The notes beneath the pieces were generated by a model that saw only the letters and a list, made by a program, of their open reading frames with translations, did not search any database and was not told the DNA's origin. 64,000 nt of DNA, taken from assembly GCF_029893635.1 (NCBI RefSeq), contig NZ_JARXYR010000002.1, positions 4,501,001 through 4,565,000 of the forward strand. Reading direction: 5' to 3'. This DNA comes from Variovorax sp. TBS-050B. GTDB taxonomy: Bacteria > Pseudomonadota > Gammaproteobacteria > Burkholderiales > Burkholderiaceae_C. Below are positions 1-64,000 of the stretch, piece after piece. The stretch's first letter is position 1. Each line of letters starts with the position of its first letter. Made by a program: the position numbers and the translations under genes.

Positions 1-611
1 TAGACGCCTTCGCTCGCGTTGTCGAGGCCGTAGGCGATGGCCGCCGCCGTGGGCTCGCTGATGAGGCGCAGCACGTTGAGGCCGGCGAGCTGCGCGGCAT
101 CCTTGGTGGCCTGGCGCTGGCCCTCGTCGAAGTACGCGGGCACGGTGATGACCGCGCCGTAGAGATCGTCGTTGAAGGTGTCCTCGGCGCGGTAGCGCAG
201 CGTGGCGAGAATCTCCGCGCTGATCTCCACCGGCGACTTCTGGCCGGCCAGCGTGTGCACCTTGACCATGCCGCCGTCGCCGCTGCCGTCGATGCGGTAG
301 GACATCGATTCGCGGTTCGAAATGTCACCGAGGCCACGGCCCATGAGGCGCTTGACCGAGGTGATCGTGTTGGCGGGGTCCTGCCCGCGTGCCGCCACGG
401 CGTCGAAGCCGATCTGGCGGCGGTCGTCCGCAAGATAGCGCACCACCGAGGGCAGCAGCACGCGGCCCTGGTCGTCGGGCAGGCATTCGGCCACGCCGTT
501 GCGCACCGCGGCCACCAGCGAATGCGTGGTGCCGAGGTCGATGCCCACGGCGATGCGGCGCTGGTGCGGATCGGGCGCCTGGCCGGGTTCGGAAATCTGA
601 AGAAGAGCCAT
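1..611 (-). CDS. hscA: HscA, Fe-S assembly Hsp70 chaperone (N-terminal part)
   Basis: Specialised Hsp70 that, with HscB, helps move Fe-S clusters from IscU to apoproteins in the cytosol. About 203 residues are visible; the rest lies beyond the left window edge. The minus-strand reading from the ATG at 611 begins MALLQISEP and contains the Hsp70 phosphate-binding motif GIDLGTTHS, the EISAEIL segment and [17 protein letters not shown] followed by [10 protein letters not shown], all typical of the ATPase domain. It follows hscB after 12 bp, which separates it from a general DnaK. Last visible gene of the isc operon. Confidence 0.95.
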
Positions 612-623
612 AGGAATGAGGAC

Positions 624-1142
624 TTATTGTCCCAACTGATCGAATCTGGCTTCGACGTCCTGTCCGAAGCGCTCAATGAACATGAGGGCTCTCACCTGCT
701 GCGCGGCGGCCGGGTAGTCGCCCTTCTCGTCGATCAGCCAGTCGAGCGACGACAGCGCACGCGCGCGGCCGGCCTCGACCTCGGCCTGCAGCCGTTCCAC
801 CGCCGCGAGATCGTCGGCATCGTCGAGCGCCTCGCGCCATTCCATCTGCTGCATCAGGAAGTCGGGCGGCATCGCCGTGTTGTTCTCGGCATTCAGCGGC
901 GCGCCGTTCAGCTCGCAGAGGTAGCTCGCGCGCCGGATCGGATCCTTGAGCCGCTGGTAGGCCTCGTTGATGCGCACCGACCACTGCATCGCCATGCGCT
1001 GCGCGGCCGCGCCCTGCGCCGCGAAGCGGTCCGGATGCGCCTCGCGCTGCAGTTCCTTCCAGCGCGCGTCGAGCACGGCGCGGTCCTGCGCGAAGGTCGC
1101 CGGCACGGCGAACAGTTCGAAGTCGGTGTCGTTCAGATTCAT
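624..1142 (-). CDS. hscB: HscB, J-domain co-chaperone for IscU
   Basis: J-protein that targets IscU to HscA and stimulates its ATPase. It has 172 aa, the usual HscB length, with an N-terminal J-domain-like part (the HPD motif is in [11 protein letters not shown]) and a C-terminal helical IscU-binding domain. The start at 1142 ([11 protein letters not shown]) is chosen because family members begin at this point; an upstream in-frame ATG at 1166 would add eight unconserved residues. Lies between iscA and hscA in the standard isc order. Confidence 0.95.
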
Positions 1143-1205
1143 GGCAAGAAAAAACCGCCAGCACATGACATGGTGGCGGCCGTGGTCGCGGTCAGCGACG
1201 ATGCA

Positions 1206-1529
1206 TCAGATGCGAAAGCTTTCGCCGCAACCGCAGCGGTCGCGCTCGTTCGGGTTGTTGAACCTGAAGCCCTCATTGAGGCCCTCGCGCACGAAATCGA
1301 GCTGCGTGCCGTCGATGTAGGCGAGGCTCTTGGGATCGACCAGCACCTTCACGCCGTGGTCTTCGAAGATCACGTCTTCGGGCGAAGGTTCGTCCACGTA
1401 TTCGAGCTTGTAGGCCAGGCCCGAGCAGCCGGTGGTCTTCACGCCCAGCCGCACGCCCACGCCCTTGCCCCGCTTGCCGAGGTAGCGGGTGACGTGTCGC
1501 GCAGCGGCGTCTGTCAGCGTGACGGCCAT
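1206..1529 (-). CDS. iscA: IscA, A-type Fe-S carrier/scaffold
   Basis: Small A-type protein of 107 aa that carries iron or Fe-S clusters between IscU and client proteins. The three conserved cysteines are present: one in TTGCSG and two in the C-terminal RCGCGESF. The start at 1529 ([13 protein letters not shown]) is the family start and leaves 1 bp after the iscU stop codon; a longer in-frame start at 1580 would run into iscU and add unrelated residues. Co-transcribed with iscU and hscB. Confidence 0.96.
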
Positions 1530-1530
1530 G

Positions 1531-1956
1531 TCAGTGGACGGCTTCCGTGGCGGCTGCGGCGCTGCCGCTCTTCGCGCCATGCTTGGCCTTGTAGTCGCTC
1601 ACTGCGGCCTTGATCGCGTCTTCCGCGAGGATGGAGCAGTGGATCTTGACCGGCGGCAGCGCCAGCTCTTCGGCGATCTGCGCGTTCTTGAGCGCAGCCG
1701 CTTCGTCGAGCGTCTTGCCCTTGACCCATTCGGTCACGAGCGAGGACGAGGCGATGGCCGAGCCGCAGCCGTAGGTCTTGAAGCGCGCATCTTCGATCAC
1801 GCCGGTTTCGGGGTTGACCTTGATCTGCAGCTTCATGACGTCGCCGCAGGCCGGCGCGCCGACCATGCCGGTGCCGACCGAATCGTCGCCCTTTTCGAAG
1901 GAGCCGACGTTGCGCGGGTTCTCGTAGTGGTCGATGACCTTGGAAGAATATGCCAT
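1531..1956 (-). CDS. iscU: IscU, Fe-S cluster assembly scaffold
   Basis: Scaffold on which IscS-derived sulfur and iron form [2Fe-2S] clusters. The 141-aa protein has ligands C37 (APACGD, with D39), C64 (TYGCGS) and C107 (KIHCS). The LPPVKIHCS segment contains the LPPVK motif bound by HscA, so this is a true Isc scaffold and not SufU. The C-terminus is extended by a low-complexity Ala/Ser tail after YKAKHG. Lies 50 bp downstream of iscS. Confidence 0.97.
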
Positions 1957-2006
1957 GGTGTACCTCTCAAACTTTGTTCAATCGTGGAGCTCGTTGGCGG
2001 CCTGCG

Positions 2007-3227
2007 TCAGTGCGCCGACCACTGGATCGTGCTGATGTCGACGCCGTCCTGGAACATCTCCCACAGCGGGCTCAGTTCGCGCAGCTTCGCCACGTTGTGC
2101 TTGATGGTCGAGACGGCGTAGTCGATTTCTTCTTCGGTCGTGAAGCGGCCGATGGTCATGCGCAGGCTGCTGTGCGCCAGTTCGTCGCTGCGGCCGAGGG
2201 CGCGCAGCACGTAGCTCGGCTCCAGGCTGGCCGAGGTGCAGGCCGAACCCGACGACACCGCCAGGCCCTTGATGCCCATGATCAGCGACTCGCCCTCGAC
2301 GTAGTTGAAGCTCATGTTGAGGTTGTGCGGCACGCGGCGCTCGAGGTCGCCATTGATGAACACCTGCTCCACGTCCTTCAGGCCGTCGAGCAGTCGCTTC
2401 TGCAGGCGTGCGGCCTTGGCGATGTCTTCCTTCATCTCGAGCCTGGCGATGCGGAAGGCCTCGCCCATGCCCACGATCTGGTGCGTGGGCAGCGTGCCCG
2501 AGCGCATGCCGCGCTCATGGCCGCCGCCGTGCATCTGCGCCTCGAGCCGCACGCGCGGCTTGCGGCGCACGTACAGCGCGCCGATGCCCTTGGGGCCGTA
2601 GGTCTTGTGCGAAGCCAGGCTCATGAGGTCGATCGGCAGCTTGGCGATGTCGATCTCGACCTTGCCGGTGGCCTGGGCCGCGTCGACGTGGAAGATCACG
2701 CCCTTCTCGCGGCAGGCATTGCCCAGCGCGGCCATGTCCTGAATGACGCCGATCTCGTTGTTCACGAACATCACGCTCGCGAGGATGGTGTCGGGACGGA
2801 TCGCGGCCTTGAACTTCTCGAGGTCGAGCAGGCCGTTTTCCTCGACGTCCATGTACGTGACCTCGAAGCCCTGGCGCTCGAGCTCGCGCATGGTGTCGAG
2901 CACCGCCTTGTGCTCGGTCTTCACCGTGATGAGGTGCTTGCCCTTGCCCTTGTAGAAATGCGCCGCGCCCTTGAGCGCGAGGTTGTTCGACTCGGTCGCG
3001 CCGGAGGTCCAGACGATCTCGCGCGGATCGGCGCCGATGAGCTCGGCCACGTAGCCGCGTGCCTTCTCGACCGCCTCTTCAGCCTCCCAGCCCCAGGCGT
3101 GGCTGCGCGACGCCGGGTTGCCGAAGTGATCGCGCAACCAGGGAATCATGGCGTCGACCACGCGCGGGTCGACCGGCGTGGTGGCGCCGTAGTCGAGATA
3201 GATCGGGAAATGAGGAGTTACGTCCAT
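2007..3227 (-). CDS. iscS: IscS, cysteine desulfurase
   Basis: PLP enzyme that removes sulfur from L-cysteine as an enzyme persulfide and passes it to IscU and other acceptors. It has 406 aa, normal for group I desulfurases. The PLP lysine is K208 in [10 protein letters not shown] and the mobile catalytic cysteine is C330 in [10 protein letters not shown], the long flexible loop of IscS. Separated from iscR by about 108 bp holding a strong hairpin, and from iscU by 50 bp. Confidence 0.97.
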
Positions 3228-3288
3228 GGCTGGCTCGTGCTGGCGTGGGTTGTTATGTGTCGATGTCTGTCGAAAAGCTTTTCTCGCC

Positions 3289-3308
3289 GCGGCGCCCGCA
3301 GGCGCCGC
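3289..3308 (-). promoter_or_regulatory. Strong hairpin in the iscR-iscS spacer
   Basis: Perfect 8-bp arms GCGGCGCC/GGCGCCGC close a four-base loop between iscR and iscS. Just downstream on the transcript is the 12-base palindrome GAAAAGCTTTTC (3272-3283). There is no U-tract, so this is not a classic terminator. In E. coli a structured iscR-iscS region protects the iscR part of the mRNA when the rest is degraded; a similar role here is only an inference. Confidence 0.5.
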
Positions 3309-3335
3309 GCCAATCGGATGACGCTGCCGCCGCCC

Positions 3336-3872
3336 TCAGGACTTGGCGAAGGCGTTGCCCAGTGCGAAGACCGAATTCGGCGCGTTCACGCGGATCGGCT
3401 TGACCACCGGCTGCGCCGAGATCGCGCGTTTCACGACCGGCTTGTTCTCGATCTGGACGCCCTTGGCGATCTGGTCGTCGACGAGCTTCTGCAGCGTGAC
3501 CGAATCGAGGAACTCGACCATGCGCTGGTTCAGCGAGGCCCAGAGCTCGTGCGTCATGCAGCGGCCCTGCTCGCCGAGGCAGTTTTCCTTGCCGCCGCAC
3601 TGGGTGGCATCGATGGGTTCATCGACGGAAACAATGATGTCTGCGACGGTGATATCCGCAGCCTTGCGGCCGAGGCTGTAGCCGCCGCCGGGGCCGCGGG
3701 TCGACTCGACCAGCTCGTGGCGGCGCAGTTTGCCGAACAGCTGCTCGAGGTACGACAACGAAATCTGCTGCCGCTGGCTGATCGCAGCCAGCGTGACCGG
3801 ACCGGTGTTCTGACGCAACGCCAGATCGATCATTGCTGTGACCGCAAAACGGCCTTTGGTAGTGAGACGCAT
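3336..3872 (-). CDS. iscR: IscR, Fe-S-sensing Rrf2-family regulator
   Basis: Rrf2-family transcription factor that represses the isc operon when it carries a [2Fe-2S] cluster. The 178-aa protein has an N-terminal winged HTH (MRLTTKGRFAVTAMIDLAL), a recognition helix near residues 28-50, and the cluster ligands C92, C98 and C105 with H108. The start at 3872 is the family start; the in-frame ATG at 3887 adds five residues. First gene of the isc operon, preceded by a Type 1-like IscR operator. Confidence 0.96.
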   Translation of the reverse strand: MRLTTKGRFAVTAMIDLALRQNTGPVTLAAISQRQQISLSYLEQLFGKLRRHELVESTRGPGGGYSLGRKAADITVADIIVSVDEPIDATQCGGKENCLGEQGRCMTHELWASLNQRMVEFLDSVTLQKLVDDQIAKGVQIENKPVVKRAISAQPVVKPIRVNAPNSVFALGNAFAKS

Positions 3873-4015
3873 CGCAAGCTCCTTCAAGTGCTTACCGTTG
3901 AAACGACACCCGGCTCGAGGAGCCGCGGTGACCTTCGTCTCCGCCCTGCCCGACCCCCGGCGCTGGTGAACCAGCCGGTGGGAGTCGAACCTTCATCGCG
4001 AAGTTCTTTTTTCTT

Positions 4016-4041
4016 GTTGTTGAGTATTTCGCTCAAGTATA
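4016..4041 (-). promoter_or_regulatory. Putative iscR promoter with IscR Type 1-like operator
   Basis: On the minus strand an extended -10 (TGC followed by TATACT, 4036-4041) runs into an imperfect 25-bp dyad at 4016-4040 with core TTGAG-N7-CTCAA. By eye it matches about 20 of 25 positions of the Type 1 IscR site known from E. coli. The overlap with the -10 suggests autorepression. The start point would be about 155 nt upstream of the iscR ATG. No good -35 is visible, which fits an extended -10 promoter. Confidence 0.6.
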
Positions 4042-4110
4042 GCAGATATCCCCGGAGTCTGCTCGGGTAAACCCCAGCGGGTACCCACTTGATGAAGAAC
4101 GGGCTGCGCC

Positions 4111-6228
4111 TTAGGACGGCAGCACGACGATATTGTCGCCGCCCGAGGCCCCGAAGGCCTGCTCCCGCAGTAGCGCGAGCTGGTCGCGCACCCGGGCCGC
4201 CTTCTCGAATTCGAGGTTGCGGGCGTGCTCCATCATGAGCTTTTCGAGCCGCTTGATCTCGCGGGCGATGTCCTTTTCGCTCATGTCCTCGACCTTGGCG
4301 CGCTCCAGTTCGAGCTTGGCCGCTTCCTTGCCGCTCTTTTCGCTGTAGACGCCGTCGATCAGGTCGCGCACCTGCTTGTTGATGCTGCGCGGCGTGATGC
4401 CGTTGGCTTCGTTGTGGGCGATCTGCCGTGCGCGGCGGCGTTCGGTCTCGTCGATGGCCTTCTTCATCGAATCGGTCATCCGGTCGGCGTAGAGGATGGC
4501 CTTGCCGTTCAGGTTGCGCGCCGCGCGGCCGATGGTCTGGATCAGCGAGCGCTCGGCACGCAGGAAGCCTTCCTTGTCGGCGTCGAGGATCGCGACCAGC
4601 GACACCTCGGGGATGTCCAGCCCCTCGCGCAGCAGGTTGATCCCCACCAGCACGTCGAAGGTGCCGAGGCGCAGGTCGCGCAGGATCTCCACGCGCTCGA
4701 CCGTGTCGACGTCGCTGTGCAGGTAGCGCACCTTCACGCCGTTGTCGCCGAGGTAGTCGGTCAGCTGCTCGGCCATGCGCTTGGTCAGCGTGGTGATCAG
4801 CACCCGCTCGTTCTTCTCGACGCGGATGCGGATCTCGCCCAGCACGTCGTCGACCTGGTGCGTGGCCGGGCGCACCTCCACCTCGGGATCGATCAGGCCG
4901 GTCGGCCGCACGAGCTGCTCGACCACGTTGCCGGTGTGCTGCTTCTCGTAGTCGGCCGGCGTGGCCGAGACGAAGATGCACTGCCGCACGCGCGCCTCGA
5001 ACTCCTCGAGCTTGAGCGGCCGGTTGTCGAGCGCGCTCGGCAGGCGGAAGCCGTATTCGACCAGCGTGGTCTTGCGCGCCCGGTCGCCGTTGTACATGCC
5101 GCCGAGCTGGCCGACCATCTGGTGGCTCTCGTCGAGGAACATCAGCGCGTCCTTCGGCAGGTAGTCCGTCAGCGTGGCGGGTGGCTGGCCCGGCGCGGCG
5201 CCCGAGAGATGGCGGGTGTAGTTCTCGATGCCCTTGCAGTGGCCGATCTCGGCCAGCATCTCGAGGTCGAAGCGGGTGCGCTGCTCCAGCCGCTGCGCCT
5301 CGACCAGCTTGCCCTGCGAGACGAACTCCTTGAGCCGCTCCGCCAGCTCGATCTTGATGGTTTCGACGGCGCCCAGCACCTTGTCGCGCGGCGTCACGTA
5401 GTGGCTCGACGGATAGACCGTGAAGCGCGGGATCTTCTGGCGGATGCGCCCGGTGAGCGGGTCGAACAGCTGCAGCGTCTCGATCTCGTCGTCGAACAGC
5501 TCGATGCGGATCGCCAGTTCGCTGTGCTCGGCCGGGAACACGTCGATGGTGTCGCCGCGCACGCGGAAGGTGCCGCGGGAGAAATCCTGCTCGTTGCGCG
5601 TGTACTGCATGCGGATCAGCCGTCCGATCACGTCGCGCTGGCCGATCTTGTCGCCCACCCGCATGATGAAACGCATCTGCGTGTAGTCCTCGGGCGTGCC
5701 GATGCCGTAGATCGCGCTCACCGTGGCCACGATGACCGTGTCGCGCCGCTCGAGCACGCTCTTGGTGGCCGACAGCCGCATCTGCTCGATGTGCTCGTTG
5801 ATCGAGGAGTCCTTCTCGATGAACAGGTCGCGCTGCGGCACGTAGGCCTCGGGCTGGTAGTAGTCGTAGTAGCTCACGAAGTACTCGACGGCGTTCTTCG
5901 GAAAGAACTCGCGGAACTCGCTGTAGAGCTGGGCCGCCAGCGTCTTGTTGGGCGCGAAGACGATCGCCGGGCGGCCGAGCCGCGCGATCACGTTGGCCAT
6001 GGTGAAGGTCTTGCCCGACCCCGTGACGCCCAGCAGCGTCTGGTAGACCTCGCCGTCGAGCACGCCCTCGACCAGCCCTTCGATCGCCTTCGGCTGATCG
6101 CCGGCCGGCGGATAGGGCTGGTAGAGCTCGAACGGCGAGCCCGGAAATTTGACGAACTCGCCCTGCTTCGACGGACCGATGGGGTCGAGCTTCTTCAGGT
6201 CTGCTATGGCTTCGTTGTTCTCTGGCAT
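4111..6228 (-). CDS. uvrB: UvrB, excinuclease ABC subunit B
   Basis: DNA damage-verifying helicase-like subunit of nucleotide excision repair; it receives damaged DNA from UvrA and recruits UvrC. The 705-aa protein has Walker A GVTGSGKT (residues 67-74), the beta-hairpin region [17 protein letters not shown] helicase motif II, the SATP and TIGRAARN motifs, and a C-terminal UVR domain ([13 protein letters not shown]). Transcribed divergently from the aminotransferase gene. No LexA box of the CTGT-N8-ACAG form was found upstream. Confidence 0.97.
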
Positions 6229-6268
6229 GGCTGTTCCCGACAGATGGCGCGCGGCCGGTAAAATTCAA

Positions 6269-6303
6269 GGCAACCGGCAAGCTTAAACCTCCTGCCGGTT
6301 GCC
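6269..6303. promoter_or_regulatory. 11-bp inverted repeat between uvrB and the aminotransferase
   Basis: Perfect arms GGCAACCGGCA (6269-6279) and TGCCGGTTGCC (6293-6303) around a 13-base AT-richer loop sit in the 104-bp divergent spacer. The position, 30 bp before the plus-strand ATG, suits an operator or a 5' UTR hairpin of the aminotransferase mRNA. The binding protein is unknown. Confidence 0.45.
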
Positions 6304-6332
6304 AGCGAAGCTTTCACCCAAAGGACCTTTCC

Positions 6333-7529
6333 ATGTCTATGTTCACCGCGGTCGAAATGGCACCGCGCGACCCGATCCTCGGCCTCAACGAGCAGTTCGC
6401 CGCCGACACCAACCCCAAGAAGGTCAATCTCGGCGTCGGCGTCTACTACGACGACAACGGCAAGCTGCCGCTGCTCCAGTGCGTGCAGGCGGCCGAACAG
6501 GACATGATGAAGGCGCCCGCCGCCCGCGGCTACCTGCCGATCGACGGCATCGCAGCCTACGACAACGCGGTCAAGGCGCTGGTCTTCGGCGCCGACAGCG
6601 AGCCGGTGCAGTCGGGCCGCGTCGCGACCATCCAGGCCATCGGCGGCACCGGCGGCCTCAAGGTCGGCGCCGACTTCCTCAAGAAGCTCAACCCGAACGC
6701 CAAGGTGCTGATCAGCGACCCGAGCTGGGAAAACCACCGTGCGCTGTTCACCCAGGCCGGCTTCCAGGTCGAAAGCTACCCCTACTACGACGCCGCCAAG
6801 CGCGGCGTCGATTTCGACGGCATGCTGGCCGCACTCAACGCAGCGCCCGCCGGCACCGTCGTGGTGCTGCACGCCTGCTGCCACAACCCGACCGGCTACG
6901 ACATCACCCCTGCGCAGTGGGACCAGGTCGTCGCCGCCGTGAAGGCCAAGGGCCTCGTGCCCTTCCTCGACATGGCCTACCAGGGCTTCGGCTACGGCCT
7001 GAAGGAAGACGGCGCGGCCGTCGCCAAGTTCGTGGCCGCCGGCCTGACCTTCTTCGTCTCGACCTCGTTCTCGAAGAGCTTCAGCCTCTACGGCGAGCGC
7101 GTCGGTGCCCTCTCGGTGCTGTGCGAGAACAAGGAAGAAGCCGGCCGCGTGCTGTCCCAACTCAAGATCGCGATCCGCACCAACTACAGCAACCCGCCGA
7201 TCCACGGCGGCGCCGTCGTGGCTGCGGTGCTCGGCAACGCCGAACTCCGCGCGCTCTGGGAAAAGGAGCTCGGCGAGATGCGCACCCGCATCAAGGCCAT
7301 GCGCCAGAAGCTCGTCGACGGCCTGAAGGCCGCGGGCGTGAAGGAAGACATGAGCTTCATAACGACGCAGATCGGCATGTTCAGCTATTCGGGCCTCAGC
7401 AAGGACCAGATGGTGCGTCTGCGCAACGAGTTCGGCGTGTACGGCACCGACACCGGCCGCATGTGCGTCGCCGCGCTCAACAGCAAGAACATCGACTACG
7501 TCTGCGCGTCGATCGCCAAAGTCATCTAG
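6333..7529 (+). CDS. Aromatic/aspartate aminotransferase (class I PLP)
   Basis: PLP-dependent transaminase of the AspC/TyrB group, interconverting aspartate or aromatic amino acids with their oxo acids using 2-oxoglutarate. The 398-aa protein has NPTGYD for cofactor and substrate binding, the PLP lysine in SFSKSFSLYGERVG, and the C-terminal arginine in GRMCVAAL that holds the substrate carboxylate. The start MSMFTAVEMAPRDPILGL is standard; AGGACC lies just upstream. AspC and TyrB activities cannot be told apart from sequence alone. Confidence 0.9.
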   Translation: MSMFTAVEMAPRDPILGLNEQFAADTNPKKVNLGVGVYYDDNGKLPLLQCVQAAEQDMMKAPAARGYLPIDGIAAYDNAVKALVFGADSEPVQSGRVATIQAIGGTGGLKVGADFLKKLNPNAKVLISDPSWENHRALFTQAGFQVESYPYYDAAKRGVDFDGMLAALNAAPAGTVVVLHACCHNPTGYDITPAQWDQVVAAVKAKGLVPFLDMAYQGFGYGLKEDGAAVAKFVAAGLTFFVSTSFSKSFSLYGERVGALSVLCENKEEAGRVLSQLKIAIRTNYSNPPIHGGAVVAAVLGNAELRALWEKELGEMRTRIKAMRQKLVDGLKAAGVKEDMSFITTQIGMFSYSGLSKDQMVRLRNEFGVYGTDTGRMCVAALNSKNIDYVCASIAKVI

Positions 7530-7540
7530 GTGACAGGAAC

Positions 7541-7574
7541 GTGAAGGAATTTCGCCGGGCGACAATTCCTTCAC
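7541..7574 (+). terminator. Hairpin terminator after the aminotransferase
   Basis: Perfect 11-bp arms GTGAAGGAATT (7541-7551) and AATTCCTTCAC (7564-7574) with a 12-base GC-rich loop begin 11 bp after the stop codon. No U-tract follows, so termination efficiency is uncertain, but the position before the next promoter supports a terminator. Confidence 0.55.
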
Positions 7575-7648
7575 AGCAGAGCCGAAAACGCCCCTGATGC
7601 CGGGTTCGGCATGGGGTTCGGCCTGCTGCATCGGGGCCCGCGCGCTGA

Positions 7649-7663
7649 TATATTGCACTGCAA
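7649..7663 (+). promoter_or_regulatory. phaZ promoter region with TGCA palindrome (possible PhaR site)
   Basis: A -10-like TATATT (7649-7654) overlaps the perfect palindrome TTGCACTGCAA (7653-7663), 21 bp before the phaZ ATG. TGC-rich palindromes of this type are operators of the PHA regulator PhaR in other PHA-storing bacteria. The assignment is by resemblance; phaR itself is not in the window. Confidence 0.45.
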
Positions 7664-7683
7664 CATTCCCTCCCGGACCCCAG

Positions 7684-9081
7684 ATGCTCTACCAACTCTA
7701 CGAAGCCCAGCGTTCCCTGATGGAGCCGTTTGCCGATTTCGCGCAGGCCGCTTCCAAGCTCTACAGCCAGGGCGCGTGGGGCCAGCTGCCGATGGCGCAG
7801 CGCATGGCCGCCGGCTATGACCTGCTCTACCGGCTGGGCAAGGACTACGAAAAGCCCGAGTTCAACATCAAGTCCGTCAAGGTCGACGGCGAGGAAGTGG
7901 TGATCCAGGAGGCGGTCGAGCTCGACAAGCCCTTCTGCGAACTGCGCCGCTTCAAGCGCTTCACCGACGAACCGCACATCCTCAAGACGCTCAAGAGCCA
8001 GCCCGTGGTGCTGATCGTGGCGCCGCTGTCGGGCCACTACGCCACGCTGCTGCGCGACACGGTGCGCACGATGCTGCAGGCGCACAAGGTCTACATCACC
8101 GACTGGAAGAACGCCCGCCTCGTGCCGCTTTCGGAAGGCGAATTCCACCTCGACGACTACGTCAACTACGTGCAGGAGTTCATCCGCCGCCTGCAGGCCG
8201 AATACGGCAACTGCCACGTGGTGAGCGTGTGTCAGCCGACGGTGCCGGTGCTCGCGGCCGTCTCGCTCATGGCGAGCCGCGGCGAGCCGCTGCCGCTCAG
8301 CATGACGATGATGGGCGGCCCGATCGACGCGCGCAAGTCGCCCACGGCGGTGAACAACCTCGCGATGAACAAGAGCTACGAGTGGTTCGAGAACAACGTG
8401 ATCTACCGCGTGCCGCAGGGCTTCGCGGGCGAGGGCCGCCGCGTGTACCCGGGCTTCCTGCAGCACACGGGCTTCGTCGCGATGAACCCCGACCGCCACG
8501 CGAGCAGCCACTACGACTACTTCAAGGACCTGATCAAGGGCGACGACGCGAGCGCCGAAGCCCACCGCAAGTTCTATGACGAGTACAACGCCGTGCTCGA
8601 CATGGACGCCGATTACTACCTCGAGACGATCCGCACCGTGTTCCAGGAATTCGACCTGGTGAACGGCACCTGGGACGTGCGCAGCCCCGAAGGAAAGCTG
8701 GAGCGCGTGCGCCCGCAGGACATCCGTTCGACCGCCCTGCTCACGGTCGAGGGCGAGCTCGACGACATCTCCGGCTCCGGCCAGACCGAGGCCGCGCACA
8801 GCCTGTGCACCGGCATCGCCGATTCGAAGCGCGAGCACTACGAGGTCAAGGGCGCCGGCCACTACGGCATCTTCAGCGGCCGCCGCTGGCGCGAACTGGT
8901 CTATCCCAAGATGGCGAAGTTCATCGCCGCGCACGACCAGCCGCAGCGCCGCGCCGGCGCGCGCGAGAACCTCCCGGCCGAAGACCGCATCAAGCCCGGC
9001 CGCACGACGGCGACCTCCGCCGCCGCGAGCAAGCCGGCCGCCGTGGCAGCCGCCAGGAAGCCCGCGGTCCGCAGGAAGTGA
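7684..9081 (+). CDS. phaZ: Intracellular polyhydroxyalkanoate depolymerase
   Basis: Degrades stored PHB granules to hydroxybutyrate or its CoA ester inside the cell. The 465-aa alpha/beta hydrolase has a Cys nucleophile, C183, in SVCQPTVP where a lipase would have Ser. This is the signature of PhaZ1-type depolymerases, and the position matches that reported for the Ralstonia enzyme. D360 (EGELDD) and H393 (GAGHYGIF) complete a likely triad. No signal peptide. The start at 7684 ([11 protein letters not shown]) is the family start. The C-terminal 50 residues are Ala/Lys/Arg-rich. Its stop overlaps the next start (GTGA). Confidence 0.93.
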
Positions 9082-9731
9082 ACGCGCTGGCCGCACGCAT
9101 CCACGAAGCACTGCCGCAAACGCAGTGCACACGTTGCGGCTATCCCGATTGCGCAGGCTACGCGCAGGCCGTGGCCGATGGCGCCGCCGGCATCAACCAG
9201 TGCCCGCCCGGCGGCGCCGAAGGCATTGCAAGGCTCGCGCGGCTCACCGGCCGCGAGGCGCTGCCGCTCGATCCGCAGTTCGGCACCGAGGGCCCGCGCA
9301 GCATGGCGCTCATCGACGAAGCCTGGTGCATCGGCTGCACGCTCTGCCTCGATGCCTGCCCGACCGATGCCATCGTCGGCATCCACAAGCGCATGCACAC
9401 CGTGATCGAGGCGCACTGCACGGGCTGCGAGCTCTGCATCCCGGTCTGCCCGGTGGACTGCATCTCGCTCGAGGTCGAAACGCCCGGCCGCAGCGGCTGG
9501 GCCGCGTGGTCCAGCGCGCAGGCCGACGCCGCGCTGCAGCGCTACCAGCGCCATGCCGCGCACCGCGGGCGTACCCGACGCACCGAAGAACCCGCGCCCG
9601 CAGTCACCGCCGCCACCGCCGAGCCGCAGGCGGCCGACACGCGCAAGCGCTCGATCATCGAAGCCGCGCTGGCTCGCGCCCGCGCTGCGTCCCCACAGAA
9701 GCAACAACGCCCGCCCGAGGCCCAGCCATGA
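9078..9731 (+). CDS. RnfB-like Fe-S electron-transfer protein
   Basis: Ferredoxin-type protein of 217 aa resembling the soluble part of RnfB/RsxB. The N-terminal Fe-S motif (CTRCGYPDC, then a further Cys in INQCPPGG) is followed by two 4Fe-4S motifs, [12 protein letters not shown] and [12 protein letters not shown]. The usual RnfB membrane helix is absent and no other rnf gene is nearby, so it probably acts as a stand-alone electron carrier. The GTG start at 9078 overlaps the phaZ stop by four bases, giving the family start ([10 protein letters not shown] near residue 12). The C-terminal tail is low complexity. Confidence 0.85.
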
Positions 9732-10363
9732 CCTTCGACACGCTGCTCATCTATGTCGTCGCCTCGCTCGCACTGGCGGTGATTCCGGGGCCCACGATGC
9801 TGCTCGCGCTGTCGAACGGCATCGAAGGCGGCATGAAGCGCGCGAGCTGGGGCATCGCGGGCGCTTCGCTCGGCAGCACCGTGCTGATCGCGGTGGTCGC
9901 CCTGGGGCTGGGGTCGCTGCTCGCCGCCTCGGAAATGCTCTTCGACGCGATCCGCGCGGCCGGCGTGGCCTACCTGGTGTGGCTCGGCGCCAAGCTCTGG
10001 CGCAGCGAAGCCGCCGACCTCGGTGCCGCGCTCGCCAGGTCCGCGGTCGAGCCGCGCCCGCACGGCCGCGTCGCGCTCCTGCGCAGCCTGCTGGTGGCGC
10101 TCTCCAACCCGAAGACGGTGCTGTTCTTCGCGGCCTTCCTGCCGCAGTTCATCGACGTCGGCCGCCCGCAGGGCCCGCAGTACCTGCTGCTCGGCGCGAT
10201 CTTCGTGGCGCTCGACACCTGCGTGATGCTGGCCTACGCCGCCGCCGGCACGCAGGCCGTGCGCTGGCTCTCGCGCCGCGGCCTGCGGCTGCTGAACCGC
10301 GGCTGCGCGGCCGGCATGTGGCTGCTGGCCGCCACGCTCGCCTTCTGGCGCCGGCCGGCCTGA
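9728..10363 (+). CDS. LysE/RhtB-family amino-acid exporter
   Basis: Inner-membrane efflux protein of 211 aa for amino acids such as homoserine, threonine or lysine; the exact substrate is unknown. Six hydrophobic segments are visible, with the family motif [21 protein letters not shown] near the N-terminus and [16 protein letters not shown] in the middle. The ATG at 9728 overlaps the stop of the RnfB-like gene (ATGA), so the two are translationally coupled. It converges with the EamA transporter gene 12 bp away. Confidence 0.88.
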
Positions 10364-10375
10364 CCGGCCGCTCGA

Positions 10376-11299
10376 TCAGCCCTTCTTCGGGCGCTTGAAA
10401 AGCAGCAGCAGCACGCCCGCGAGCACCACGCCCACCGCGTACCACTCGAAGCGCGTGACCGTCTCGCCGGCGATCCACACGCCCAGCAGCATCGCGATCA
10501 CCGGATTCACGAAGGTGTAGCTCGCGGCGAGCCCGGCGGGCGCACGCGCCAGCAGCACCATGTAGGCGTTGAACGCGATCAGCGAACCGAACACCACCAG
10601 GTACAGCCAGGCCGCCACGGCCACCGGCTCGGGCGGCCAGACCCACTTTTCGCCCGCGAGCGCCGAAAGCACCAGCAGCACCAGGCCGCCGCAGATCATC
10701 TCGCTCGCGAAGCCCATCGCGCCGGGCGCCAGCGGCAGGCTGCGCTGGCTCAGCACGCTGCCGATCGACCAGCAGACGCAGGCGAGCGAGATGGCCACCA
10801 GCCCCGCGGGCGACGACTGGAAACCGCTGCCCTGCGTGAGCATCAGCACGCCCGCAAGCCCGAGCGCGATGCCCATGGCCTCGAGCCACGTCGGCCGAAC
10901 GCCCCAGACCAGGTTCAGCAGCGCGATCAGGAGCGGCACCACCGCGATGAACGCCACCACGAGTCCGGAGCCGATCGACACCTCGGCATAGGCCACGCCG
11001 CCCATGCCGCCGCCGAGCATCAACGCGCCCACCACCAGGGCGTTGCGCCATTGCAGGGCCGACGGCCAGGCCGCGCCGCGCCAGCGCATCCAGGCCGCGA
11101 GCACCACGCCCGCGAACAGGAAGCGCGAGCCCATCTGCAGAAAGGGCGCGAAGCTGACCAGCGCGTACTTGATCGCAAGATAGGTCGAGCCCCAGACCAG
11201 CCAGGTGGCGGCAAGACAGAGCCAGAGGATGGGCGGCAGCGCAGGGCCGGGCGCAGTGCTGCTGCGCGCGGCTTCGGCGGGAGAAGCGAGGGTCGGCAT
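10376..11299 (-). CDS. EamA-family (DMT) transporter, YedA-like
   Basis: Drug/metabolite transporter of 307 aa with about ten membrane helices in two EamA repeats. The motif WGSTYLAIKYAL near residue 40 is typical of the YedA/RhaT-like branch. Probably exports small metabolites; the substrate is not predictable. The start at 11299 (MPTLASPAEA) is preferred over 11401, which would reach across the divergent promoter region. Divergent from an Lrp-type regulator that may control it. Confidence 0.85.
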   Translation of the reverse strand: MPTLASPAEAARSSTAPGPALPPILWLCLAATWLVWGSTYLAIKYALVSFAPFLQMGSRFLFAGVVLAAWMRWRGAAWPSALQWRNALVVGALMLGGGMGGVAYAEVSIGSGLVVAFIAVVPLLIALLNLVWGVRPTWLEAMGIALGLAGVLMLTQGSGFQSSPAGLVAISLACVCWSIGSVLSQRSLPLAPGAMGFASEMICGGLVLLVLSALAGEKWVWPPEPVAVAAWLYLVVFGSLIAFNAYMVLLARAPAGLAASYTFVNPVIAMLLGVWIAGETVTRFEWYAVGVVLAGVLLLLFKRPKKG

Positions 11300-11377
11300 G
11301 GGTGTGCGATGGATTGTTGTTGGAAGCTTGCCGCGCCCATGGTATGAAAGCAGACCGCCGGCAGCCATGCGATTTCG

Positions 11378-11401
11378 ATGGTTCTGCCCTTCTCGAACCA
11401 T
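11378..11401. promoter_or_regulatory. Dyad upstream of the Lrp gene
   Basis: Perfect 7-bp arms ATGGTTC (11378-11384) and GAACCAT (11395-11401) with a 10-base spacer lie 18 bp before the regulator's ATG in the 119-bp divergent spacer. The likely use is autoregulation and control of the EamA gene, since Lrp-type proteins bind such dyads. This is inference only. Confidence 0.45.
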
Positions 11402-11418
11402 TGATTTGAAGGAGTTGC

Positions 11419-11916
11419 ATGGACTTCGCCTTGAACCCCTCGCTGGACGCGCACGACACCCGCATCCTCGCCGAACTCCAGAAGGATGCGCGGCTCACGA
11501 TGGCGGAACTCGGCCGCCGCGTGCACCTGAGCCAGCCCGCCGTGACCGAGCGCGTCAAGAAGCTCGAGGCCGCGGGCGTGATCAGCGGCTACCGCGCCAC
11601 CGTCAACCTCGCGAAGCTCGGCTATGGCATCCGCGCGCTGATCCGCGTCGGGCGCGCCGAATACGACCGCGTGGTGCAGCTGATCCAGCAGACGCCCGAA
11701 TGCATCAATGCCTACAACGTGACCGGCGAGGACAGCTGGATCCTGGAAATCGCGGTCATCGACGTGAGCCACCTCGACGCGGTGGTCACCAAGTTCTGCA
11801 TACTGACAGAGACCGCGACCTCGATCATCCTGAATCCGGCACGCGAGCACCAGCCGATGCTGCCGCCGCAGCGCTCGGACGTGAAGCCGCCGATCAGGAA
11901 GGTCGTCAACGCCTGA
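11419..11916 (+). CDS. Lrp/AsnC-family transcriptional regulator
   Basis: Feast/famine regulator of 165 aa. An N-terminal HTH (MAELGRRVHLSQPAVTERVKKLEAAGVI) is followed by an RAM/AsnC ligand-binding domain (residues about 70-150). AAGGAGTT precedes the ATG. The divergent neighbour is an EamA exporter, a common pair in which the regulator senses an amino acid and controls its export. The effector cannot be read from sequence. Confidence 0.92.
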   Translation: MDFALNPSLDAHDTRILAELQKDARLTMAELGRRVHLSQPAVTERVKKLEAAGVISGYRATVNLAKLGYGIRALIRVGRAEYDRVVQLIQQTPECINAYNVTGEDSWILEIAVIDVSHLDAVVTKFCILTETATSIILNPAREHQPMLPPQRSDVKPPIRKVVNA

Positions 11917-11935
11917 ACGAGTTCACCCCCAGGCT

Positions 11936-12014
11936 TCGCGCACTTCGTGTCGCTTCGCCAACCCCCTCGCCGGGGGCAACACCAGCGGCCCGGCAAAGCC
12001 GGTTCCGCGGTGTT
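11936..12014. repeat. Dispersed structured repeat, copy 1
   Basis: A 79-base element nearly identical to 21674-21750. It starts TCGCGCACTTCGTGTCGCT and contains a C/G hairpin, then a nested stem at 11980-12012 in which CACC/GGTG, GCGG/CCGC and CCGGC/GCCGG pair around an AAA loop. Both copies lie between convergent genes, just after the stop codons, so it probably acts as a bidirectional terminator or is a REP-like element. The last 38 bases are identical in both copies. Confidence 0.8.
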
Positions 12015-12026
12015 TCACGAGCAAGT

Positions 12027-12524
12027 TCAGGGCATCGGCGATGAGCTGGCCAATGCGGCGAAAGCAGCAACCACTTCCGGCGGCGCCTGCACCATCTCGA
12101 TCAGCACGCCCTCGCCTGCGATCGGGAACTCGTCGCTCGCCTTCGGGTGCAGGAAGCAGATGTCGAAGCCCGCCGCGCCCCTGCGGATGCCGCCGGGTGC
12201 GAAGCGCACGCCCTGCGCGGTGAGCCACTCGACGGCCTTCGGCAGGTCGTCGATCCACAGGCCCACGTGGTTGAGCGGCGTGGCATGCACGGCCGGCTTC
12301 TTCTCGGGGTCGAGCGGCTGCATCAGGTCGACCTCGACCTTGAACGGGCCGCTGCCGATCGCGCAGATGTCCTCGTCGACGTTCTCGCGCTCGCTCTTGA
12401 AGGTGCCGGTGACCTCGAGCCCCAGCATGTCGACCCAGAGCTTCTGAAGCCGCGTCTTGTCGGACCCGCCGATCGCGATCTGCTGGATGCCGAGCACCTT
12501 GAACGGGCGTTCGGCGGCCGTCAT
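12027..12524 (-). CDS. VOC-family protein, candidate methylmalonyl-CoA epimerase
   Basis: Protein of 165 aa with two vicinal-oxygen-chelate half-domains. It resembles methylmalonyl-CoA epimerase in [19 protein letters not shown] and the C-terminal FLHPKAS...[11 protein letters not shown]64, H86 and E143 match three of the four metal ligands of known epimerases; the first histidine position (IDH in the family) reads IQQ here, so Gln replaces His. It is coupled to bioB (ATGA overlap) in the propionyl-CoA carboxylase/mutase operon, where an epimerase is the missing step. Function inferred, activity uncertain. Confidence 0.7.
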
Positions 12525-13542
12525 GCGCAGGCCTCCGCGCTGCGCCGGGCGGCGAGGCCCAGCTTCTTCAGCAGCACCGTGTCGGCCTCGACGTCGGGGT
12601 TGCCGGTCACGAGCAGCTTGTCGCCGTAGAAGATCGAATTGGCGCCGGCCATGAAGCACAGCGCCTGCACCGCATCGCCCATCTGCTGGCGCCCGGCGGA
12701 GAGGCGCACGCGCGCGGTCGGCATGGTGATGCGCGCGACCGCGATCATGCGCACGAAGTCGAAGGGATCGACCGGCTCCGAATCGGCCAGCGGCGTGCCC
12801 GGCACGCGCACGAGGCTGTTGATCGGCACCGACTCCGGATACGGATCGAGGTTGGCCAGCTGCGCGATCAGCCCCGCGCGATGCACCGGCTGCTCGCCCA
12901 TGCCCACGATGCCGCCGCAGCACACGCTGATGCCGGCGCTGCGCACATGGGCCAGCGTGTCGAGCCGGTCCTGGTAGGTGCGCGTGTCGACCACGTCGGT
13001 GTAGTACTCGGGCGCGGTGTCGAGGTTGTGGTTGTAGTAGTCGAGGCCCGCGGCCTTGAGCTGCTGCGCATGGTGCGGCTCGAGCATGCCGAGCGTGGCG
13101 CAGGTCTGCATACCCAGGCCCTTCACGGCCTCGACCAGCACCGCCACCTTCTCGACGTCGCGGTCCTTGGGGGCGCGCCAGGCCGCGCCCATGCAGAAGC
13201 GCGTGGCGCCGGCGTCCTTGGCGGCCTGGGCGGCACGCAGCACCTCGTCGACCTCCATGAGCTTCTGCGCCTTCACGCCGGTGTCGAACTCGGCCGACTG
13301 CGGGCAGTAGCCGCAGTTCTCGGGGCAGCCGCCGGTCTTGACCGAGAGCAGCGTGGCCAGTTCGATGTCGCCCTCGGGAAAGTGCGCGCGGTGCACCGTC
13401 TGCGCCTGGTACAGCAGTTCCATCAGCGGCTTGTCGAGCAGCGCCTGGATGGCCTCGACCGACCAGGGGCCCGGCTTCGGCGCCGCAGCCTGCGCGGACG
13501 GCCGGTGCAGCGTGATCGTCTGCGAAATGTCGTTGGCACCCA

Positions 13543-13546
<4 letters not shown>
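12521..13546 (-). CDS. bioB: Biotin synthase
   Basis: Radical SAM enzyme that inserts sulfur into dethiobiotin to make biotin. The 341-aa protein has the radical SAM cysteines C74, C78 and C81 ([13 protein letters not shown]), [13 protein letters not shown], and the conserved GRQQMGD near the C-terminus, giving the usual family length. It starts with overlapping ATGATG at the stop of the carboxylase alpha gene and overlaps the VOC gene downstream. No other bio gene is near; its place behind a biotin-dependent carboxylase suggests cofactor supply matched to enzyme level. Confidence 0.95.
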
Positions 13547-15591
<2,045 letters not shown>

Positions 15592-15611
15592 GTCTTCTTT
15601 CTCCGCGCCGC

Positions 15612-17156
<1,545 letters not shown>

Positions 17157-17199
17157 GGTGTGCTTCCGAAGCTGGATGGGTTCCTGGTCTCTGGTGAAT

Positions 17200-18252
17200 T
17201 CATGCCGATGCGGCCGGCACGCGCGCGGCCGCGAGCAGCTGGCGCGCCGCGGTCGATGCGGGCAGCGTGCCCTCGGCGACCTGCCGCGTGAGCTGCGGCA
17301 GCATCTCGCGCACCTGCGGGTGCTGCCGGAAGGCCTGCTTGAGCCCCGCGTCGATGCGCTCCCACATCCATGCGGTGGCCTGCTTCTCGCGCCGCTTCGC
17401 GAACCTTCCGTTGGCGGTCTGCAAGGCCTGGAACTGCGTCACCGCATCCCAGAAGGCGTCGATGCCGGTGCCCGCGAGCGCGCTCAGCTGCAGCACCTTC
17501 GGCAGCCAGAAGCGCACTTCGGCGCCGCTCGCGGCGTCGTGCGCCGCATGCGCATGCTCGGGGTTGCCCTGGTGGCCGAAGAGCCGCAGCGCCGAGGTGA
17601 TCTGCGCCTGCGCGCGGGTGGCGGCGTCGCGGTCGATGTCGGCCTTGTTGATGACCACGAGGTCGGCCAGCTCCATCACGCCCTTCTTGATGGCCTGCAG
17701 GTCGTCGCCCGCGTTGGGCAGCTGCATGAGGACGAACATGTCGGTCATGCCGGCCACGGCCGTCTCGCTCTGGCCCACGCCCACGGTCTCGACGATCACG
17801 ATGTCGTAGCCCGCGGCTTCGCAGACCAGCATCGCTTCGCGCGTCTTCTCGGCCACGCCGCCGAGCGTGCCGCTCGAAGGGCTGGGCCGGATGAAGGCAC
17901 GCTCGTGCACCGAGAGGCGCTCCATGCGCGTCTTGTCGCCGAGGATCGAACCGCCCGAGACGGTGGACGAGGGGTCGATGGTGAGCACCGCCACGCGGTG
18001 GCCCTTGTCGATCAGCAGCAGGCCGAGCGTTTCGATGAAGGTGGACTTGCCCACGCCGGGCACGCCCGAGATGCCGAGCCGGAACGACCGCCCGGTGCGC
18101 GGCAGCAGCGCAGTGAGCAGCGCGTCGGCCTGCGTGCGATGGTCGGCGCGGGTCGATTCGAGCAGCGTGATCGCCTTGGCGATGGCGCGGCGCTGCGCCA
18201 TGCCCTGCGAAGCGGCGATCGCGCCTTCGAGCGCTTCGGCCGAGTTCAGCAC
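17200..18252 (-). CDS. meaB: MeaB/ArgK-type GTPase, methylmalonyl-CoA mutase chaperone
   Basis: G3E-family GTPase that protects methylmalonyl-CoA mutase and gates loading of its B12 cofactor. The 350-aa protein has the P-loop GVPGVGKS (residues 63-70), the ETVGVGQSE switch and NKAD for guanine specificity. The GTG start at 18252 overlaps the end of the acetyltransferase gene by seven bases. The ATG at 18256 is in another frame, and longer in-frame extensions would read back into that gene. Confidence 0.93.
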
Positions 18253-18719
18253 GCATCCCCCGGCGCGACGCGCCAGCGGTAGTGCAGATCGACGCCATCC
18301 TCGCCCTCGAGCACGAAGCCGTGCCGCAGGTAGAAGCGGTTGGCGTCGCTCTTCACGAGCGCGGTGAGCTTGATGTCGCGCTGCTGCGCGCGCGCTTCGG
18401 ACTTGGCCCATTCGAGCACCCATTCGCCGATGCCCAGGCCCTGGAAGCCGGTGCGCAGGTAGAGGTGGTCGAGGCGCAGCGCATCGCTGTCCTCGGGCTT
18501 GAGCGTGACGAAGCCGATGCGCTGGTCCCCGTCGAGGACGATGTGGTGCATGTACGGCAGCACGAAGCCCGCGCTGAGCCGCTCGCGCGAGCGCTCGGGA
18601 TCGAAACGGCCGACGCGCTCCAGGCTCGGGCGCATCGCATCGATGCGCAGCGCGAGCATGGCTTCGAAATCGCTCGAATCGACTGGCTGCAGCGACAGCC
18701 GCGACAAGAGATCGCTCAT
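18246..18719 (-). CDS. GNAT-family N-acetyltransferase
   Basis: Acetyltransferase of 157 aa with one GNAT fold. The acetyl-CoA pyrophosphate loop is seen in [18 protein letters not shown], and the C-terminal [16 protein letters not shown] is typical of the family. The substrate is unknown. It lies inside the mutase operon, with its ATG overlapping the mutase stop (ATGA) and its end overlapping meaB, so it is expressed with both. Acylation control of the mutase pathway is possible but speculative. Confidence 0.85.
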
Positions 18720-20878
18720 GCCGACACCGCGGCGCGGATCTGCTCGAGCACGTCCTTCGCGCTCGCGGGAATCGGCGTGCCGGGCCCGTAGATGCCCTTG
18801 ACGCCGGCCTCGTACAGGAAGTCGTAGTCCTGCCGCGGGATCACGCCGCCGACGAACACGATGATGTCGTCCGCGCCCTGCTTCTTCAGCTCCTGGATGA
18901 TCGCGGGCACCAGCGTCTTGTGGCCGGCGGCCAGCGTGCTAACGCCGACCGCATGCACGTCGTTCTCGATCGCCTGGCGCGCGCACTCCTCGGGGGTCTG
19001 GAACAACGGGCCCATGTCCACGTCGAAGCCCAGGTCGGCGAAGGCCGTGGCCACCACCTTGGCGCCGCGGTCGTGGCCGTCCTGGCCGAGCTTGGAGATC
19101 ATCACGCGCGGCCGGCGGCCCTGTGCCTCGGCGAAGGCGTTGATCTCTTCCTTGAGCTTGTCCCAGCCTTCAGCCGAGTCGTAGGCAGCAGCGTACACAC
19201 CGGTCACCTTTTGCGTGTCGGCCCGATGGCGGCCGAATGATTTTTCGAGCGCATCCGAGATCTCGCCCACCGTGGCGCGCAGGCGCACCGCCTCGATGCT
19301 GAGTGCGAGCAGGTTGCCGCTGCCGCTCTCGGCCGCCTCGGTGAGCGCATCGAGTGCGGCCTGCACCTTGGCGCCGTCGCGTGCGGCGCGGATCTTCTGC
19401 AGCCGCGCCACCTGCTGCTCGCGCACCTTCACATTGTCGATGGAGAGGCTGTCGATCGCATCCTCGTTCTTGAGCTTGTACTTGTTGACGCCGACGATCA
19501 CGTCCTTGCCGGAGTCGATGCGCGCCTGCTTCTCGGCCGCGGCGGCCTCGATCTTGAGCTTGGCCCAGCCGCTGTCCACGGCCTTGGTCATGCCGCCCAT
19601 CGCCTCGACCTCCTCGATGATGGCCCAGGCCGCATCGGCCATGTCCTGCGTGAGCTTCTCCATCATGTAGCTGCCGGCCCAGGGGTCGATCACGTTCGTG
19701 ATGTGCGTCTCTTCCTGGATGATGAGCTGCGTGTTGCGCGCGATGCGGGCGCTGAACTCGGTCGGCAGCGCGATCGCCTCGTCGAGCGCGTTGGTGTGCA
19801 GACTCTGCGTGCCGCCGAACACCGCGGCCATCGCCTCGATCGTGGTGCGCACCACGTTGTTGTAGGGGTCCTGCTCGGTCAGGCTCCAGCCCGAGGTCTG
19901 GCAGTGGGTGCGCAGCATCAGGCTCTTGGGGTTCTTCGGGTTGAACTCCTTCATGATCCGGCACCACAGCAGGCGCGCGGCGCGCATCTTGGCGACTTCG
20001 AGGTAGAAGTTCATGCCGATGGCCCAGAAGAAGCTCAGCCGCCCCGCGAAGCCGTCCACGTCGAGGCCCTTCGCGAGCGCGGTCTTCACGTACTCCTTGC
20101 CGTCCGCCAGCGTGAAGGCGAGCTCGAGCGCCTGGTTGGCGCCGGCTTCCTGCATGTGGTAGCCGCTGATCGAGATCGAGTTGAACTTCGGCATGTGCGA
20201 GGCCGTGTACTCGATGATGTCGCCGATGATCCGCATGCTCGGCGCGGGCGGGAAGATGTAGGTGTTGCGGACCATGAACTCCTTGAGGATGTCGTTCTGG
20301 ATGGTTCCGCTGAGCTGGTCCTGCGTCACGCCCTGCTCTTCCGCCGCCACCACGTAGCCCGCGAGCACGGGCAGCACCGCGCCGTTCATCGTCATCGAGA
20401 CGCTGACCTTGTCGAGCGGTATCTGGTCGAACAGGATCTTCATGTCCTCGACCGAATCGATCGCCACGCCGGCCTTGCCCACATCGCCGGTCACGCGCGG
20501 ATGGTCGCTGTCGTAGCCGCGGTGGGTGGCCAGGTCGAAGGCCACGCTCACGCCCTGCCCGCCCGCGGCCAATGCCTTGCGGTAGAAGGCGTTCGACTCT
20601 TCCGCGGTCGAGAAGCCGGCGTACTGGCGGATGGTCCACGGGCGCACCGCGTACATCGTGGCCTGCGGGCCGCGCAGGTAGGGCTCGAAGCCCGGCAGCG
20701 TGTCGGTGTACCGGAGCCCCTGCAGGTCGGCCGCGGTGTAGAGCGGCTTGACCCGGATGCCGTCGGGCGTGAGCCAGTCGAGCGCGGCGAGGTCGCCGCC
20801 CGGTGCCGACTTGGCAGCGGCCTTGGCCCAGTCGTCGAGGGTGGCGGGCTTGAAGGTGGGTTCGGGTTTGCTGCTCAT
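18716..20878 (-). CDS. scpA: Methylmalonyl-CoA mutase (single-chain, B12-dependent)
   Basis: Isomerises (R)-methylmalonyl-CoA to succinyl-CoA using adenosylcobalamin. The 720-aa protein has the large substrate-binding TIM barrel ([18 protein letters not shown], then [12 protein letters not shown]) and a C-terminal B12 domain with [10 protein letters not shown], where H602 is the lower cobalt ligand. Both parts are in one chain, as in ScpA-type mutases. The start at 20878 ([14 protein letters not shown]) is the family-like start; the in-frame 20920 adds 14 residues. First gene of the operon, divergent from a GntR regulator. Confidence 0.95.
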
Positions 20879-21009
20879 GAAGGGCCGTGGTGCAGTGTCT
20901 GTCTCGCGGGATCGTCGCACGGGCCGGCAAGGGATTTGCAGGCCGGCCGCGAGTCTAACCGATCCATAATTATTAATTCAAACGCGTTTTTTGAAGTACA
21001 TTCCGCTCC
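20879..21009. promoter_or_regulatory. Divergent mutase/GntR promoter region with AT-rich palindrome
   Basis: The 131-bp spacer turns abruptly AT-rich next to gntR. It holds the perfect palindrome AAACGCGTTT (20980-20989), nested in the looser dyad TTCAAA (20977-20982) and TTTGAA (20990-20995), and the stretch ATAATTATTAAT just before it. This fits overlapping promoters and a GntR-type operator controlling the mutase operon. No cobalamin riboswitch features are visible. Confidence 0.55.
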
Positions 21010-21657
21010 ATGTCCGCTGTCACCCTCACCCCGCGCGCCCTCTACGAAGAGGTGGCCGAGCTGCTGCGCCAGCGGATCTTCCGCCGCGAACTCGAGCCCG
21101 GCAGCTGGATCGACGAACTCAAGCTCGCCGACGAATACGGCATCAGCCGCACGCCGCTGCGCGAGGCGCTCAAGGTGCTTGCGGCCGAGGGCTTGGTGAC
21201 GATGAAGGTGCGGCGCGGCGCCTACGTCACCGAAGTGTCGGAGCAGGACTTGGCGGACGTCTACCACCTGCTCTCGCTGCTCGAGAGCGATGCCGCCGGC
21301 GTGGTGGCCGAGCGCGCCACCGAGGCCCAGCGTGCGGAACTGCAGGCGCTGCACGCCGAACTGGAAGCCGCGGCCGCGCCCGGCAAGGTGGACCGCGAGC
21401 ATTTCTTCGCGGTCAACGAGCGCTTCCACATGCGGCTGCTGGCGATCGCCAACAACAAATGGCGCGACCAGATGGTGGCCGACCTGCGCAAGGTGATGAA
21501 GCTCAACCGGCACAACTCGCTGCTCAAGGCGGGGCGCATCGCGGAATCGTTGGCCGAGCATCGCGCGGTGATGGCCGCGATCGAGGCGCGCGATGCGGCA
21601 GCAGCGATGGCGCGCATGCGCGAACACTTCAAGAACGGCCTGGAAGCCGCGAACTAG
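21010..21657 (+). CDS. GntR-family regulator, FCD subclass
   Basis: Likely local regulator of the methylmalonyl-CoA operon. The 215-aa protein has an N-terminal winged HTH (LADEYGISRTPLREALKVLAAEGLVTMKVRRGAYV) and a C-terminal all-helical FCD domain. The FCD metal/ligand histidines are plausible in ERFHMRLL and in SLAEHRAVMAAI. FCD regulators usually sense organic acids and act as repressors. It is transcribed divergently from the mutase gene with an AT-rich palindrome between them. Confidence 0.9.
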   Translation: MSAVTLTPRALYEEVAELLRQRIFRRELEPGSWIDELKLADEYGISRTPLREALKVLAAEGLVTMKVRRGAYVTEVSEQDLADVYHLLSLLESDAAGVVAERATEAQRAELQALHAELEAAAAPGKVDREHFFAVNERFHMRLLAIANNKWRDQMVADLRKVMKLNRHNSLLKAGRIAESLAEHRAVMAAIEARDAAAAMARMREHFKNGLEAAN

Positions 21658-21673
21658 GCCCACCCCCCGTCCC

Positions 21674-21750
21674 TCGCGCACTTCGTGTCGCTCGACTCCC
21701 CCCTCGAGGGGGCAACACCAGCGGCCCGGCAAAGCCGGTTCCGCGGTGTT
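21674..21750. repeat. Dispersed structured repeat, copy 2
   Basis: A 77-base element matching 11936-12014. It has the same first 19 bases and the same last 38 bases; only the middle hairpin differs, here a perfect CCCCC-TCGA-GGGGG palindrome (21699-21712). The nested stem is at 21716-21748. It lies between the convergent gntR and dusA genes, as copy 1 lies between lrp and the VOC gene. Confidence 0.8.
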
Positions 21751-21761
21751 CCGCGGATGGG

Positions 21762-22747
21762 TCAGGTCGCGAGTTCCGCGGTGGCTTCGCGCGCCAGCGC
21801 CATCACCTCGCGCGGCGGCCGCGTCTTGAGGCGATGGTCGCTCCACACCTGGCGCCAGCGGCGCGCGCCGGGCAGGCCGTTGCGCAGGCCCAGCATGTGG
21901 CGCGCGATCGAGGGCCACAAGGTGCCGTGCGCGGCCGCCTCGCGCTCCATGTAGTCGCACATCGCCAATTCCACGTCCTCGCGCGTGAGCGCCTGCGGCG
22001 CGCGGCACCGAAGAACTCGGCATCCCATTCGGCCAGCCACCAGGGGTTGTGGTACGCCTCGCGGCCTACCATCACGCCGTCGAGCAGCCGCAGGTGCTCG
22101 TGCACCTGGGCGTTGCTGGCGATGCCGCCGTTGAGCGCGAAGTCGAGGTGCGGAAACTCGTGCTTGAGGCGGTGCACGAGCTCGTAGCGCAACGGCGGAA
22201 TCTCGCGGTTCTGCTTCGGACTCAGGCCCTGCAGCCAGGCGTTGCGCGCATGCACGATGAAGGTCCTGCAGCCGGCCTCGCTCACGATGCCGACGAAGTC
22301 GCGCACGAACTCGTAGCTCTCGATGCGGTCGATGCCGATGCGGTGCTTGACCGTGACCGGCACCGCCACCGCGTCGACCATCGCCTTCACGCAGTCGGCC
22401 ACCAGCCGCGGCTCGGCCATCAGGCAGGCGCCGAAGGCGCCGCGCTGCACGCGCTCGCTCGGGCAGCCGCAGTTGATGTTGATCTCGTCGTAGCCCCACT
22501 GCTCGCCCAGCTTCGCGCAGTGTGCGAGGTCGGCCGGCTCGCTGCCGCCGAGCTGCAGCGCGACCGGATGCTCCTCGGCGTTGAAGCGCAGGTGCCGCGG
22601 CACGTCGCCATGGATCAGCGCGCCGGTCGTGACCATCTCGGTGTAGAGCAGCGCATGGCGGCTCAGCAGGCGGTGCAGGTAGCGGCAGTGGCGGTCGGTC
22701 CAGTCCATCATCGGGGCGACGGACAGCACCTTCGGTTCGAGACTCAA
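21762..22747 (-). pseudogene. dusA: tRNA-dihydrouridine synthase DusA, frameshifted
   Basis: Flavoenzyme reducing U20/U20a in tRNA. The first part ([42 protein letters not shown], the catalytic Cys in CGCPS, and [22 protein letters not shown]) is in one frame. The rest ([20 protein letters not shown], then [20 protein letters not shown]) is in another. The switch falls in the GCGCGCG run at 21998-22004 and is explained by two extra bases (one CG unit). The start is TTG 22747, with GAGG eight bases upstream. Either a sequencing error or a real loss of the C-terminal domain. Confidence 0.85.
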
Positions 22748-22828
22748 CGCAGGGACCTCATTCGGCGGCGGGGGGTGTAGTTTCTCATGCGGGGCCTTGC
22801 CGCCGCAGGCAGCGGCACAATCGCCCGC

Positions 22829-24553
22829 GTGCCGCCGTCCCTTCACCGCCTGCTCGCCGGCCTTGCGCTGGCCTCCGCCCTCGCCCCCGCGCAGGCGGCC
22901 GAACCGCTGCTGCTCGTCACAGCGCCCGCGGCGCTGCAGGCGGCCGAGCAGTCCGGCGCCGGCTTCGCGCGCTGGTTCGGCGCCACGCCCGATGCCGGCG
23001 GCATCGCGAGCAACCAGGCGCTGATGCGCTCGTCGGCGGCCTGGCGCTCGGTCGCGGCGCCGATCGAGGCCAGCCTCGCGGCGATCCGGCAGCGCGATCC
23101 GAAGGCCGGCGTCGGCATCGCGAAGTACCCGCACCGGCTGTTCGATGCGCGCTGGCTCGCGAGCCCCGACGCCTTCTTCGAGCTGGTCGGCGTGGCCAAC
23201 CGCATGGACCGTCGGCCGTTCCAGGACGGCGCCTGCGGCGAGACGCGGCTGGTCTACCGGCTCGCCTACCGCACGGCCGCGATGCAGTCGCGGCTGCCGA
23301 TGACGCTGGCGGTCGAACTGCGCGGCGATGCGCCCGATGCCGCGGGCAGTTGCGCCGCCGCGGCGAAGCGCTGGCAGCCGCCGCGGCCGGGGATGGACGA
23401 CGAGGCGCTGGGCCGCTGGCTGGTCTCGCCCGAGGGACCGCTCGCGCCGGCACGCCTCGCGCCCGGGCGCATCGCGCAGCTCACGACCAACCTGCAGAGC
23501 GTGCGCTGGCCCTCGGCGGTGCGGCCCGACCTCGGCGGCCATGCGGAATACATGCTGCGCGCCTTCCGCTGGAACAGCGGCGCCGGGCGCTTCGAGCCGG
23601 CGCCGCTCGAGAACACGCCCGACCTGGCGAAGCTCAAGGCCAGCGCGCCGCTGCGGCAGGAACTGCGTCTGTGGCTGCAGCAGCCCGCCAACCTGCGCGC
23701 GCTCGACGAAGCGACCCTGCGCATCCCGGAACGCTTCCTCGCGACCGAGGCGATCTCGGTCGCGCCGCGCGGGCTCGAGCGGTTCGCGAACCGGCCCTTC
23801 GCGCAGCTTTTCGGCGCAGGCGAATGGCAGGCCGTGCCCGGCAGCCGCACGCTGTCCTCACCCGCGGCGCTGCTGCGCCGGCTCGACGACCTGAGCTGCA
23901 TGGGCTGCCACCAGAGCCGCGCGGTCGCGGGCTTCCATCTGCTCGGCGTGGACCGGCGCGGCGCCACGCGCACCTTCACCACGGGCAATGCGCTCGCGCT
24001 GCCGCACTCGCCGCACCTCGGCGACGAACTCGCGCGGCGCGGCCGCTACCTGCAGGCCGCGCTCACGACGCCGCAGCCTGATCCCTTCCGTCCGCTGGCC
24101 GAGCCCGATGCGGCCGAGGACAGCCCGCCCGAAAAGCCCACCGTCGGCGCGCGCTGCGAACCCACGCGCATCACGCGCTCGGCCAACCCCTGGCTCGACC
24201 GCGCTGAGAAGCTGCCGCGCGTGGCCTGCGAAGGCGCGAACGCGGTCTGCGAGAAGACCGCGGTCGGCTTTCCCGGCGGCATGTGCTCGGGGCCCTGCAA
24301 CGCCGGCGACCCGCACGGCACCTGCGGCGGCATCGCGATCCTCAGCGACTTCAACCAATGCCTGGCCGAAAAGCGGCCCTTCGGCGACTGCCTTTCGAAA
24401 CACACGCGGCCGGGCCAGCTGCGCAGCTGCTCGGCGGCGGCGCCCTGCCGCGACGACTACATCTGCGCACAGGCCGAGGGGCAACCCGAGGGCCGCGGGG
24501 CCTGCATCCCGCCCTACTTCCTGTTCCAGATGCGCGTGGACGGCCACTCCTGA
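22829..24553 (+). CDS. Exported protein with a CxxCH haem-binding motif and Cys-rich C-terminus
   Basis: Function not recognised. A signal peptide is evident (hydrophobic [19 protein letters not shown]), so it is probably periplasmic or secreted. The GTG start at 22829 gives a compact signal peptide; an in-frame ATG at 22787 adds 14 residues. The mature protein of about 550 aa has a single CMGCH motif (c-type haem site) near the middle. The last 170 residues hold about a dozen Cys, including [16 protein letters not shown], which suggests disulfides. Divergent from dusA, with no operon partner. Confidence 0.65.
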
Positions 24554-24565
24554 GCTCCGCGCGGC

Positions 24566-25870
24566 TCATTCGTTCGCCGCAGGCCGCATCCACCACGCCG
24601 ACAGCGCGGCCACCGCACCCAGCACCGCGACATAGGCGCCCACCGGCACGATGCTCCCGTACTTGGTCACCAGCGTGGCGGCGATGAGCGGCGCCAGCCC
24701 GCCGCCGAGCGCGGCCGCCATCTGGATGCCGATCGAGATGCCCGAATACCGCAGCTCGGCCGGGAACTGCGCCGCGTAGAGGTTCGACTGCGGCGCGAAC
24801 ATCAGCGGGTAGTTGAGCGCGAGCGCCAGCACCATCGCCGCCGTGTAGGCCGCGAGCGATCCGCTGCCGATGGCCTGGAACAGCGGCAGCGCCATCAGCG
24901 CCAGCAGCACGCCGCCGGCCACGTAGAGCCGCCGCGCGCCGATACGGTCGGCCAGCCAGCCGAACAGCGGGATGGTCAGCACCATCAGCGACGAGCCCAG
25001 CACCAGCGCATGCAGCGCATCGCCGCGCGAGAAGCCGAGCCGCGTGACCGCGTAGGAGATGGAGAACACGAGGATGGTGTAGATCAGCGTGACCTCGGCC
25101 AGCTTGCCGCCGATGGTCAGCAGCAGCGGCCGCCAGTGCGCCACCACCACGTCGCGCGCGGGCAGCGCGGCGGTCCTGCGATGCGCCTTCACCGCCTCGA
25201 ACTCGGGCGACTCGCCGAGCCGCGTGCGGATGAAGATGCCCAGCACGATCAGCAGCGCACTCGCGAGGAACGGCAGCCGCCAGCCCCACGACAGGAAGGC
25301 GTCCTCCGGCAGCCGCGTGACCAGCGCGAAGGCGCCCGAGGACAGCAGCACGCCGATCGGCGCGCCCATCTGCGGCATGCTGCCCACCAGCGAGCGCCAG
25401 CGCGGCGGCGCATGCTCGACCGCCATCAGCATCGCGCCGCCGAGCTCGCCGCCGAACGACAGTCCCTGGCCGATGCGCAGCAGCACCAGCAGCACCGCGG
25501 CCCAGAGGCCGATCGACTCGTAGGTCGGCAGCAGGCCGATCAGCACCGTGCAGATGCCCATCAGCAGCAGGCTCAGCGTCAGCATGGCCTTGCGGCCGAG
25601 CCGGTCGCCGTAGTGGCCGAACACGAGGCCGCCGATCGGTCGCGCCAGCATGCCGCTCGCGAAGGTCCCGAAGGCCGCGAGCGTGCCCGTGACCGGATCG
25701 AAGTTCGGAAAGAACAGCCGGTTGAAGACCAGCGCCGCCGCCGTCCCGTAGGCCAGGAAGTCGAAGCCCTCGATCGCGGTGCCGGCCATGGTGGCGGCGC
25801 CGACCTTCCAGACGCTGTGCGGCCGGACCGCAGCCACCGTGCCGGCGGCCGGCCTGGCGATGCTGCTCAT
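24566..25870 (-). CDS. MFS transporter, metabolite:H+ symporter (MHS) type
   Basis: Twelve-helix major facilitator of 434 aa. The loop motif GHYGDRLGRKAML after helix 2 and RIGQGLSFGGELGGA are typical of the MHS family (ProP/ShiA/KgtP-like), which imports organic acids or osmolytes with protons. Its ATG overlaps the aldolase stop (ATGA), so the two form a transport/catabolism pair. The substrate is unknown and is likely the aldolase substrate or a precursor. Confidence 0.9.
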   Translation of the reverse strand: MSSIARPAAGTVAAVRPHSVWKVGAATMAGTAIEGFDFLAYGTAAALVFNRLFFPNFDPVTGTLAAFGTFASGMLARPIGGLVFGHYGDRLGRKAMLTLSLLLMGICTVLIGLLPTYESIGLWAAVLLVLLRIGQGLSFGGELGGAMLMAVEHAPPRWRSLVGSMPQMGAPIGVLLSSGAFALVTRLPEDAFLSWGWRLPFLASALLIVLGIFIRTRLGESPEFEAVKAHRRTAALPARDVVVAHWRPLLLTIGGKLAEVTLIYTILVFSISYAVTRLGFSRGDALHALVLGSSLMVLTIPLFGWLADRIGARRLYVAGGVLLALMALPLFQAIGSGSLAAYTAAMVLALALNYPLMFAPQSNLYAAQFPAELRYSGISIGIQMAAALGGGLAPLIAATLVTKYGSIVPVGAYVAVLGAVAALSAWWMRPAANE

Positions 25871-26622
25871 GCGGCCTCCCCGAGCTGCCGCGCGAACATC
25901 GCGAAGCTGGCCTTCACGATGCTCGGCTGCAGCAGGAAGTCGTGCGATTCGCGCGCCAGCGCCGGATCGACCAGCTTGAGCCGTCCGTAGGCGCTCTGCG
26001 CGATCAGCTGGTTGCGCGCCGCGCGCTCGATCAGCACCGAGAGATACAGCGACTCCTCGATGCTCGAAGTGGCCGCGAGGAAGCCGTGGTTCGCCAGCAG
26101 CACGCAGCGCTTGGCGCCGAGCGCGGCCGAGATGATCTCGCCTTCCACGTCGGCGATCGGCAGGCCCGGCCACTCGCGCAGAAAGGCGCAGTCGTCGAAG
26201 AAGGGCGTGGCATCCATGTGCGCGACCTGCAGCGGCTCGCCGGTCATCGACAGCGCCGAGACGTAGGGCGGATGGGTGTGGATCACGCAGTTCACGTCGG
26301 GCCTGCGGCGGTAGACCCAGAGATGGAAGCGCACCGCCGGGTTGGGCACGCCGCGGCCCTCGAGCACGCGCAGCGTATCGTCGATGCGCATCACGGAATC
26401 GGGGCGGATCTCTGCGAACGAGTGCGCAAGCGGCGTGGTCAGGAAGCTGCCGTCGCCCTGGCGCACCGTGACCTGGCCGGCCAGCGTTTCGGAATGGCCC
26501 TCCTTCGCAAGAATGCGGCAGCTGAGCGCGAGCTTCTCGGCATCGCTCCACTGGCCGAAAGCGAGGCCGTCGAGCGCGATCGGCGCGTCGGCGGCCGGGG
26601 CATGGGTGGCGGGGGTGTTCAC
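25867..26622 (-). CDS. Class II aldolase/adducin-family protein
   Basis: Zinc-dependent aldolase-fold enzyme of 251 aa. The metal ligands are visible as HTHPP in the middle and the His of LLANHGFLA. Members cleave sugar phosphates, decarboxylate aromatic acids or act on hydroxy acids, so the reaction cannot be fixed. The GTG start at 26622 is chosen for AAGGAG a few bases upstream; the in-frame ATG at 26706 reaches into the promoter region. Coupled to an MHS transporter and divergent from an AraC regulator. Confidence 0.85.
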   Translation of the reverse strand: MNTPATHAPAADAPIALDGLAFGQWSDAEKLALSCRILAKEGHSETLAGQVTVRQGDGSFLTTPLAHSFAEIRPDSVMRIDDTLRVLEGRGVPNPAVRFHLWVYRRRPDVNCVIHTHPPYVSALSMTGEPLQVAHMDATPFFDDCAFLREWPGLPIADVEGEIISAALGAKRCVLLANHGFLAATSSIEESLYLSVLIERAARNQLIAQSAYGRLKLVDPALARESHDFLLQPSIVKASFAMFARQLGEAA

Positions 26623-26824
26623 GCGGGGCTCCTTCTTCGGGTATGCAATGGCTGCCAATGTAGGAAGCAAGGCCACGCCCGCCATTGCGTTTGCGCGCAC
26701 GCGCATTGACCCGGCGTGCCAACACGCGCGCGGCCGCCCCCGGGGGGCCGCTCATGGAAAGTCTTGATGCGCCGCGGACGCGCAGCGTCCAGACTGCGGG
26801 CGCCGGCCGCGCCTGGCACGGCGC

Positions 26825-27823
26825 ATGCACGCGGCGCCGGCACCGTCCACCATGCACCAAGAAGCCACACCCCACCTGAGCCTCGCGCCGCACCTGCGCC
26901 CCTTCTACCCGGGCGACCTGCGCGGCTACTCGAGTGCCCTCGACGCGCTGGTCTACCCGGGCGAACTCAGCGTGCAGCACAGCCGCCCGCGCATGAGCCT
27001 GGAAGCGTGCAGGCTGGTGGGCGGCGGCATCGCGATCAGCTTCGATTCCACGCCGATGCAGGTGCACCATGCGGCGGGCCAGGCCGCGCACGACAGCGCC
27101 GGCGAGGTGCTCGCGATGATCGCGGTCGACGGCCAGGGCAGCATCGAGCAGGCCGGCCGCCGCCTCGCCTTCCGCAAGGGCGACATCGTCTTTCGCACCA
27201 CGCGCCTGCCCTCCACCTGCACGCTGGACGCATCGGGCCGGCTGGTGCAGTTGCGGCTGCCGGCCGCGCGCTTCTTCGGCATCTATGCCGACCTGCACGA
27301 GCGCTTCCAGCCCGCGCTCGCGCCGGCCGATTCATCGCTCGCGGAATCCGCGCGCCACCAGCTCGACCGCCTGTTCGCGGTGCAGGCACAGCCGCATCCC
27401 GCGCTGGCCTATTTCTCGGAGCAGTCCTTCGTCTCGCTGCTCGCGGCCGTCTATTGCGAGTCGACGACCGGCAGCGCAGAGCCGCCCGAGCGCGACCGCT
27501 GGCAGCGGCTCGCGGCCTGCGTCGAGGCCCGGCTCTGCGACCCGGAGCTGTCGGTCGAGGCGATCGCGCGCGAGCTCTGCATCTCGAAGCGGCTGGTGCA
27601 CCGCCTGTTCGCCGCACGGCAGACGCAGTACGGCGCCTACCTGCGCGAGCGCCGGCTCGTGCGCGCGCGCGACGAACTCGCCAACGCGCGGCTCGCGCAG
27701 CTCAGCGTGGGCGAGATCGCGTTCCGCAACGGCTTCGGCGACCCGAGCCATTTCAGCCGCGCCTTCCGCGACCGCTTCGGCATCACGCCCGGCGGCTTTC
27801 GCGCGTCGAACCGCTGCGCCTGA
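26825..27823 (+). CDS. AraC-family transcriptional regulator
   Basis: Regulator of 332 aa with an N-terminal AraC-binding-like domain (residues about 30-190) and a C-terminal double HTH (LSVEAIARELCISKRLVHRLF and SVGEIAFRNGFGDPSHFSRAFRDRFGITPGGFR). It is divergent from the aldolase/MHS transporter pair across a 200-bp spacer, which makes that pair the likely target. An alternative start at 26852 (MHQEATPHL) would give 323 aa. No clear ribosome site is seen for either. Confidence 0.88.
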   Translation: MHAAPAPSTMHQEATPHLSLAPHLRPFYPGDLRGYSSALDALVYPGELSVQHSRPRMSLEACRLVGGGIAISFDSTPMQVHHAAGQAAHDSAGEVLAMIAVDGQGSIEQAGRRLAFRKGDIVFRTTRLPSTCTLDASGRLVQLRLPAARFFGIYADLHERFQPALAPADSSLAESARHQLDRLFAVQAQPHPALAYFSEQSFVSLLAAVYCESTTGSAEPPERDRWQRLAACVEARLCDPELSVEAIARELCISKRLVHRLFAARQTQYGAYLRERRLVRARDELANARLAQLSVGEIAFRNGFGDPSHFSRAFRDRFGITPGGFRASNRCA

Positions 27824-27849
27824 TCGGGCCGGGGTCGTTCTCGGCTGCC

Positions 27850-28710
27850 TCAGCTGTAGCGCCGCTCGAGCGCATCCCACTCGGGCTTGCCGACGAGCCG
27901 CTGGCGCTCGGCGAAGGGCGCGACCAGTGCCGGGTCTTCCTCGAGCCGCCGGTTGTCGCGCAGCGAAGTCAGCGCCTTCTGCATGCCCGCCACCGCGCCC
28001 TGCAGCGCCGCGTTGGCATAAAGCACGAAGCCGTAGCCCATGCCGCCGAGTTCCTCGCCGCTGACGATCGGCGTCTTGCCGCCCACGACCATGTTCATGA
28101 GCTGCGGCCGGTCGAGCCGCTGTGGCAGCGCGCGGATCTGCTCGGCCGTGGTCACGGCCTCGACGAAGAGGATGTCGGCGCCGGCCTCGGCGAACTTCTG
28201 CGCGCGCTCGATCGCCGCCTCGAAGCCGTGCACCGCGCAGGCGTCGGTGCGCGCCATGATCAACAGGTCGGCGTCCTGCCGCGCATCGGCCGCCGCCTTG
28301 ATCTTGTTCACCGCCTCCTCGGTGGCGATCACGTCCTTGCCCGCGAAATGGCCGCAGCGCTTGGGCGAGACCTGGTCCTCGAACTGGATGCAGTCGGCGC
28401 CGGCACGCTCCAGTGTGCGCACGGTGTGGCGCACGTTGAGCGCATTGCCGAAGCCGGTGTCGGCATCGACGATCAGCGGCAGCGCCACGGCGTCGCGGAT
28501 GCGCGCGGTGTGGTCCGCGATCTCGGCCAGGCCCATGAAGCCCTGGTCGGGCATGCCGAACCACATGTTGGTCACGCCGGCGCCGGTGACGTAGATCGCC
28601 TCGAAGCCCAGGTCTTCGACCACCTTGGCGGAGAGCGCATTGAAGGCGCCCGGCACGAGCGTGCCGCGGCGGGCCTGCGCCAGGGCGCGGAGTCTTTGCT
28701 TGGTGTTCAT
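27850..28710 (-). CDS. Isocitrate lyase/PEP mutase-family lyase
   Basis: TIM-barrel enzyme of 286 aa. The catalytic loop KRCGHFAGK with its cysteine is that of lyases (isocitrate, methylisocitrate, dimethylmalate) and not of PEP mutase. DADTGFGN provides the metal-binding aspartates, and EDQVSPKRCGH is typical. The start at 28710 (MNTKQRLRAL) fits the family. Behind a Bug protein and near a PrpR-type activator and prpF, so a 2-methylisocitrate or substituted malate substrate is plausible; oxaloacetate decarboxylase is the main alternative. Confidence 0.82.
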   Translation of the reverse strand: MNTKQRLRALAQARRGTLVPGAFNALSAKVVEDLGFEAIYVTGAGVTNMWFGMPDQGFMGLAEIADHTARIRDAVALPLIVDADTGFGNALNVRHTVRTLERAGADCIQFEDQVSPKRCGHFAGKDVIATEEAVNKIKAAADARQDADLLIMARTDACAVHGFEAAIERAQKFAEAGADILFVEAVTTAEQIRALPQRLDRPQLMNMVVGGKTPIVSGEELGGMGYGFVLYANAALQGAVAGMQKALTSLRDNRRLEEDPALVAPFAERQRLVGKPEWDALERRYS

Positions 28711-28721
28711 GGTTCGGGGGC

Positions 28722-29708
28722 TCACTTTTCCTGCATGCGCGCGGCCTTGACGATCTCGCCCAGGCGCTTGCGTTCGGCGTCGACGAACTTCACGAATTCC
28801 GGCCGCGTGCCGCCGACGGGCTCGATGCCCAGGCCCTTGAGCTTGGCCACGGTGGCCGGCTCGCGCATCGCCTTGTCGACCGCGGCCGCGACCTTGTCGA
28901 GCACTTCGTCGGGCGTGCCGCGCGGCGCATGCACGCCGGCCCAGTGCGCGATCTGCAGATCGGCGAAGCCCTGCTCCACCGCGGTGGAAAGCTCGGGATA
29001 GGCCGAGATGCGCTGCGTCCAGGTGGTGGCGAGCGGCTTGAACTTGCCGCCCTCGCCCACGATGTGCGGCAGCGCGATGATGCTGGCCTCGGAGGTGCCC
29101 TCGACCTGGCCGCCGAGCACGGCGGTGGTGCTTTCGGAGCCGCTCTTGTAGGGCACGGGCTGCAGCTTCGCGCCGTACTTCACGTTGAGCATCTCGGCCA
29201 CGAAGTGCGGCGTGCTGCCGGTGCCGGCCGTCGCGAAGTTGAAGCCCACGCCCTTCTTCGAGGCCTCCACGAAGTCGCGCAGGTTGTTGTAGGGCGCCGA
29301 CTTCGGCACCACGATCACCGAGGGCGCGAGCCCGATCATGACCACGGGCACGAGGTCCTCGTCCTTGAAGGGCAGCGACTTCTTGATCATGCTGTTCGAG
29401 ATCACGCCGGCCGCGCTGATGAGGAAGGTGTAGCCGTCGGGTGCGCTCTTGGCAACGATGTCGGCGCCGAGCGAACCGCCCGCGCCAGGGCGGTTGTCGA
29501 TCACCACGGGCTGGCCCAGTACCTTGCCCGCGCCTTCGGCGGCGGCGCGCGCCATCAGGTCGTTGGCGCCGCCGGCCGAGAACGGCACGACGAAGCGCAG
29601 CGGCTTGGCGGGCCAGGGCTGCTGCGCCGCCGCGGACACGGCGGCGGTGCCGAGCGCCACGGCGAGCAGCGCGCGGCGCAGGAGGTTGATGCGGATGTTG
29701 CGATGCAT
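28722..29708 (-). CDS. Bug/TctC-family periplasmic solute-binding protein
   Basis: Type of binding protein that captures carboxylates in the periplasm for tripartite tricarboxylate transporters. The 328-aa protein has a signal peptide (LLRRALLAVALGTAAVSAAAQ), then WPAKPLRFVVPFSAGGANDL and the NRPGAGGSLGADIVAKSAPDGYT block of the family. The start at 29708 has AGGA eight bases upstream; an ATG at 29723 overlaps the previous stop and is an alternative. Lies 11 bp before the isocitrate-lyase-family gene, so its ligand may be that enzyme's substrate. Confidence 0.88.
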   Translation of the reverse strand: MHRNIRINLLRRALLAVALGTAAVSAAAQQPWPAKPLRFVVPFSAGGANDLMARAAAEGAGKVLGQPVVIDNRPGAGGSLGADIVAKSAPDGYTFLISAAGVISNSMIKKSLPFKDEDLVPVVMIGLAPSVIVVPKSAPYNNLRDFVEASKKGVGFNFATAGTGSTPHFVAEMLNVKYGAKLQPVPYKSGSESTTAVLGGQVEGTSEASIIALPHIVGEGGKFKPLATTWTQRISAYPELSTAVEQGFADLQIAHWAGVHAPRGTPDEVLDKVAAAVDKAMREPATVAKLKGLGIEPVGGTRPEFVKFVDAERKRLGEIVKAARMQEK

Positions 29709-29719
29709 GTCGATGTTCC

Positions 29720-30696
29720 TCATTCCAGGGAGATGTTGGCGTTCTTGATGACCGGGCCCCACTGGGCGCGCTCCTGCTCGATGAAGCGGCCGTAGGCCTC
29801 GGGCGTGCCGCCGGCGACGATGCCGCCGCTGCCTTCGATCATCTGGACGATGGCGGGCTGCCGGAGCGCGTCGTTCACCGCGGCGTTGAGCCGGGCGACC
29901 ACCGCATCGGGCGTGCTGGCCGGCGCGATCATGCCGAGCCAGTTGTACGACTCGAAGCCCTGCAGGCCGGCCTCCTTCAGGGTCGGCACCTGCGGCATCA
30001 CCGCCACGCGCTGGGCGCTGGTCACGGCCAGCACCTTGACGCGGCCCGCCTGGATGGCCGGCAGCGCGGCATAGCCCATCTCGAACATGAAGGCGAGGTG
30101 GCCGCCCATGAGGTCGGCCGCGGCCGGCGCGCCGCCCTTGTAGGCCACGTGGGTCAGCTCGGTGCCGGTCTGGAAGGCCAGCAGCTCGCCCAGAGGTGGT
30201 GCGCGCCGCCCACGCCCGAGGAGCCGTAGCTCAGGCGACCCGGGTTGGCGCGGGCGAAGTCGACCAGTTCCCTGACCGACTTGAAGTCCTGGTTGGGCGC
30301 GGTGGTCAGGAACAGCGGCGCGCGCTCGATGAGGACGATGGGCTTGAAGGCCTTGCGTGCGTCGTAGGGCAGCTTCTTCATCAGCATCGGGTTGGTGACC
30401 AGCGGACCGGGCGAGCCGAAGCCGAAGGTGTGGCCGTCGCTGGCCTTGGCGATCACGTCCGTGCCCGTGACGCCGCCGGCGCCGCCCTTGTTCTCGATGA
30501 CGACCGGCTGGCCCAGGCTGCGGCCCAGCACCTCGGCGATCTTGCGCGCCCGGGTGTCGGCGAAGCCGCCCGCGGCATAAGGAACGATGAGGCGCACCGG
30601 CTGCGTGGGCCAGGCTTCCTGTGCGGCGGCAGGCAGCGCGCCCGTGAGGGCGGCCAGGGCGGCGCAGGCCAGCAGGCCGCGGCGAGATGTGTTCAT
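29720..30696 (-). pseudogene. Bug/TctC solute-binding protein, frameshifted
   Basis: A second Bug gene upstream of the intact one. The N-terminal half from the ATG at 30696 (MNTSRRGLLACAALAALTG, a signal peptide, through GRLSYGSSGVGGAHHL) is in one frame. The C-terminal half (GELLAFQTGTELTHVAYKGG to IKNANISLE) is in another. One base is missing at the CCC at 30190-30192; restoring one G/C gives HHL-x-GELLAF, normal for the family. Either a homopolymer sequencing error or a recent mutation. Confidence 0.85.
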
Positions 30697-30791
30697 GGAA
30701 TGTCTCCCTTGTGTCGGTTGGAGCCTGCCGTACTGCAATCGCTGTGCCGCCCGCCTGGTCCCCCTGAAAGCGCCGGATTTCGCAGGGTCGG

Positions 30792-30819
30792 TGTTTCACG
30801 GTATTTCAATCATGAAACA
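30792..30819. promoter_or_regulatory. 28-bp dyad between bug and the sigma-54 activator gene
   Basis: TGTTTCA (30792-30798), N14, TGAAACA (30813-30819) form a perfect 7-bp dyad. A third half-site TGAAACA at 30834-30840 overlaps the first codons of the activator. This fits an upstream activating and autoregulatory site for the PrpR-like protein encoded next to it. The distance to either start is short for a sigma-54 enhancer site, so autorepression is likely. Confidence 0.55.
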
Positions 30820-30828
30820 ATCTGGCGC

Positions 30829-32865
30829 ATGAATGAAACAGCTACTCCGGCGCCGGACGCGCGCCTGCCCACCGTCGTGACCGTGGGCCGCCACGGCATC
30901 GGCCGCACGCTCGAGCGCCTCGCGCCCGTGGTGGCGGGCCAGGTCAACCTGCTGCACCTGAGCGCCGCCTTCGACGACGCGGTGCGCGCAGTACACGCGC
31001 TGCAGAAGAAAAAGATGCCGGTCGACGTGCTCATCGCCGCCGGCGCCAGCGGCGACTGGCTGCGCGAGCATGTGGACATTCCGGTGGTGATGGTCGAGGT
31101 GCGCGGCTTCGACCTGCTGCATGCGCTGTCCGAGGCGCGCCGGCTGGCGCTGGCCGCATCCGCCGCGGTGCCCGGGGGCGAGCCGCCGCGCATCGGGCTG
31201 GTGTCCTATGGCGGCCCTTCGCCCGAGGTGGCGCAGTTCGAGGCGATGTTCGGCATCGGCATCTCGCCGTTCAGCTACCAGGGCGCGGACGACGCAGCGG
31301 CCTGCGTGCAGGCCATGCAGCAGGCGGGCATGCAGGCGGTGGTGGCGCCGGGCCTGGTGGCCGAGCTGGCCGAGCGTGCCGGCATGGCCAGCGTGCTGCT
31401 GTACGCCGAAGGCGCCGTGCGCAAGGCCTATGCCGAGGCCCTGCTGCTGGCACGCCACCGGCATGCACAGCGCGCCCGGCACCAGCGGCTCGAGACCGTG
31501 CTGCACCAGCTGCAGGACGGCGTGGTCACAGTGGACCTGCAGGGCCGCATCCAGGCGCTGAACCCGACCATGGCCGGGCTGCTCGGCGCCTCGGTCGCGA
31601 GCCTGCACGGGCGCCCGCTGGAGCAGTTCGCGCCGCAGCTGTCGGTGGGCCGCACGCTCTCCACCGGGCCGGCGGACGGCGCTCGGGAGGCCGAGGCTGC
31701 CGAAGACGTGGTGCAGATCGCCGGCCGCACCCTCTCCGTGCGGCGCGCGCCCATCGTCGAGAACGGCGAGGTCACCGGCGCGCTGTTCGCCTGCAGCGAC
31801 CCGGTGGTGATCCAGCGCGCCGACCGCCATCTGCGCGCGAGCAGCCGCCAGCAGCATGTGGGCGCGCGCTGGCGCATCGACGACTATGCAGGCGAGAGCC
31901 CGGCCGCGCAGCGCATCCGCGGGCTGGCGCGCCAGTTCGCCGCCAGCGACGCCACCGTGCTGATCCAGGGCGCCAGCGGTACCGGCAAGGAACTGCTGGC
32001 GCAGGGCATGCACCGCGCGAGCCGACGCGCGGCCCAGCCCTTCCTGGCGGTGAACTGCGCCGCGCTCGGCGAGAGCCTGCTCGAAAGCGAGCTGTTCGGC
32101 TACGAGGAAGGCGCCTTCACCGGCGCCCGGCGCGGCGGCAAGACCGGCCTGGTCGAGGCCGCGCACACCGGCACGCTGTTCCTCGACGAGATCGGCGACA
32201 TGCCGCTGCCCCTGCAGTCGCGCCTCCTGCGCGTGCTGCAGGAACGCGAGGTGCTGCGGGTGGGTTCGACCACGCCGGTGCCGATGGACATCCGCGTCAT
32301 CGCCGCCACCCATGCCGACCTGGCGGCGCAGGTGGCGCGCGGCGCGTTCCGGCGCGACCTGTACTACCGCCTGGCGGTGCTGCGCATCCAGACGCCCACG
32401 CTGCGCGAGCGCGGCGCCGGCGACGTGGCCGCGCTCGCGCAGGCTCTGCTGGCGCAGCGCCTGGGGCCAGCGCACGACGCGGCGCAGGCGGCGCTGCTGC
32501 TTCGGGCCTTGCAGGCGCGCACCGCCGCCTATGCCTGGCCGGGCAACATCCGCGAACTCGGCAACTGGGTCGAGCGCCTGGCGGCCTGCCGCGACCATCT
32601 GCTGCGGAACGGGGCGGTCGATCCGGACCGCTGGCTGGAGGTCTTTCCCGAATGCGCCGCGCCGCTCGCCGCCGACCCGCAGTCGGTGGACCAGGAGCCC
32701 CCGCCGCTGCAGGAACCGATGCCGCTGAAGGACGCGCGCCGCCTGGCCGAGCGCGAACGGCTCCGCGAGGTGCTGGCCTCGGTGCAGGGCCACCAGGGCA
32801 AGGCCTGCGAGATCCTGGGCATCAGCCGCGCCACGCTGTGGCGGCGCCTGAAGGCCGCGCCATAG
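30829..32865 (+). CDS. PrpR-like sigma-54-dependent activator
   Basis: Bacterial enhancer-binding protein of 678 aa. Order: a PrpR N-terminal sensor domain (residues about 10-200), a PAS-like segment (about 220-320), an AAA+ domain with Walker A GASGTGKE (381-388), ELFGYEEGAFTGA (sigma-54 contact) and FLDEIGDMP (Walker B), and a C-terminal Fis-type HTH (KACEILGISRATLWRRLK). PrpR proteins sense 2-methylcitrate. Divergent from the Bug/lyase genes, with prpF converging downstream, so these are the probable targets. Confidence 0.88.
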   Translation: MNETATPAPDARLPTVVTVGRHGIGRTLERLAPVVAGQVNLLHLSAAFDDAVRAVHALQKKKMPVDVLIAAGASGDWLREHVDIPVVMVEVRGFDLLHALSEARRLALAASAAVPGGEPPRIGLVSYGGPSPEVAQFEAMFGIGISPFSYQGADDAAACVQAMQQAGMQAVVAPGLVAELAERAGMASVLLYAEGAVRKAYAEALLLARHRHAQRARHQRLETVLHQLQDGVVTVDLQGRIQALNPTMAGLLGASVASLHGRPLEQFAPQLSVGRTLSTGPADGAREAEAAEDVVQIAGRTLSVRRAPIVENGEVTGALFACSDPVVIQRADRHLRASSRQQHVGARWRIDDYAGESPAAQRIRGLARQFAASDATVLIQGASGTGKELLAQGMHRASRRAAQPFLAVNCAALGESLLESELFGYEEGAFTGARRGGKTGLVEAAHTGTLFLDEIGDMPLPLQSRLLRVLQEREVLRVGSTTPVPMDIRVIAATHADLAAQVARGAFRRDLYYRLAVLRIQTPTLRERGAGDVAALAQALLAQRLGPAHDAAQAALLLRALQARTAAYAWPGNIRELGNWVERLAACRDHLLRNGAVDPDRWLEVFPECAAPLAADPQSVDQEPPPLQEPMPLKDARRLAERERLREVLASVQGHQGKACEILGISRATLWRRLKAAP

Positions 32866-32887
32866 CGAGCTGCGCGGCGCGGGCGCG

Positions 32888-34072
32888 CTACTGCGGCGGC
32901 ACCCGCACCCAGCCCTCCATCAGCACCCGCGCGCTGCGGCTCATCGACACCTGGGTGACCGACCACCGGCCGCCGTCGCCCTGGCGCGCCTGCGCGCCCA
33001 CGCGCAAGGTGCCCGAGGGATGGCCGAAGCGCACCGACTGGCGCTCGCCGCCGCCGGCCGCGAGGTTCACCAGCGTGCCGGGGATCGCGGCGGCCGTGCC
33101 GATGGCCACTGCCGCCGTGCCCATCATCGCGTGGTGCAGCTGCCCCATGGACAGCGCGCGCACCAGCAGGTCGACCTCGCCCGCCGCCACCGCCTTGCCG
33201 CTGGAGGCCACATAGCGCGCTGGCGGCGCCACGAAGGCGATCTTGGGCGTGTGCTGGCGCAGCGGCGCCTCCGCCACGTCGCGCATCAGCCCCATCTTCA
33301 CCGCGCCCAGCGCGCGCAGGCTTTCGAAGCGCGCCAGCGCCGCCGGGTCGCCGTTGATGGCGCCCTGCAGTTCGGTGCCGCTGTAGCCCAGGTCCGCCGC
33401 GTTGAGAAACACGGTGGGAATGCCGGCGTTGATGAGCGTGGCCGGGATGCGGCCGAGGCCGGGCGCCTCCAGCACGTCGACCACGCGGCCGGTGGGGAAC
33501 AGGCCGCCCTCGCCCGCCGCGTCGTCCGCCGGGTCCATGAACGCCAGCTGCACCTCGGCGGCCGCAAAGGCCACGCCGTCGAGCTCGAAGTCGCCCATCT
33601 CCTGCACCTGCCGGCCGGCCATGGGGACCTGCGCGACGATGGTCTTGCCGATGTTGGCCTGCCAGATGCGCACGGTGCAGAGGCCGTCGTGCGGAACGCG
33701 CTTCGCATCGACGAGGCCGTTGGCAATGGCGAAAGGCCCCACGGCCGCCGTGAGGTTGCCGCAGTTGCCCGACCAGTCGACCAGGGCCTGGTCGATCGCC
33801 ACCTGGCCGAACAGGTAGTCCACGTCGTGGCCCGGCCGACTGCTGGCCGAAAGGATCACCGCCTTGCTGGTGCTGGAGGTGGCGGCGCCCATGCCGTCGA
33901 TCTGCTTGCCGTAGGGGTCGGGGCTGCCGAGCACGCGCAGCAGCAGCGCGTCGCGCGCCGCGCCGGGCTGCTGCGCGGCTGCGGGCAGGTCCTGCAGGCG
34001 GAAGAACACGCCCTTGCTGGTGCCGCCGCGCATGTAGGTGGCGGGAATCCTGATCTGGGGTGCGAAGGCCAT
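32888..34072 (-). CDS. prpF: PrpF-family 2-methylaconitate isomerase
   Basis: Converts trans- to cis-2-methylaconitate in the AcnD-dependent 2-methylcitrate cycle. The 394-aa protein begins APQIRIPATYMRGGTSKGVFF, the PrpF hallmark, and keeps SGNCGNL, NAGIPTVFLNAADLGY and the MGQLHHAMMGTAAV segment. No prpC or acnD is present nearby, which is unusual. A related tautomerase of aromatic catabolism (GalD type) is an alternative, but the length and N-terminus favour PrpF. It converges with the sigma-54 activator gene (22-bp gap). Confidence 0.85.
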   Translation of the reverse strand: MAFAPQIRIPATYMRGGTSKGVFFRLQDLPAAAQQPGAARDALLLRVLGSPDPYGKQIDGMGAATSSTSKAVILSASSRPGHDVDYLFGQVAIDQALVDWSGNCGNLTAAVGPFAIANGLVDAKRVPHDGLCTVRIWQANIGKTIVAQVPMAGRQVQEMGDFELDGVAFAAAEVQLAFMDPADDAAGEGGLFPTGRVVDVLEAPGLGRIPATLINAGIPTVFLNAADLGYSGTELQGAINGDPAALARFESLRALGAVKMGLMRDVAEAPLRQHTPKIAFVAPPARYVASSGKAVAAGEVDLLVRALSMGQLHHAMMGTAAVAIGTAAAIPGTLVNLAAGGGERQSVRFGHPSGTLRVGAQARQGDGGRWSVTQVSMSRSARVLMEGWVRVPPQ

Positions 34073-34146
34073 GGGCGGAGGATGCGGTCTTGTTCGGGGT
34101 CGCGCATCCTGCCACAGCCGCCCGCGGGCCGCGTCCCTCGCCCGGT

Positions 34147-35931
34147 TCAGGCGGCTTCTTCGTACCAGCGGTCCTTGGCCAGCATCACGCGGTGGTGCCC
34201 GCAGCCGGCCGGCATCATCGGAAAGCAGTTCTCCTGCGCCGCCACCTGCACGTCGAGGAAGTACGGCCCCTCGCTCGCCAGGCATTCGGCGAGCGCGGCC
34301 TCCAGCGCGGCCGGGTCGGACACGCGGCGCGCCTTCCAGCCGAAGGCGGTGGCCAGCGCGACGAAGTCGGGCAGCGCCTCGTTCCAGCTGTGGCTCAGGC
34401 GGTTGCCGTGGTTGAGCTCCTGCCACTGGCGCACCATGCCCATGTAGCCGTTGTTGCACAGCACCAGCTTGATCGGCGCGCGATGCTGCACGGCGGTGGA
34501 GAGCTCCTGGATGTTCATCAGCACCGAGGCATCGCCGCTCACGCACACGGTCAGCGCCTCCGGATGCGCGACCTGCGCGCCGATGGCCGCGGGCAGCCCG
34601 TAGCCCATGGTGCCCGCGCCGCCCGAGGTCAGCCAGCGCCGCGGCCGCTCGAAGCGCAGGTACTGCGCGGCCCACATCTGGTGCTGGCCCACGTCGGTCG
34701 ACACGATCGCGTCGCGCCCGGCCATGGCCGCCGCGAGCGAGGCCATCAGCTGCTGCGGCAGGATGGCATCGGCGCGCGGCGCGAAGCCCAGGCAGTCGGC
34801 GCTGCGCCAGCCTTCGATGCGCCGCCACCAGGGCGCGAGCCGTTCCGGCGCGAAGCCGTCGGCCGGCAGCAGCGCGAGCAGGGCTTCGACGACGGCGCCG
34901 CAGTCGCCGACCATCGGCACGTCGACGCGCACCACCTTGTTGATGCTGGCGGGGTCGATGTCGATGTGGATCTTGCGCGCCTGCGGACAGAACTCGTCGA
35001 GCTTGCCGGTCACGCGGTCGTCGAAGCGCGCGCCGACGCACACCACCAGGTCGGCTTCGTGCATCGCGAGGTTGGCTTCGAGCGTGCCGTGCATGCCCAG
35101 CATGCCGACGAACTTCGGATCCGACGCGGGAAAGGCGCCGAGCCCCATCAGGGTCAGCGTGCACGGTGCGTGCAGGCGATGCACGAGGCGGGCGAACGCC
35201 TCGCAGGCCGCGGGCCCCGCGTTGACGAGCCCGCCGCCGCCGTAGAACACCGGCCGCCGCGCGGTCGAGATCAGGTCGGCCGCGCGCTGCAGCATCGGCC
35301 TGGGCGGCAGCGCCGCCTTGTTCGCGCGCAGGGGGCGCATCGGCGCGGCCGGCGCGCCATGGGCCAGGCGCATGAGCTGCACGTCCTTCGGCATGTCGAG
35401 CAGCACCGGCCCCGGCCGGCCGGTGGCCGCGATCTCGAGCGCGCGCCGCACCAGCGCCGGCACCTCGTCGGCCGCGCGTGCCTGCTGGTTCCACTTGGTC
35501 ACGGGGCGCGACATGCCGAGCGCATCGCTTTCCTGGAAGGCCTGGGTGCCGATCACCGCGGTGGCGACCTGCCCGCTGATGCACAGCAGCGGCACCGAGT
35601 CGCTGATCGCGTCGAGCAGCCCGCTCATCGTGTTGGCGACGCCCGGCCCGGAGGTGACGAGCACCACGCCCACGCGCCCGGTCGTGCGCGCATAGCCCTC
35701 GGCCGCATGCACGGCCGCCTGCTCGTGCCGCACCAGCACGTGGCGCAGCCGCGGCTCGCCGTGCAGCGCGTCGTAGAGCGGCAGCGCGGCGCCGCCGGGG
35801 TAGCCGAACAGGGTGTCGACGCCGCATTCGACCAGCGTGTCGAGCAGCGCCTGGGCGCCGTTGCGCACGCGCGGCGCGGCTTCGGGTTGGAGGGAGGGAG
35901 AAGAAGCCGGGGCAAGGTCGAGCAGTCGCAT
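34147..35931 (-). CDS. Acetolactate-synthase-like ThDP enzyme, large subunit
   Basis: ThDP-dependent enzyme of 594 aa close to the AHAS large subunit: catalytic Glu E70 ([12 protein letters not shown]), a FAD/CoA-type middle domain, and the ThDP motif [12 protein letters not shown]...[12 protein letters not shown]. The C-terminal [18 protein letters not shown] resembles IlvB. No small regulatory subunit (ilvN/H) follows, so it may be a paralogue with a catabolic or specialised role. The start at 35931 ([10 protein letters not shown]) avoids overlap with the divergent lrp gene. Confidence 0.82.
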
Positions 35932-35996
35932 GACGTCGATTCTTCCGGTGTTGGGGCAGAATTTGCTTCTTTCTTTTGGCTTTTTAGGCCTCATTC

Positions 35997-36491
35997 ATGA
36001 AAAGCAATCGCAAAAGCAGCGACAACGAAGAAGGATCTTTCGACAAGACCGATCTGGCCATCCTGCGCGTGCTGCTGCTCGATTCGCGCAAGACGCTGCA
36101 GGAGATCGGCCACGAGGTGGGCCTCTCGCCCACCAGCTGCTGGACCCGCATCAAGAAGCTCGAGGCCTCGGGCGTGATCAAGCGCTACACCGTCGACATC
36201 GATCCGGCCAGGCTCGGCTACCACGACTCGGTGATCGTCCAGGTCACGCTCGAAAGCCACACCGACGAGACGCTCTACGACTTCGGCCGCGTGCTCGCGA
36301 CCATTCCCGAGATCCAGGAGGCCTACCTGGTCTCGGGCGACTACGACTACTACATCCGCATCGCGGTGCGCGACACGCGCGACTACGAGCGGCTGCTGCG
36401 CGAGAAGCTCTACAAGATCCCCGGCATCCGCCACAGCAAGTCGCACTTCGTGCTGCGCGTGCTGAAGGAAACCACCGTGCCGCTGCTCTGA
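35997..36491 (+). CDS. Lrp/AsnC-family regulator
   Basis: Regulator of 164 aa. After a charged leader of about 15 residues comes the HTH (LQEIGHEVGLSPTSCWTRIKKLEASGVIKRY) and a RAM domain (DSVIVQVTLESHTDETLYDF to RHSKSHFVLRVLKE). It is divergent from the acetolactate-synthase-like gene with only 65 bp between the starts, so control of that gene is likely, with a branched-chain amino acid or related oxo acid as the possible effector. Confidence 0.9.
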   Translation: MKSNRKSSDNEEGSFDKTDLAILRVLLLDSRKTLQEIGHEVGLSPTSCWTRIKKLEASGVIKRYTVDIDPARLGYHDSVIVQVTLESHTDETLYDFGRVLATIPEIQEAYLVSGDYDYYIRIAVRDTRDYERLLREKLYKIPGIRHSKSHFVLRVLKETTVPLL

Positions 36492-36501
36492 ACCGGGCCG
36501 G

Positions 36502-37395
36502 CTACAGGCTCGCCGCGATCCACTCCCGCAGCCACCGGTGCGCGGGATCGCGGTGCCGCCGCTCGTGCCAGAGCATCGCCATCTCGTAGCCCGGCACTTC
36601 GAGCGGCGCCTCCACCACGCGCAGCCCGCCCGCGCCGCGCGCGAGCCGCTCGGGCAGCATCGCTACCAGGTCGGTGGCCGCGAGCACCGACATCATGAAC
36701 AGGAAGTGCGGCACCGACAGCACCACGCGCCGCGCCAGGCCGAGCGCGGCCAGCGCCTCGTCGGTCGGCCCGCTGAAGCCGCCGCCCGCGAGCGACACCA
36801 CCACGTGCTCCAGCGCGCAGAACTGCGCCAGCGTGGGCCGCCGCTTCAGCCGCGGATGGCCCGCGCGCCCCGCCAGCACGTAGCGCTCGTGGAACAGCAC
36901 CCGGTGATGCAGCCCGGGCGGCGCGCCCACGCTGGTGTGGAAGAACAGGTCGAGTTCCGCGTTCTCCAGCTGCCGCGCCATGCGCGAAGGCACGGCCTCC
37001 ACCACCGCCAGCCGCGTGTTCGGCGCCGCGGCGCGCAGCCCGCCGAGCATGGGCAGCAGGATCGCCGACTCGGCGTAGTCGGCGGCCGCCACGCGCCAGG
37101 TGGTGGTGGCCACGGCCGGGTCGAAGGCCTTCGTCGGCGCCACGGCGCGGCCCAGCGCCTCCAGCGCTTCGCGCAGCGGCGCGCGCAGCTCGTCGGCACG
37201 CGCCGTGGGCCGCATGCCGCGCTGCGCGGGCAGCAGCAGCGGATCGCCGAAGAGTTCGCGCAGCCTGGCGAGCTGCACGCTGACCGCGGGCTGTGACAGG
37301 TTCAGGCGCTCGGCCGCACGCGTGACGCTGCGCTCGGCCAGCAGCATGTCGAGCGTGACCAGCAGGTTGAGGTCGATGCGGCTGAAATTGTTCAC
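36502..37395 (-). CDS. LysR-family regulator, NodD-like
   Basis: LysR-type regulator of 297 aa. The N-terminal HTH (SVTRAAERLNLSQPAVSVQLARLRELFGDPLLL) with the start MNNFSRIDLNLLVTLDMLLAE is typical of the NodD/SyrM-like branch. A periplasmic-binding-type effector domain follows from residue 95. It is divergent from a quinone-reductase gene, with a T-N11-A type dyad between them, so that gene is the probable target. Confidence 0.9.
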   Translation of the reverse strand: MNNFSRIDLNLLVTLDMLLAERSVTRAAERLNLSQPAVSVQLARLRELFGDPLLLPAQRGMRPTARADELRAPLREALEALGRAVAPTKAFDPAVATTTWRVAAADYAESAILLPMLGGLRAAAPNTRLAVVEAVPSRMARQLENAELDLFFHTSVGAPPGLHHRVLFHERYVLAGRAGHPRLKRRPTLAQFCALEHVVVSLAGGGFSGPTDEALAALGLARRVVLSVPHFLFMMSVLAATDLVAMLPERLARGAGGLRVVEAPLEVPGYEMAMLWHERRHRDPAHRWLREWIAASL

Positions 37396-37416
37396 GGCAA
37401 TTCCTCGGATTCGAAC

Positions 37417-37431
37417 TATTCATTTCCAATA
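37417..37431. promoter_or_regulatory. LysR-type dyad in the LysR/quinone reductase spacer
   Basis: TATT-N7-AATA contains the T-N11-A pattern of LysR-type binding sites in an 81-bp divergent spacer that is otherwise GC-rich. This is the most likely operator for the divergent pair. The promoter elements themselves are not clear. Confidence 0.5.
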
Positions 37432-37476
37432 TACCGCCGCGGTCCTTAAGTTCGGTGTTCACCCTCCTCCGATTCC

Positions 37477-38292
37477 ATGAACGAACCGAACGCCATGAAC
37501 ATCCTTCTCGTCCTTGCCCATCCCGAACCCGCCTCGCTCAACGGCGCGATGCACCGCTTCATGCGCGCGCGCCTGGAGGCCAACGGCCATTCCGTGCAGG
37601 TGTCCGACCTGTACGCGATGCGCTGGAAGCCCGCGCTCGACGCCGACGACTTCCCGGCGCGCGACCCGGCCGCGCGCTTCAGCCCCGAACGCGAATCGCT
37701 GAAGGCCTTCGAATCGGGCACGCAGGCGCCCGAGGTCGCGGCCGAGCAGCAGAAGCTGCTCTGGGCCGACGCGGTGATCCTGCAGTTCCCGCTCTGGTGG
37801 TATTCGATGCCCGCGATCCTCAAGGGCTGGGTCGAGCGCATCTACGCCTACGGTTTCGCCTACGGCGTGGGCGAGCACTCCGACACCCACTGGGGCGACC
37901 GCTTCGGCGAAGGCACGCTGGCCGGGAAGCGCGCGATGCTGGTCGTCACCACCGGCGGCTGGGCCTCGCACTACGGTCCGCGCGGCATCAACGGGCCGAT
38001 GGACGACCTGCTGTTCCCGATCCAGCACGGCATCCTCTACTACCCCGGCTTCGACGTGCTGCCGCCCTACGTGGTGCACCGCACCGGCAAGGTCGACGAA
38101 GCCGCCTACGCGCGCATCACCGAGGAACTCGGCCAGCGCCTCGACACGCTGTTCGCCACCGAGCCGATCCCGTTCCGCCGCCAGAACCACGGCGACTACG
38201 AGATCCCGGCGCTGACGCTCAGGCCAGAGATCGCGCCGGGGCAGACCGGCTTCGCGATCCATGCCGCCACGCCGGCTCAGCGGCAGTCGTAG
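37477..38292 (+). CDS. NAD(P)H:quinone oxidoreductase, flavodoxin-like fold
   Basis: FMN/FAD-dependent two-electron quinone reductase of the NQO1/MdaB-like family, 271 aa. Typical elements are the N-terminal ILLVLAHPEPASLNGAM, the ILQFPLWWYSMPAILKGWVERI flavin segment and TTGGWASHYGPRGING. Probably cytosolic; it protects against quinones. The ATG at 37477 gives six extra residues before a second start at 37495. It is under the divergent LysR gene, and its 3' end overlaps the convergent esterase gene by 16 bases. Confidence 0.88.
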   Translation: MNEPNAMNILLVLAHPEPASLNGAMHRFMRARLEANGHSVQVSDLYAMRWKPALDADDFPARDPAARFSPERESLKAFESGTQAPEVAAEQQKLLWADAVILQFPLWWYSMPAILKGWVERIYAYGFAYGVGEHSDTHWGDRFGEGTLAGKRAMLVVTTGGWASHYGPRGINGPMDDLLFPIQHGILYYPGFDVLPPYVVHRTGKVDEAAYARITEELGQRLDTLFATEPIPFRRQNHGDYEIPALTLRPEIAPGQTGFAIHAATPAQRQS

Positions 38293-39917
38293 TGCGCCGC
38301 CCGGTCGCTCGGCCCGGCGCCGTCGTGGCGCGCCTGCTTCGGGTAAGCGCAGAGCAGCCGCGTCGGCGCGGCAGCGCCGCTGCCCTCGCCATGGGCGACC
38401 AGCGCCTCGGGCGCCCGGCCTTGCTCCACCCAGGCGTCGAGCGCCGCGAGCAGGTCGTTGCGCGGGCTCGGCGCCTGCACTTCGCCGCCCTGGTTGCCGA
38501 AGCGCGTGGGGCCGGTCCCGCCGCCGCAATGCCCCATGCCGGGCACCATGAAGAGCCGGAAGAAATCCTGCGTCGCGGCCAGTGAGCCTTGCCGCGCGGC
38601 CACCTTCTCGTAGTAGGCGATCGTGTCGTGCGGACTGACCACCGGATCGGCCCAGCCCATGTAGGTGATCAGCTTGCCGCCGCGCGCCTTGAAGGCCGCG
38701 ATGTCGGGGTTGGTCTGGTCGACCGCCGGGCCGACCTTCGCGAGCGCCTTGGCCATGTGGCGGTCGAAGTCGAAGCGCCACCAGTCCCAGCCTGGATCGC
38801 CGAAGACCCAGTGGCGCCAGAAGTCGGCGCGCGCGGGCTCGGTCGTGCCCAGGTAGCCGGCCCAGCCCGCTTCGGAGCCCACGGCCGGGCCCGGATAGAT
38901 CGTCTCGCCGGTGCGCGGGTTGACCGCGCCCGCATAGATGCGCCGGACCGCGGCGAGCTGCGCGTCGCCGAGGCAGTCGGCCCCTTCGGCGCCCGCGCTG
39001 CAGCGCAGGCTCGCGGCATCGAAGCGGCGCGCGTCGCAGGCGCGCGGATCGGCGATGACGCCGTCGCGCACGCCGTCGAGCGCATCGCAGGCCGCGACCG
39101 CCTTGCGCGTCACGAGTTCGAGCTTGTCGCGCGTGAGGATCGGCCGCTGGTTGTCGCCGGACGCATGGTTGGCGAGAAAGCGGTTGAGGAACTCGGCATT
39201 GAGCGCCACGCGGTTGTTGCCGGGCGCGCCGGCGATCACGCCGTCGAAGTCGGCCGGATAGCGCTGCACCTCGGCATAGCCCTGGTGCCCGCCCGTGGAG
39301 CAGCCGTGGAAGTAGCTGCGGCGCGCCGGCCTCGCCTGCAGCGCGGCGAGCAGCGCCTTGCCAGCCACCGTGATGTCGTGCACCGAGCTCGTGCCCCAGT
39401 CGACCATCCGCTGCGGATGGCCGACGACGAACAGCAGGTCCTCGCCGCCGTGGCCCGTGTCGCCGCCGAGCGTGGCGTAGCCGCGCCGCAGCGCCAGCGC
39501 CATGTCTTCGTACTTGAGTGCGGGCGAGTAGCCGCCGTTGCCGGTGGCGAGCAGCTTGCCGTTCCATGCGGCGGGCAGCGGCGCCCAGAGTTCGAACCGC
39601 ACCGCCGAGCCGGGCACCGCGCGCGTCGTGCCCTGCACGCGGCAGAAGGCCGGCATGTCGGCGAGCGGGCCGCGCGCGCCCGGCGGCGTGAAGCTGCCGG
39701 CCGGCACCGCCTGCACCGCATCGACCGAGGCGCGGTCGAGCCCCACGCGCTGCAGGCTCGCGAGTTCGCAGGCGAGCGGCCGGCCGGCGCGTGCGAGCAG
39801 CGGCGCATCGGGGCCGCCGCTGCAGGCGGCCAGCGCGCCGGCACCGAGGATCGCCGCGGCCGCCGGCATGCAAAGACCGGCGATGCGCCGGCGCCATGTT
39901 TCGGGAATGGATCGCAT
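38277..39917 (-). CDS. Tannase/feruloyl-esterase-family lipoprotein
   Basis: Serine esterase of 546 aa. The N-terminus has a lipoprotein signal (AGALAACSG, lipobox Cys 32). The catalytic Ser is S207 in HGCSTGGHQG, with Asp in MGWADPVVSP and His in PGMGHCGGG; the CS-D-HC cysteine pair (C206 and the Cys after His) is the tannase-family hallmark. DALDGVRDGVI is the calcium-site motif. MHETase belongs to this family, but the substrate here is unknown and is probably a plant phenolic ester. Lies 43 bp downstream of no gene; the bug gene follows its start region on the same strand. Confidence 0.87.
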   Translation of the reverse strand: MRSIPETWRRRIAGLCMPAAAAILGAGALAACSGGPDAPLLARAGRPLACELASLQRVGLDRASVDAVQAVPAGSFTPPGARGPLADMPAFCRVQGTTRAVPGSAVRFELWAPLPAAWNGKLLATGNGGYSPALKYEDMALALRRGYATLGGDTGHGGEDLLFVVGHPQRMVDWGTSSVHDITVAGKALLAALQARPARRSYFHGCSTGGHQGYAEVQRYPADFDGVIAGAPGNNRVALNAEFLNRFLANHASGDNQRPILTRDKLELVTRKAVAACDALDGVRDGVIADPRACDARRFDAASLRCSAGAEGADCLGDAQLAAVRRIYAGAVNPRTGETIYPGPAVGSEAGWAGYLGTTEPARADFWRHWVFGDPGWDWWRFDFDRHMAKALAKVGPAVDQTNPDIAAFKARGGKLITYMGWADPVVSPHDTIAYYEKVAARQGSLAATQDFFRLFMVPGMGHCGGGTGPTRFGNQGGEVQAPSPRNDLLAALDAWVEQGRAPEALVAHGEGSGAAAPTRLLCAYPKQARHDGAGPSDRAAHYDCR

Positions 39918-39960
39918 GGTCCGTCTCCTCTGCGGCCGGCGCCGCCTTCGTCGCGCGGGC

Positions 39961-40935
39961 CTACTCGGCCTCGATGCCGGCCGCCTTGACGATGCGACCC
40001 CACTTCTGCGATTCGGCGGTCTGGAACTTCGCGAGTTCCTCGGGCGAGCTCGTGAACACCTCGGTGCCGGTGGGCTCGTAGAAGGCGGCCTTGGCCGATT
40101 CGCTTTTCGCGGCCTTCACGAGCAGTTCGTTGAGCCGCTTGACCACCGCGGGCGGCGTCTTCGCCGGCGCATAGGCCGCGAACCAGTAGCCCATCTCGTA
40201 GCCCTTCACGCCGGCCTCGGCGATGGTCGGCACCTCGGGCGCGAGCGGCGAACGCGCGGCGCCCGAGACGCCGAGCGCGCGCAGCTTGCCGGCCTTGACC
40301 TGCGGCAGGCCGGTGGCCGCGTCGGTGATCATCATGTGGATCTGGCCGCCGAGCAGGTCGGTCACGGCCAGCGTGTTGCTCTTGTAGGGCACGTGCAGCA
40401 GCCTGATGTCGGCCATCTGCTGCAGCAGCTCGCCCGCCATGCGGCTCGACGAGCTGCCGCTGCCGAAGCTGTACTTGCCGGGCTCCTTCTTCGCGAGCGC
40501 GATGAACTCGGCCACGCTCTTCGCGGGGAACGAGGGGTTCACCACCATGATCTGCCCGCCCTTGCCGAGCGCGGCCACCGGCGCGTAGTCCTTCACCGGG
40601 TCGTAGGGCAGCTTCTTGAACAGATGCTCGTTGGCCGCATGCGTGGTGTTGGTGGTGATCAGCACGGTGTAGCCGTCGGCCGGCGCCTTGGCAATCTGCT
40701 GCGAGGCGATGAAGCCGCTCGCGCCGGCCTTGTTGTCGATCACCACGGGCTGCTTCGTCTCGGCCGTGATGCTGTTGCCGAGCGCGCGTGCGATCTGGTC
40801 GGTGGCCGTGCCGGCGGCGAACGGCACCACGAAGGTGATCGGCTTCTCGGGAAAGCCCTGCTGCGCATGGCCGGCCAAGGGCGCGGCGAGCAGCGCGAGC
40901 GCGGCGGCAGAGAGGGTCAGGGAACGTCGCTTCAT
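39961..40935 (-). CDS. Bug/TctC-family solute-binding protein
   Basis: Periplasmic binding protein of 324 aa with the signal peptide MKRRSLTLSAAALALLAAPLAGHAQQ, then FPEKPITFVVPFAAGTATDQIARAL and the DNKAGASGFIASQQIAKAPADGYT family block. The start at 40935 gives a clean signal peptide; the longer frame from 41076 reads into the next gene. Same strand as the tannase-family esterase 43 bp downstream and the AtuA genes 52 bp upstream. It may bind an aromatic or terpenoid acid. Confidence 0.88.
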   Translation of the reverse strand: MKRRSLTLSAAALALLAAPLAGHAQQGFPEKPITFVVPFAAGTATDQIARALGNSITAETKQPVVIDNKAGASGFIASQQIAKAPADGYTVLITTNTTHAANEHLFKKLPYDPVKDYAPVAALGKGGQIMVVNPSFPAKSVAEFIALAKKEPGKYSFGSGSSSSRMAGELLQQMADIRLLHVPYKSNTLAVTDLLGGQIHMMITDAATGLPQVKAGKLRALGVSGAARSPLAPEVPTIAEAGVKGYEMGYWFAAYAPAKTPPAVVKRLNELLVKAAKSESAKAAFYEPTGTEVFTSSPEELAKFQTAESQKWGRIVKAAGIEAE

Positions 40936-40987
40936 TGTTGTCTCCGGAGGGATGGGTCGTGAAAAAAACAGAAACCGGGCTGCGGCC

Positions 40988-41359
40988 CTATGCGCCCGCC
41001 AGCAGCGGCACGAGCGCGCGCGGCACGCGCACGGGCATGTCGAGCAGCAGGAAGGACAGCGCCTTGCCGTGCGCATCGAGGTTCAGCGCATCGTTGACGC
41101 CGCCGTCGAGCACCGCGTCGAGCACGAAGTTCATCGCCTGCAGCCGGGGCAGCAGGTAGCGCTGCACCTGCGACGGCGCGCGGTGCCGGAACTGCGCCGC
41201 CACGCGCTCGGACGTGAGCTGCTCGACGAGCGCCGGATAGAGCGCCGGATGCCAGGCGATCACGCTGATGTTGGAACGGTCGCCCTTGTCGCCCGTACGC
41301 CCGTGGGCGGCGCGGTAGAGCGGGACTTCGACGGTGCCGTCGGTGGCGGGGGTGTTCAT
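40988..41359 (-). CDS. AtuA-associated small protein (AtuA C-terminal domain)
   Basis: Protein of 123 aa that corresponds to the C-terminal ferredoxin-like domain found fused to AtuA in many bacteria. Recognisable by YRAAHGRTGDKGDRSNISVIAWHP near the start. Its exact role is unknown; AtuA proteins take part in acyclic terpene use in Pseudomonas. The ATG at 41359 overlaps the stop of the AtuA gene (ATGA), so the two halves are made together and likely form a complex. Confidence 0.8.
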   Translation of the reverse strand: MNTPATDGTVEVPLYRAAHGRTGDKGDRSNISVIAWHPALYPALVEQLTSERVAAQFRHRAPSQVQRYLLPRLQAMNFVLDAVLDGGVNDALNLDAHGKALSFLLLDMPVRVPRALVPLLAGA

Positions 41360-42750
41360 GCGAGCGCCTCCGCGCCGAGGATCTCGAAGCGCACCGGCAC
41401 CGCCTCGCGCGGCAGCAGGCACGACAGGGTGTTGAGCCGCGGCGTGAGCGCGGTGCGCACGCCGCCGCCGCCCGCGGGCCCGCAGGTGTAGAGCGCCGTC
41501 ACTTCGCGTGCGAGGCGCTCGGCCTGGGCGCGATCCGCATGCGCGGCCGCGACGCGCAGGCGCACGTCGCGCAGGCCGGCGTCGGGCCGGTCGGCGAGCA
41601 TGCGCCCCGCGTCGTCGCCGAGGATGCTGAGCGCGCCGATCAGGTCCACGCGCAGCGCGAGCCCGTCGAGCCGGCGGCGCAGCACCTCGGCCGCGAGCCG
41701 CGCGCGCCCTTCCGCGCGCGGGCCGGCGTAGGAGATCTCGCCCTCCGCGAGCCAGCCGCCCTCGTGGCACACGTTGACCTTGTAGTGGCTCGGCCGCGCA
41801 TGCCCGCGCACGCCCGAGAGCGCCACGCGATCGGGTGCGCCGGGCTGCTGCCGCACCTCGGCCTCGGCGATGTCGGCCACCACGTCGGGCGTCAGGTAGG
41901 CGGCCGGGTCGTGCACTTCGTAGAGCAGCTGTTCCTTCACCGTGGCTTCGGTCACGAGGCCGCCGGTGCCGTCGGCCTTGCCGATGGTGCAGTGGCCCTC
42001 GGCATCGATCTCCGCGATCGGAAAGCCCACGGCCTCGAGCCCGGGCACGTCCTTGTAGCCGGGGTCGGCGAAGTAGCCGCCGCAGACCTGGGCGCCGCAT
42101 TCGAGCAGATGGCCCGCCATGGTGGCGCGGCCGAGCCGCGGCCAGTCGTCGGCGCGCCAGCCGAAGTGCGACATGGCCGGGCCGACCGAGAGCGAGGGAT
42201 CGGCCACGCGGCCGCACACCACGATCTGCGCGCCCGCGTCGAGGGCGGCGGCGATCGGCTCGGCGCCGATGTAGGCATTGGCGCTGACGATGCGCAGCCC
42301 GTCGAGCTGCGCGCCGAGCGCTTCGTGCAGCAGCGCGCGCTGCGCCGGGCCCGAGAGGTCGTCGCCCTCCACCACCGCGATGCGCGGCGCGCTGGCGCCG
42401 AGCTCGCGCGCGATGCGGGCGATGTGGCGCGCCGCCGCGCGCGGATTGGCGGCGCCGAAGTTGCTCACGATGCCGATGCCGTGCGCGAGGCAGCGCGCGA
42501 GCACCGGCCGCAGCATGGCATCGAGCAGCGGCTCGTAGCCCGCATCGGGGTTGTCGCGCCGGCGCAGCTGCGCGAGCGCGAGCGTGCGCTCGGCCAGCGT
42601 CTCGAAGATCAGGAAGGCGCGCTGGCCCGGCGGGCCGGCCCGCAGGCGCGCGATCAGCGTGTCGACCACCGGCCCTGCCGCATCGCTGCGGTCGCCGGAG
42701 AACCCGGCCGCGCAGCCGATCAGCAAGGGAGGCGAAGCAGTCGCATTCAT
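41356..42750 (-). CDS. AtuA-family (DUF1446) protein
   Basis: Protein of 464 aa matching the main domain of AtuA, a protein required for growth on citronellol/geraniol in Pseudomonas. Features: the N-terminal GCAAGFSGDRSDAAGPVVDTL, SNFGAANPRAAARHI, VVCGRVADPSLSVGPAMSHFGW and GHARPSHYKVNVCHEGGW. The biochemical activity is unproven. Here the C-terminal domain is a separate overlapping gene. It is flanked by Bug proteins and lacks the other atu genes, so the substrate may not be a terpene. Confidence 0.82.
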   Translation of the reverse strand: MNATASPPLLIGCAAGFSGDRSDAAGPVVDTLIARLRAGPPGQRAFLIFETLAERTLALAQLRRRDNPDAGYEPLLDAMLRPVLARCLAHGIGIVSNFGAANPRAAARHIARIARELGASAPRIAVVEGDDLSGPAQRALLHEALGAQLDGLRIVSANAYIGAEPIAAALDAGAQIVVCGRVADPSLSVGPAMSHFGWRADDWPRLGRATMAGHLLECGAQVCGGYFADPGYKDVPGLEAVGFPIAEIDAEGHCTIGKADGTGGLVTEATVKEQLLYEVHDPAAYLTPDVVADIAEAEVRQQPGAPDRVALSGVRGHARPSHYKVNVCHEGGWLAEGEISYAGPRAEGRARLAAEVLRRRLDGLALRVDLIGALSILGDDAGRMLADRPDAGLRDVRLRVAAAHADRAQAERLAREVTALYTCGPAGGGGVRTALTPRLNTLSCLLPREAVPVRFEILGAEALA

Positions 42751-42850
42751 CGGGGCCGACTTTAGGCAGGCCGCCCCGATCCGTGAAATAGAAAATTCGG
42801 ATGGATTGATCCGGATTCCAGATCAATCGCGGCGCGCACCGGGCAGGCGC

Positions 42851-43816
42851 TCACTGGTCGATGCGGATGCCCACCCTGGTGATGATCGCGCCCCACTTGC
42901 GCGCCTCTTCGTCGATGAAGGCGCCGAAGGCCTCGGGCGATCCGCCACCGGCCGCGAGGCCCTGCTGCGCGAGCAGCTCGCGCACCGCGGGCTCGCGCAG
43001 CACGGTGTTCACATCGGCATTGATGCGGCGCACCACCTCGGGCGGCGTGCCGCTCGCGGTGAAGAGCCCATTCCAGGCCAGTGCCTCGAATCCCGGATAA
43101 CCCGACTCGGCCACCGTCGGCAGCGCCTTCATGCGCTCGGAGCGCTGCGCGCTCGTGACGGCGAGCAGCTTGATGCGCTGGCCCTGGACCAGCGGCAGCA
43201 GCGCGGGCGCCACGGTGAAGAGCGCCTGCGTGTCGCCCGCCGCCACCGAGAGCCCGGCCGGCGGCGACCCCGCGTAGGGCACGTGCACCGCCTCGATGCC
43301 CGCGAGGCTGCGAAACAGCTCCATCGTCAGATGCGAGGAGCTCCCCGCCCCGACCGAGGCATAGCTCAGCCCGCGGCCCTGCTTCTTCGCCCAGGCCACG
43401 AATTCCGGCAGCGTGTTGGCGGGATTGCCCGCCTGCACCGCGAGCACGTTGGGCTGCGAGGTGGTGAGCACGATCGGCAGCAGGTCGCGCGCCGGCGCAT
43501 AGGGCATGCGGCTGTACATCGCAGGGCCGAAGGCGATCGGGCCGTTGAAGCCGATGCCGAGCGTGTGGCCGTCGGCCGGCGCCTTGGCCACCGCGTCCAT
43601 GCCGATTAGCCCGCCGGCGCCGGGCCGGGTCTCGACCACCACCGGCTGCTTCCACATCGGGCGCAGGCGCTCCGCGAGCGTGCGGGCGATCAGGTCGAGC
43701 GAACTGCCGGGCGGCGCGGGAACGACCAGGTGCACGGGCCTGGCGGGCCAAGCCTGCGCCGCGGCAGCCAGCGCCCATGCGAAACCGAGTAGGAAGGTGG
43801 CGATGCGCTTTTTCAT
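42851..43816 (-). CDS. Bug/TctC-family solute-binding protein
   Basis: Periplasmic binding protein of 321 aa with signal peptide MKKRIATFLLGFAWALAAAAQA, then WPARPVHLVVPAPPGSSLDLIARTL and the ETRPGAGGLIGMDAVAKAPADGHT block. Upstream of and on the same strand as the AtuA pair (about 100 bp), which suggests that its ligand feeds the AtuA function. No TctA/TctB permease is in the window, so transport would need membrane subunits encoded elsewhere. Confidence 0.88.
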   Translation of the reverse strand: MKKRIATFLLGFAWALAAAAQAWPARPVHLVVPAPPGSSLDLIARTLAERLRPMWKQPVVVETRPGAGGLIGMDAVAKAPADGHTLGIGFNGPIAFGPAMYSRMPYAPARDLLPIVLTTSQPNVLAVQAGNPANTLPEFVAWAKKQGRGLSYASVGAGSSSHLTMELFRSLAGIEAVHVPYAGSPPAGLSVAAGDTQALFTVAPALLPLVQGQRIKLLAVTSAQRSERMKALPTVAESGYPGFEALAWNGLFTASGTPPEVVRRINADVNTVLREPAVRELLAQQGLAAGGGSPEAFGAFIDEEARKWGAIITRVGIRIDQ

Positions 43817-43817
43817 C

Positions 43818-43876
43818 GGGCGGATCGGAGGGCTTCGGATGCCCGGGATTGTGCGTGAAGCCGCCCTCCCCCGCCC
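43818..43876 (-). terminator. Long GC hairpin after sorB
   Basis: GGGCGG (43818-43823) with CCGCCC (43871-43876), and GGAGGGC (43827-43833) with GCCCTCC (43863-43869), pair into a long imperfect stem in the 72-bp gap between sorB and the downstream bug gene. No U-tract is visible. It is most likely a terminator or mRNA 3' barrier for the sulfite dehydrogenase operon. Confidence 0.35.
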
Positions 43877-43888
43877 GTTCTGCGCGCC

Positions 43889-44269
43889 CTACTTCGACGC
43901 GCCCGCGGCCTTGGCGACGTAGGCGGCCAGCGCCTGGATCTGCGCTTCGTTCAGCGTGGCCTTGTACGAAGGCATCTGCCCGATGCCGTCGCGCAGGGCC
44001 TTGGCCACGCGCGCCGCGTCGGGCTTGAGCTCGTCGAGCGCGGGCCCGATGGCGCCCTGCGAGCCGGCATCCTTGAGCGCATGGCAGACCGCACAGGCCG
44101 GCACCGCCGACTGGGTGAACAGCTTCTTGCCGAGCGCGAGTTGCGCCGGGTCGGCCGCGAAGGACGGGCCGGGCAGCAGGGCGGCCGCGCCGAGGATGAA
44201 GGCCGGCAGCAAGGCGGCGATACCGAGGATGACGGCGACCAGCGACCCATATTGGACGGACTGCTTCAT
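43889..44269 (-). CDS. sorB: c-type cytochrome subunit of sulfite dehydrogenase
   Basis: Small class I cytochrome c of 126 aa. A hydrophobic N-terminus (LVAVILGIAALLPAFILGAAALL) is followed by LGKKLFTQSAVPACAVCHALKDAG, where CAVCH binds haem, and by the distal methionine region IGQMPSYKATL. It most likely takes electrons from SorA in the periplasm and passes them to the respiratory chain. Its ATG overlaps the sorA stop (ATGA). Confidence 0.87.
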   Translation of the reverse strand: MKQSVQYGSLVAVILGIAALLPAFILGAAALLPGPSFAADPAQLALGKKLFTQSAVPACAVCHALKDAGSQGAIGPALDELKPDAARVAKALRDGIGQMPSYKATLNEAQIQALAAYVAKAAGASK

Positions 44270-45513
44270 GCCACCACCACCTTCACCGCATGGTCGGCCC
44301 AACTCGTGTTGTTGTAGCCGCTGGCGTTCTCGACGCGCTGCTCGGGTTGCACATTGCCGACGCTGTCGGTCGCGCGGCTCGCCAGCACGTGGCTGCCGGC
44401 GGGCAGGTCGACGGCCAGCGCGAACTGGCGCCAGGCGTAGCGCCCGAGGTCCGGCCCGACGAAGCGCGCGGCCTTCCAGCTCTTGCCGCCATCGACCGAC
44501 ACCTCGACCTTGGCGACCGGATGCAGCCCGCCGAAGGCCACGCCGAGCACCTGCTGCCGGCCCGCGCGCACGGTGCCGCCCTCGGGCGCGGGCGCGTTGA
44601 TCCACGACTTGACGCTCATCTCCTGCACCGAGGGCTGCGTCGGATCGCCCTTCGAGCCCGGCGGCGCGATGCGGTAGCCGTGCGACATGATCTTGGCGTC
44701 GCTCTCTTGGGCCGTGAACGCCAGCTGGCGGATGTACTTGATGTTGTTGACGCCCGTGTAGCCCGGGACGATCAGCCGCAGCGGACCGCCGTGCGCGAGC
44801 GGAATGGGCGCGCCGTTCATCTCCCAGGCCAGCAGCGCATCGGCCATGGCTTCGGCCGGCACGGAGCGCTCGACGATGATGCTCTTCGGATCGAGCCCCT
44901 CGGGCAGCTTCTCGCCGCCGGTGCCGGTCATGAACTTCATGCCTTCGGCCACGCCGCCGAGTGCCTCGGCCACCGCGCGCACCGGCACGCCGCTCCAGAT
45001 CACGCAGCCCGCTGCGCCGACCTGCCACGGCGTGCCGCTCGGCTTGCTCGGAAAGAAGCCGCGGCCGTTGCCCGAGCACTGCAGCACCATGGCGGTGGTC
45101 TCGACGCCGAGCGTGCGGAGTTCGCGCAGCGTGAGGGTGCGCGGCTTCTTCACGCCGGCCACGCTCAGGGCCCAGGCCTCGCGATCGGCCAGGATCGACG
45201 CGTCGGGCGCGGGCAGGTTGTTGCGGATGTAGAGCTTTTCCGCAGGCGTGATGACGCTGCTGCCGAAGGCGCTGCGCCGGGTCTCGATGGTGGTGCTGGT
45301 GTGCACGATGACGCTGGCCGGGTCCTTGAAGCCGGCATAGGCCGGCAGCGGCTTCGGCGCGGCACCGCCCGCGGCGGGCGGGGTCTCGCCCGCCGCGGCG
45401 GCTTCGGGGCTCCAGCCGCCCAGGCCGGCGGCGGCGAGCGCCGCCGCGCTGCCGGCGAGAAGGTGGCGCCGGGGCAGCGAGGGTGCCTCGGATGTTCGGG
45501 TATCGACGGTCAT
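44266..45513 (-). CDS. sorA: Sulfite dehydrogenase (cytochrome), molybdopterin subunit
   Basis: Sulfite-oxidase-family enzyme of 415 aa that oxidises sulfite to sulfate in the periplasm. A Tat-like signal (PRRHLLAGSAAALAAAG) is followed by the Mo-cofactor domain with the Mo-ligand C146 in VLQCSGNGRGF, GHGGPLRLIVPG-type (here AHGGPLRLIVPGYTG) and KYIRQLAF, then a C-terminal dimerisation domain (EVSVDGGKSWKAARF). AAGGAG precedes the ATG at 45513. Behind an ECF sigma/anti-sigma pair; SoxC is an alternative name, but the coupled cytochrome favours SorAB. Confidence 0.88.
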   Translation of the reverse strand: MTVDTRTSEAPSLPRRHLLAGSAAALAAAGLGGWSPEAAAAGETPPAAGGAAPKPLPAYAGFKDPASVIVHTSTTIETRRSAFGSSVITPAEKLYIRNNLPAPDASILADREAWALSVAGVKKPRTLTLRELRTLGVETTAMVLQCSGNGRGFFPSKPSGTPWQVGAAGCVIWSGVPVRAVAEALGGVAEGMKFMTGTGGEKLPEGLDPKSIIVERSVPAEAMADALLAWEMNGAPIPLAHGGPLRLIVPGYTGVNNIKYIRQLAFTAQESDAKIMSHGYRIAPPGSKGDPTQPSVQEMSVKSWINAPAPEGGTVRAGRQQVLGVAFGGLHPVAKVEVSVDGGKSWKAARFVGPDLGRYAWRQFALAVDLPAGSHVLASRATDSVGNVQPEQRVENASGYNNTSWADHAVKVVVA

Positions 45514-45560
45514 GGATCTCCTTTTTTGTCGTCGTGGATCGGTCAGGGGTGATGGGGTCT

Positions 45561-46154
45561 TCAGCCGCCGGGCGGCGCGGGGCCGAGCAGCGCGGCGGTG
45601 GCGACGGCGAGCGCGGTCTTCTTCTGCGCCACCAGCACCAGCGGCGCGCCGTTGCTGGCGCGCACCACCTGCCAGTAGGCGCGGTTCCACCAGCCGCCGC
45701 CTTCGCGCAGGTCCACGGGCTGGTCGAAGGCGAACACGGTCACCATGCCGCCGCGTTCGAAGAAGGTGGTGAGGTGGTAGGCCAGCCGGCCGCCGAGGTC
45801 GCAGGGCCGCATGAGCTGTGGAATGCCGGGCAGCGCGGCGGCGGCGCCGGTGCGCCCGAGGCGCGACAGCAGCGGCCGCGGGTCCATGAAGTTGCCGCGC
45901 AGCGCGCGCTCGTCGTACTCGTGCTCGATGGCATCGCGCACGAGCGCGGGCGGCCGCAGCGCCATCACCGCGCCCGAGCCGCCGCCGGTCAGCAGCACGG
46001 CCGCCAGGCCGCGCTGGAAGCCCCGCCGCGACCAGAGCGCGGGGCGCTGCCGCAGCAGCGAGTCGGGCGGTTCGCCGGGTTCGAAGGCCAGCGACAGCTC
46101 GGCGCGCACGCGCAGGTCGAATTCGCTGTCGGGAGGAAGCTCGCGATCGGACAT
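45561..46154 (-). CDS. Putative membrane anti-sigma factor (DUF3379-like)
   Basis: Protein of 197 aa starting 1 bp after the ECF sigma gene. A short acidic cytoplasmic N-terminus (residues 1-45) precedes one membrane helix (GLAAVLLTGGGSGAVMAL, about 50-67) and a periplasmic domain of about 130 residues. This layout is typical of anti-sigma factors, although no zinc-binding HxxxCxxC motif is seen. The tight linkage to the sigma gene is the main evidence. It would hold the sigma factor inactive until an extracytoplasmic signal. Confidence 0.75.
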   Translation of the reverse strand: MSDRELPPDSEFDLRVRAELSLAFEPGEPPDSLLRQRPALWSRRGFQRGLAAVLLTGGGSGAVMALRPPALVRDAIEHEYDERALRGNFMDPRPLLSRLGRTGAAAALPGIPQLMRPCDLGGRLAYHLTTFFERGGMVTVFAFDQPVDLREGGGWWNRAYWQVVRASNGAPLVLVAQKKTALAVATAALLGPAPPGG

Positions 46155-46155
46155 G

Positions 46156-46746
46156 TCAGGCCTTTCGCAACGGTGTGACCTTGGTCCGCGCGGCGGCGGC
46201 CGGTGCCGCGGCGGGAGCGCCCATGGCCGCCTTGAGCGCATCGCGCGCACGTGCCAGGCGCGACAGCACGGTGCCCGGTGCGATGTCGAGCGCCTCGGCC
46301 ATCCGGGCCGTGGGCATGTCGTCGAAATAGAAGAGCACCAGCACCTCGCGGTGGATCGGCGCCAGCCGGGCGAGCGCCTTGACCACGTCGAGCCGGTCGT
46401 CGAGGCATGCGTCGTCGGCCGGCCGGTCGTGCACCGCCTCGCCGTCTTCACCGCCTTCGAGCGGCACGGTGCCGGGCGTGAGGTGCCGCACGGCGCAGCG
46501 CCGCATGATCCGGAACAGCCAGGCCCGCGCCAGCGCGGCATCGCGCAACTGGGCGCGGTGTTTCCAGGCCAGCGTGAAGCAGTCCTGCACCACGTCCTCG
46601 GCGACGGCGCGCGAGCCCGTGAGCGCCCATGCGCTGCGCAACAGGAAGCGGTAGTGCTCGCGCACCCACTGGTTGTAGCGCGCCTCGGCATCGAGGAATG
46701 GCAGGAACATGCGTACAAGAGCGCCGGATCCGCCACCCGATTCCAT
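46156..46746 (-). CDS. ECF-type RNA polymerase sigma factor
   Basis: Extracytoplasmic-function sigma factor of 196 aa with region 2 (YNQWVREHYRFLLRSAWALTGSRAVAEDVVQDCFTLAWKH) and region 4 (LARLAPIHREVLVLFYFDDMPTARMAEALDIAPGTVLSRLARARDAL). The start at 46746 (MESGGGS) is the first ATG; TTG at 46758 and ATG at 46710 are alternatives. It heads a same-strand set sigma, anti-sigma, sorA, sorB, so it probably drives the sulfite dehydrogenase genes and itself. Confidence 0.9.
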   Translation of the reverse strand: MESGGGSGALVRMFLPFLDAEARYNQWVREHYRFLLRSAWALTGSRAVAEDVVQDCFTLAWKHRAQLRDAALARAWLFRIMRRCAVRHLTPGTVPLEGGEDGEAVHDRPADDACLDDRLDVVKALARLAPIHREVLVLFYFDDMPTARMAEALDIAPGTVLSRLARARDALKAAMGAPAAAPAAAARTKVTPLRKA

Positions 46747-46790
46747 CGCCTGAAGCAATTTCTTCTAAGCGTTTACCCGCGGACACATCC

Positions 46791-48153
<1,363 letters not shown>

Positions 48154-48168
48154 GAAAACCTCCGGATG

Positions 48169-48203
48169 AAAAACAAGAAACCCAGCTGCCAGAGCTGGGT
48201 TTC
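48169..48203 (-). terminator. Attenuator terminator in the hom leader
   Basis: Perfect 11-bp stem GAAACCCAGCT/AGCTGGGTTTC (arms 48193-48203 and 48177-48187) with a five-base loop, followed on the minus strand by TTGTTTTT. This is a canonical intrinsic terminator placed between the leader peptide and the hom ribosome site (GGAGG at 48159-48163). Termination here would stop transcription before hom. Confidence 0.85.
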
Positions 48204-48231
48204 ATTCATTCGGGGGAGAGCGAGCGATACA

Positions 48232-48275
48232 CCAGGTGGCTGCCGAAACGGCCACCTGCGCGTGCTCAGGTGGCC
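48232..48275 (-). promoter_or_regulatory. Alternative hairpins of the hom attenuator
   Basis: In transcript order: segment 1 GGCCACCTG (48267-48275, overlapping the leader stop codon), segment 2 CAGGTGGCC (48250-48258) and segment 3 GCCACCTGG (48232-48240). Segment 2 can pair perfectly with 1 (9 bp) or with 3 (8 bp), the mutually exclusive pairing expected of an attenuator. How the 2:3 pair blocks the terminator stem at 48169-48203 is not resolved by eye. Confidence 0.65.
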
Positions 48276-48397
48276 GCGGTGGTAATGGTGGTAATCATTC
48301 GTGCAACCCGTGCCCCGTCCACCCGCGCGATGGCGGGCGACAGCGTGCGCGCCGTGGCGGCTGCGCGGTCGGTGGCGGGGAAGAGATGGCACGACAT
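48266..48397 (-). CDS. Thr/Ile-rich leader peptide of hom
   Basis: Reading frame of 43 codons from the ATG at 48397 to TGA at 48266, ending MITTITTAAT. Seven of the last ten residues are Thr or Ile, the end products of the pathway that begins with homoserine. Its position before alternative hairpins, a U-tract terminator and hom is that of a classical leader peptide such as E. coli ThrL. The start 48397 is favoured because a -10-like TACACT lies 10 bases upstream (leaderless mRNA); the internal ATG at 48298 has no ribosome site but would give a 10-aa peptide. Confidence 0.75.
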   Translation of the reverse strand: MSCHLFPATDRAAATARTLSPAIARVDGARVARMITTITTAAT

Positions 48398-48407
48398 GAA
48401 GGGGCGC

Positions 48408-48413
48408 AGTGTA
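48408..48413 (-). promoter_or_regulatory. -10-like element of the hom leader
   Basis: TACACT on the minus strand, ten bases before the leader peptide ATG at 48397; transcription would start at or near that ATG. No convincing -35 is seen 16-18 bp upstream in this very GC-rich stretch, so the call is tentative. The remaining spacer up to 48559 shows only the upstream region and ribosome site (AGGAGG) of the plus-strand gene at 48560. Confidence 0.4.
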
Positions 48414-48559
48414 CAGGAGCCGGCGCGCCCCGCTGGGCCGGGCCGGGCCGGGCGGTGCCGCGTCCTGCCTTCGGCCACAAGGGGAGCAGGCCTACAGCAC
48501 GCCGCCGCCCCGCGGCCTAGGGTGGTGGGCAAAGAACTGCACAGCCAGGAGGCCGCACC

Positions 48560-48964
48560 ATGAAGAACTTCGTCCTAGAGCCGCGCATGCGCGCCACCAT
48601 CGGCGGCGCTTTCTATCCCTCGGGCTACTCGATGGTGATGTTTCCGAACGCGGAAGACGCCAACCGCATCGGCCATCGGCTGATCGAGAAAGGCGTGAGC
48701 GGCGACGAGATCTACCTGCTTCCGGCCGCAACCGTGCTCTCGGAGATCACGCCCACGGTCAGGGAATCCGACGATCCGCTGCCCTCGGCCGGCACCGACG
48801 CCGCCACCGTGCGGGCCTACACCAAGCTCGCGCGCGAAGGCCACACCGGCCTGCTCGTGAAGACGAAGAACGAGGAGGAAGCCAACCGCCTGATGGAAGA
48901 GGTGCGCACCGTGCCCTACTCCATCGCGCAGCGCTACCGCACGCTGGTGATCGAGGACCTCTGA
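48560..48964 (+). CDS. Conserved hypothetical protein
   Basis: Function not recognised. The 134-aa soluble, acidic protein has no signal peptide or membrane helix. The region FPNAEDANRIGHRLIEKGVSGDEIYLL and the repeated pattern NEEEANRLMEEV look like the alpha-beta units of a ferredoxin-like fold, and EGHTGLLVKTKN sits between them. AGGAGG lies seven bases before the ATG, so it is a real, well-translated gene. Single-gene unit; convergent with the antiporter gene 13 bp away. Confidence 0.8.
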   Translation: MKNFVLEPRMRATIGGAFYPSGYSMVMFPNAEDANRIGHRLIEKGVSGDEIYLLPAATVLSEITPTVRESDDPLPSAGTDAATVRAYTKLAREGHTGLLVKTKNEEEANRLMEEVRTVPYSIAQRYRTLVIEDL

Positions 48965-48977
48965 ACCCGCGCCGGCC

Positions 48978-50672
48978 TCAGGCCGGCACCGCCGCGGCGC
49001 GCCGCACCACGTCGCGCGCCATCGCCTGCGCGAGCTCGTGCTCGCCGAGGAAGACCGTGGCGGCCGTCTCCTGCGCGAGCAGCCGCGCCTCCTCCTCGTT
49101 GTGGCTGCGCACCACCGTCTCGATCGACGGATTCAGCGTGCGGGCCGTCTCCATCATCTGGCGCACGTTCATCGCATCGGCCACCGCCACCACGAGCACG
49201 CGCGCCCGCGCGACATGCGCCTGGATCAGCACCGCCGGATCGGCCGCGTCGCCCCAGACCGCGGCCACGCCGGCCTCGCGCAGCCGGCCGACCAGTTCGC
49301 GGTTCTGCTCGGCCACCACGTAGGGCACGTCGTGCGCCTCGAGCTCGGCCGCGATGCGGCGGCCGACGCGGCCGTAGCCCACCAGCACCACCTGGCGCGA
49401 GAGGAAGCGCGCCTCGGTGCTCGTCGGCAGCTCCGCCAGCGGATGGTCGCGTGCATCGAGCCCGCGTGCGAACGAGAGGCGTGCATGCAGCCATTTCTGC
49501 ATCGGCGCGATCAGGCTGAACCAGAGCGGATTGGTGGCGATGGAGATCAGCGCGCCCGCGAGGATCAGGCTCTGGCCCTCGACCGGCATCAGGCCGAGCG
49601 ACAGGCCGAGCCCCGCGAGGATGAACGAGAACTCCCCGATCTGCGCGAGGCTCGCGCTCACCGTGAGCGCGGTGCCCAGCGGATAGCGCAGCGCCAGCAC
49701 CAGCGCACAGGCGGCGACCGACTTGCCGAGCACGATCACCGCCACCACCGCCAGCACCTGCAGCGGCCGCTCGATGAGCACCGACGGATCGAACAGCATG
49801 CCGACGGAGACGAAGAACAGCACTGCGAAGGCATCGCGCAGCGGCAGCGATTCCTGCGCCGCGCGGTGGCTGAATTCGGATTCGCGCATCACCATGCCCG
49901 CGAAGAAGGCGCCGAGTGCGAACGACACGCCGAACAGCGCCGCCGAGGCGAAGGCGATGCTGACCGCGGCCGCGATCACGCACAGCGTGAACAGCTCGCG
50001 CGAGCCGGTGCGCGTGACCTGCCACAGGATCCACGGAAAGGCCCGCCGCCCCACCACGAGCATCAGCGCCACGAAGCCCCCCACCTGCAGCAGCGTGAGG
50101 CCGAGCGTCTGCCACAGCGGATCGGCCGCTTCCTCCGCCCTGCCCCCCAGCGCACCGGCCAGCGGCGGCATCAGCACCAGCACGAGCACCATGGCGAGGT
50201 CTTCCACCACCAGCCAGCCGACCGCGATGCGGCCCGTGAACGAATCGAGGATGCCGAGGCTTTCGAGCGCGCGCAGCAGCACCACCGTGCTCGCCACCGA
50301 CAGCGCGAGCCCGAAGACCAGCGCCGCGCCCCACGACCAGCCCCACCAGAGCGCGAGTGCGCCGCCGAGCAGCGTGGCCACCGTGATCTGCGCCAGCGCA
50401 CCGGGCAGCGCGATCCGGCGCACCGCGAGCAGGTCGTCGAGCGAGAAATGCAGGCCGACGCCGAACATCAGCAGCATCACGCCGATCTCCGCGAGCTGCG
50501 CCGCGATGGCGCCGTCGGCCACGAAGCCGGGCGTGAACGGACCGATGATCACGCCCGCGAGCAGGTAGCCCACGAGCGCCGGCAGCCGCAGCCGCGCCGC
50601 GAGAAAACCCAGGACGAGCGCGAGCCCGAGGCCCGCGGCAATGGTGCTGATCAGGGAGACGCTGTGGGGCAT
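48978..50672 (-). CDS. CPA2 monovalent cation:proton antiporter, KefB/YbaL-type
   Basis: Membrane antiporter of 564 aa with about 12 helices (residues 5-390; motifs GYLLAGVIIGPFTPGF, GLALSVASTVVLLRALE and SLAQIGEFSFILAGLG). A cytoplasmic RCK/TrkA-N domain follows from about residue 415, with the nucleotide loop VVLVGYGRVGRRIAAELEAHD. YbaL/KefB-type systems exchange K+ or Na+ for protons. No KefG-like partner is adjacent. The start at 50672 (MPHSVSLISTIAAGLGLAL) places the first helix at the N-terminus. Confidence 0.9.
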   Translation of the reverse strand: MPHSVSLISTIAAGLGLALVLGFLAARLRLPALVGYLLAGVIIGPFTPGFVADGAIAAQLAEIGVMLLMFGVGLHFSLDDLLAVRRIALPGALAQITVATLLGGALALWWGWSWGAALVFGLALSVASTVVLLRALESLGILDSFTGRIAVGWLVVEDLAMVLVLVLMPPLAGALGGRAEEAADPLWQTLGLTLLQVGGFVALMLVVGRRAFPWILWQVTRTGSRELFTLCVIAAAVSIAFASAALFGVSFALGAFFAGMVMRESEFSHRAAQESLPLRDAFAVLFFVSVGMLFDPSVLIERPLQVLAVVAVIVLGKSVAACALVLALRYPLGTALTVSASLAQIGEFSFILAGLGLSLGLMPVEGQSLILAGALISIATNPLWFSLIAPMQKWLHARLSFARGLDARDHPLAELPTSTEARFLSRQVVLVGYGRVGRRIAAELEAHDVPYVVAEQNRELVGRLREAGVAAVWGDAADPAVLIQAHVARARVLVVAVADAMNVRQMMETARTLNPSIETVVRSHNEEEARLLAQETAATVFLGEHELAQAMARDVVRRAAAVPA

Positions 50673-50718
50673 CGGACGATTGTGCACACCCCGTGCGCCG
50701 CAGCGGCGCGGCGGGTCT

Positions 50719-52053
50719 TCAGGGCGACGCGGCCCCGCCCGCGGCCTGCCCCTCGAGCGGCGCGCCGGCGCCGCGGTCGGCGCCGCGCAGTTCGGCATCG
50801 AGCTGCTCGGTGTCGAGCTCGTTGGTCCAGCGCGCCACCACCAGCGTGGCGACGCCGTTGCCGATCAGGTTGGTCAGCGCGCGCGCCTCGGACATGAAGC
50901 GGTCGATGCCGAGGATCAGCGCCAGGCCGGCCACCGGCACGTGCCCCACCACCGACAGGGTTGCCGCGAGCACGATGAAGCCGCTGCCGGTCACGCCGGC
51001 CGCGGCCTTGGAGGTGAGCAGCAGCACGGCCAGCAGCGTCATCTCCTGGCCCAGCGTCAGCGGCGTGCTCGTGGCCTGCGAGATGAAGACCGCCGCCATC
51101 GTCAGGTAGATCGAGGTGCCGTCGAGGTTGAACGAATAGCCTGCAGGCAGCACCAGGCCCACGCTCGCCCTGCTCGCGCCCAGCTTCTCCATCTTCTTCA
51201 TCATGCGCGGCAGCACCGTCTCCGAGGACGAGGTGCCGAGCACGATCAGCAGCTCTTCCCGGATGTACCGGATGAAGCGCCAGATGCCGAAGCCGTGGAA
51301 GCGCGCGATCAGCCCCAGCACCACGAAGACGAACAGCAGGCAGGCCAGGTAGAACGCGCCGATGAGCTTGCCGAGCGAGAACAGGCTGTCGGTGCCGTAC
51401 TTGCCGATGGTGAAGGCCATGGCGCCGAAGACGCCGACGGGCGCGAGCTTCATGATGTAGTCGACGATGCCGAAGAGCACCTGCGAGCCCTTCTCGATCA
51501 CGTCGAACACCAGCGTGCCGCGACCGCCGAAGCGGTGCAGCGCAAAGCCGAACAGCACCGCGATCAGCAGCACCTGCAGGATCTCGCCGCGGGCGAAGGC
51601 ATCGACCAGCGTGGTGGGGATCACGTCGAGCAGGAAGTCGACCGGCCCCGCCATCTTGCCCGGCCCGGTGTACGAAGCGACCGCCGCGGTGTCGAGCGTG
51701 GCGGGGTTCACGTTCATGCCCGCGCCCGGGCGCAGCAGGTCGACCATCAGCAGCCCGAAGACGAGCGCGATGGTGCTCACCACCTCGAAGTACAGCAGCG
51801 CGAGGCCGCCGGTGCGGCCGACCTTCTTCATGTCCTCCATGCCCGCGATGCCGAGCACCACGGTGCAGAAGATGATCGGCGCGATGATCATCTTGACGAG
51901 CTTGATGAAGCCGTCGCCGAGCGGCTTCATCGCCTCGCCGAGCCCCGGATGGAAGTGCCCGAGCAGCACGCCGACGATCACCGCGGCGATCACCTGCACG
52001 TAGAGCGAACGATGGAGCGGGAGCTTGCCCGTCGGCGCGGTCGTGTCTTCCAT
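50719..52053 (-). CDS. dctA: C4-dicarboxylate:H+ symporter DctA
   Basis: Imports succinate, fumarate and malate. The 444-aa protein has the DAACS-family features: N-terminal helices from [58 protein letters not shown] (serine-rich hairpin), [26 protein letters not shown], and [20 protein letters not shown]. The C-terminal tail of about 30 residues is hydrophilic. Single gene behind the phaB terminator. No dctBD two-component pair is in the window. Confidence 0.93.
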
Positions 52054-52097
52054 GTCTTCTGTTGTCTCCGGAGGGATCGGAACTGTAGCCCGAACAA

Positions 52098-52121
52098 AAA
52101 GACCCGCCGAAGCGGGTCTTT
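52098..52121 (-). terminator. Intrinsic terminator of phaB
   Basis: Perfect 10-bp stem AAAGACCCGC/GCGGGTCTTT closed by a TTCG tetraloop on the minus strand, followed by TTGTTC. It begins 20 bp after the phaB stop codon. The stem is symmetric enough to act weakly in the other direction too. Confidence 0.85.
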
Positions 52122-52141
52122 CCTTCTGCCGTGCGCCGGCG

Positions 52142-52879
52142 TCAGTGCATGTGGAGGCCGCCGTTCACCGAGAAGTCGGCACCGGTGGAGTAGCCGCCCT
52201 CGTCGGTGGCGAGCCACGAGATGATCGAGGCGATCTCGCTCGGCTCGCCCAGGCGCTTGACGGGGATCGTCGCGACGATCTTGTCGAGCACTTCCTGGCG
52301 GATGGCCTTGACCATGTCGGTGCCGATGTAGCCCGGGCTCACGGTGTTGACCGTGACGCCCTTGCTCGCGAGCTCCTGTGCCAGCGCCATCGTGAAGCCG
52401 TGCATGCCGGCCTTGGCCGCCGAGTAGTTGGTCTGGCCGGCCTGGCCCTTGGCGCCGTTGACCGAGCTGATGTTGATGATGCGGCCCCAACCCTTCTCGA
52501 CCATGTCGCCCACCACCTGCTTGGTGACGTTGAACATGCTGTTGAGGTTGGTCTCGATCACCGCGCTCCAGTCCTCGGGCGTCATCTTGAGGAACATGCG
52601 GTCGCGCGTGATGCCGGCGTTGTTGACCAGCACGTCGATCGGGCCGTGGTCGGCCTTGGCCTTCGAGAAGGCCTCGACGGTGGAGTTCCAGTCGCCCACA
52701 TTGCCCACCGATGCATGGAACTCGAAGCCGAGCGCCTTCTGCTCGGCGAGCCACTTGCTGTGGTCGCGGGTCGGGCCGCAGCCCGCGATGACCTTGAAGC
52801 CGTCCTTGTGGAGGCGCTGGCAGATGGCTGTTCCGATGCCACCCATGCCTCCGGTGACATATGCAACTTTCTTGCTCAT
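52142..52879 (-). CDS. phaB: Acetoacetyl-CoA reductase PhaB
   Basis: NADPH-dependent short-chain dehydrogenase making (R)-3-hydroxybutyryl-CoA for PHB synthesis. The 245-aa protein has the cofactor motif [15 protein letters not shown], catalytic Ser in [17 protein letters not shown] and the C-terminal NGGLHMH, the last typical of PhaB. The start at 52879 ([11 protein letters not shown]) has AGGAA upstream. Located 6.5 kb from phaA on the same strand and with its own terminator, so it is a separate unit. Confidence 0.93.
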
Positions 52880-53035
52880 GAGATTTCCTTGATGTGTGCG
52901 AAGCAAAAGCCTGAACGGCCGCCTTCACTCTAGCGAGTTTCAAGCCACCGAACTCTGAGGAAAACACTGAGCCAAGCTTGCAACCAGCTGTCACGGCGCG
53001 CCGCCGCCGCAACGATAGTGCATCGGCATTGCAGC

Positions 53036-53056
53036 TTCCTGCATGACCCGCAGGAA
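53036..53056. promoter_or_regulatory. 7-7-7 inverted repeat upstream of phaB
   Basis: TTCCTGC (53036-53042) and GCAGGAA (53050-53056) are perfect arms around seven bases in the 233-bp gap between the bug gene and phaB. The neighbouring bases add further TGCA steps, which recalls PHA-regulator sites, but it could equally be a hairpin ending the bug transcript. The rest of the gap (52880-53035) shows no other clear signal. Confidence 0.35.
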
Positions 53057-53112
53057 TCAAGGAAGTCGAAAGTACGTCATCCGGCGCGCGCCCGCAGCGC
53101 CGCGGACCTGCT

Positions 53113-54105
53113 TCAGTCCGCCTGCACCCCCGCCGCGCGGATCACCTTGCCCCACTTGTCGATCTCCGCCGCGAGGTGCGTGCGCAAGCCCTCGGGCGTC
53201 TGCTTCTCGGGCGGCGCGATCTCGGAGCTGAGCTCGGCCAGGCGATGCTTCACCATGTCGTCCTGCAGGGCCGCGCGCAGCGCGGTGTTGAGCTTCTCGA
53301 GCACGGCCGGCGGCGTGCCCTTGGGCGCATAGACGCCGTGCCACACCTTCACGTCGAAGCCCTTGAGGCCCTGCTCGTCGAGCGTGGGAATGTCGCCCAG
53401 GCTGGGCAGCCGCCGCGGCGTGGTCACGCCGAAGACCTTCACGCGGTTGCCGTCCTTGATGACGGGCGCGGTCTGCGTGGTCTGGTCGCAGAGCAGGTCG
53501 ACCTGCCCGCCCATGAGGTCGTTGAGCGCGGGCCCCGCACCCTTGTAGGGCACGGTCGTCAGTTGCACGCCGATCTGGTTCATGAAGAGCAGGCCGCAGA
53601 GCTGCGACACCGCGCCCACGCCCGCGTTGGCGAGCGTGACCTTGTCCTTGTGGGTCTTCACATGGGCCAGCAGTTCGCGGAAGTTGTTGGCCGGAAAGTC
53701 CTTGCGCGAAAGCAGCGTCATCGGCACGTCCATCACCTGGCCGATGTATTCGAAGTCCTTGAGCGGGTCGTAATTGAGCTTCTTGTAGAGCGCCGGCGCG
53801 GTCGCCATGCCCATGTGGTGGATCAGGAGGGTGTAGCCGTTCGGCGCCGCCTTCGCCACCCGTGCCGGCGCGATGGTGCCGCCCGCGCCGACGGTGTTCT
53901 CGACCACCACCGTCTGGCCGAGCGACTTGCCCATCGGGATCGCGAGCATGCGCGCGACCACGTCGGTCGGCCCGCCGGCCGAGTACGGCACGACCAGCGT
54001 CACGGGCTTGTCGGGCCAGGCCGCCTGTGCGGCGGCCGGCGCGGCGTGCAGCGCGAGCAGGCAGGCGCCCGCCGAGGCCGCGACCAGGGTCTTGAATGTC
54101 GTCAT
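53113..54105 (-). CDS. Bug/TctC-family solute-binding protein
   Basis: Periplasmic binding protein of 330 aa with signal peptide MTTFKTLVAASAGACLLALHAAPAAAQ, then WPDKPVTLVVPYSAGGPTDVVARML and the ENTVGAGGTIAPARVAKAAPNGYT block. It follows the CitE-like lyase gene by 36 bp and closes the CoA-transferase/hydratase/lyase cluster, so it probably binds the same dicarboxylate that the cluster degrades. Confidence 0.88.
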   Translation of the reverse strand: MTTFKTLVAASAGACLLALHAAPAAAQAAWPDKPVTLVVPYSAGGPTDVVARMLAIPMGKSLGQTVVVENTVGAGGTIAPARVAKAAPNGYTLLIHHMGMATAPALYKKLNYDPLKDFEYIGQVMDVPMTLLSRKDFPANNFRELLAHVKTHKDKVTLANAGVGAVSQLCGLLFMNQIGVQLTTVPYKGAGPALNDLMGGQVDLLCDQTTQTAPVIKDGNRVKVFGVTTPRRLPSLGDIPTLDEQGLKGFDVKVWHGVYAPKGTPPAVLEKLNTALRAALQDDMVKHRLAELSSEIAPPEKQTPEGLRTHLAAEIDKWGKVIRAAGVQAD

Positions 54106-54141
54106 CTGCTTGTCTCCTTGTGGTGGTTGCTTTCGATCGGT

Positions 54142-55002
54142 TCAGGCGCGCTCGAGCGCGAGCAGCCGTTCGGCCCGGCGCAGCACGGGCGCGTCGACCA
54201 TGCGGCCGTCGAGGCTCGCGACGCCGCCGCCCGCGGCCGCCACGGCCTCGACCACGCGGCGCGCCCAGGCGAGCTCGTCGGCGCTCGCGCCGAGCGCCGC
54301 GTGCACCGGTGCGACCTGCTCGGGATGGATGCAGAGCTTGGCGCCGAAGCCGCCGCGCCGCGCACGCGCGCAGTCGGCCGCGAGCCGCGCGGCATCGCGC
54401 CAGTCGGGCGTGACGCCGTCGACCGGCGCGGCCAGCCCCGCGCGGCGCGAGGCCAGCACGAGCGCCAGGCGCACCGGCGCCAGTTCGGCTTCGTCGGCGT
54501 CGCAGGCCATGCCGAGGTCGGCCTGGAAATCGAGGTTGCCGAAGGCGAGCCGCAGCACCTGCGGCGCGGCGGCGAGTTCATCGAGCGCGGCGAGCCCGGC
54601 GGCCGATTCCACGAGCGGCACGAGCACGCCGCGCGGACCGATCGCGCCGGCGATGCGCGCGAGATCCCCCGCCCCCTCGGCCTTGGGCAGCACGACGCCC
54701 GCGATCAGGCCTCCGGCCGCGAGCGCGGCCACCTGCGTGCAGTCGTCGGCATGCCACGGCGTGCCGGCCGCATTGATGCGCACCAGCAGCCGCTCGCGCT
54801 GCGGCGGCGTCAGCGCGGCGAAGGAGGCAGCGAGCCCTTCGCGCGCGCCGGCCTTGCGCGCGGGCGCGACCGCGTCCTCCAGGTCGACGATCACGCCGCC
54901 CGCCCCCGTCGCCAGCGCGCGCGCATGGCGCTCGGGCCGGTCGGCCGGCACGAAGAGAAAGCTGCGCGCGAGCGCGAGCCGTGCGGACGGCGCCGGGCTC
55001 AT
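54142..55002 (-). CDS. CitE-like CoA-ester lyase (candidate citramalyl-CoA lyase)
   Basis: HpcH/HpaI-fold lyase of 286 aa with RSFLFVPADRPERHARALATGA, VDLEDAVAP (Mg site), VRINAAGTPWHADD, LVESAAGL and GAKLCIHPEQV. CitE-like proteins cleave citramalyl-, malyl- or related CoA esters. Coupled to a class III CoA-transferase gene (ATGA overlap) and near a MaoC-type hydratase, so cleavage of citramalyl-CoA to acetyl-CoA and pyruvate is the favoured role; malyl-CoA is an alternative. Confidence 0.82.
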   Translation of the reverse strand: MSPAPSARLALARSFLFVPADRPERHARALATGAGGVIVDLEDAVAPARKAGAREGLAASFAALTPPQRERLLVRINAAGTPWHADDCTQVAALAAGGLIAGVVLPKAEGAGDLARIAGAIGPRGVLVPLVESAAGLAALDELAAAPQVLRLAFGNLDFQADLGMACDADEAELAPVRLALVLASRRAGLAAPVDGVTPDWRDAARLAADCARARRGGFGAKLCIHPEQVAPVHAALGASADELAWARRVVEAVAAAGGGVASLDGRMVDAPVLRRAERLLALERA

Positions 55003-56180
55003 ACCGCGTGGGCCGCGCGCAGCGCCGCGATCTCGGCCTCGCTGCGGCCGAGTTCGCGCAGGATCGCGTCGGTGTGCTCGCCGACCGCGGGAACGGGGTC
55101 CATGCGGTAGTCGAAGGCGCTCTGCCGCCCGGCCGGCAGCAGCGCGGGGATCTCGCCGGCCGGCGAACCCACCTGGCGCCAGCGCTCGCGCGCGCGCAGC
55201 TGCGGATGGGCCCAGAGGCCCGCCATGTCGTTCATGCGCGCATTGGCGATCTGCGCGGCATCGAGCCGCTCGACCACCTGCGCGGTCGAGAGCGCCGAAA
55301 AGGTCTCGACGATGATGTCGCGCAGCGCTTCGCGCCCGGCGTTGCGCCGGGCGTTGCTGTCGAAGCGGGGGTCGGCGGCCAGCGCCGGCTGCAACAGCAC
55401 CTTCTCGCAGAACACGCGCCATTCGCGCTCGTTCTGCAGCCCCAGCATCACCGTGCCGCCGTCGCCCGCGGGGAACGGGCCGTAGGGATAGATGGTGGCG
55501 TGCGACGCGGCGCTGCGCGGCGGCTGCGGCGCGCCGTCGTAGGCGTAGTACATCGGGTAGCCCATCCATTCGGCCAGCGCTTCGAGCATCGACACGTCGA
55601 TGTGCGAGCCCTGGCCGGTCCTGCCGCGCTGCAGCAGCGCGGCGAGGATGCCGGTGTAGGCATGCATGCCCGCGGCGATGTCGGCGATGGAGTTGCCCGA
55701 CTTGCACGGTTCGTCCGGCGTGCCGGTGACCGAGAGAAAGCCGGCCTCGCTCTGGATCAGCAGGTCGTAGGCCTTCTTGTCGCGGTAGGGGCCGTCCCCG
55801 CCGTAGCCCGAGATATCGCAGACGATGAGCCGCGGATGCAGCGCCCGCAGCGCCTCGGCGCCCAGGCCCATGCGCGCGGCCGCGCCGGGCGCGAGGTTCT
55901 GCACCAGCACGTCGGCGCCGGCCACGAGCTGCTGCAGCACTTCGAGCGCGGCGGGCTGCTTCAGATCGAGCGTGAGGCTTTCCTTGGAGCGGTTGACCCA
56001 GACGAAGTGCGAGGCCTCGCCGTTCACGCGGGCGTCGTAGGCGCGCGCGAAGTCGCCGGCGCCGGGGCGCTCGACCTTGATGACGCGCGCGCCGAGGTCG
56101 GCGAGCTGCCGGGTGCAGAACGGCGCCGCGATGGCGTGTTCGAGCGAGACGACGGTGATGCCGTCGAGCGGTCGGGTCAT
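54999..56180 (-). CDS. Class III (CaiB/BaiF) CoA-transferase
   Basis: Family III CoA-transferase of 393 aa that moves CoA between carboxylates. The N-terminal LDGITVVSLEHAIAAPFCTRQLADLGARVIKVE is typical; the catalytic aspartate is in KKAYDLLIQSEAGF; NRSKESLTLDLK and GSHIDVSMLEAL follow. The start at 56180 has GGGAG ten bases upstream; ATG 56201 overlaps the previous stop and is an alternative. With the neighbouring hydratase and lyase it fits succinyl-CoA:itaconate (or citramalate/mesaconate) CoA-transferase. Confidence 0.85.
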   Translation of the reverse strand: MTRPLDGITVVSLEHAIAAPFCTRQLADLGARVIKVERPGAGDFARAYDARVNGEASHFVWVNRSKESLTLDLKQPAALEVLQQLVAGADVLVQNLAPGAAARMGLGAEALRALHPRLIVCDISGYGGDGPYRDKKAYDLLIQSEAGFLSVTGTPDEPCKSGNSIADIAAGMHAYTGILAALLQRGRTGQGSHIDVSMLEALAEWMGYPMYYAYDGAPQPPRSAASHATIYPYGPFPAGDGGTVMLGLQNEREWRVFCEKVLLQPALAADPRFDSNARRNAGREALRDIIVETFSALSTAQVVERLDAAQIANARMNDMAGLWAHPQLRARERWRQVGSPAGEIPALLPAGRQSAFDYRMDPVPAVGEHTDAILRELGRSEAEIAALRAAHAV

Positions 56181-56197
56181 TGCGTGTGTTCTCCCTG

Positions 56198-57109
56198 TCA
56201 TGCGAGCGTGGCGCTGGCCTGCATCGTGAGCCAGCCGTCGGCGTCCTGGCCCCAGAGCGCGAACTGCCGGCCGTCCGCGCCGGGCTTGCCGTGCACGCGG
56301 AACGGCGCGATGTCGAAGGTCGGGCGCACGGCGCGGAATTCGAAGCGCGCGAGCTGCGCGCCCGGCGCCTGGCGGCGCAGCAGGTCGACCAGCAGCGTCG
56401 CGATCAGCGGGCCGTGGACGATCAGGCCCGGATAGCCCTCGACTTCGGTGACGTAGCGCCGGTCGTAGTGGATGCGGTGGCCGTTGAAGGTCAGCGCCGA
56501 ATAGCGGAACAGCAGCACGTCGTCGGGCACGATCTCGCGGCTGAAGGCGGCGTCCCGCGGCGCAGGGGTGGGCGCCGGCCCCGGTTCGCCGGGCTGCGCC
56601 GCGGCGCGGTAGACGATGTCGTGCTCCTCGGTGAGCGCGAGCCCGCGCGCGTTGTGCACCTCGTGCCGCACCAGCACGAACACCAGTTCGCCGGTGCGCC
56701 CTGCCTTGTGGCTGACCGAGGCGATGGTCGAGCGCCGCTCGGCACGGTCGCCGACCCGCAGCGGGTTGCCCGCTTCCCACGCGAGCCGCCCGCCGGCCCA
56801 CATGCGGCGCGGCAGCGGCACCGGCGGCAGGAAGCCGCCGCGCTTCGCATGGCCGTCTTCGCCGATCTCCGACTGGCGATGGTGCGGCAGGAAGTAGAGC
56901 CAGTGCCAGAGTTCGGGCAGCCGGGTGCCGGCCGCGGGCAGCGGATCGTCGCGGTCGAGCGTGGCCGAGAGCGCGCGCACCGGGGCGGCGGTGATCTCGT
57001 CGGCAAGGGTCTCGCTGCGGCCCTGCCAGGCCTGCAGCCTCGCGAGCGCATCGCCGTCGATGGCGTGCGCGGCGGTGTCGGGCGTCGTCGGTGTGGTTGG
57101 CGCGTTCAT
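56198..57109 (-). CDS. MaoC-like hydratase (candidate itaconyl/mesaconyl-CoA hydratase)
   Basis: Double-hotdog hydratase of 303 aa. The N-terminal half has the FAS1-like dehydratase features (WHWLYFLPHHRQSEIGEDGHAKRGGFLPP); the C-terminal half has the MaoC motif LTFNGHRIHYDRRYVTEVEGYPGLIVHGPL with its catalytic Asp/His. This arrangement is found in mesaconyl-C4-CoA and itaconyl-CoA hydratases. Start at 57109 (MNAPTTPTTPD). Part of the CoA-transferase/lyase operon. Confidence 0.83.
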   Translation of the reverse strand: MNAPTTPTTPDTAAHAIDGDALARLQAWQGRSETLADEITAAPVRALSATLDRDDPLPAAGTRLPELWHWLYFLPHHRQSEIGEDGHAKRGGFLPPVPLPRRMWAGGRLAWEAGNPLRVGDRAERRSTIASVSHKAGRTGELVFVLVRHEVHNARGLALTEEHDIVYRAAAQPGEPGPAPTPAPRDAAFSREIVPDDVLLFRYSALTFNGHRIHYDRRYVTEVEGYPGLIVHGPLIATLLVDLLRRQAPGAQLARFEFRAVRPTFDIAPFRVHGKPGADGRQFALWGQDADGWLTMQASATLA

Positions 57110-57120
57110 GGGGGCCCCAT

Positions 57121-58137
57121 TCAATCGACGGCCGCGCCCGAGGCCTTGACGATGCGCGCCCACTTGGCGAGATCGTCCTGCAGCAGCTTCGCGAACTGCT
57201 CGGGCGTGGTCGGCGGCGCGATCTCGACGCCCTGCTGGTCGAGCTTGTCGCGCAGGTCCTTCGCGGCCAGCGCCTGGCGCGTGGCCTCCTGCAGGGTGGC
57301 GAGCACCTCGGCGGGCAGGCCCGCGGGCGCGAAGAGGCCGATCCAGAGCGTGCCGCTGTAGCCCGGCACCGCCTCGCCGATCGCGGGCACCTCGGGCAGC
57401 ACGGGCGAGCGCCTGTCGCCGCTCACCGCCAGCGCGCGCAGCTTGCCGGCCTTGATGTGCGAAAGCGCGGAAGGCAGGCTCGCGAACACGATCTGCAGCT
57501 GCCCGCCGAGCACGTCGTTGAGCGCGGGCGCCACGCCCTTGTACGGCACGTGCTGCAGCGACAGGCCCGCCATGCTGTTGAGCATCTCGCCGAGCAGGTG
57601 GTTGAGCGTGCCGTTGCCGGCCGAGGCGTACTGGTAGTTCGCGCCCTTCTGCCGCGCGAGCTTCAGGAACTCGTCGAAATTCTTCGCGGGGAACGAGGGA
57701 TGCACCAGCAGCACGTTGGGCACGGCGCCGACGAGCCCCACCGGGCGGAAGTCCTTGACCGGATCGAAGCCGGGGTTCTTGTAGAGCGCGGGATTGATCG
57801 CCTGGCTGCTGCTGATCGTCATCAGCAGCGTGTAACCGTCGCGCGGCGCCTTGGCGACGAGCTGGGTGCCGATGTTGCCGCCCGCGCCGGGTCGGTTGTC
57901 GACCACCACGCTCGCGTTGTGCATCACCTCGCCGAGCTTCTGGCCGACCAGCCGGCCGACGATGTCGTTGGTGCCGCCCGCGGCCTGGGGCACGACGAGC
58001 GTGACGGGGCGCGAGGGATAGGTGTCGGCGATGGCCGGTGCCGGCTGGATCAGCGCGGCCGCGGCGGCCAGTACGAAGCCGGCGAAGTTGCGGGCGGCCG
58101 ATGCGCCGATCCGCTGGCGGGTGTGTGGTGTCTCCAT
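57121..58137 (-). CDS. Bug/TctC-family solute-binding protein
   Basis: Periplasmic binding protein of 338 aa. After a signal sequence (NFAGFVLAAAAALIQPAPAIA) it has YPSRPVTLVVPQAAGGTNDIVGRLV and DNRPGAGGNIGTQLVAKAPRDGYT. First gene of the cluster bug, hydratase, CoA-transferase, lyase, bug, starting 11 bp before the hydratase gene. It is divergent from the LysR regulator, so it is likely the most strongly controlled member and binds the inducer or substrate. Confidence 0.88.
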   Translation of the reverse strand: METPHTRQRIGASAARNFAGFVLAAAAALIQPAPAIADTYPSRPVTLVVPQAAGGTNDIVGRLVGQKLGEVMHNASVVVDNRPGAGGNIGTQLVAKAPRDGYTLLMTISSSQAINPALYKNPGFDPVKDFRPVGLVGAVPNVLLVHPSFPAKNFDEFLKLARQKGANYQYASAGNGTLNHLLGEMLNSMAGLSLQHVPYKGVAPALNDVLGGQLQIVFASLPSALSHIKAGKLRALAVSGDRRSPVLPEVPAIGEAVPGYSGTLWIGLFAPAGLPAEVLATLQEATRQALAAKDLRDKLDQQGVEIAPPTTPEQFAKLLQDDLAKWARIVKASGAAVD

Positions 58138-58190
58138 GGGCGCATGGTGTTCCGCCCCGCCGGCGCGCGCAATCTGCGAATTCGGAACCC

Positions 58191-58213
58191 AGCCTTCTGC
58201 AGAACCGAAGGCT
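58191..58213. promoter_or_regulatory. Dyad in the LysR/bug divergent spacer
   Basis: Perfect 7-bp arms AGCCTTC (58191-58197) and GAAGGCT (58207-58213) with an inner TTCTGCAGAA palindrome (58195-58204) in a 92-bp spacer, 16 bp before the LysR start. TACGAT lies just upstream of that ATG as a possible -10. The expected operator of the LysR regulator for itself and the catabolic operon. Confidence 0.5.
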
Positions 58214-58229
58214 TGGCTACGATCGCGCC

Positions 58230-59141
58230 ATGCTCTTCGACCTGACCGACCTGCGTCTCTTCGTGGCCGCGGCCGAACTCGGCAACCTCACGCGCGCAGC
58301 CGAACGCCAGCACCTGTCGCTGGCCGCGGCCAGTGCGCGCATCAAGGCGCTCGAGACCCAGGCCGGCCTGCAGCTGCTGCAGCGCGAGGCACGCGGCGTG
58401 CGGCTGCTGCCGCCGGGCGAAGCCTTCCTGCACCATGCGCGGCTGGTGCTGCACCAGACGGAGCAGCTGCGTGCCGACCTGCTCGAATACGGCGGCGGGC
58501 TGCGCGGCCACCTGCGCGTGTTCGCCAACACCACGGCGGTGACCGACTTCCTGCCCGAGATCCTGCCGGGCTTCCTCGCGCGCAACCCGCGCATCAACGT
58601 CGACCTTCAGGAAAAACCGAATGCTCAGATTCCGCGCGGGGTGCTCGACGGCCGGGCCGACATCGGCATCGTCGCGGGCCGGGTCGACACGCTGGGCCTG
58701 GAGGCGATCCACTTCAGCACCGACCGGCTGGTGCTCGTCACCTCGCGCAGGCACCGCTTCGCGAAGCGCCGGCGCATCTCCTTCGCCGAGACGCTCGACG
58801 AGGACGCGATCGGCATGCTCCAGGGCAGCACGCTGCAGACCTTTCTCTCGCAGATCACCGACAACCTCGGCAAGCGGCAGAAGCTGCGCATCCAGCTCGG
58901 CAGCTTCGATGCGATGTGCCGGATGATCGGCAACGGCGTGGGCATCGGCGTCGTGCCCGAATCGGCCGCGCGGCGCAACCAGCAGGGGATGCAACTCGCG
59001 CTGATCGAGCTCAGCGATGCCTGGTGCGTGCGAGAGCGCTACCTGCTGGTGCGCCATCGCGCGGCGCTGCCGATCTATGCGCAGGCGCTGGTCGACACGC
59101 TGTGCCGGCATTACGCCGATCCGCAGGCCCGCGTCGAGTGA
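58230..59141 (+). CDS. LysR-family regulator of the CoA-transferase cluster
   Basis: LysR-type regulator of 303 aa with an N-terminal HTH (LTRAAERQHLSLAAASARIKALETQAGLQLLQREARGV) and a co-inducer domain (LRGHLRVFANTTAVTDFLPEIL onward). The start at 58230 (MLFDLTDLRLFVAAAE) is the family start. Divergent from the bug/hydratase/CoA-transferase/lyase operon. Itaconate degradation clusters in Yersinia and Pseudomonas also carry a LysR regulator, which supports that reading of the operon. Confidence 0.9.
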   Translation: MLFDLTDLRLFVAAAELGNLTRAAERQHLSLAAASARIKALETQAGLQLLQREARGVRLLPPGEAFLHHARLVLHQTEQLRADLLEYGGGLRGHLRVFANTTAVTDFLPEILPGFLARNPRINVDLQEKPNAQIPRGVLDGRADIGIVAGRVDTLGLEAIHFSTDRLVLVTSRRHRFAKRRRISFAETLDEDAIGMLQGSTLQTFLSQITDNLGKRQKLRIQLGSFDAMCRMIGNGVGIGVVPESAARRNQQGMQLALIELSDAWCVRERYLLVRHRAALPIYAQALVDTLCRHYADPQARVE

Positions 59142-59213
59142 AGGAGCGCTCTGGCGCGGAAGAACAAGGACTTGCAGGCGAATGGTGAAGAAGCCGGTGT
59201 CGTCCCCAGTTTT

Positions 59214-59234
59214 CGTGGACAACTTTGGGGATAA
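59214..59234 (-). promoter_or_regulatory. Two DnaA-box-like 9-mers
   Basis: On the minus strand TTATCCCCA (59226-59234) and TTGTCCACG (59214-59222) are 12 bp apart. They differ from the DnaA consensus TTATCCACA at one and two positions. They sit at the edge of an AT-rich stretch. A DnaA-titrating or accessory replication site is possible; chance resemblance cannot be excluded. Confidence 0.3.
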
Positions 59235-59340
59235 CTGATGTGCTTCCTTGTAAACGCTGCGTAAGTCGTTGTTTTTTATAGGGAATAATCAGTTTGCTCA
59301 AAATTTGAGCGGTGAACAAGGTGGCGTTCGGCGGCTTCTG

Positions 59341-59402
59341 GTTCGGGGCGCGTGCACAGGACACCGGGTGCTCCCCACCGTCGGCGGGAGCGCGCCCCGA
59401 AC
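59341..59402 (-). terminator. 12-bp inverted repeat after phaA
   Basis: Perfect arms GTTCGGGGCGCG (59341-59352) and CGCGCCCCGAAC (59391-59402) enclose 38 bases with an inner GCTCCC/GGGAGC stem. It starts 30 bp after the phaA stop between convergent genes. Likely a factor-assisted or bidirectional transcription barrier; there is no U-tract. Confidence 0.45.
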
Positions 59403-59432
59403 AGCAGACGGCAGCGCCCCCAGGAGAAAAAA

Positions 59433-60611
<1,179 letters not shown>

Positions 60612-60660
60612 GAGGTTCTCCGTTGCAGTGACTTGAAATGGTGAGGAATGCGCGGCGCGC

Positions 60661-62430
60661 TCAGGCCTTGGCCTTGACGTAGTGGCCCGGCGCCGGCTCG
60701 ATGGCCTTGTAGGCCTTGCCGTTGCCATAGGTCTTCGGTGCCGGAATCAGCCGGCCGCCGTGGCCCTTGAGCCATTGCGCCCAGTCGGGCCACCAGCTGC
60801 CGGGGTGCTCGGTGGCGCCGGCCAGCCATTCGGCCTGGGTCTTGGGGAACTTGCCGTCCTCGCGGATCCAGTGGCTGCGCTTCTTCTTGGCGGGCGGGTT
60901 GATCACACCGGCGATGTGGCCCGAGGCGCCCATGACGAAGCGCTTGCTGCCCGGCAGCAGCTGCGTGGAGGCATAGGCGCCGCCGATCGGCACGATGTGG
61001 TCTTCGCGCGAACCGTAGATGTAGGTCGGGATGTCGATGCGGCCCAGATCGATCTTCTCGCCGCACACCGTGAGCGCGTTCGGCCGGGCGAGCTTGTTCT
61101 CGTGGTACGTGTTGCGCAGGTACCAGACGTAGAACGGGCCCGGCAGGTTGGTGGCGTCGCTGTTCCAGTAGAGCAGGTCGAAGGCCGGCGGCGTCTCGCC
61201 CTTGAGGTAGTTGCCGACCACGTAGTTCCAGACCAGGTCGTTGGGCCGCAGGAAGCTGAAGGTGGAGGCAAGGTCGCCGCCCGGCAGCAGGCCGCCGTTG
61301 CCGAGCTGCAGCTCGCGGTACTTGACCATCTGCTCGTCGACGAAGATGTCGAGGATGCCGGTGTCGCTGAAGTCGAGGAAGGTCGTCAGCAGCGTGAGCG
61401 AGGCGGCGGGCTTCTCGCCGCGCGCGGCGAGCACCGCGAGCGCCGTGCTCAGGATGGTGCCGCCCACGCAGAAGCCCAGCGCGTTGATCTTTCCGGACTT
61501 GTTGGCAGGCGCGCTGATCTCCTGCACGACGTGGATCGCGCGGATCGCGGCGTCCTCGATGTACTGGTCCCAGGTGGCGTCGCGCAGCGATTCGTCCGGG
61601 TTGCGCCAGCTCACCACGAACACGCGGTGGCCCTGCTCGTTGGCATAGCGGATCAGCGAGTTCTCGGGCTGCAGGTCGAGGATGTAGAACTTGTTGATGC
61701 ACGGCGGCACCAGCAGGAACGGCCGCTCGTGGACCTTGGCCGTGAGCGGCCTGTATTCGAGCAGCTGGAACAGCTCGTTCTCGAACACCACCGCGCCCTC
61801 GGTGGTGGCCACGTTGCGGCCGACCTCGAAGGCGCTTTCGTCGGTCATGCTCAGATGGCCCTGCTTCACGTCGTGCAGCAGGTTCTGGATGCCGCGCGCG
61901 ATGCTCTCGCCGCGGCTCTCGATGGCCTTCTTCTGCGCCTCGGGATTGAGCGCGAGCGAATTGCTGGGTGCGGCCGCGGCCATCCACTGCTCGACGGCGA
62001 AGCGCAGGCGGGCGCGGGTCTTGGCGTCGGCTTCGGCGGCCTCGGCCATGCGCAGCATGGTGCGGGCGTTGAGCAGGTACACGGCCGCCGAGAAGGACGA
62101 GAACGGATTGCTGCCCCAGGCCTCGCCGGCGAAGCGGCGGTCGCCCTCGGGCCTGGCCTCGAGCCCCTGGCGCCAGAGCGCGGTGGCCTCGGCCACATAG
62201 TCCTCCTGGATCGCCTTCAGCTTCTCGGGCGGGACGGACAGGCGCGGCAGCTCGGGCATGCCGGGCAGCTCGGGCATCGGCGGCAGCTGCCAGAGCGGCT
62301 TGCCGCCGAAGGCCGCGGCGCCCTGCACTGCCGCCTGCTGGACGGCCTGCATGGCCTGGGCCCAGCCGTCTGAAAACGCCTTCTGCATGGGTGCAAACGC
62401 TTCTGCCCCCGTCGCTTGTTGCTTTGTCAT
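60661..62430 (-). CDS. phaC: Class I poly(3-hydroxyalkanoate) synthase PhaC
   Basis: Polymerises (R)-3-hydroxyacyl-CoA at the granule surface. The 589-aa protein has the N-terminal domain (PFSSFSAAVYLLNARTMLRMAEA), an alpha/beta hydrolase domain with nucleophile C321 in LGFCVGGT, the Asp in YGSREDHIVP and the His in GASGHIAGVINPP. Length and single-subunit layout fit class I. The start at 62430 (MTKQQATGAEAF) is chosen because the longer frame runs into the divergent gene. Confidence 0.95.
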   Translation of the reverse strand: MTKQQATGAEAFAPMQKAFSDGWAQAMQAVQQAAVQGAAAFGGKPLWQLPPMPELPGMPELPRLSVPPEKLKAIQEDYVAEATALWRQGLEARPEGDRRFAGEAWGSNPFSSFSAAVYLLNARTMLRMAEAAEADAKTRARLRFAVEQWMAAAAPSNSLALNPEAQKKAIESRGESIARGIQNLLHDVKQGHLSMTDESAFEVGRNVATTEGAVVFENELFQLLEYRPLTAKVHERPFLLVPPCINKFYILDLQPENSLIRYANEQGHRVFVVSWRNPDESLRDATWDQYIEDAAIRAIHVVQEISAPANKSGKINALGFCVGGTILSTALAVLAARGEKPAASLTLLTTFLDFSDTGILDIFVDEQMVKYRELQLGNGGLLPGGDLASTFSFLRPNDLVWNYVVGNYLKGETPPAFDLLYWNSDATNLPGPFYVWYLRNTYHENKLARPNALTVCGEKIDLGRIDIPTYIYGSREDHIVPIGGAYASTQLLPGSKRFVMGASGHIAGVINPPAKKKRSHWIREDGKFPKTQAEWLAGATEHPGSWWPDWAQWLKGHGGRLIPAPKTYGNGKAYKAIEPAPGHYVKAKA

Positions 62431-62477
62431 GTCTTCGGGTCCTCGCCTGGGTCGGTACGGATGGCTTGCGTGTTTTG

Positions 62478-62507
62478 AGTATGCTGCATTTCCCGGGGCG
62501 TCCCCAA
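62478..62507 (-). promoter_or_regulatory. Candidate phaC promoter
   Basis: On the minus strand TTGGGG (62502-62507), an 18-bp spacer and CATACT (62478-62483) form a sigma-70-like promoter about 48 bp before the phaC ATG, in the 111-bp divergent spacer. Both hexamers deviate from consensus, so the call is moderate. Confidence 0.4.
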
Positions 62508-62541
62508 CCCCGGCATTCCACTTACCAACAGAAACTTTGCC

Positions 62542-62865
62542 GTGTTCATCCACCTGATCGTGATCGGCTGGCTCTACGTCGCCGTGATGATGGCCGTGGC
62601 CGAAGCCACCCACGCCACCGGCACGGTGCTCGGCGCCATCTTCACATTTCTTCTGTACGGATTGGCGCCGGTGGCACTGGTGGTTTACCTGATGGGTGCG
62701 CCGGGCCGGCGCCGCGCCATCCAGCAGCGCGAGGCCGAAGCGCAGGAAGCCGCCCGGCGCGCCGCGGCCGAAGCCCGGGCCGCGCAGCCGCAGGCCTCAG
62801 CGCTTCCAGACCAGGGCGGCGAAGCGCCCGCTGACGCCGTCGCGCCGGTGCGAAAAGAACCTTGA
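62542..62865 (+). CDS. Small inner-membrane protein
   Basis: Function not recognised. The 107-aa protein starts with GTG and has two membrane helices (residues about 2-20 and 28-50; FIHLIVIGWLYVAVMMAVAEA and LGAIFTFLLYGLAPVALVVYLM) and a charged, Ala/Arg/Glu-rich cytoplasmic tail (about 55-107) likely to form a helix. Divergent from phaC. The last 69 bases overlap the convergent pgeF gene, an unusually long overlap, so the exact 3' end matters less to function than the helices. Confidence 0.75.
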   Translation: MFIHLIVIGWLYVAVMMAVAEATHATGTVLGAIFTFLLYGLAPVALVVYLMGAPGRRRAIQQREAEAQEAARRAAAEARAAQPQASALPDQGGEAPADAVAPVRKEP

Positions 62866-63567
62866 GGCATCGGTGACGGTGCACCACGCGGCGCTGCCGT
62901 CGTTGCCGTGCACCCGGCCGATGCCGAGCGCGCGCAGCCGCTGGCGGGCGAGCGCCGGCAGGTCGGCGAGCCACTTGCCGGGCGCCGCGGCGGGCACGAA
63001 ACACGCCGCGGCTTCCGCGGCCCGGGCCTCGAACGCGGCCTTGACCTCGGCGCCGACCTCGAAGGCCGCAGGGCCGATGCAGGGTCCGAGCCAGGCCATC
63101 ACCTCGGCGGCGGGCACACCGTCGAAGCAGGCCACCGTCCGCTCCAGCACGCCCTCGGCCAGCCCGCGCCAGCCTGCATGCGCGGCCGCGACGCGGCGGC
63201 CGGCCGCGTCGGTGAACAGCACCGGCAGGCAGTCGGCCACCATGATCGTGCAGGCGATGCCGGGCCGGATGGTGGTCGCGGCATCGGCGGCCATGCCGTC
63301 GGGCGGCGAAGCCGCGGCGTCCCCATCGAAGCTTGCGACGGCGGTGCCATGCACCTGCTGCAGGAACACCGGCCGGGCGCCGTCGAGCGCCTGGCCGAGC
63401 CGCGCGCGGTTGGCCGCCACGTCGGCCGGCGCATCGCCCACGTGGTCGCCCAGGTTGAGGCTCCGGTAGCGCCCGCTCGACACCCCGCCGTCGCGCGTGG
63501 TGCACAGCGCCAGCACGTTCGACGGTGCCGGCCAGTCGGGCACCAGCCAGCGCGGATCGAGGTTCAC
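62797..63567 (-). CDS. pgeF: PgeF/YfiH-type laccase-domain protein (purine nucleoside/peptidoglycan editing)
   Basis: Multicopper-laccase-domain protein of 256 aa. Family features are LCTTRDGGVS, LNLGDHVGD, LQQVHGTAVA, VADCLPVLFTD and AAAHAGWRGLAEGVLE, where the His and Cys residues form the metal site; WLGPCIGPAAFEVG follows. Homologues edit peptidoglycan precursors or act on purine nucleosides. The GTG start at 63567 has GAAGG eight bases upstream and gives the family N-terminus NLDPRWLVPDWP; ATG 63630, coupled to maiA, would add 21 residues. Confidence 0.87.
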   Translation of the reverse strand: MNLDPRWLVPDWPAPSNVLALCTTRDGGVSSGRYRSLNLGDHVGDAPADVAANRARLGQALDGARPVFLQQVHGTAVASFDGDAAASPPDGMAADAATTIRPGIACTIMVADCLPVLFTDAAGRRVAAAHAGWRGLAEGVLERTVACFDGVPAAEVMAWLGPCIGPAAFEVGAEVKAAFEARAAEAAACFVPAAAPGKWLADLPALARQRLRALGIGRVHGNDGSAAWCTVTDASRFFSHRRDGVSGRFAALVWKR

Positions 63568-63626
63568 TGAATGACCTTCGCTCTGACGGGCACCGATGCG
63601 AGCCTCTTCGGGCGACCGGTGGGGGC

Positions 63627-64000
63627 TCATGCCTCGGCGTCGGGCGCCTGCGAGGGCTGGGCGCGCTGGAACGCGTCGAGCGCCATGCAGGCCTCGTAGG
63701 CCGCCATGGTGCGCGGCAGGCCGCTGAAGTCGCAGTCGAAGCGCTTGCCGTTGAAGATCTGGGGCACGAGGCAGCAGTCGGCCAGCGTGGGCGTGTCGCC
63801 ATAGCAGAAGCTGCCGCCCGGATGCTGCGCGAGCTGCCGCTCGAAGGCCAGCAGGCCTTCGCGCACCCAGTGGCGGTACCACTGGTTCTTGGCCGCGTCG
63901 TCGAGCTTGAGTTCCTTCACCAGGTACTTGAGCACGCGCAGGTTGTTGAGCGGATGGATCTCGCAGGCGATCGACTGCGCCAGCGCCCGCACATGGGCCC
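63627..64000 (-). CDS. maiA: Maleylacetoacetate isomerase (C-terminal part)
   Basis: Zeta-class glutathione transferase isomerising maleylacetoacetate to fumarylacetoacetate in tyrosine/homogentisate or gentisate breakdown. Only the last 124 codons are in the window. The segment RALAQSIACEIHPLNNLRVLKYL and the C-terminal YGDTPTLADCCLVPQIFN are typical of MaiA. The gene begins beyond the right edge. Its stop overlaps a possible ATG of pgeF (63630). Confidence 0.88.
   Translation of the reverse strand, partial: AHVRALAQSIACEIHPLNNLRVLKYLVKELKLDDAAKNQWYRHWVREGLLAFERQLAQHPGGSFCYGDTPTLADCCLVPQIFNGKRFDCDFSGLPRTMAAYEACMALDAFQRAQPSQAPDAEA

Follow-up and report, generated by a model that had tools for sequence, protein, structure and literature searches.

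The window, i.e., the whole 64,000-nucleotide stretch of Variovorax sp. TBS-050B DNA that was analyzed, contains a gene for a homoserine dehydrogenase (hom) and, upstream of it, a core element at 48304-48172 on the minus strand. The features of the locus, all on the minus strand and in window coordinates, are as follows.

48408..48413 (-): -10-like box TACACT, read directly; the associated start site is a prediction.
48266..48397 (-): leader frame of 43 codons plus stop, probably leaderless, MSCHLFPATDRAAATARTLSPAIARVDGARVARMITTITTAAT; its in-frame start is present in 87 of 87 elements.
48266..48298 (-): control codons ATG ATT ACC ACC ATT ACC ACC GCG GCC ACC TGA, from residue counts in 87 elements.
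48267..48276 (-): segment 1, CGGCCACCUG, overlapping the leader stop codon; partner of segment 2 (pairing tests).
48249..48258 (-): segment 2, CAGGUGGCCG; partner of segment 1 or segment 3 (pairing tests).
48232..48243 (-): segment 3, GCAGCCACCUGG; partner of segment 2 or segment 4 (covariation and swap tests).
48185..48198 (-): segment 4, CCAGCUCUGGCAGC, comprising the terminator 5' arm, the loop, and the first bases of the 3' arm; predicted antiterminator partner of segment 3 (covariation and swap tests).
48177..48203 (-): intrinsic terminator with a perfect 11-bp stem and a 5-nt loop, followed by an interrupted U-tract (sequence, folding, alignment).
48159..48163 (-): GGAGG ribosome-binding site of hom, read directly and recurring in the alignment.
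46791..48153 (-): hom2, homoserine dehydrogenase paralogue with a frame interrupted in the assembly (ORFs, Pfam, genus orthologues).

An earlier, sequence-only reading of this DNA had proposed a leader-peptide attenuator here, and the elements it listed are present. The 43-codon frame at 48397-48266 (-) ends in MITTITTAAT-stop, and ten bases separate its ATG (48397) from the TACACT box (48413-48408). The middle segment CAGGUGGCCG (48258-48249) is complementary both to the preceding CGGCCACCUG (48276-48267) and to the following GCCACCUG. The perfect 11-bp terminator stem occupies 48203-48177, with the U-tract interrupted, and GGAGG (48163-48159) precedes the hom ATG at 48153. In the folding check that had been proposed, the 261-nt leader folds at -111.7 kcal/mol, compared to -94.8 ± 4.6 kcal/mol in dinucleotide shuffles (z -3.67), and none of the 200 shuffles folded as low.

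The leader had also been placed in front of the hom start codon. The element does precede hom, but the gene is a second paralogue and its frame is broken in the assembly, the initial ~50 codons (from 48153) being in another frame than the remainder (46791-47981). The register break lies between 48153 and 47981, near the 5' end, and the genus orthologues are uninterrupted. Either an error in sequencing or recent loss of function would explain the break. In the window copy, the open frame spans 427 aa; all of the other 61 genus orthologues reach at least 468 aa, except for one of 346 aa whose match reaches the contig end. In total, hom2 (at least 71% identity) was found in 62 of 101 genomes of the genus. 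The same genome encodes a further hom with 55% identity to that of the window. Judged by eye, this copy has an aminotransferase-like frame just upstream and a threonine-synthase-like frame downstream (the Pfam scan at that locus covered hom only). We conclude that the other hom is the canonical copy and that the window gene is the second paralogue, hom2. Two neighboring frames were recorded as well: a 134-aa divergent frame across the leader region from hom2, at 48560-48964 (+), without a Pfam match, and a frame for a sigma-70-family factor (region 2 and 4, Pfam) at 46156-46758 (-), which starts ~33 nt past hom2 on the same strand.

The distribution of the element was analyzed with a covariance model of the core, built with helix 2:3 and the terminator only. 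The core precedes hom2 in all 62 genus orthologues, and the canonical hom of the same genome lacks it by this model. Within the family, the element was detected at E<1e-17 in 46 of 399 genomes, representing 17 of 141 genera. Matches at E<=0.01 occurred in 58 family genomes; 12 of these, at 1e-6 or worse, were not counted as carriers. The leader was absent at the weak-match places of three of these 12 genomes (L224, L225, L226) and at a second weak place in one carrier (L227). In a search of 399 genomes of the order, 19 genomes outside the family matched, with a best E of 3.3e-6; hom was not found near these matches, which were set aside. Of the best 80 named hom loci, four carry the element (Variovorax sp. 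YR216, two Acidovorax, and a Giesbergeria MAG), and the next best E among these 80 is 0.0098. A DNA pattern for MITTITT occurred in 13 of 399 family genomes and its reversed version in none; hom adjoins nine of the 13 places and is absent beside four.

For the comparison, we used a hand-chosen set of 87 elements from 17 genera, of which 45 come from the 62 genus loci and 42 from elsewhere, with near-identical copies dropped; all pass E<1e-8 and 85 are distinct. The core nucleotides are strongly conserved. Strong matches occur once per genome, and hom lies downstream in 84 of the 87 elements, the remaining three belonging to one genus. The Ile/Thr codons, the stop, the segments, the terminator, and the spacing between -10 box and ATG recur in the genus and in 16 other family genera, which is the conservation that the sequence-only reading had called for.

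All 87 elements contain a TAnnCT box 6-10 nt ahead of an ATG that shares the frame of the control codons with no intervening stop, and the frames measure 31-50 codons, with 18 different lengths. The box is TACACT in 76 elements and another TAnnCT in 11. When the frame requirement was omitted, the scan returned one out-of-frame candidate (GTG, L161) and one second in-frame start (L006). The ATG is preceded by C in 83 of 87 elements, and the last three bases are all pyrimidines in 60 of 87; the A of the leader ATG is therefore likely the first base of the transcript. The -35 box is weak, with 22 of 87 elements within 2 mismatches of TTGACA and about 12 expected. Because the box spacing and the in-frame ATG are maintained in 87 of 87 elements over 18 lengths, the leader frame is likely translated leaderless, as had been suggested from the window. 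In the N-terminal part, differences by codon position amounted to 702/427/526, 150/166/99, and 29/36/46 in three length groups, i.e., no excess of change at third positions was found in these codons, and this part of the peptide is not conserved as protein. Thus, we read it as a spacer whose frame weighs more than its sequence. A hairpin within the N-terminal codons, plausible by eye, was discarded since its folding in 82 sequences did not surpass that of shuffles (mean z -0.24).

The last 11 codons are rich in Ile and Thr in all 87 elements. Counted back from the stop, the commonest residues are Met at -10 (78 of 87), Ile at -9 (76), Thr at -8 (70), and Thr at -7 (76); position -6 is Ile in 65 elements or Met in 21, and position -5 is Thr in 82. 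Codons -10 to -7 include Met, Ile, and Thr together in 79 of 87 elements and at least two of them in every element. Two divergent leaders (L208 and L211) have no Met among the last 11 codons. Codon choice in this stretch is narrow: ATT accounts for 147 of 152 Ile codons, ACC for 352 of 374 Thr codons, and CGA for 69 of 71 Arg codons at -11, and the corresponding values in 59 downstream hom frames are 149 of 1053, 573 of 1180, and 56 of 1906. A related observation is that GCACGAATGATT (48293-48304 (-)), located before and within the control codons, is nearly invariant across the 87 elements; it uses codons unusual for the host genomes (CGA, ATT), a choice with no evident basis in pairing or codon supply.

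The nearly invariant Met at -10 also raises the possibility that the sensor peptide is MITTITTAAT alone, started from the inner ATG at 48298, with the preceding 33 codons forming an untranslated leader. Such a peptide would resemble the short thrL, and the lack of a third-position excess in the upstream codons agrees with it. The upstream frame, however, stays open and in phase in all 87 elements across 18 different lengths, L208 and L211 would lack this start, and a good Shine-Dalgarno sequence was not seen ahead of the inner ATG in the window. We therefore regard a start at the inner ATG as improbable.

Three of the helices, namely 1:2, 2:3, and the terminator (4:5), can be recognized directly in the window. 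They are linked by a fourth, 3:4, in which segment 3 pairs with the terminator 5' arm and loop (GCxGCCA.CUGG with CCAG...UGGCyGC). Helix 1:2 is compatible with 3:4, and 2:3 with 4:5; 3:4 excludes 2:3. By their pairing potential, the segments are thus predicted to be an even chain of four mutually exclusive helices. In an alignment that was not fitted to 3:4, this helix pairs in 89.2% of 918 cells, compared to 2.7-46.0% when slid by 1-3 columns. Thirteen cells are changed on both sides, a number as high as which was reached by 0 of 500 shuffles. The count of pairs changed on both sides is three, which 28 of 500 shuffles reach; among the slid registers, one yields four pairs of this kind (4 cells) and a different one scores 0.048 for covariation, versus 0.044 for 3:4. 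At the middle pair x:y, 84 sequences divide into 15 with G-C, 7 with U-A, and 62 without pairing (A.A in the window).

Swap tests, whose permutations ignore kinship, gave -14.6 kcal/mol for a sequence's own 3:4 pairing versus -12.7 kcal/mol for swapped partners in 29 combinations (0 of 10000 permutations), the own pairing being weaker than the mean of the swapped ones in six of the 29. With one row per genus (17 genera), the values were -18.5 versus -16.2 kcal/mol (0 of 20000 permutations), and with two extra rows the own pairing was weaker than the swapped mean in one of 19. The same test gave 1/5000 for 1:2, 1574/5000 for 2:3, which hardly varies among the sequences, and 4736/5000 for the 1:4 control. 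For helix 1:2, 95.5% of 842 cells are paired; two of its pairs show changes on both sides, and 222 of 500 shuffles reach that number. The terminator is paired in 95.1% of 672 cells, here on an alignment that had been fitted to it. Four of 35 sequences keep an A in the terminator 5' arm though its terminator partner is now C, as expected if the arm also serves 3:4.

These pairings bear on how the switch would be wired. In a classical trp/thr-type attenuator, the stalled ribosome would cover segment 1, 2:3 would act as the antiterminator, and 1:2 would accompany termination. Helices 1:2 and 2:3 are indeed mutually exclusive, as in trp, segment 1 would be covered by a ribosome stalled at one of the later Thr codons (-5, -4), and the equilibrium fold with a complete terminator and no ribosome is 1:2 plus terminator. 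A 2:3 antiterminator overlapping the terminator, as in trp, was, however, not found: 2:3 ends before the terminator, which starts ~29 nt past segment 3, and without overlap 2:3 cannot block it directly. The sole pairing found that overlaps the terminator as an alternative is 3:4, which excludes 2:3. Furthermore, the first Ile/Thr codons would halt the ribosome before it reaches segment 1. Together, these observations render a trp-type wiring unlikely. The thrL-like attenuation suggested by the sequence-only reading is thus upheld by the comparison as far as the attenuator itself is concerned, but the wiring appears to be an even four-helix chain rather than a simple thrL or trp arrangement.

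Ribosome positions were modeled on transcripts ending before the terminator 3' arm, with the edge of the ribosome set 12 nt beyond the first base in the A-site. As means of the 87 elements, stalls at codons -10 to -7 gave 1:2 at 0.85-0.89 and 3:4 at 0.78-0.81, and stalls at -5 to -1 gave 2:3 at 0.74-0.81 and 3:4 at 0.08-0.14; codon -6 was the turning point. In other words, a modeled edge before segment 1 leads to 1:2 and 3:4, and an edge inside segment 1 to 2:3. The first Ile/Thr codons therefore fall mostly into the antitermination zone. With footprints of 8-14 nt, the switch persisted in 34 sequences, its place shifting by at most 2 codons. Once the terminator is complete, the equilibrium favors termination at every ribosome position (0.96-0.99 in the window; means of 0.57-0.92 for the 87 elements). 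When the stop codon occupies the A-site and the footprint is at least 12 nt, 3:4 becomes available again (0.56-0.65), and the OFF state would be less tight. Without a ribosome and before the terminator is complete, 3:4 averages 0.49 (0.33 in the window). Since the finished terminator is the more stable structure, antitermination must be kinetic, and because of these three weak points the model needs kinetic trapping.

Our main reading is that the element is a ribosome-mediated transcription attenuator through which hom2 transcription follows the supply of homoserine-derived amino acids (Thr, Ile, perhaps Met). We assign it a probability of roughly 70%. The element combines a short frame rich in codons of the pathway with a terminator whose 5' arm has an alternative pairing. 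The transcript would begin at the leader ATG or no more than a few bases away from it, and a ribosome could thus occupy the leaderless frame at once. The spacer of about 30 codons would give RNA polymerase a head start before the ribosome reaches Met-Ile-Thr-Thr-Ile-Thr-Thr. A stall on the first control codons, presumably caused by uncharged tRNA, would leave segment 1 free to form 1:2, and segment 3 would capture the terminator 5' arm in 3:4, turning hom2 ON. If the ribosome did not stall, it would cover segment 1, 2:3 would form and consume segment 3, the terminator would fold, and transcription would stop. This sequence of events would require that 3:4 forms before segment 5 emerges and that 2:3 forms before release at the stop codon. 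The signal would be charged tRNA, we infer, and the sensed set may include Met besides Thr and Ile. Met codons occur in Pasteurellales thr leaders.

The leader might instead act mainly in trans, as a small RNA or peptide, the terminator making its 3' end. The strong conservation of the core nucleotides would fit, and a leaderless trpL transcript of Sinorhizobium acts in trans according to excerpts of PMC7298713. The N-terminal part of the peptide is, however, not conserved as protein, the conserved parts would serve a cis switch, and each genome has one strong match, with hom downstream in 84 of 87 elements. An action mainly in trans is, in our estimate, very improbable.

We thus consider the conserved attenuator in front of hom2 to be real on comparative grounds, with its mechanism deduced from the model. 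If the reading is correct, it adds a betaproteobacterial attenuator for the threonine branch, uses a leaderless frame as a timed sensor, and places a hom paralogue in which no regulatory domain was recognized under RNA control. The topology predicts a response unlike that of trp upon failure of translation, and would allow a clean test of the way in which attenuator logic depends on segment number and stop-codon position. The helices are resolved well enough for reporter assays in harmless soil bacteria to be decisive. A more far-reaching version holds that an even-chain attenuator senses Met, Ile, and Thr via the leaderless frame, that failed leader translation means ON, and that RNA control replaces allosteric feedback for a hom paralogue without a recognizable ACT domain. 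We put this version forward tentatively, as somewhat less probable than its opposite; it is weakened by the low level of 3:4 in the absence of a ribosome before the terminator is complete (mean 0.49; window 0.33). To our knowledge, no even-chain attenuator has been described. The work of Vitreschak et al. 2004 reportedly covers gamma- and alphaproteobacteria.

The closest known counterpart is E. coli thrL (RF00506), likewise a Thr/Ile-rich leader peptide plus terminator ahead of a homoserine dehydrogenase gene. It precedes thrABC, whereas the element described here precedes a lone hom paralogue, is probably leaderless, has 31-50 codons, includes Met in the control stretch, and forms an even helix chain. 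No RF00506 (Thr_leader) match exceeded the cut-off in the window's genome and 20 relatives (0 of 21), in a search whose control exceeded it in one of 14 known genomes. Sub-threshold Thr_leader matches in eight of the 21 genomes, at places other than the element, were treated as chance. Within 47000-49000, no RF00506 match was found up to E 5, and nine Rfam matches at permissive E values all lay far under their cut-offs. The ACC bias of the leaders recalls E. coli thr, whose Thr codons are almost only ACC in the excerpted text of PMC1183508. With the E. coli trp attenuator, the element shares the principle that the ribosome position selects between alternative hairpins and an intrinsic terminator. 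In the same excerpts, trp has three helices, with 1:2 on the terminator side (PMC1183508); here there are four helices, 1:2 is on the antiterminator side, and the stop codon lies inside segment 1.

Corynebacterium ilvBNC (ilvB-II motif) has, in the parts of PMC10272879 and PMC11857589 consulted, leaders of lengths all divisible by three and a terminator, an antiterminator, and an anti-antiterminator. It shares the leader frame and the terminator/antiterminator architecture, and differs in its branched-chain amino acid codons, its occurrence in Actinobacteria, and its three hairpins. Leader transcripts starting at the start codon are described, again in excerpts, for Sinorhizobium trpL and for Streptomyces lividans thrL and metL (PMC7298713, PMC8079986), the thrL preceding thrS and containing two Thr codons (PMC8079986). 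The start at the ATG, predicted here, is alike, whereas the lineages and genes are others. Ribosome-mediated attenuation and leaderless leader peptides are thus already known. Searches of an open-access library listed no description of this element, nor of a hom or thr attenuator in Comamonadaceae. The sequence-only reading had suggested that a betaproteobacterial version with a leaderless peptide could be new; leaderless leader peptides in themselves have the precedents in Sinorhizobium and Streptomyces (PMC7298713, PMC8079986).

In a quick tree of 109 hom proteins (32 with the element, 77 without), one branch, with an SH-aLRT of 94, divides the two sets from each other; 40 loci with the element had been considered, eight of which were omitted because the available protein was shorter than 300 aa or unusable, and several element-bearing branches are long. 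An ACT domain was detected in the canonical hom (L002; Pfam E 3.3e-11). It was not found in two element-bearing homologues (L008 and L185; Pfam up to E 0.1) or in the window hom2 fragment (up to E 0.001). In hom2, attenuation may replace feedback inhibition. In three genomes of one genus (L186, at about 1679-2023 (+), L187, and L209), the element precedes a 114-119-aa frame. No Pfam match was obtained for the two of these three frames that were scanned. The frame looks like the C-terminal portion of hom from a relative, with the catalytic domains missing, and is possibly a free-standing regulatory domain or a decaying gene.
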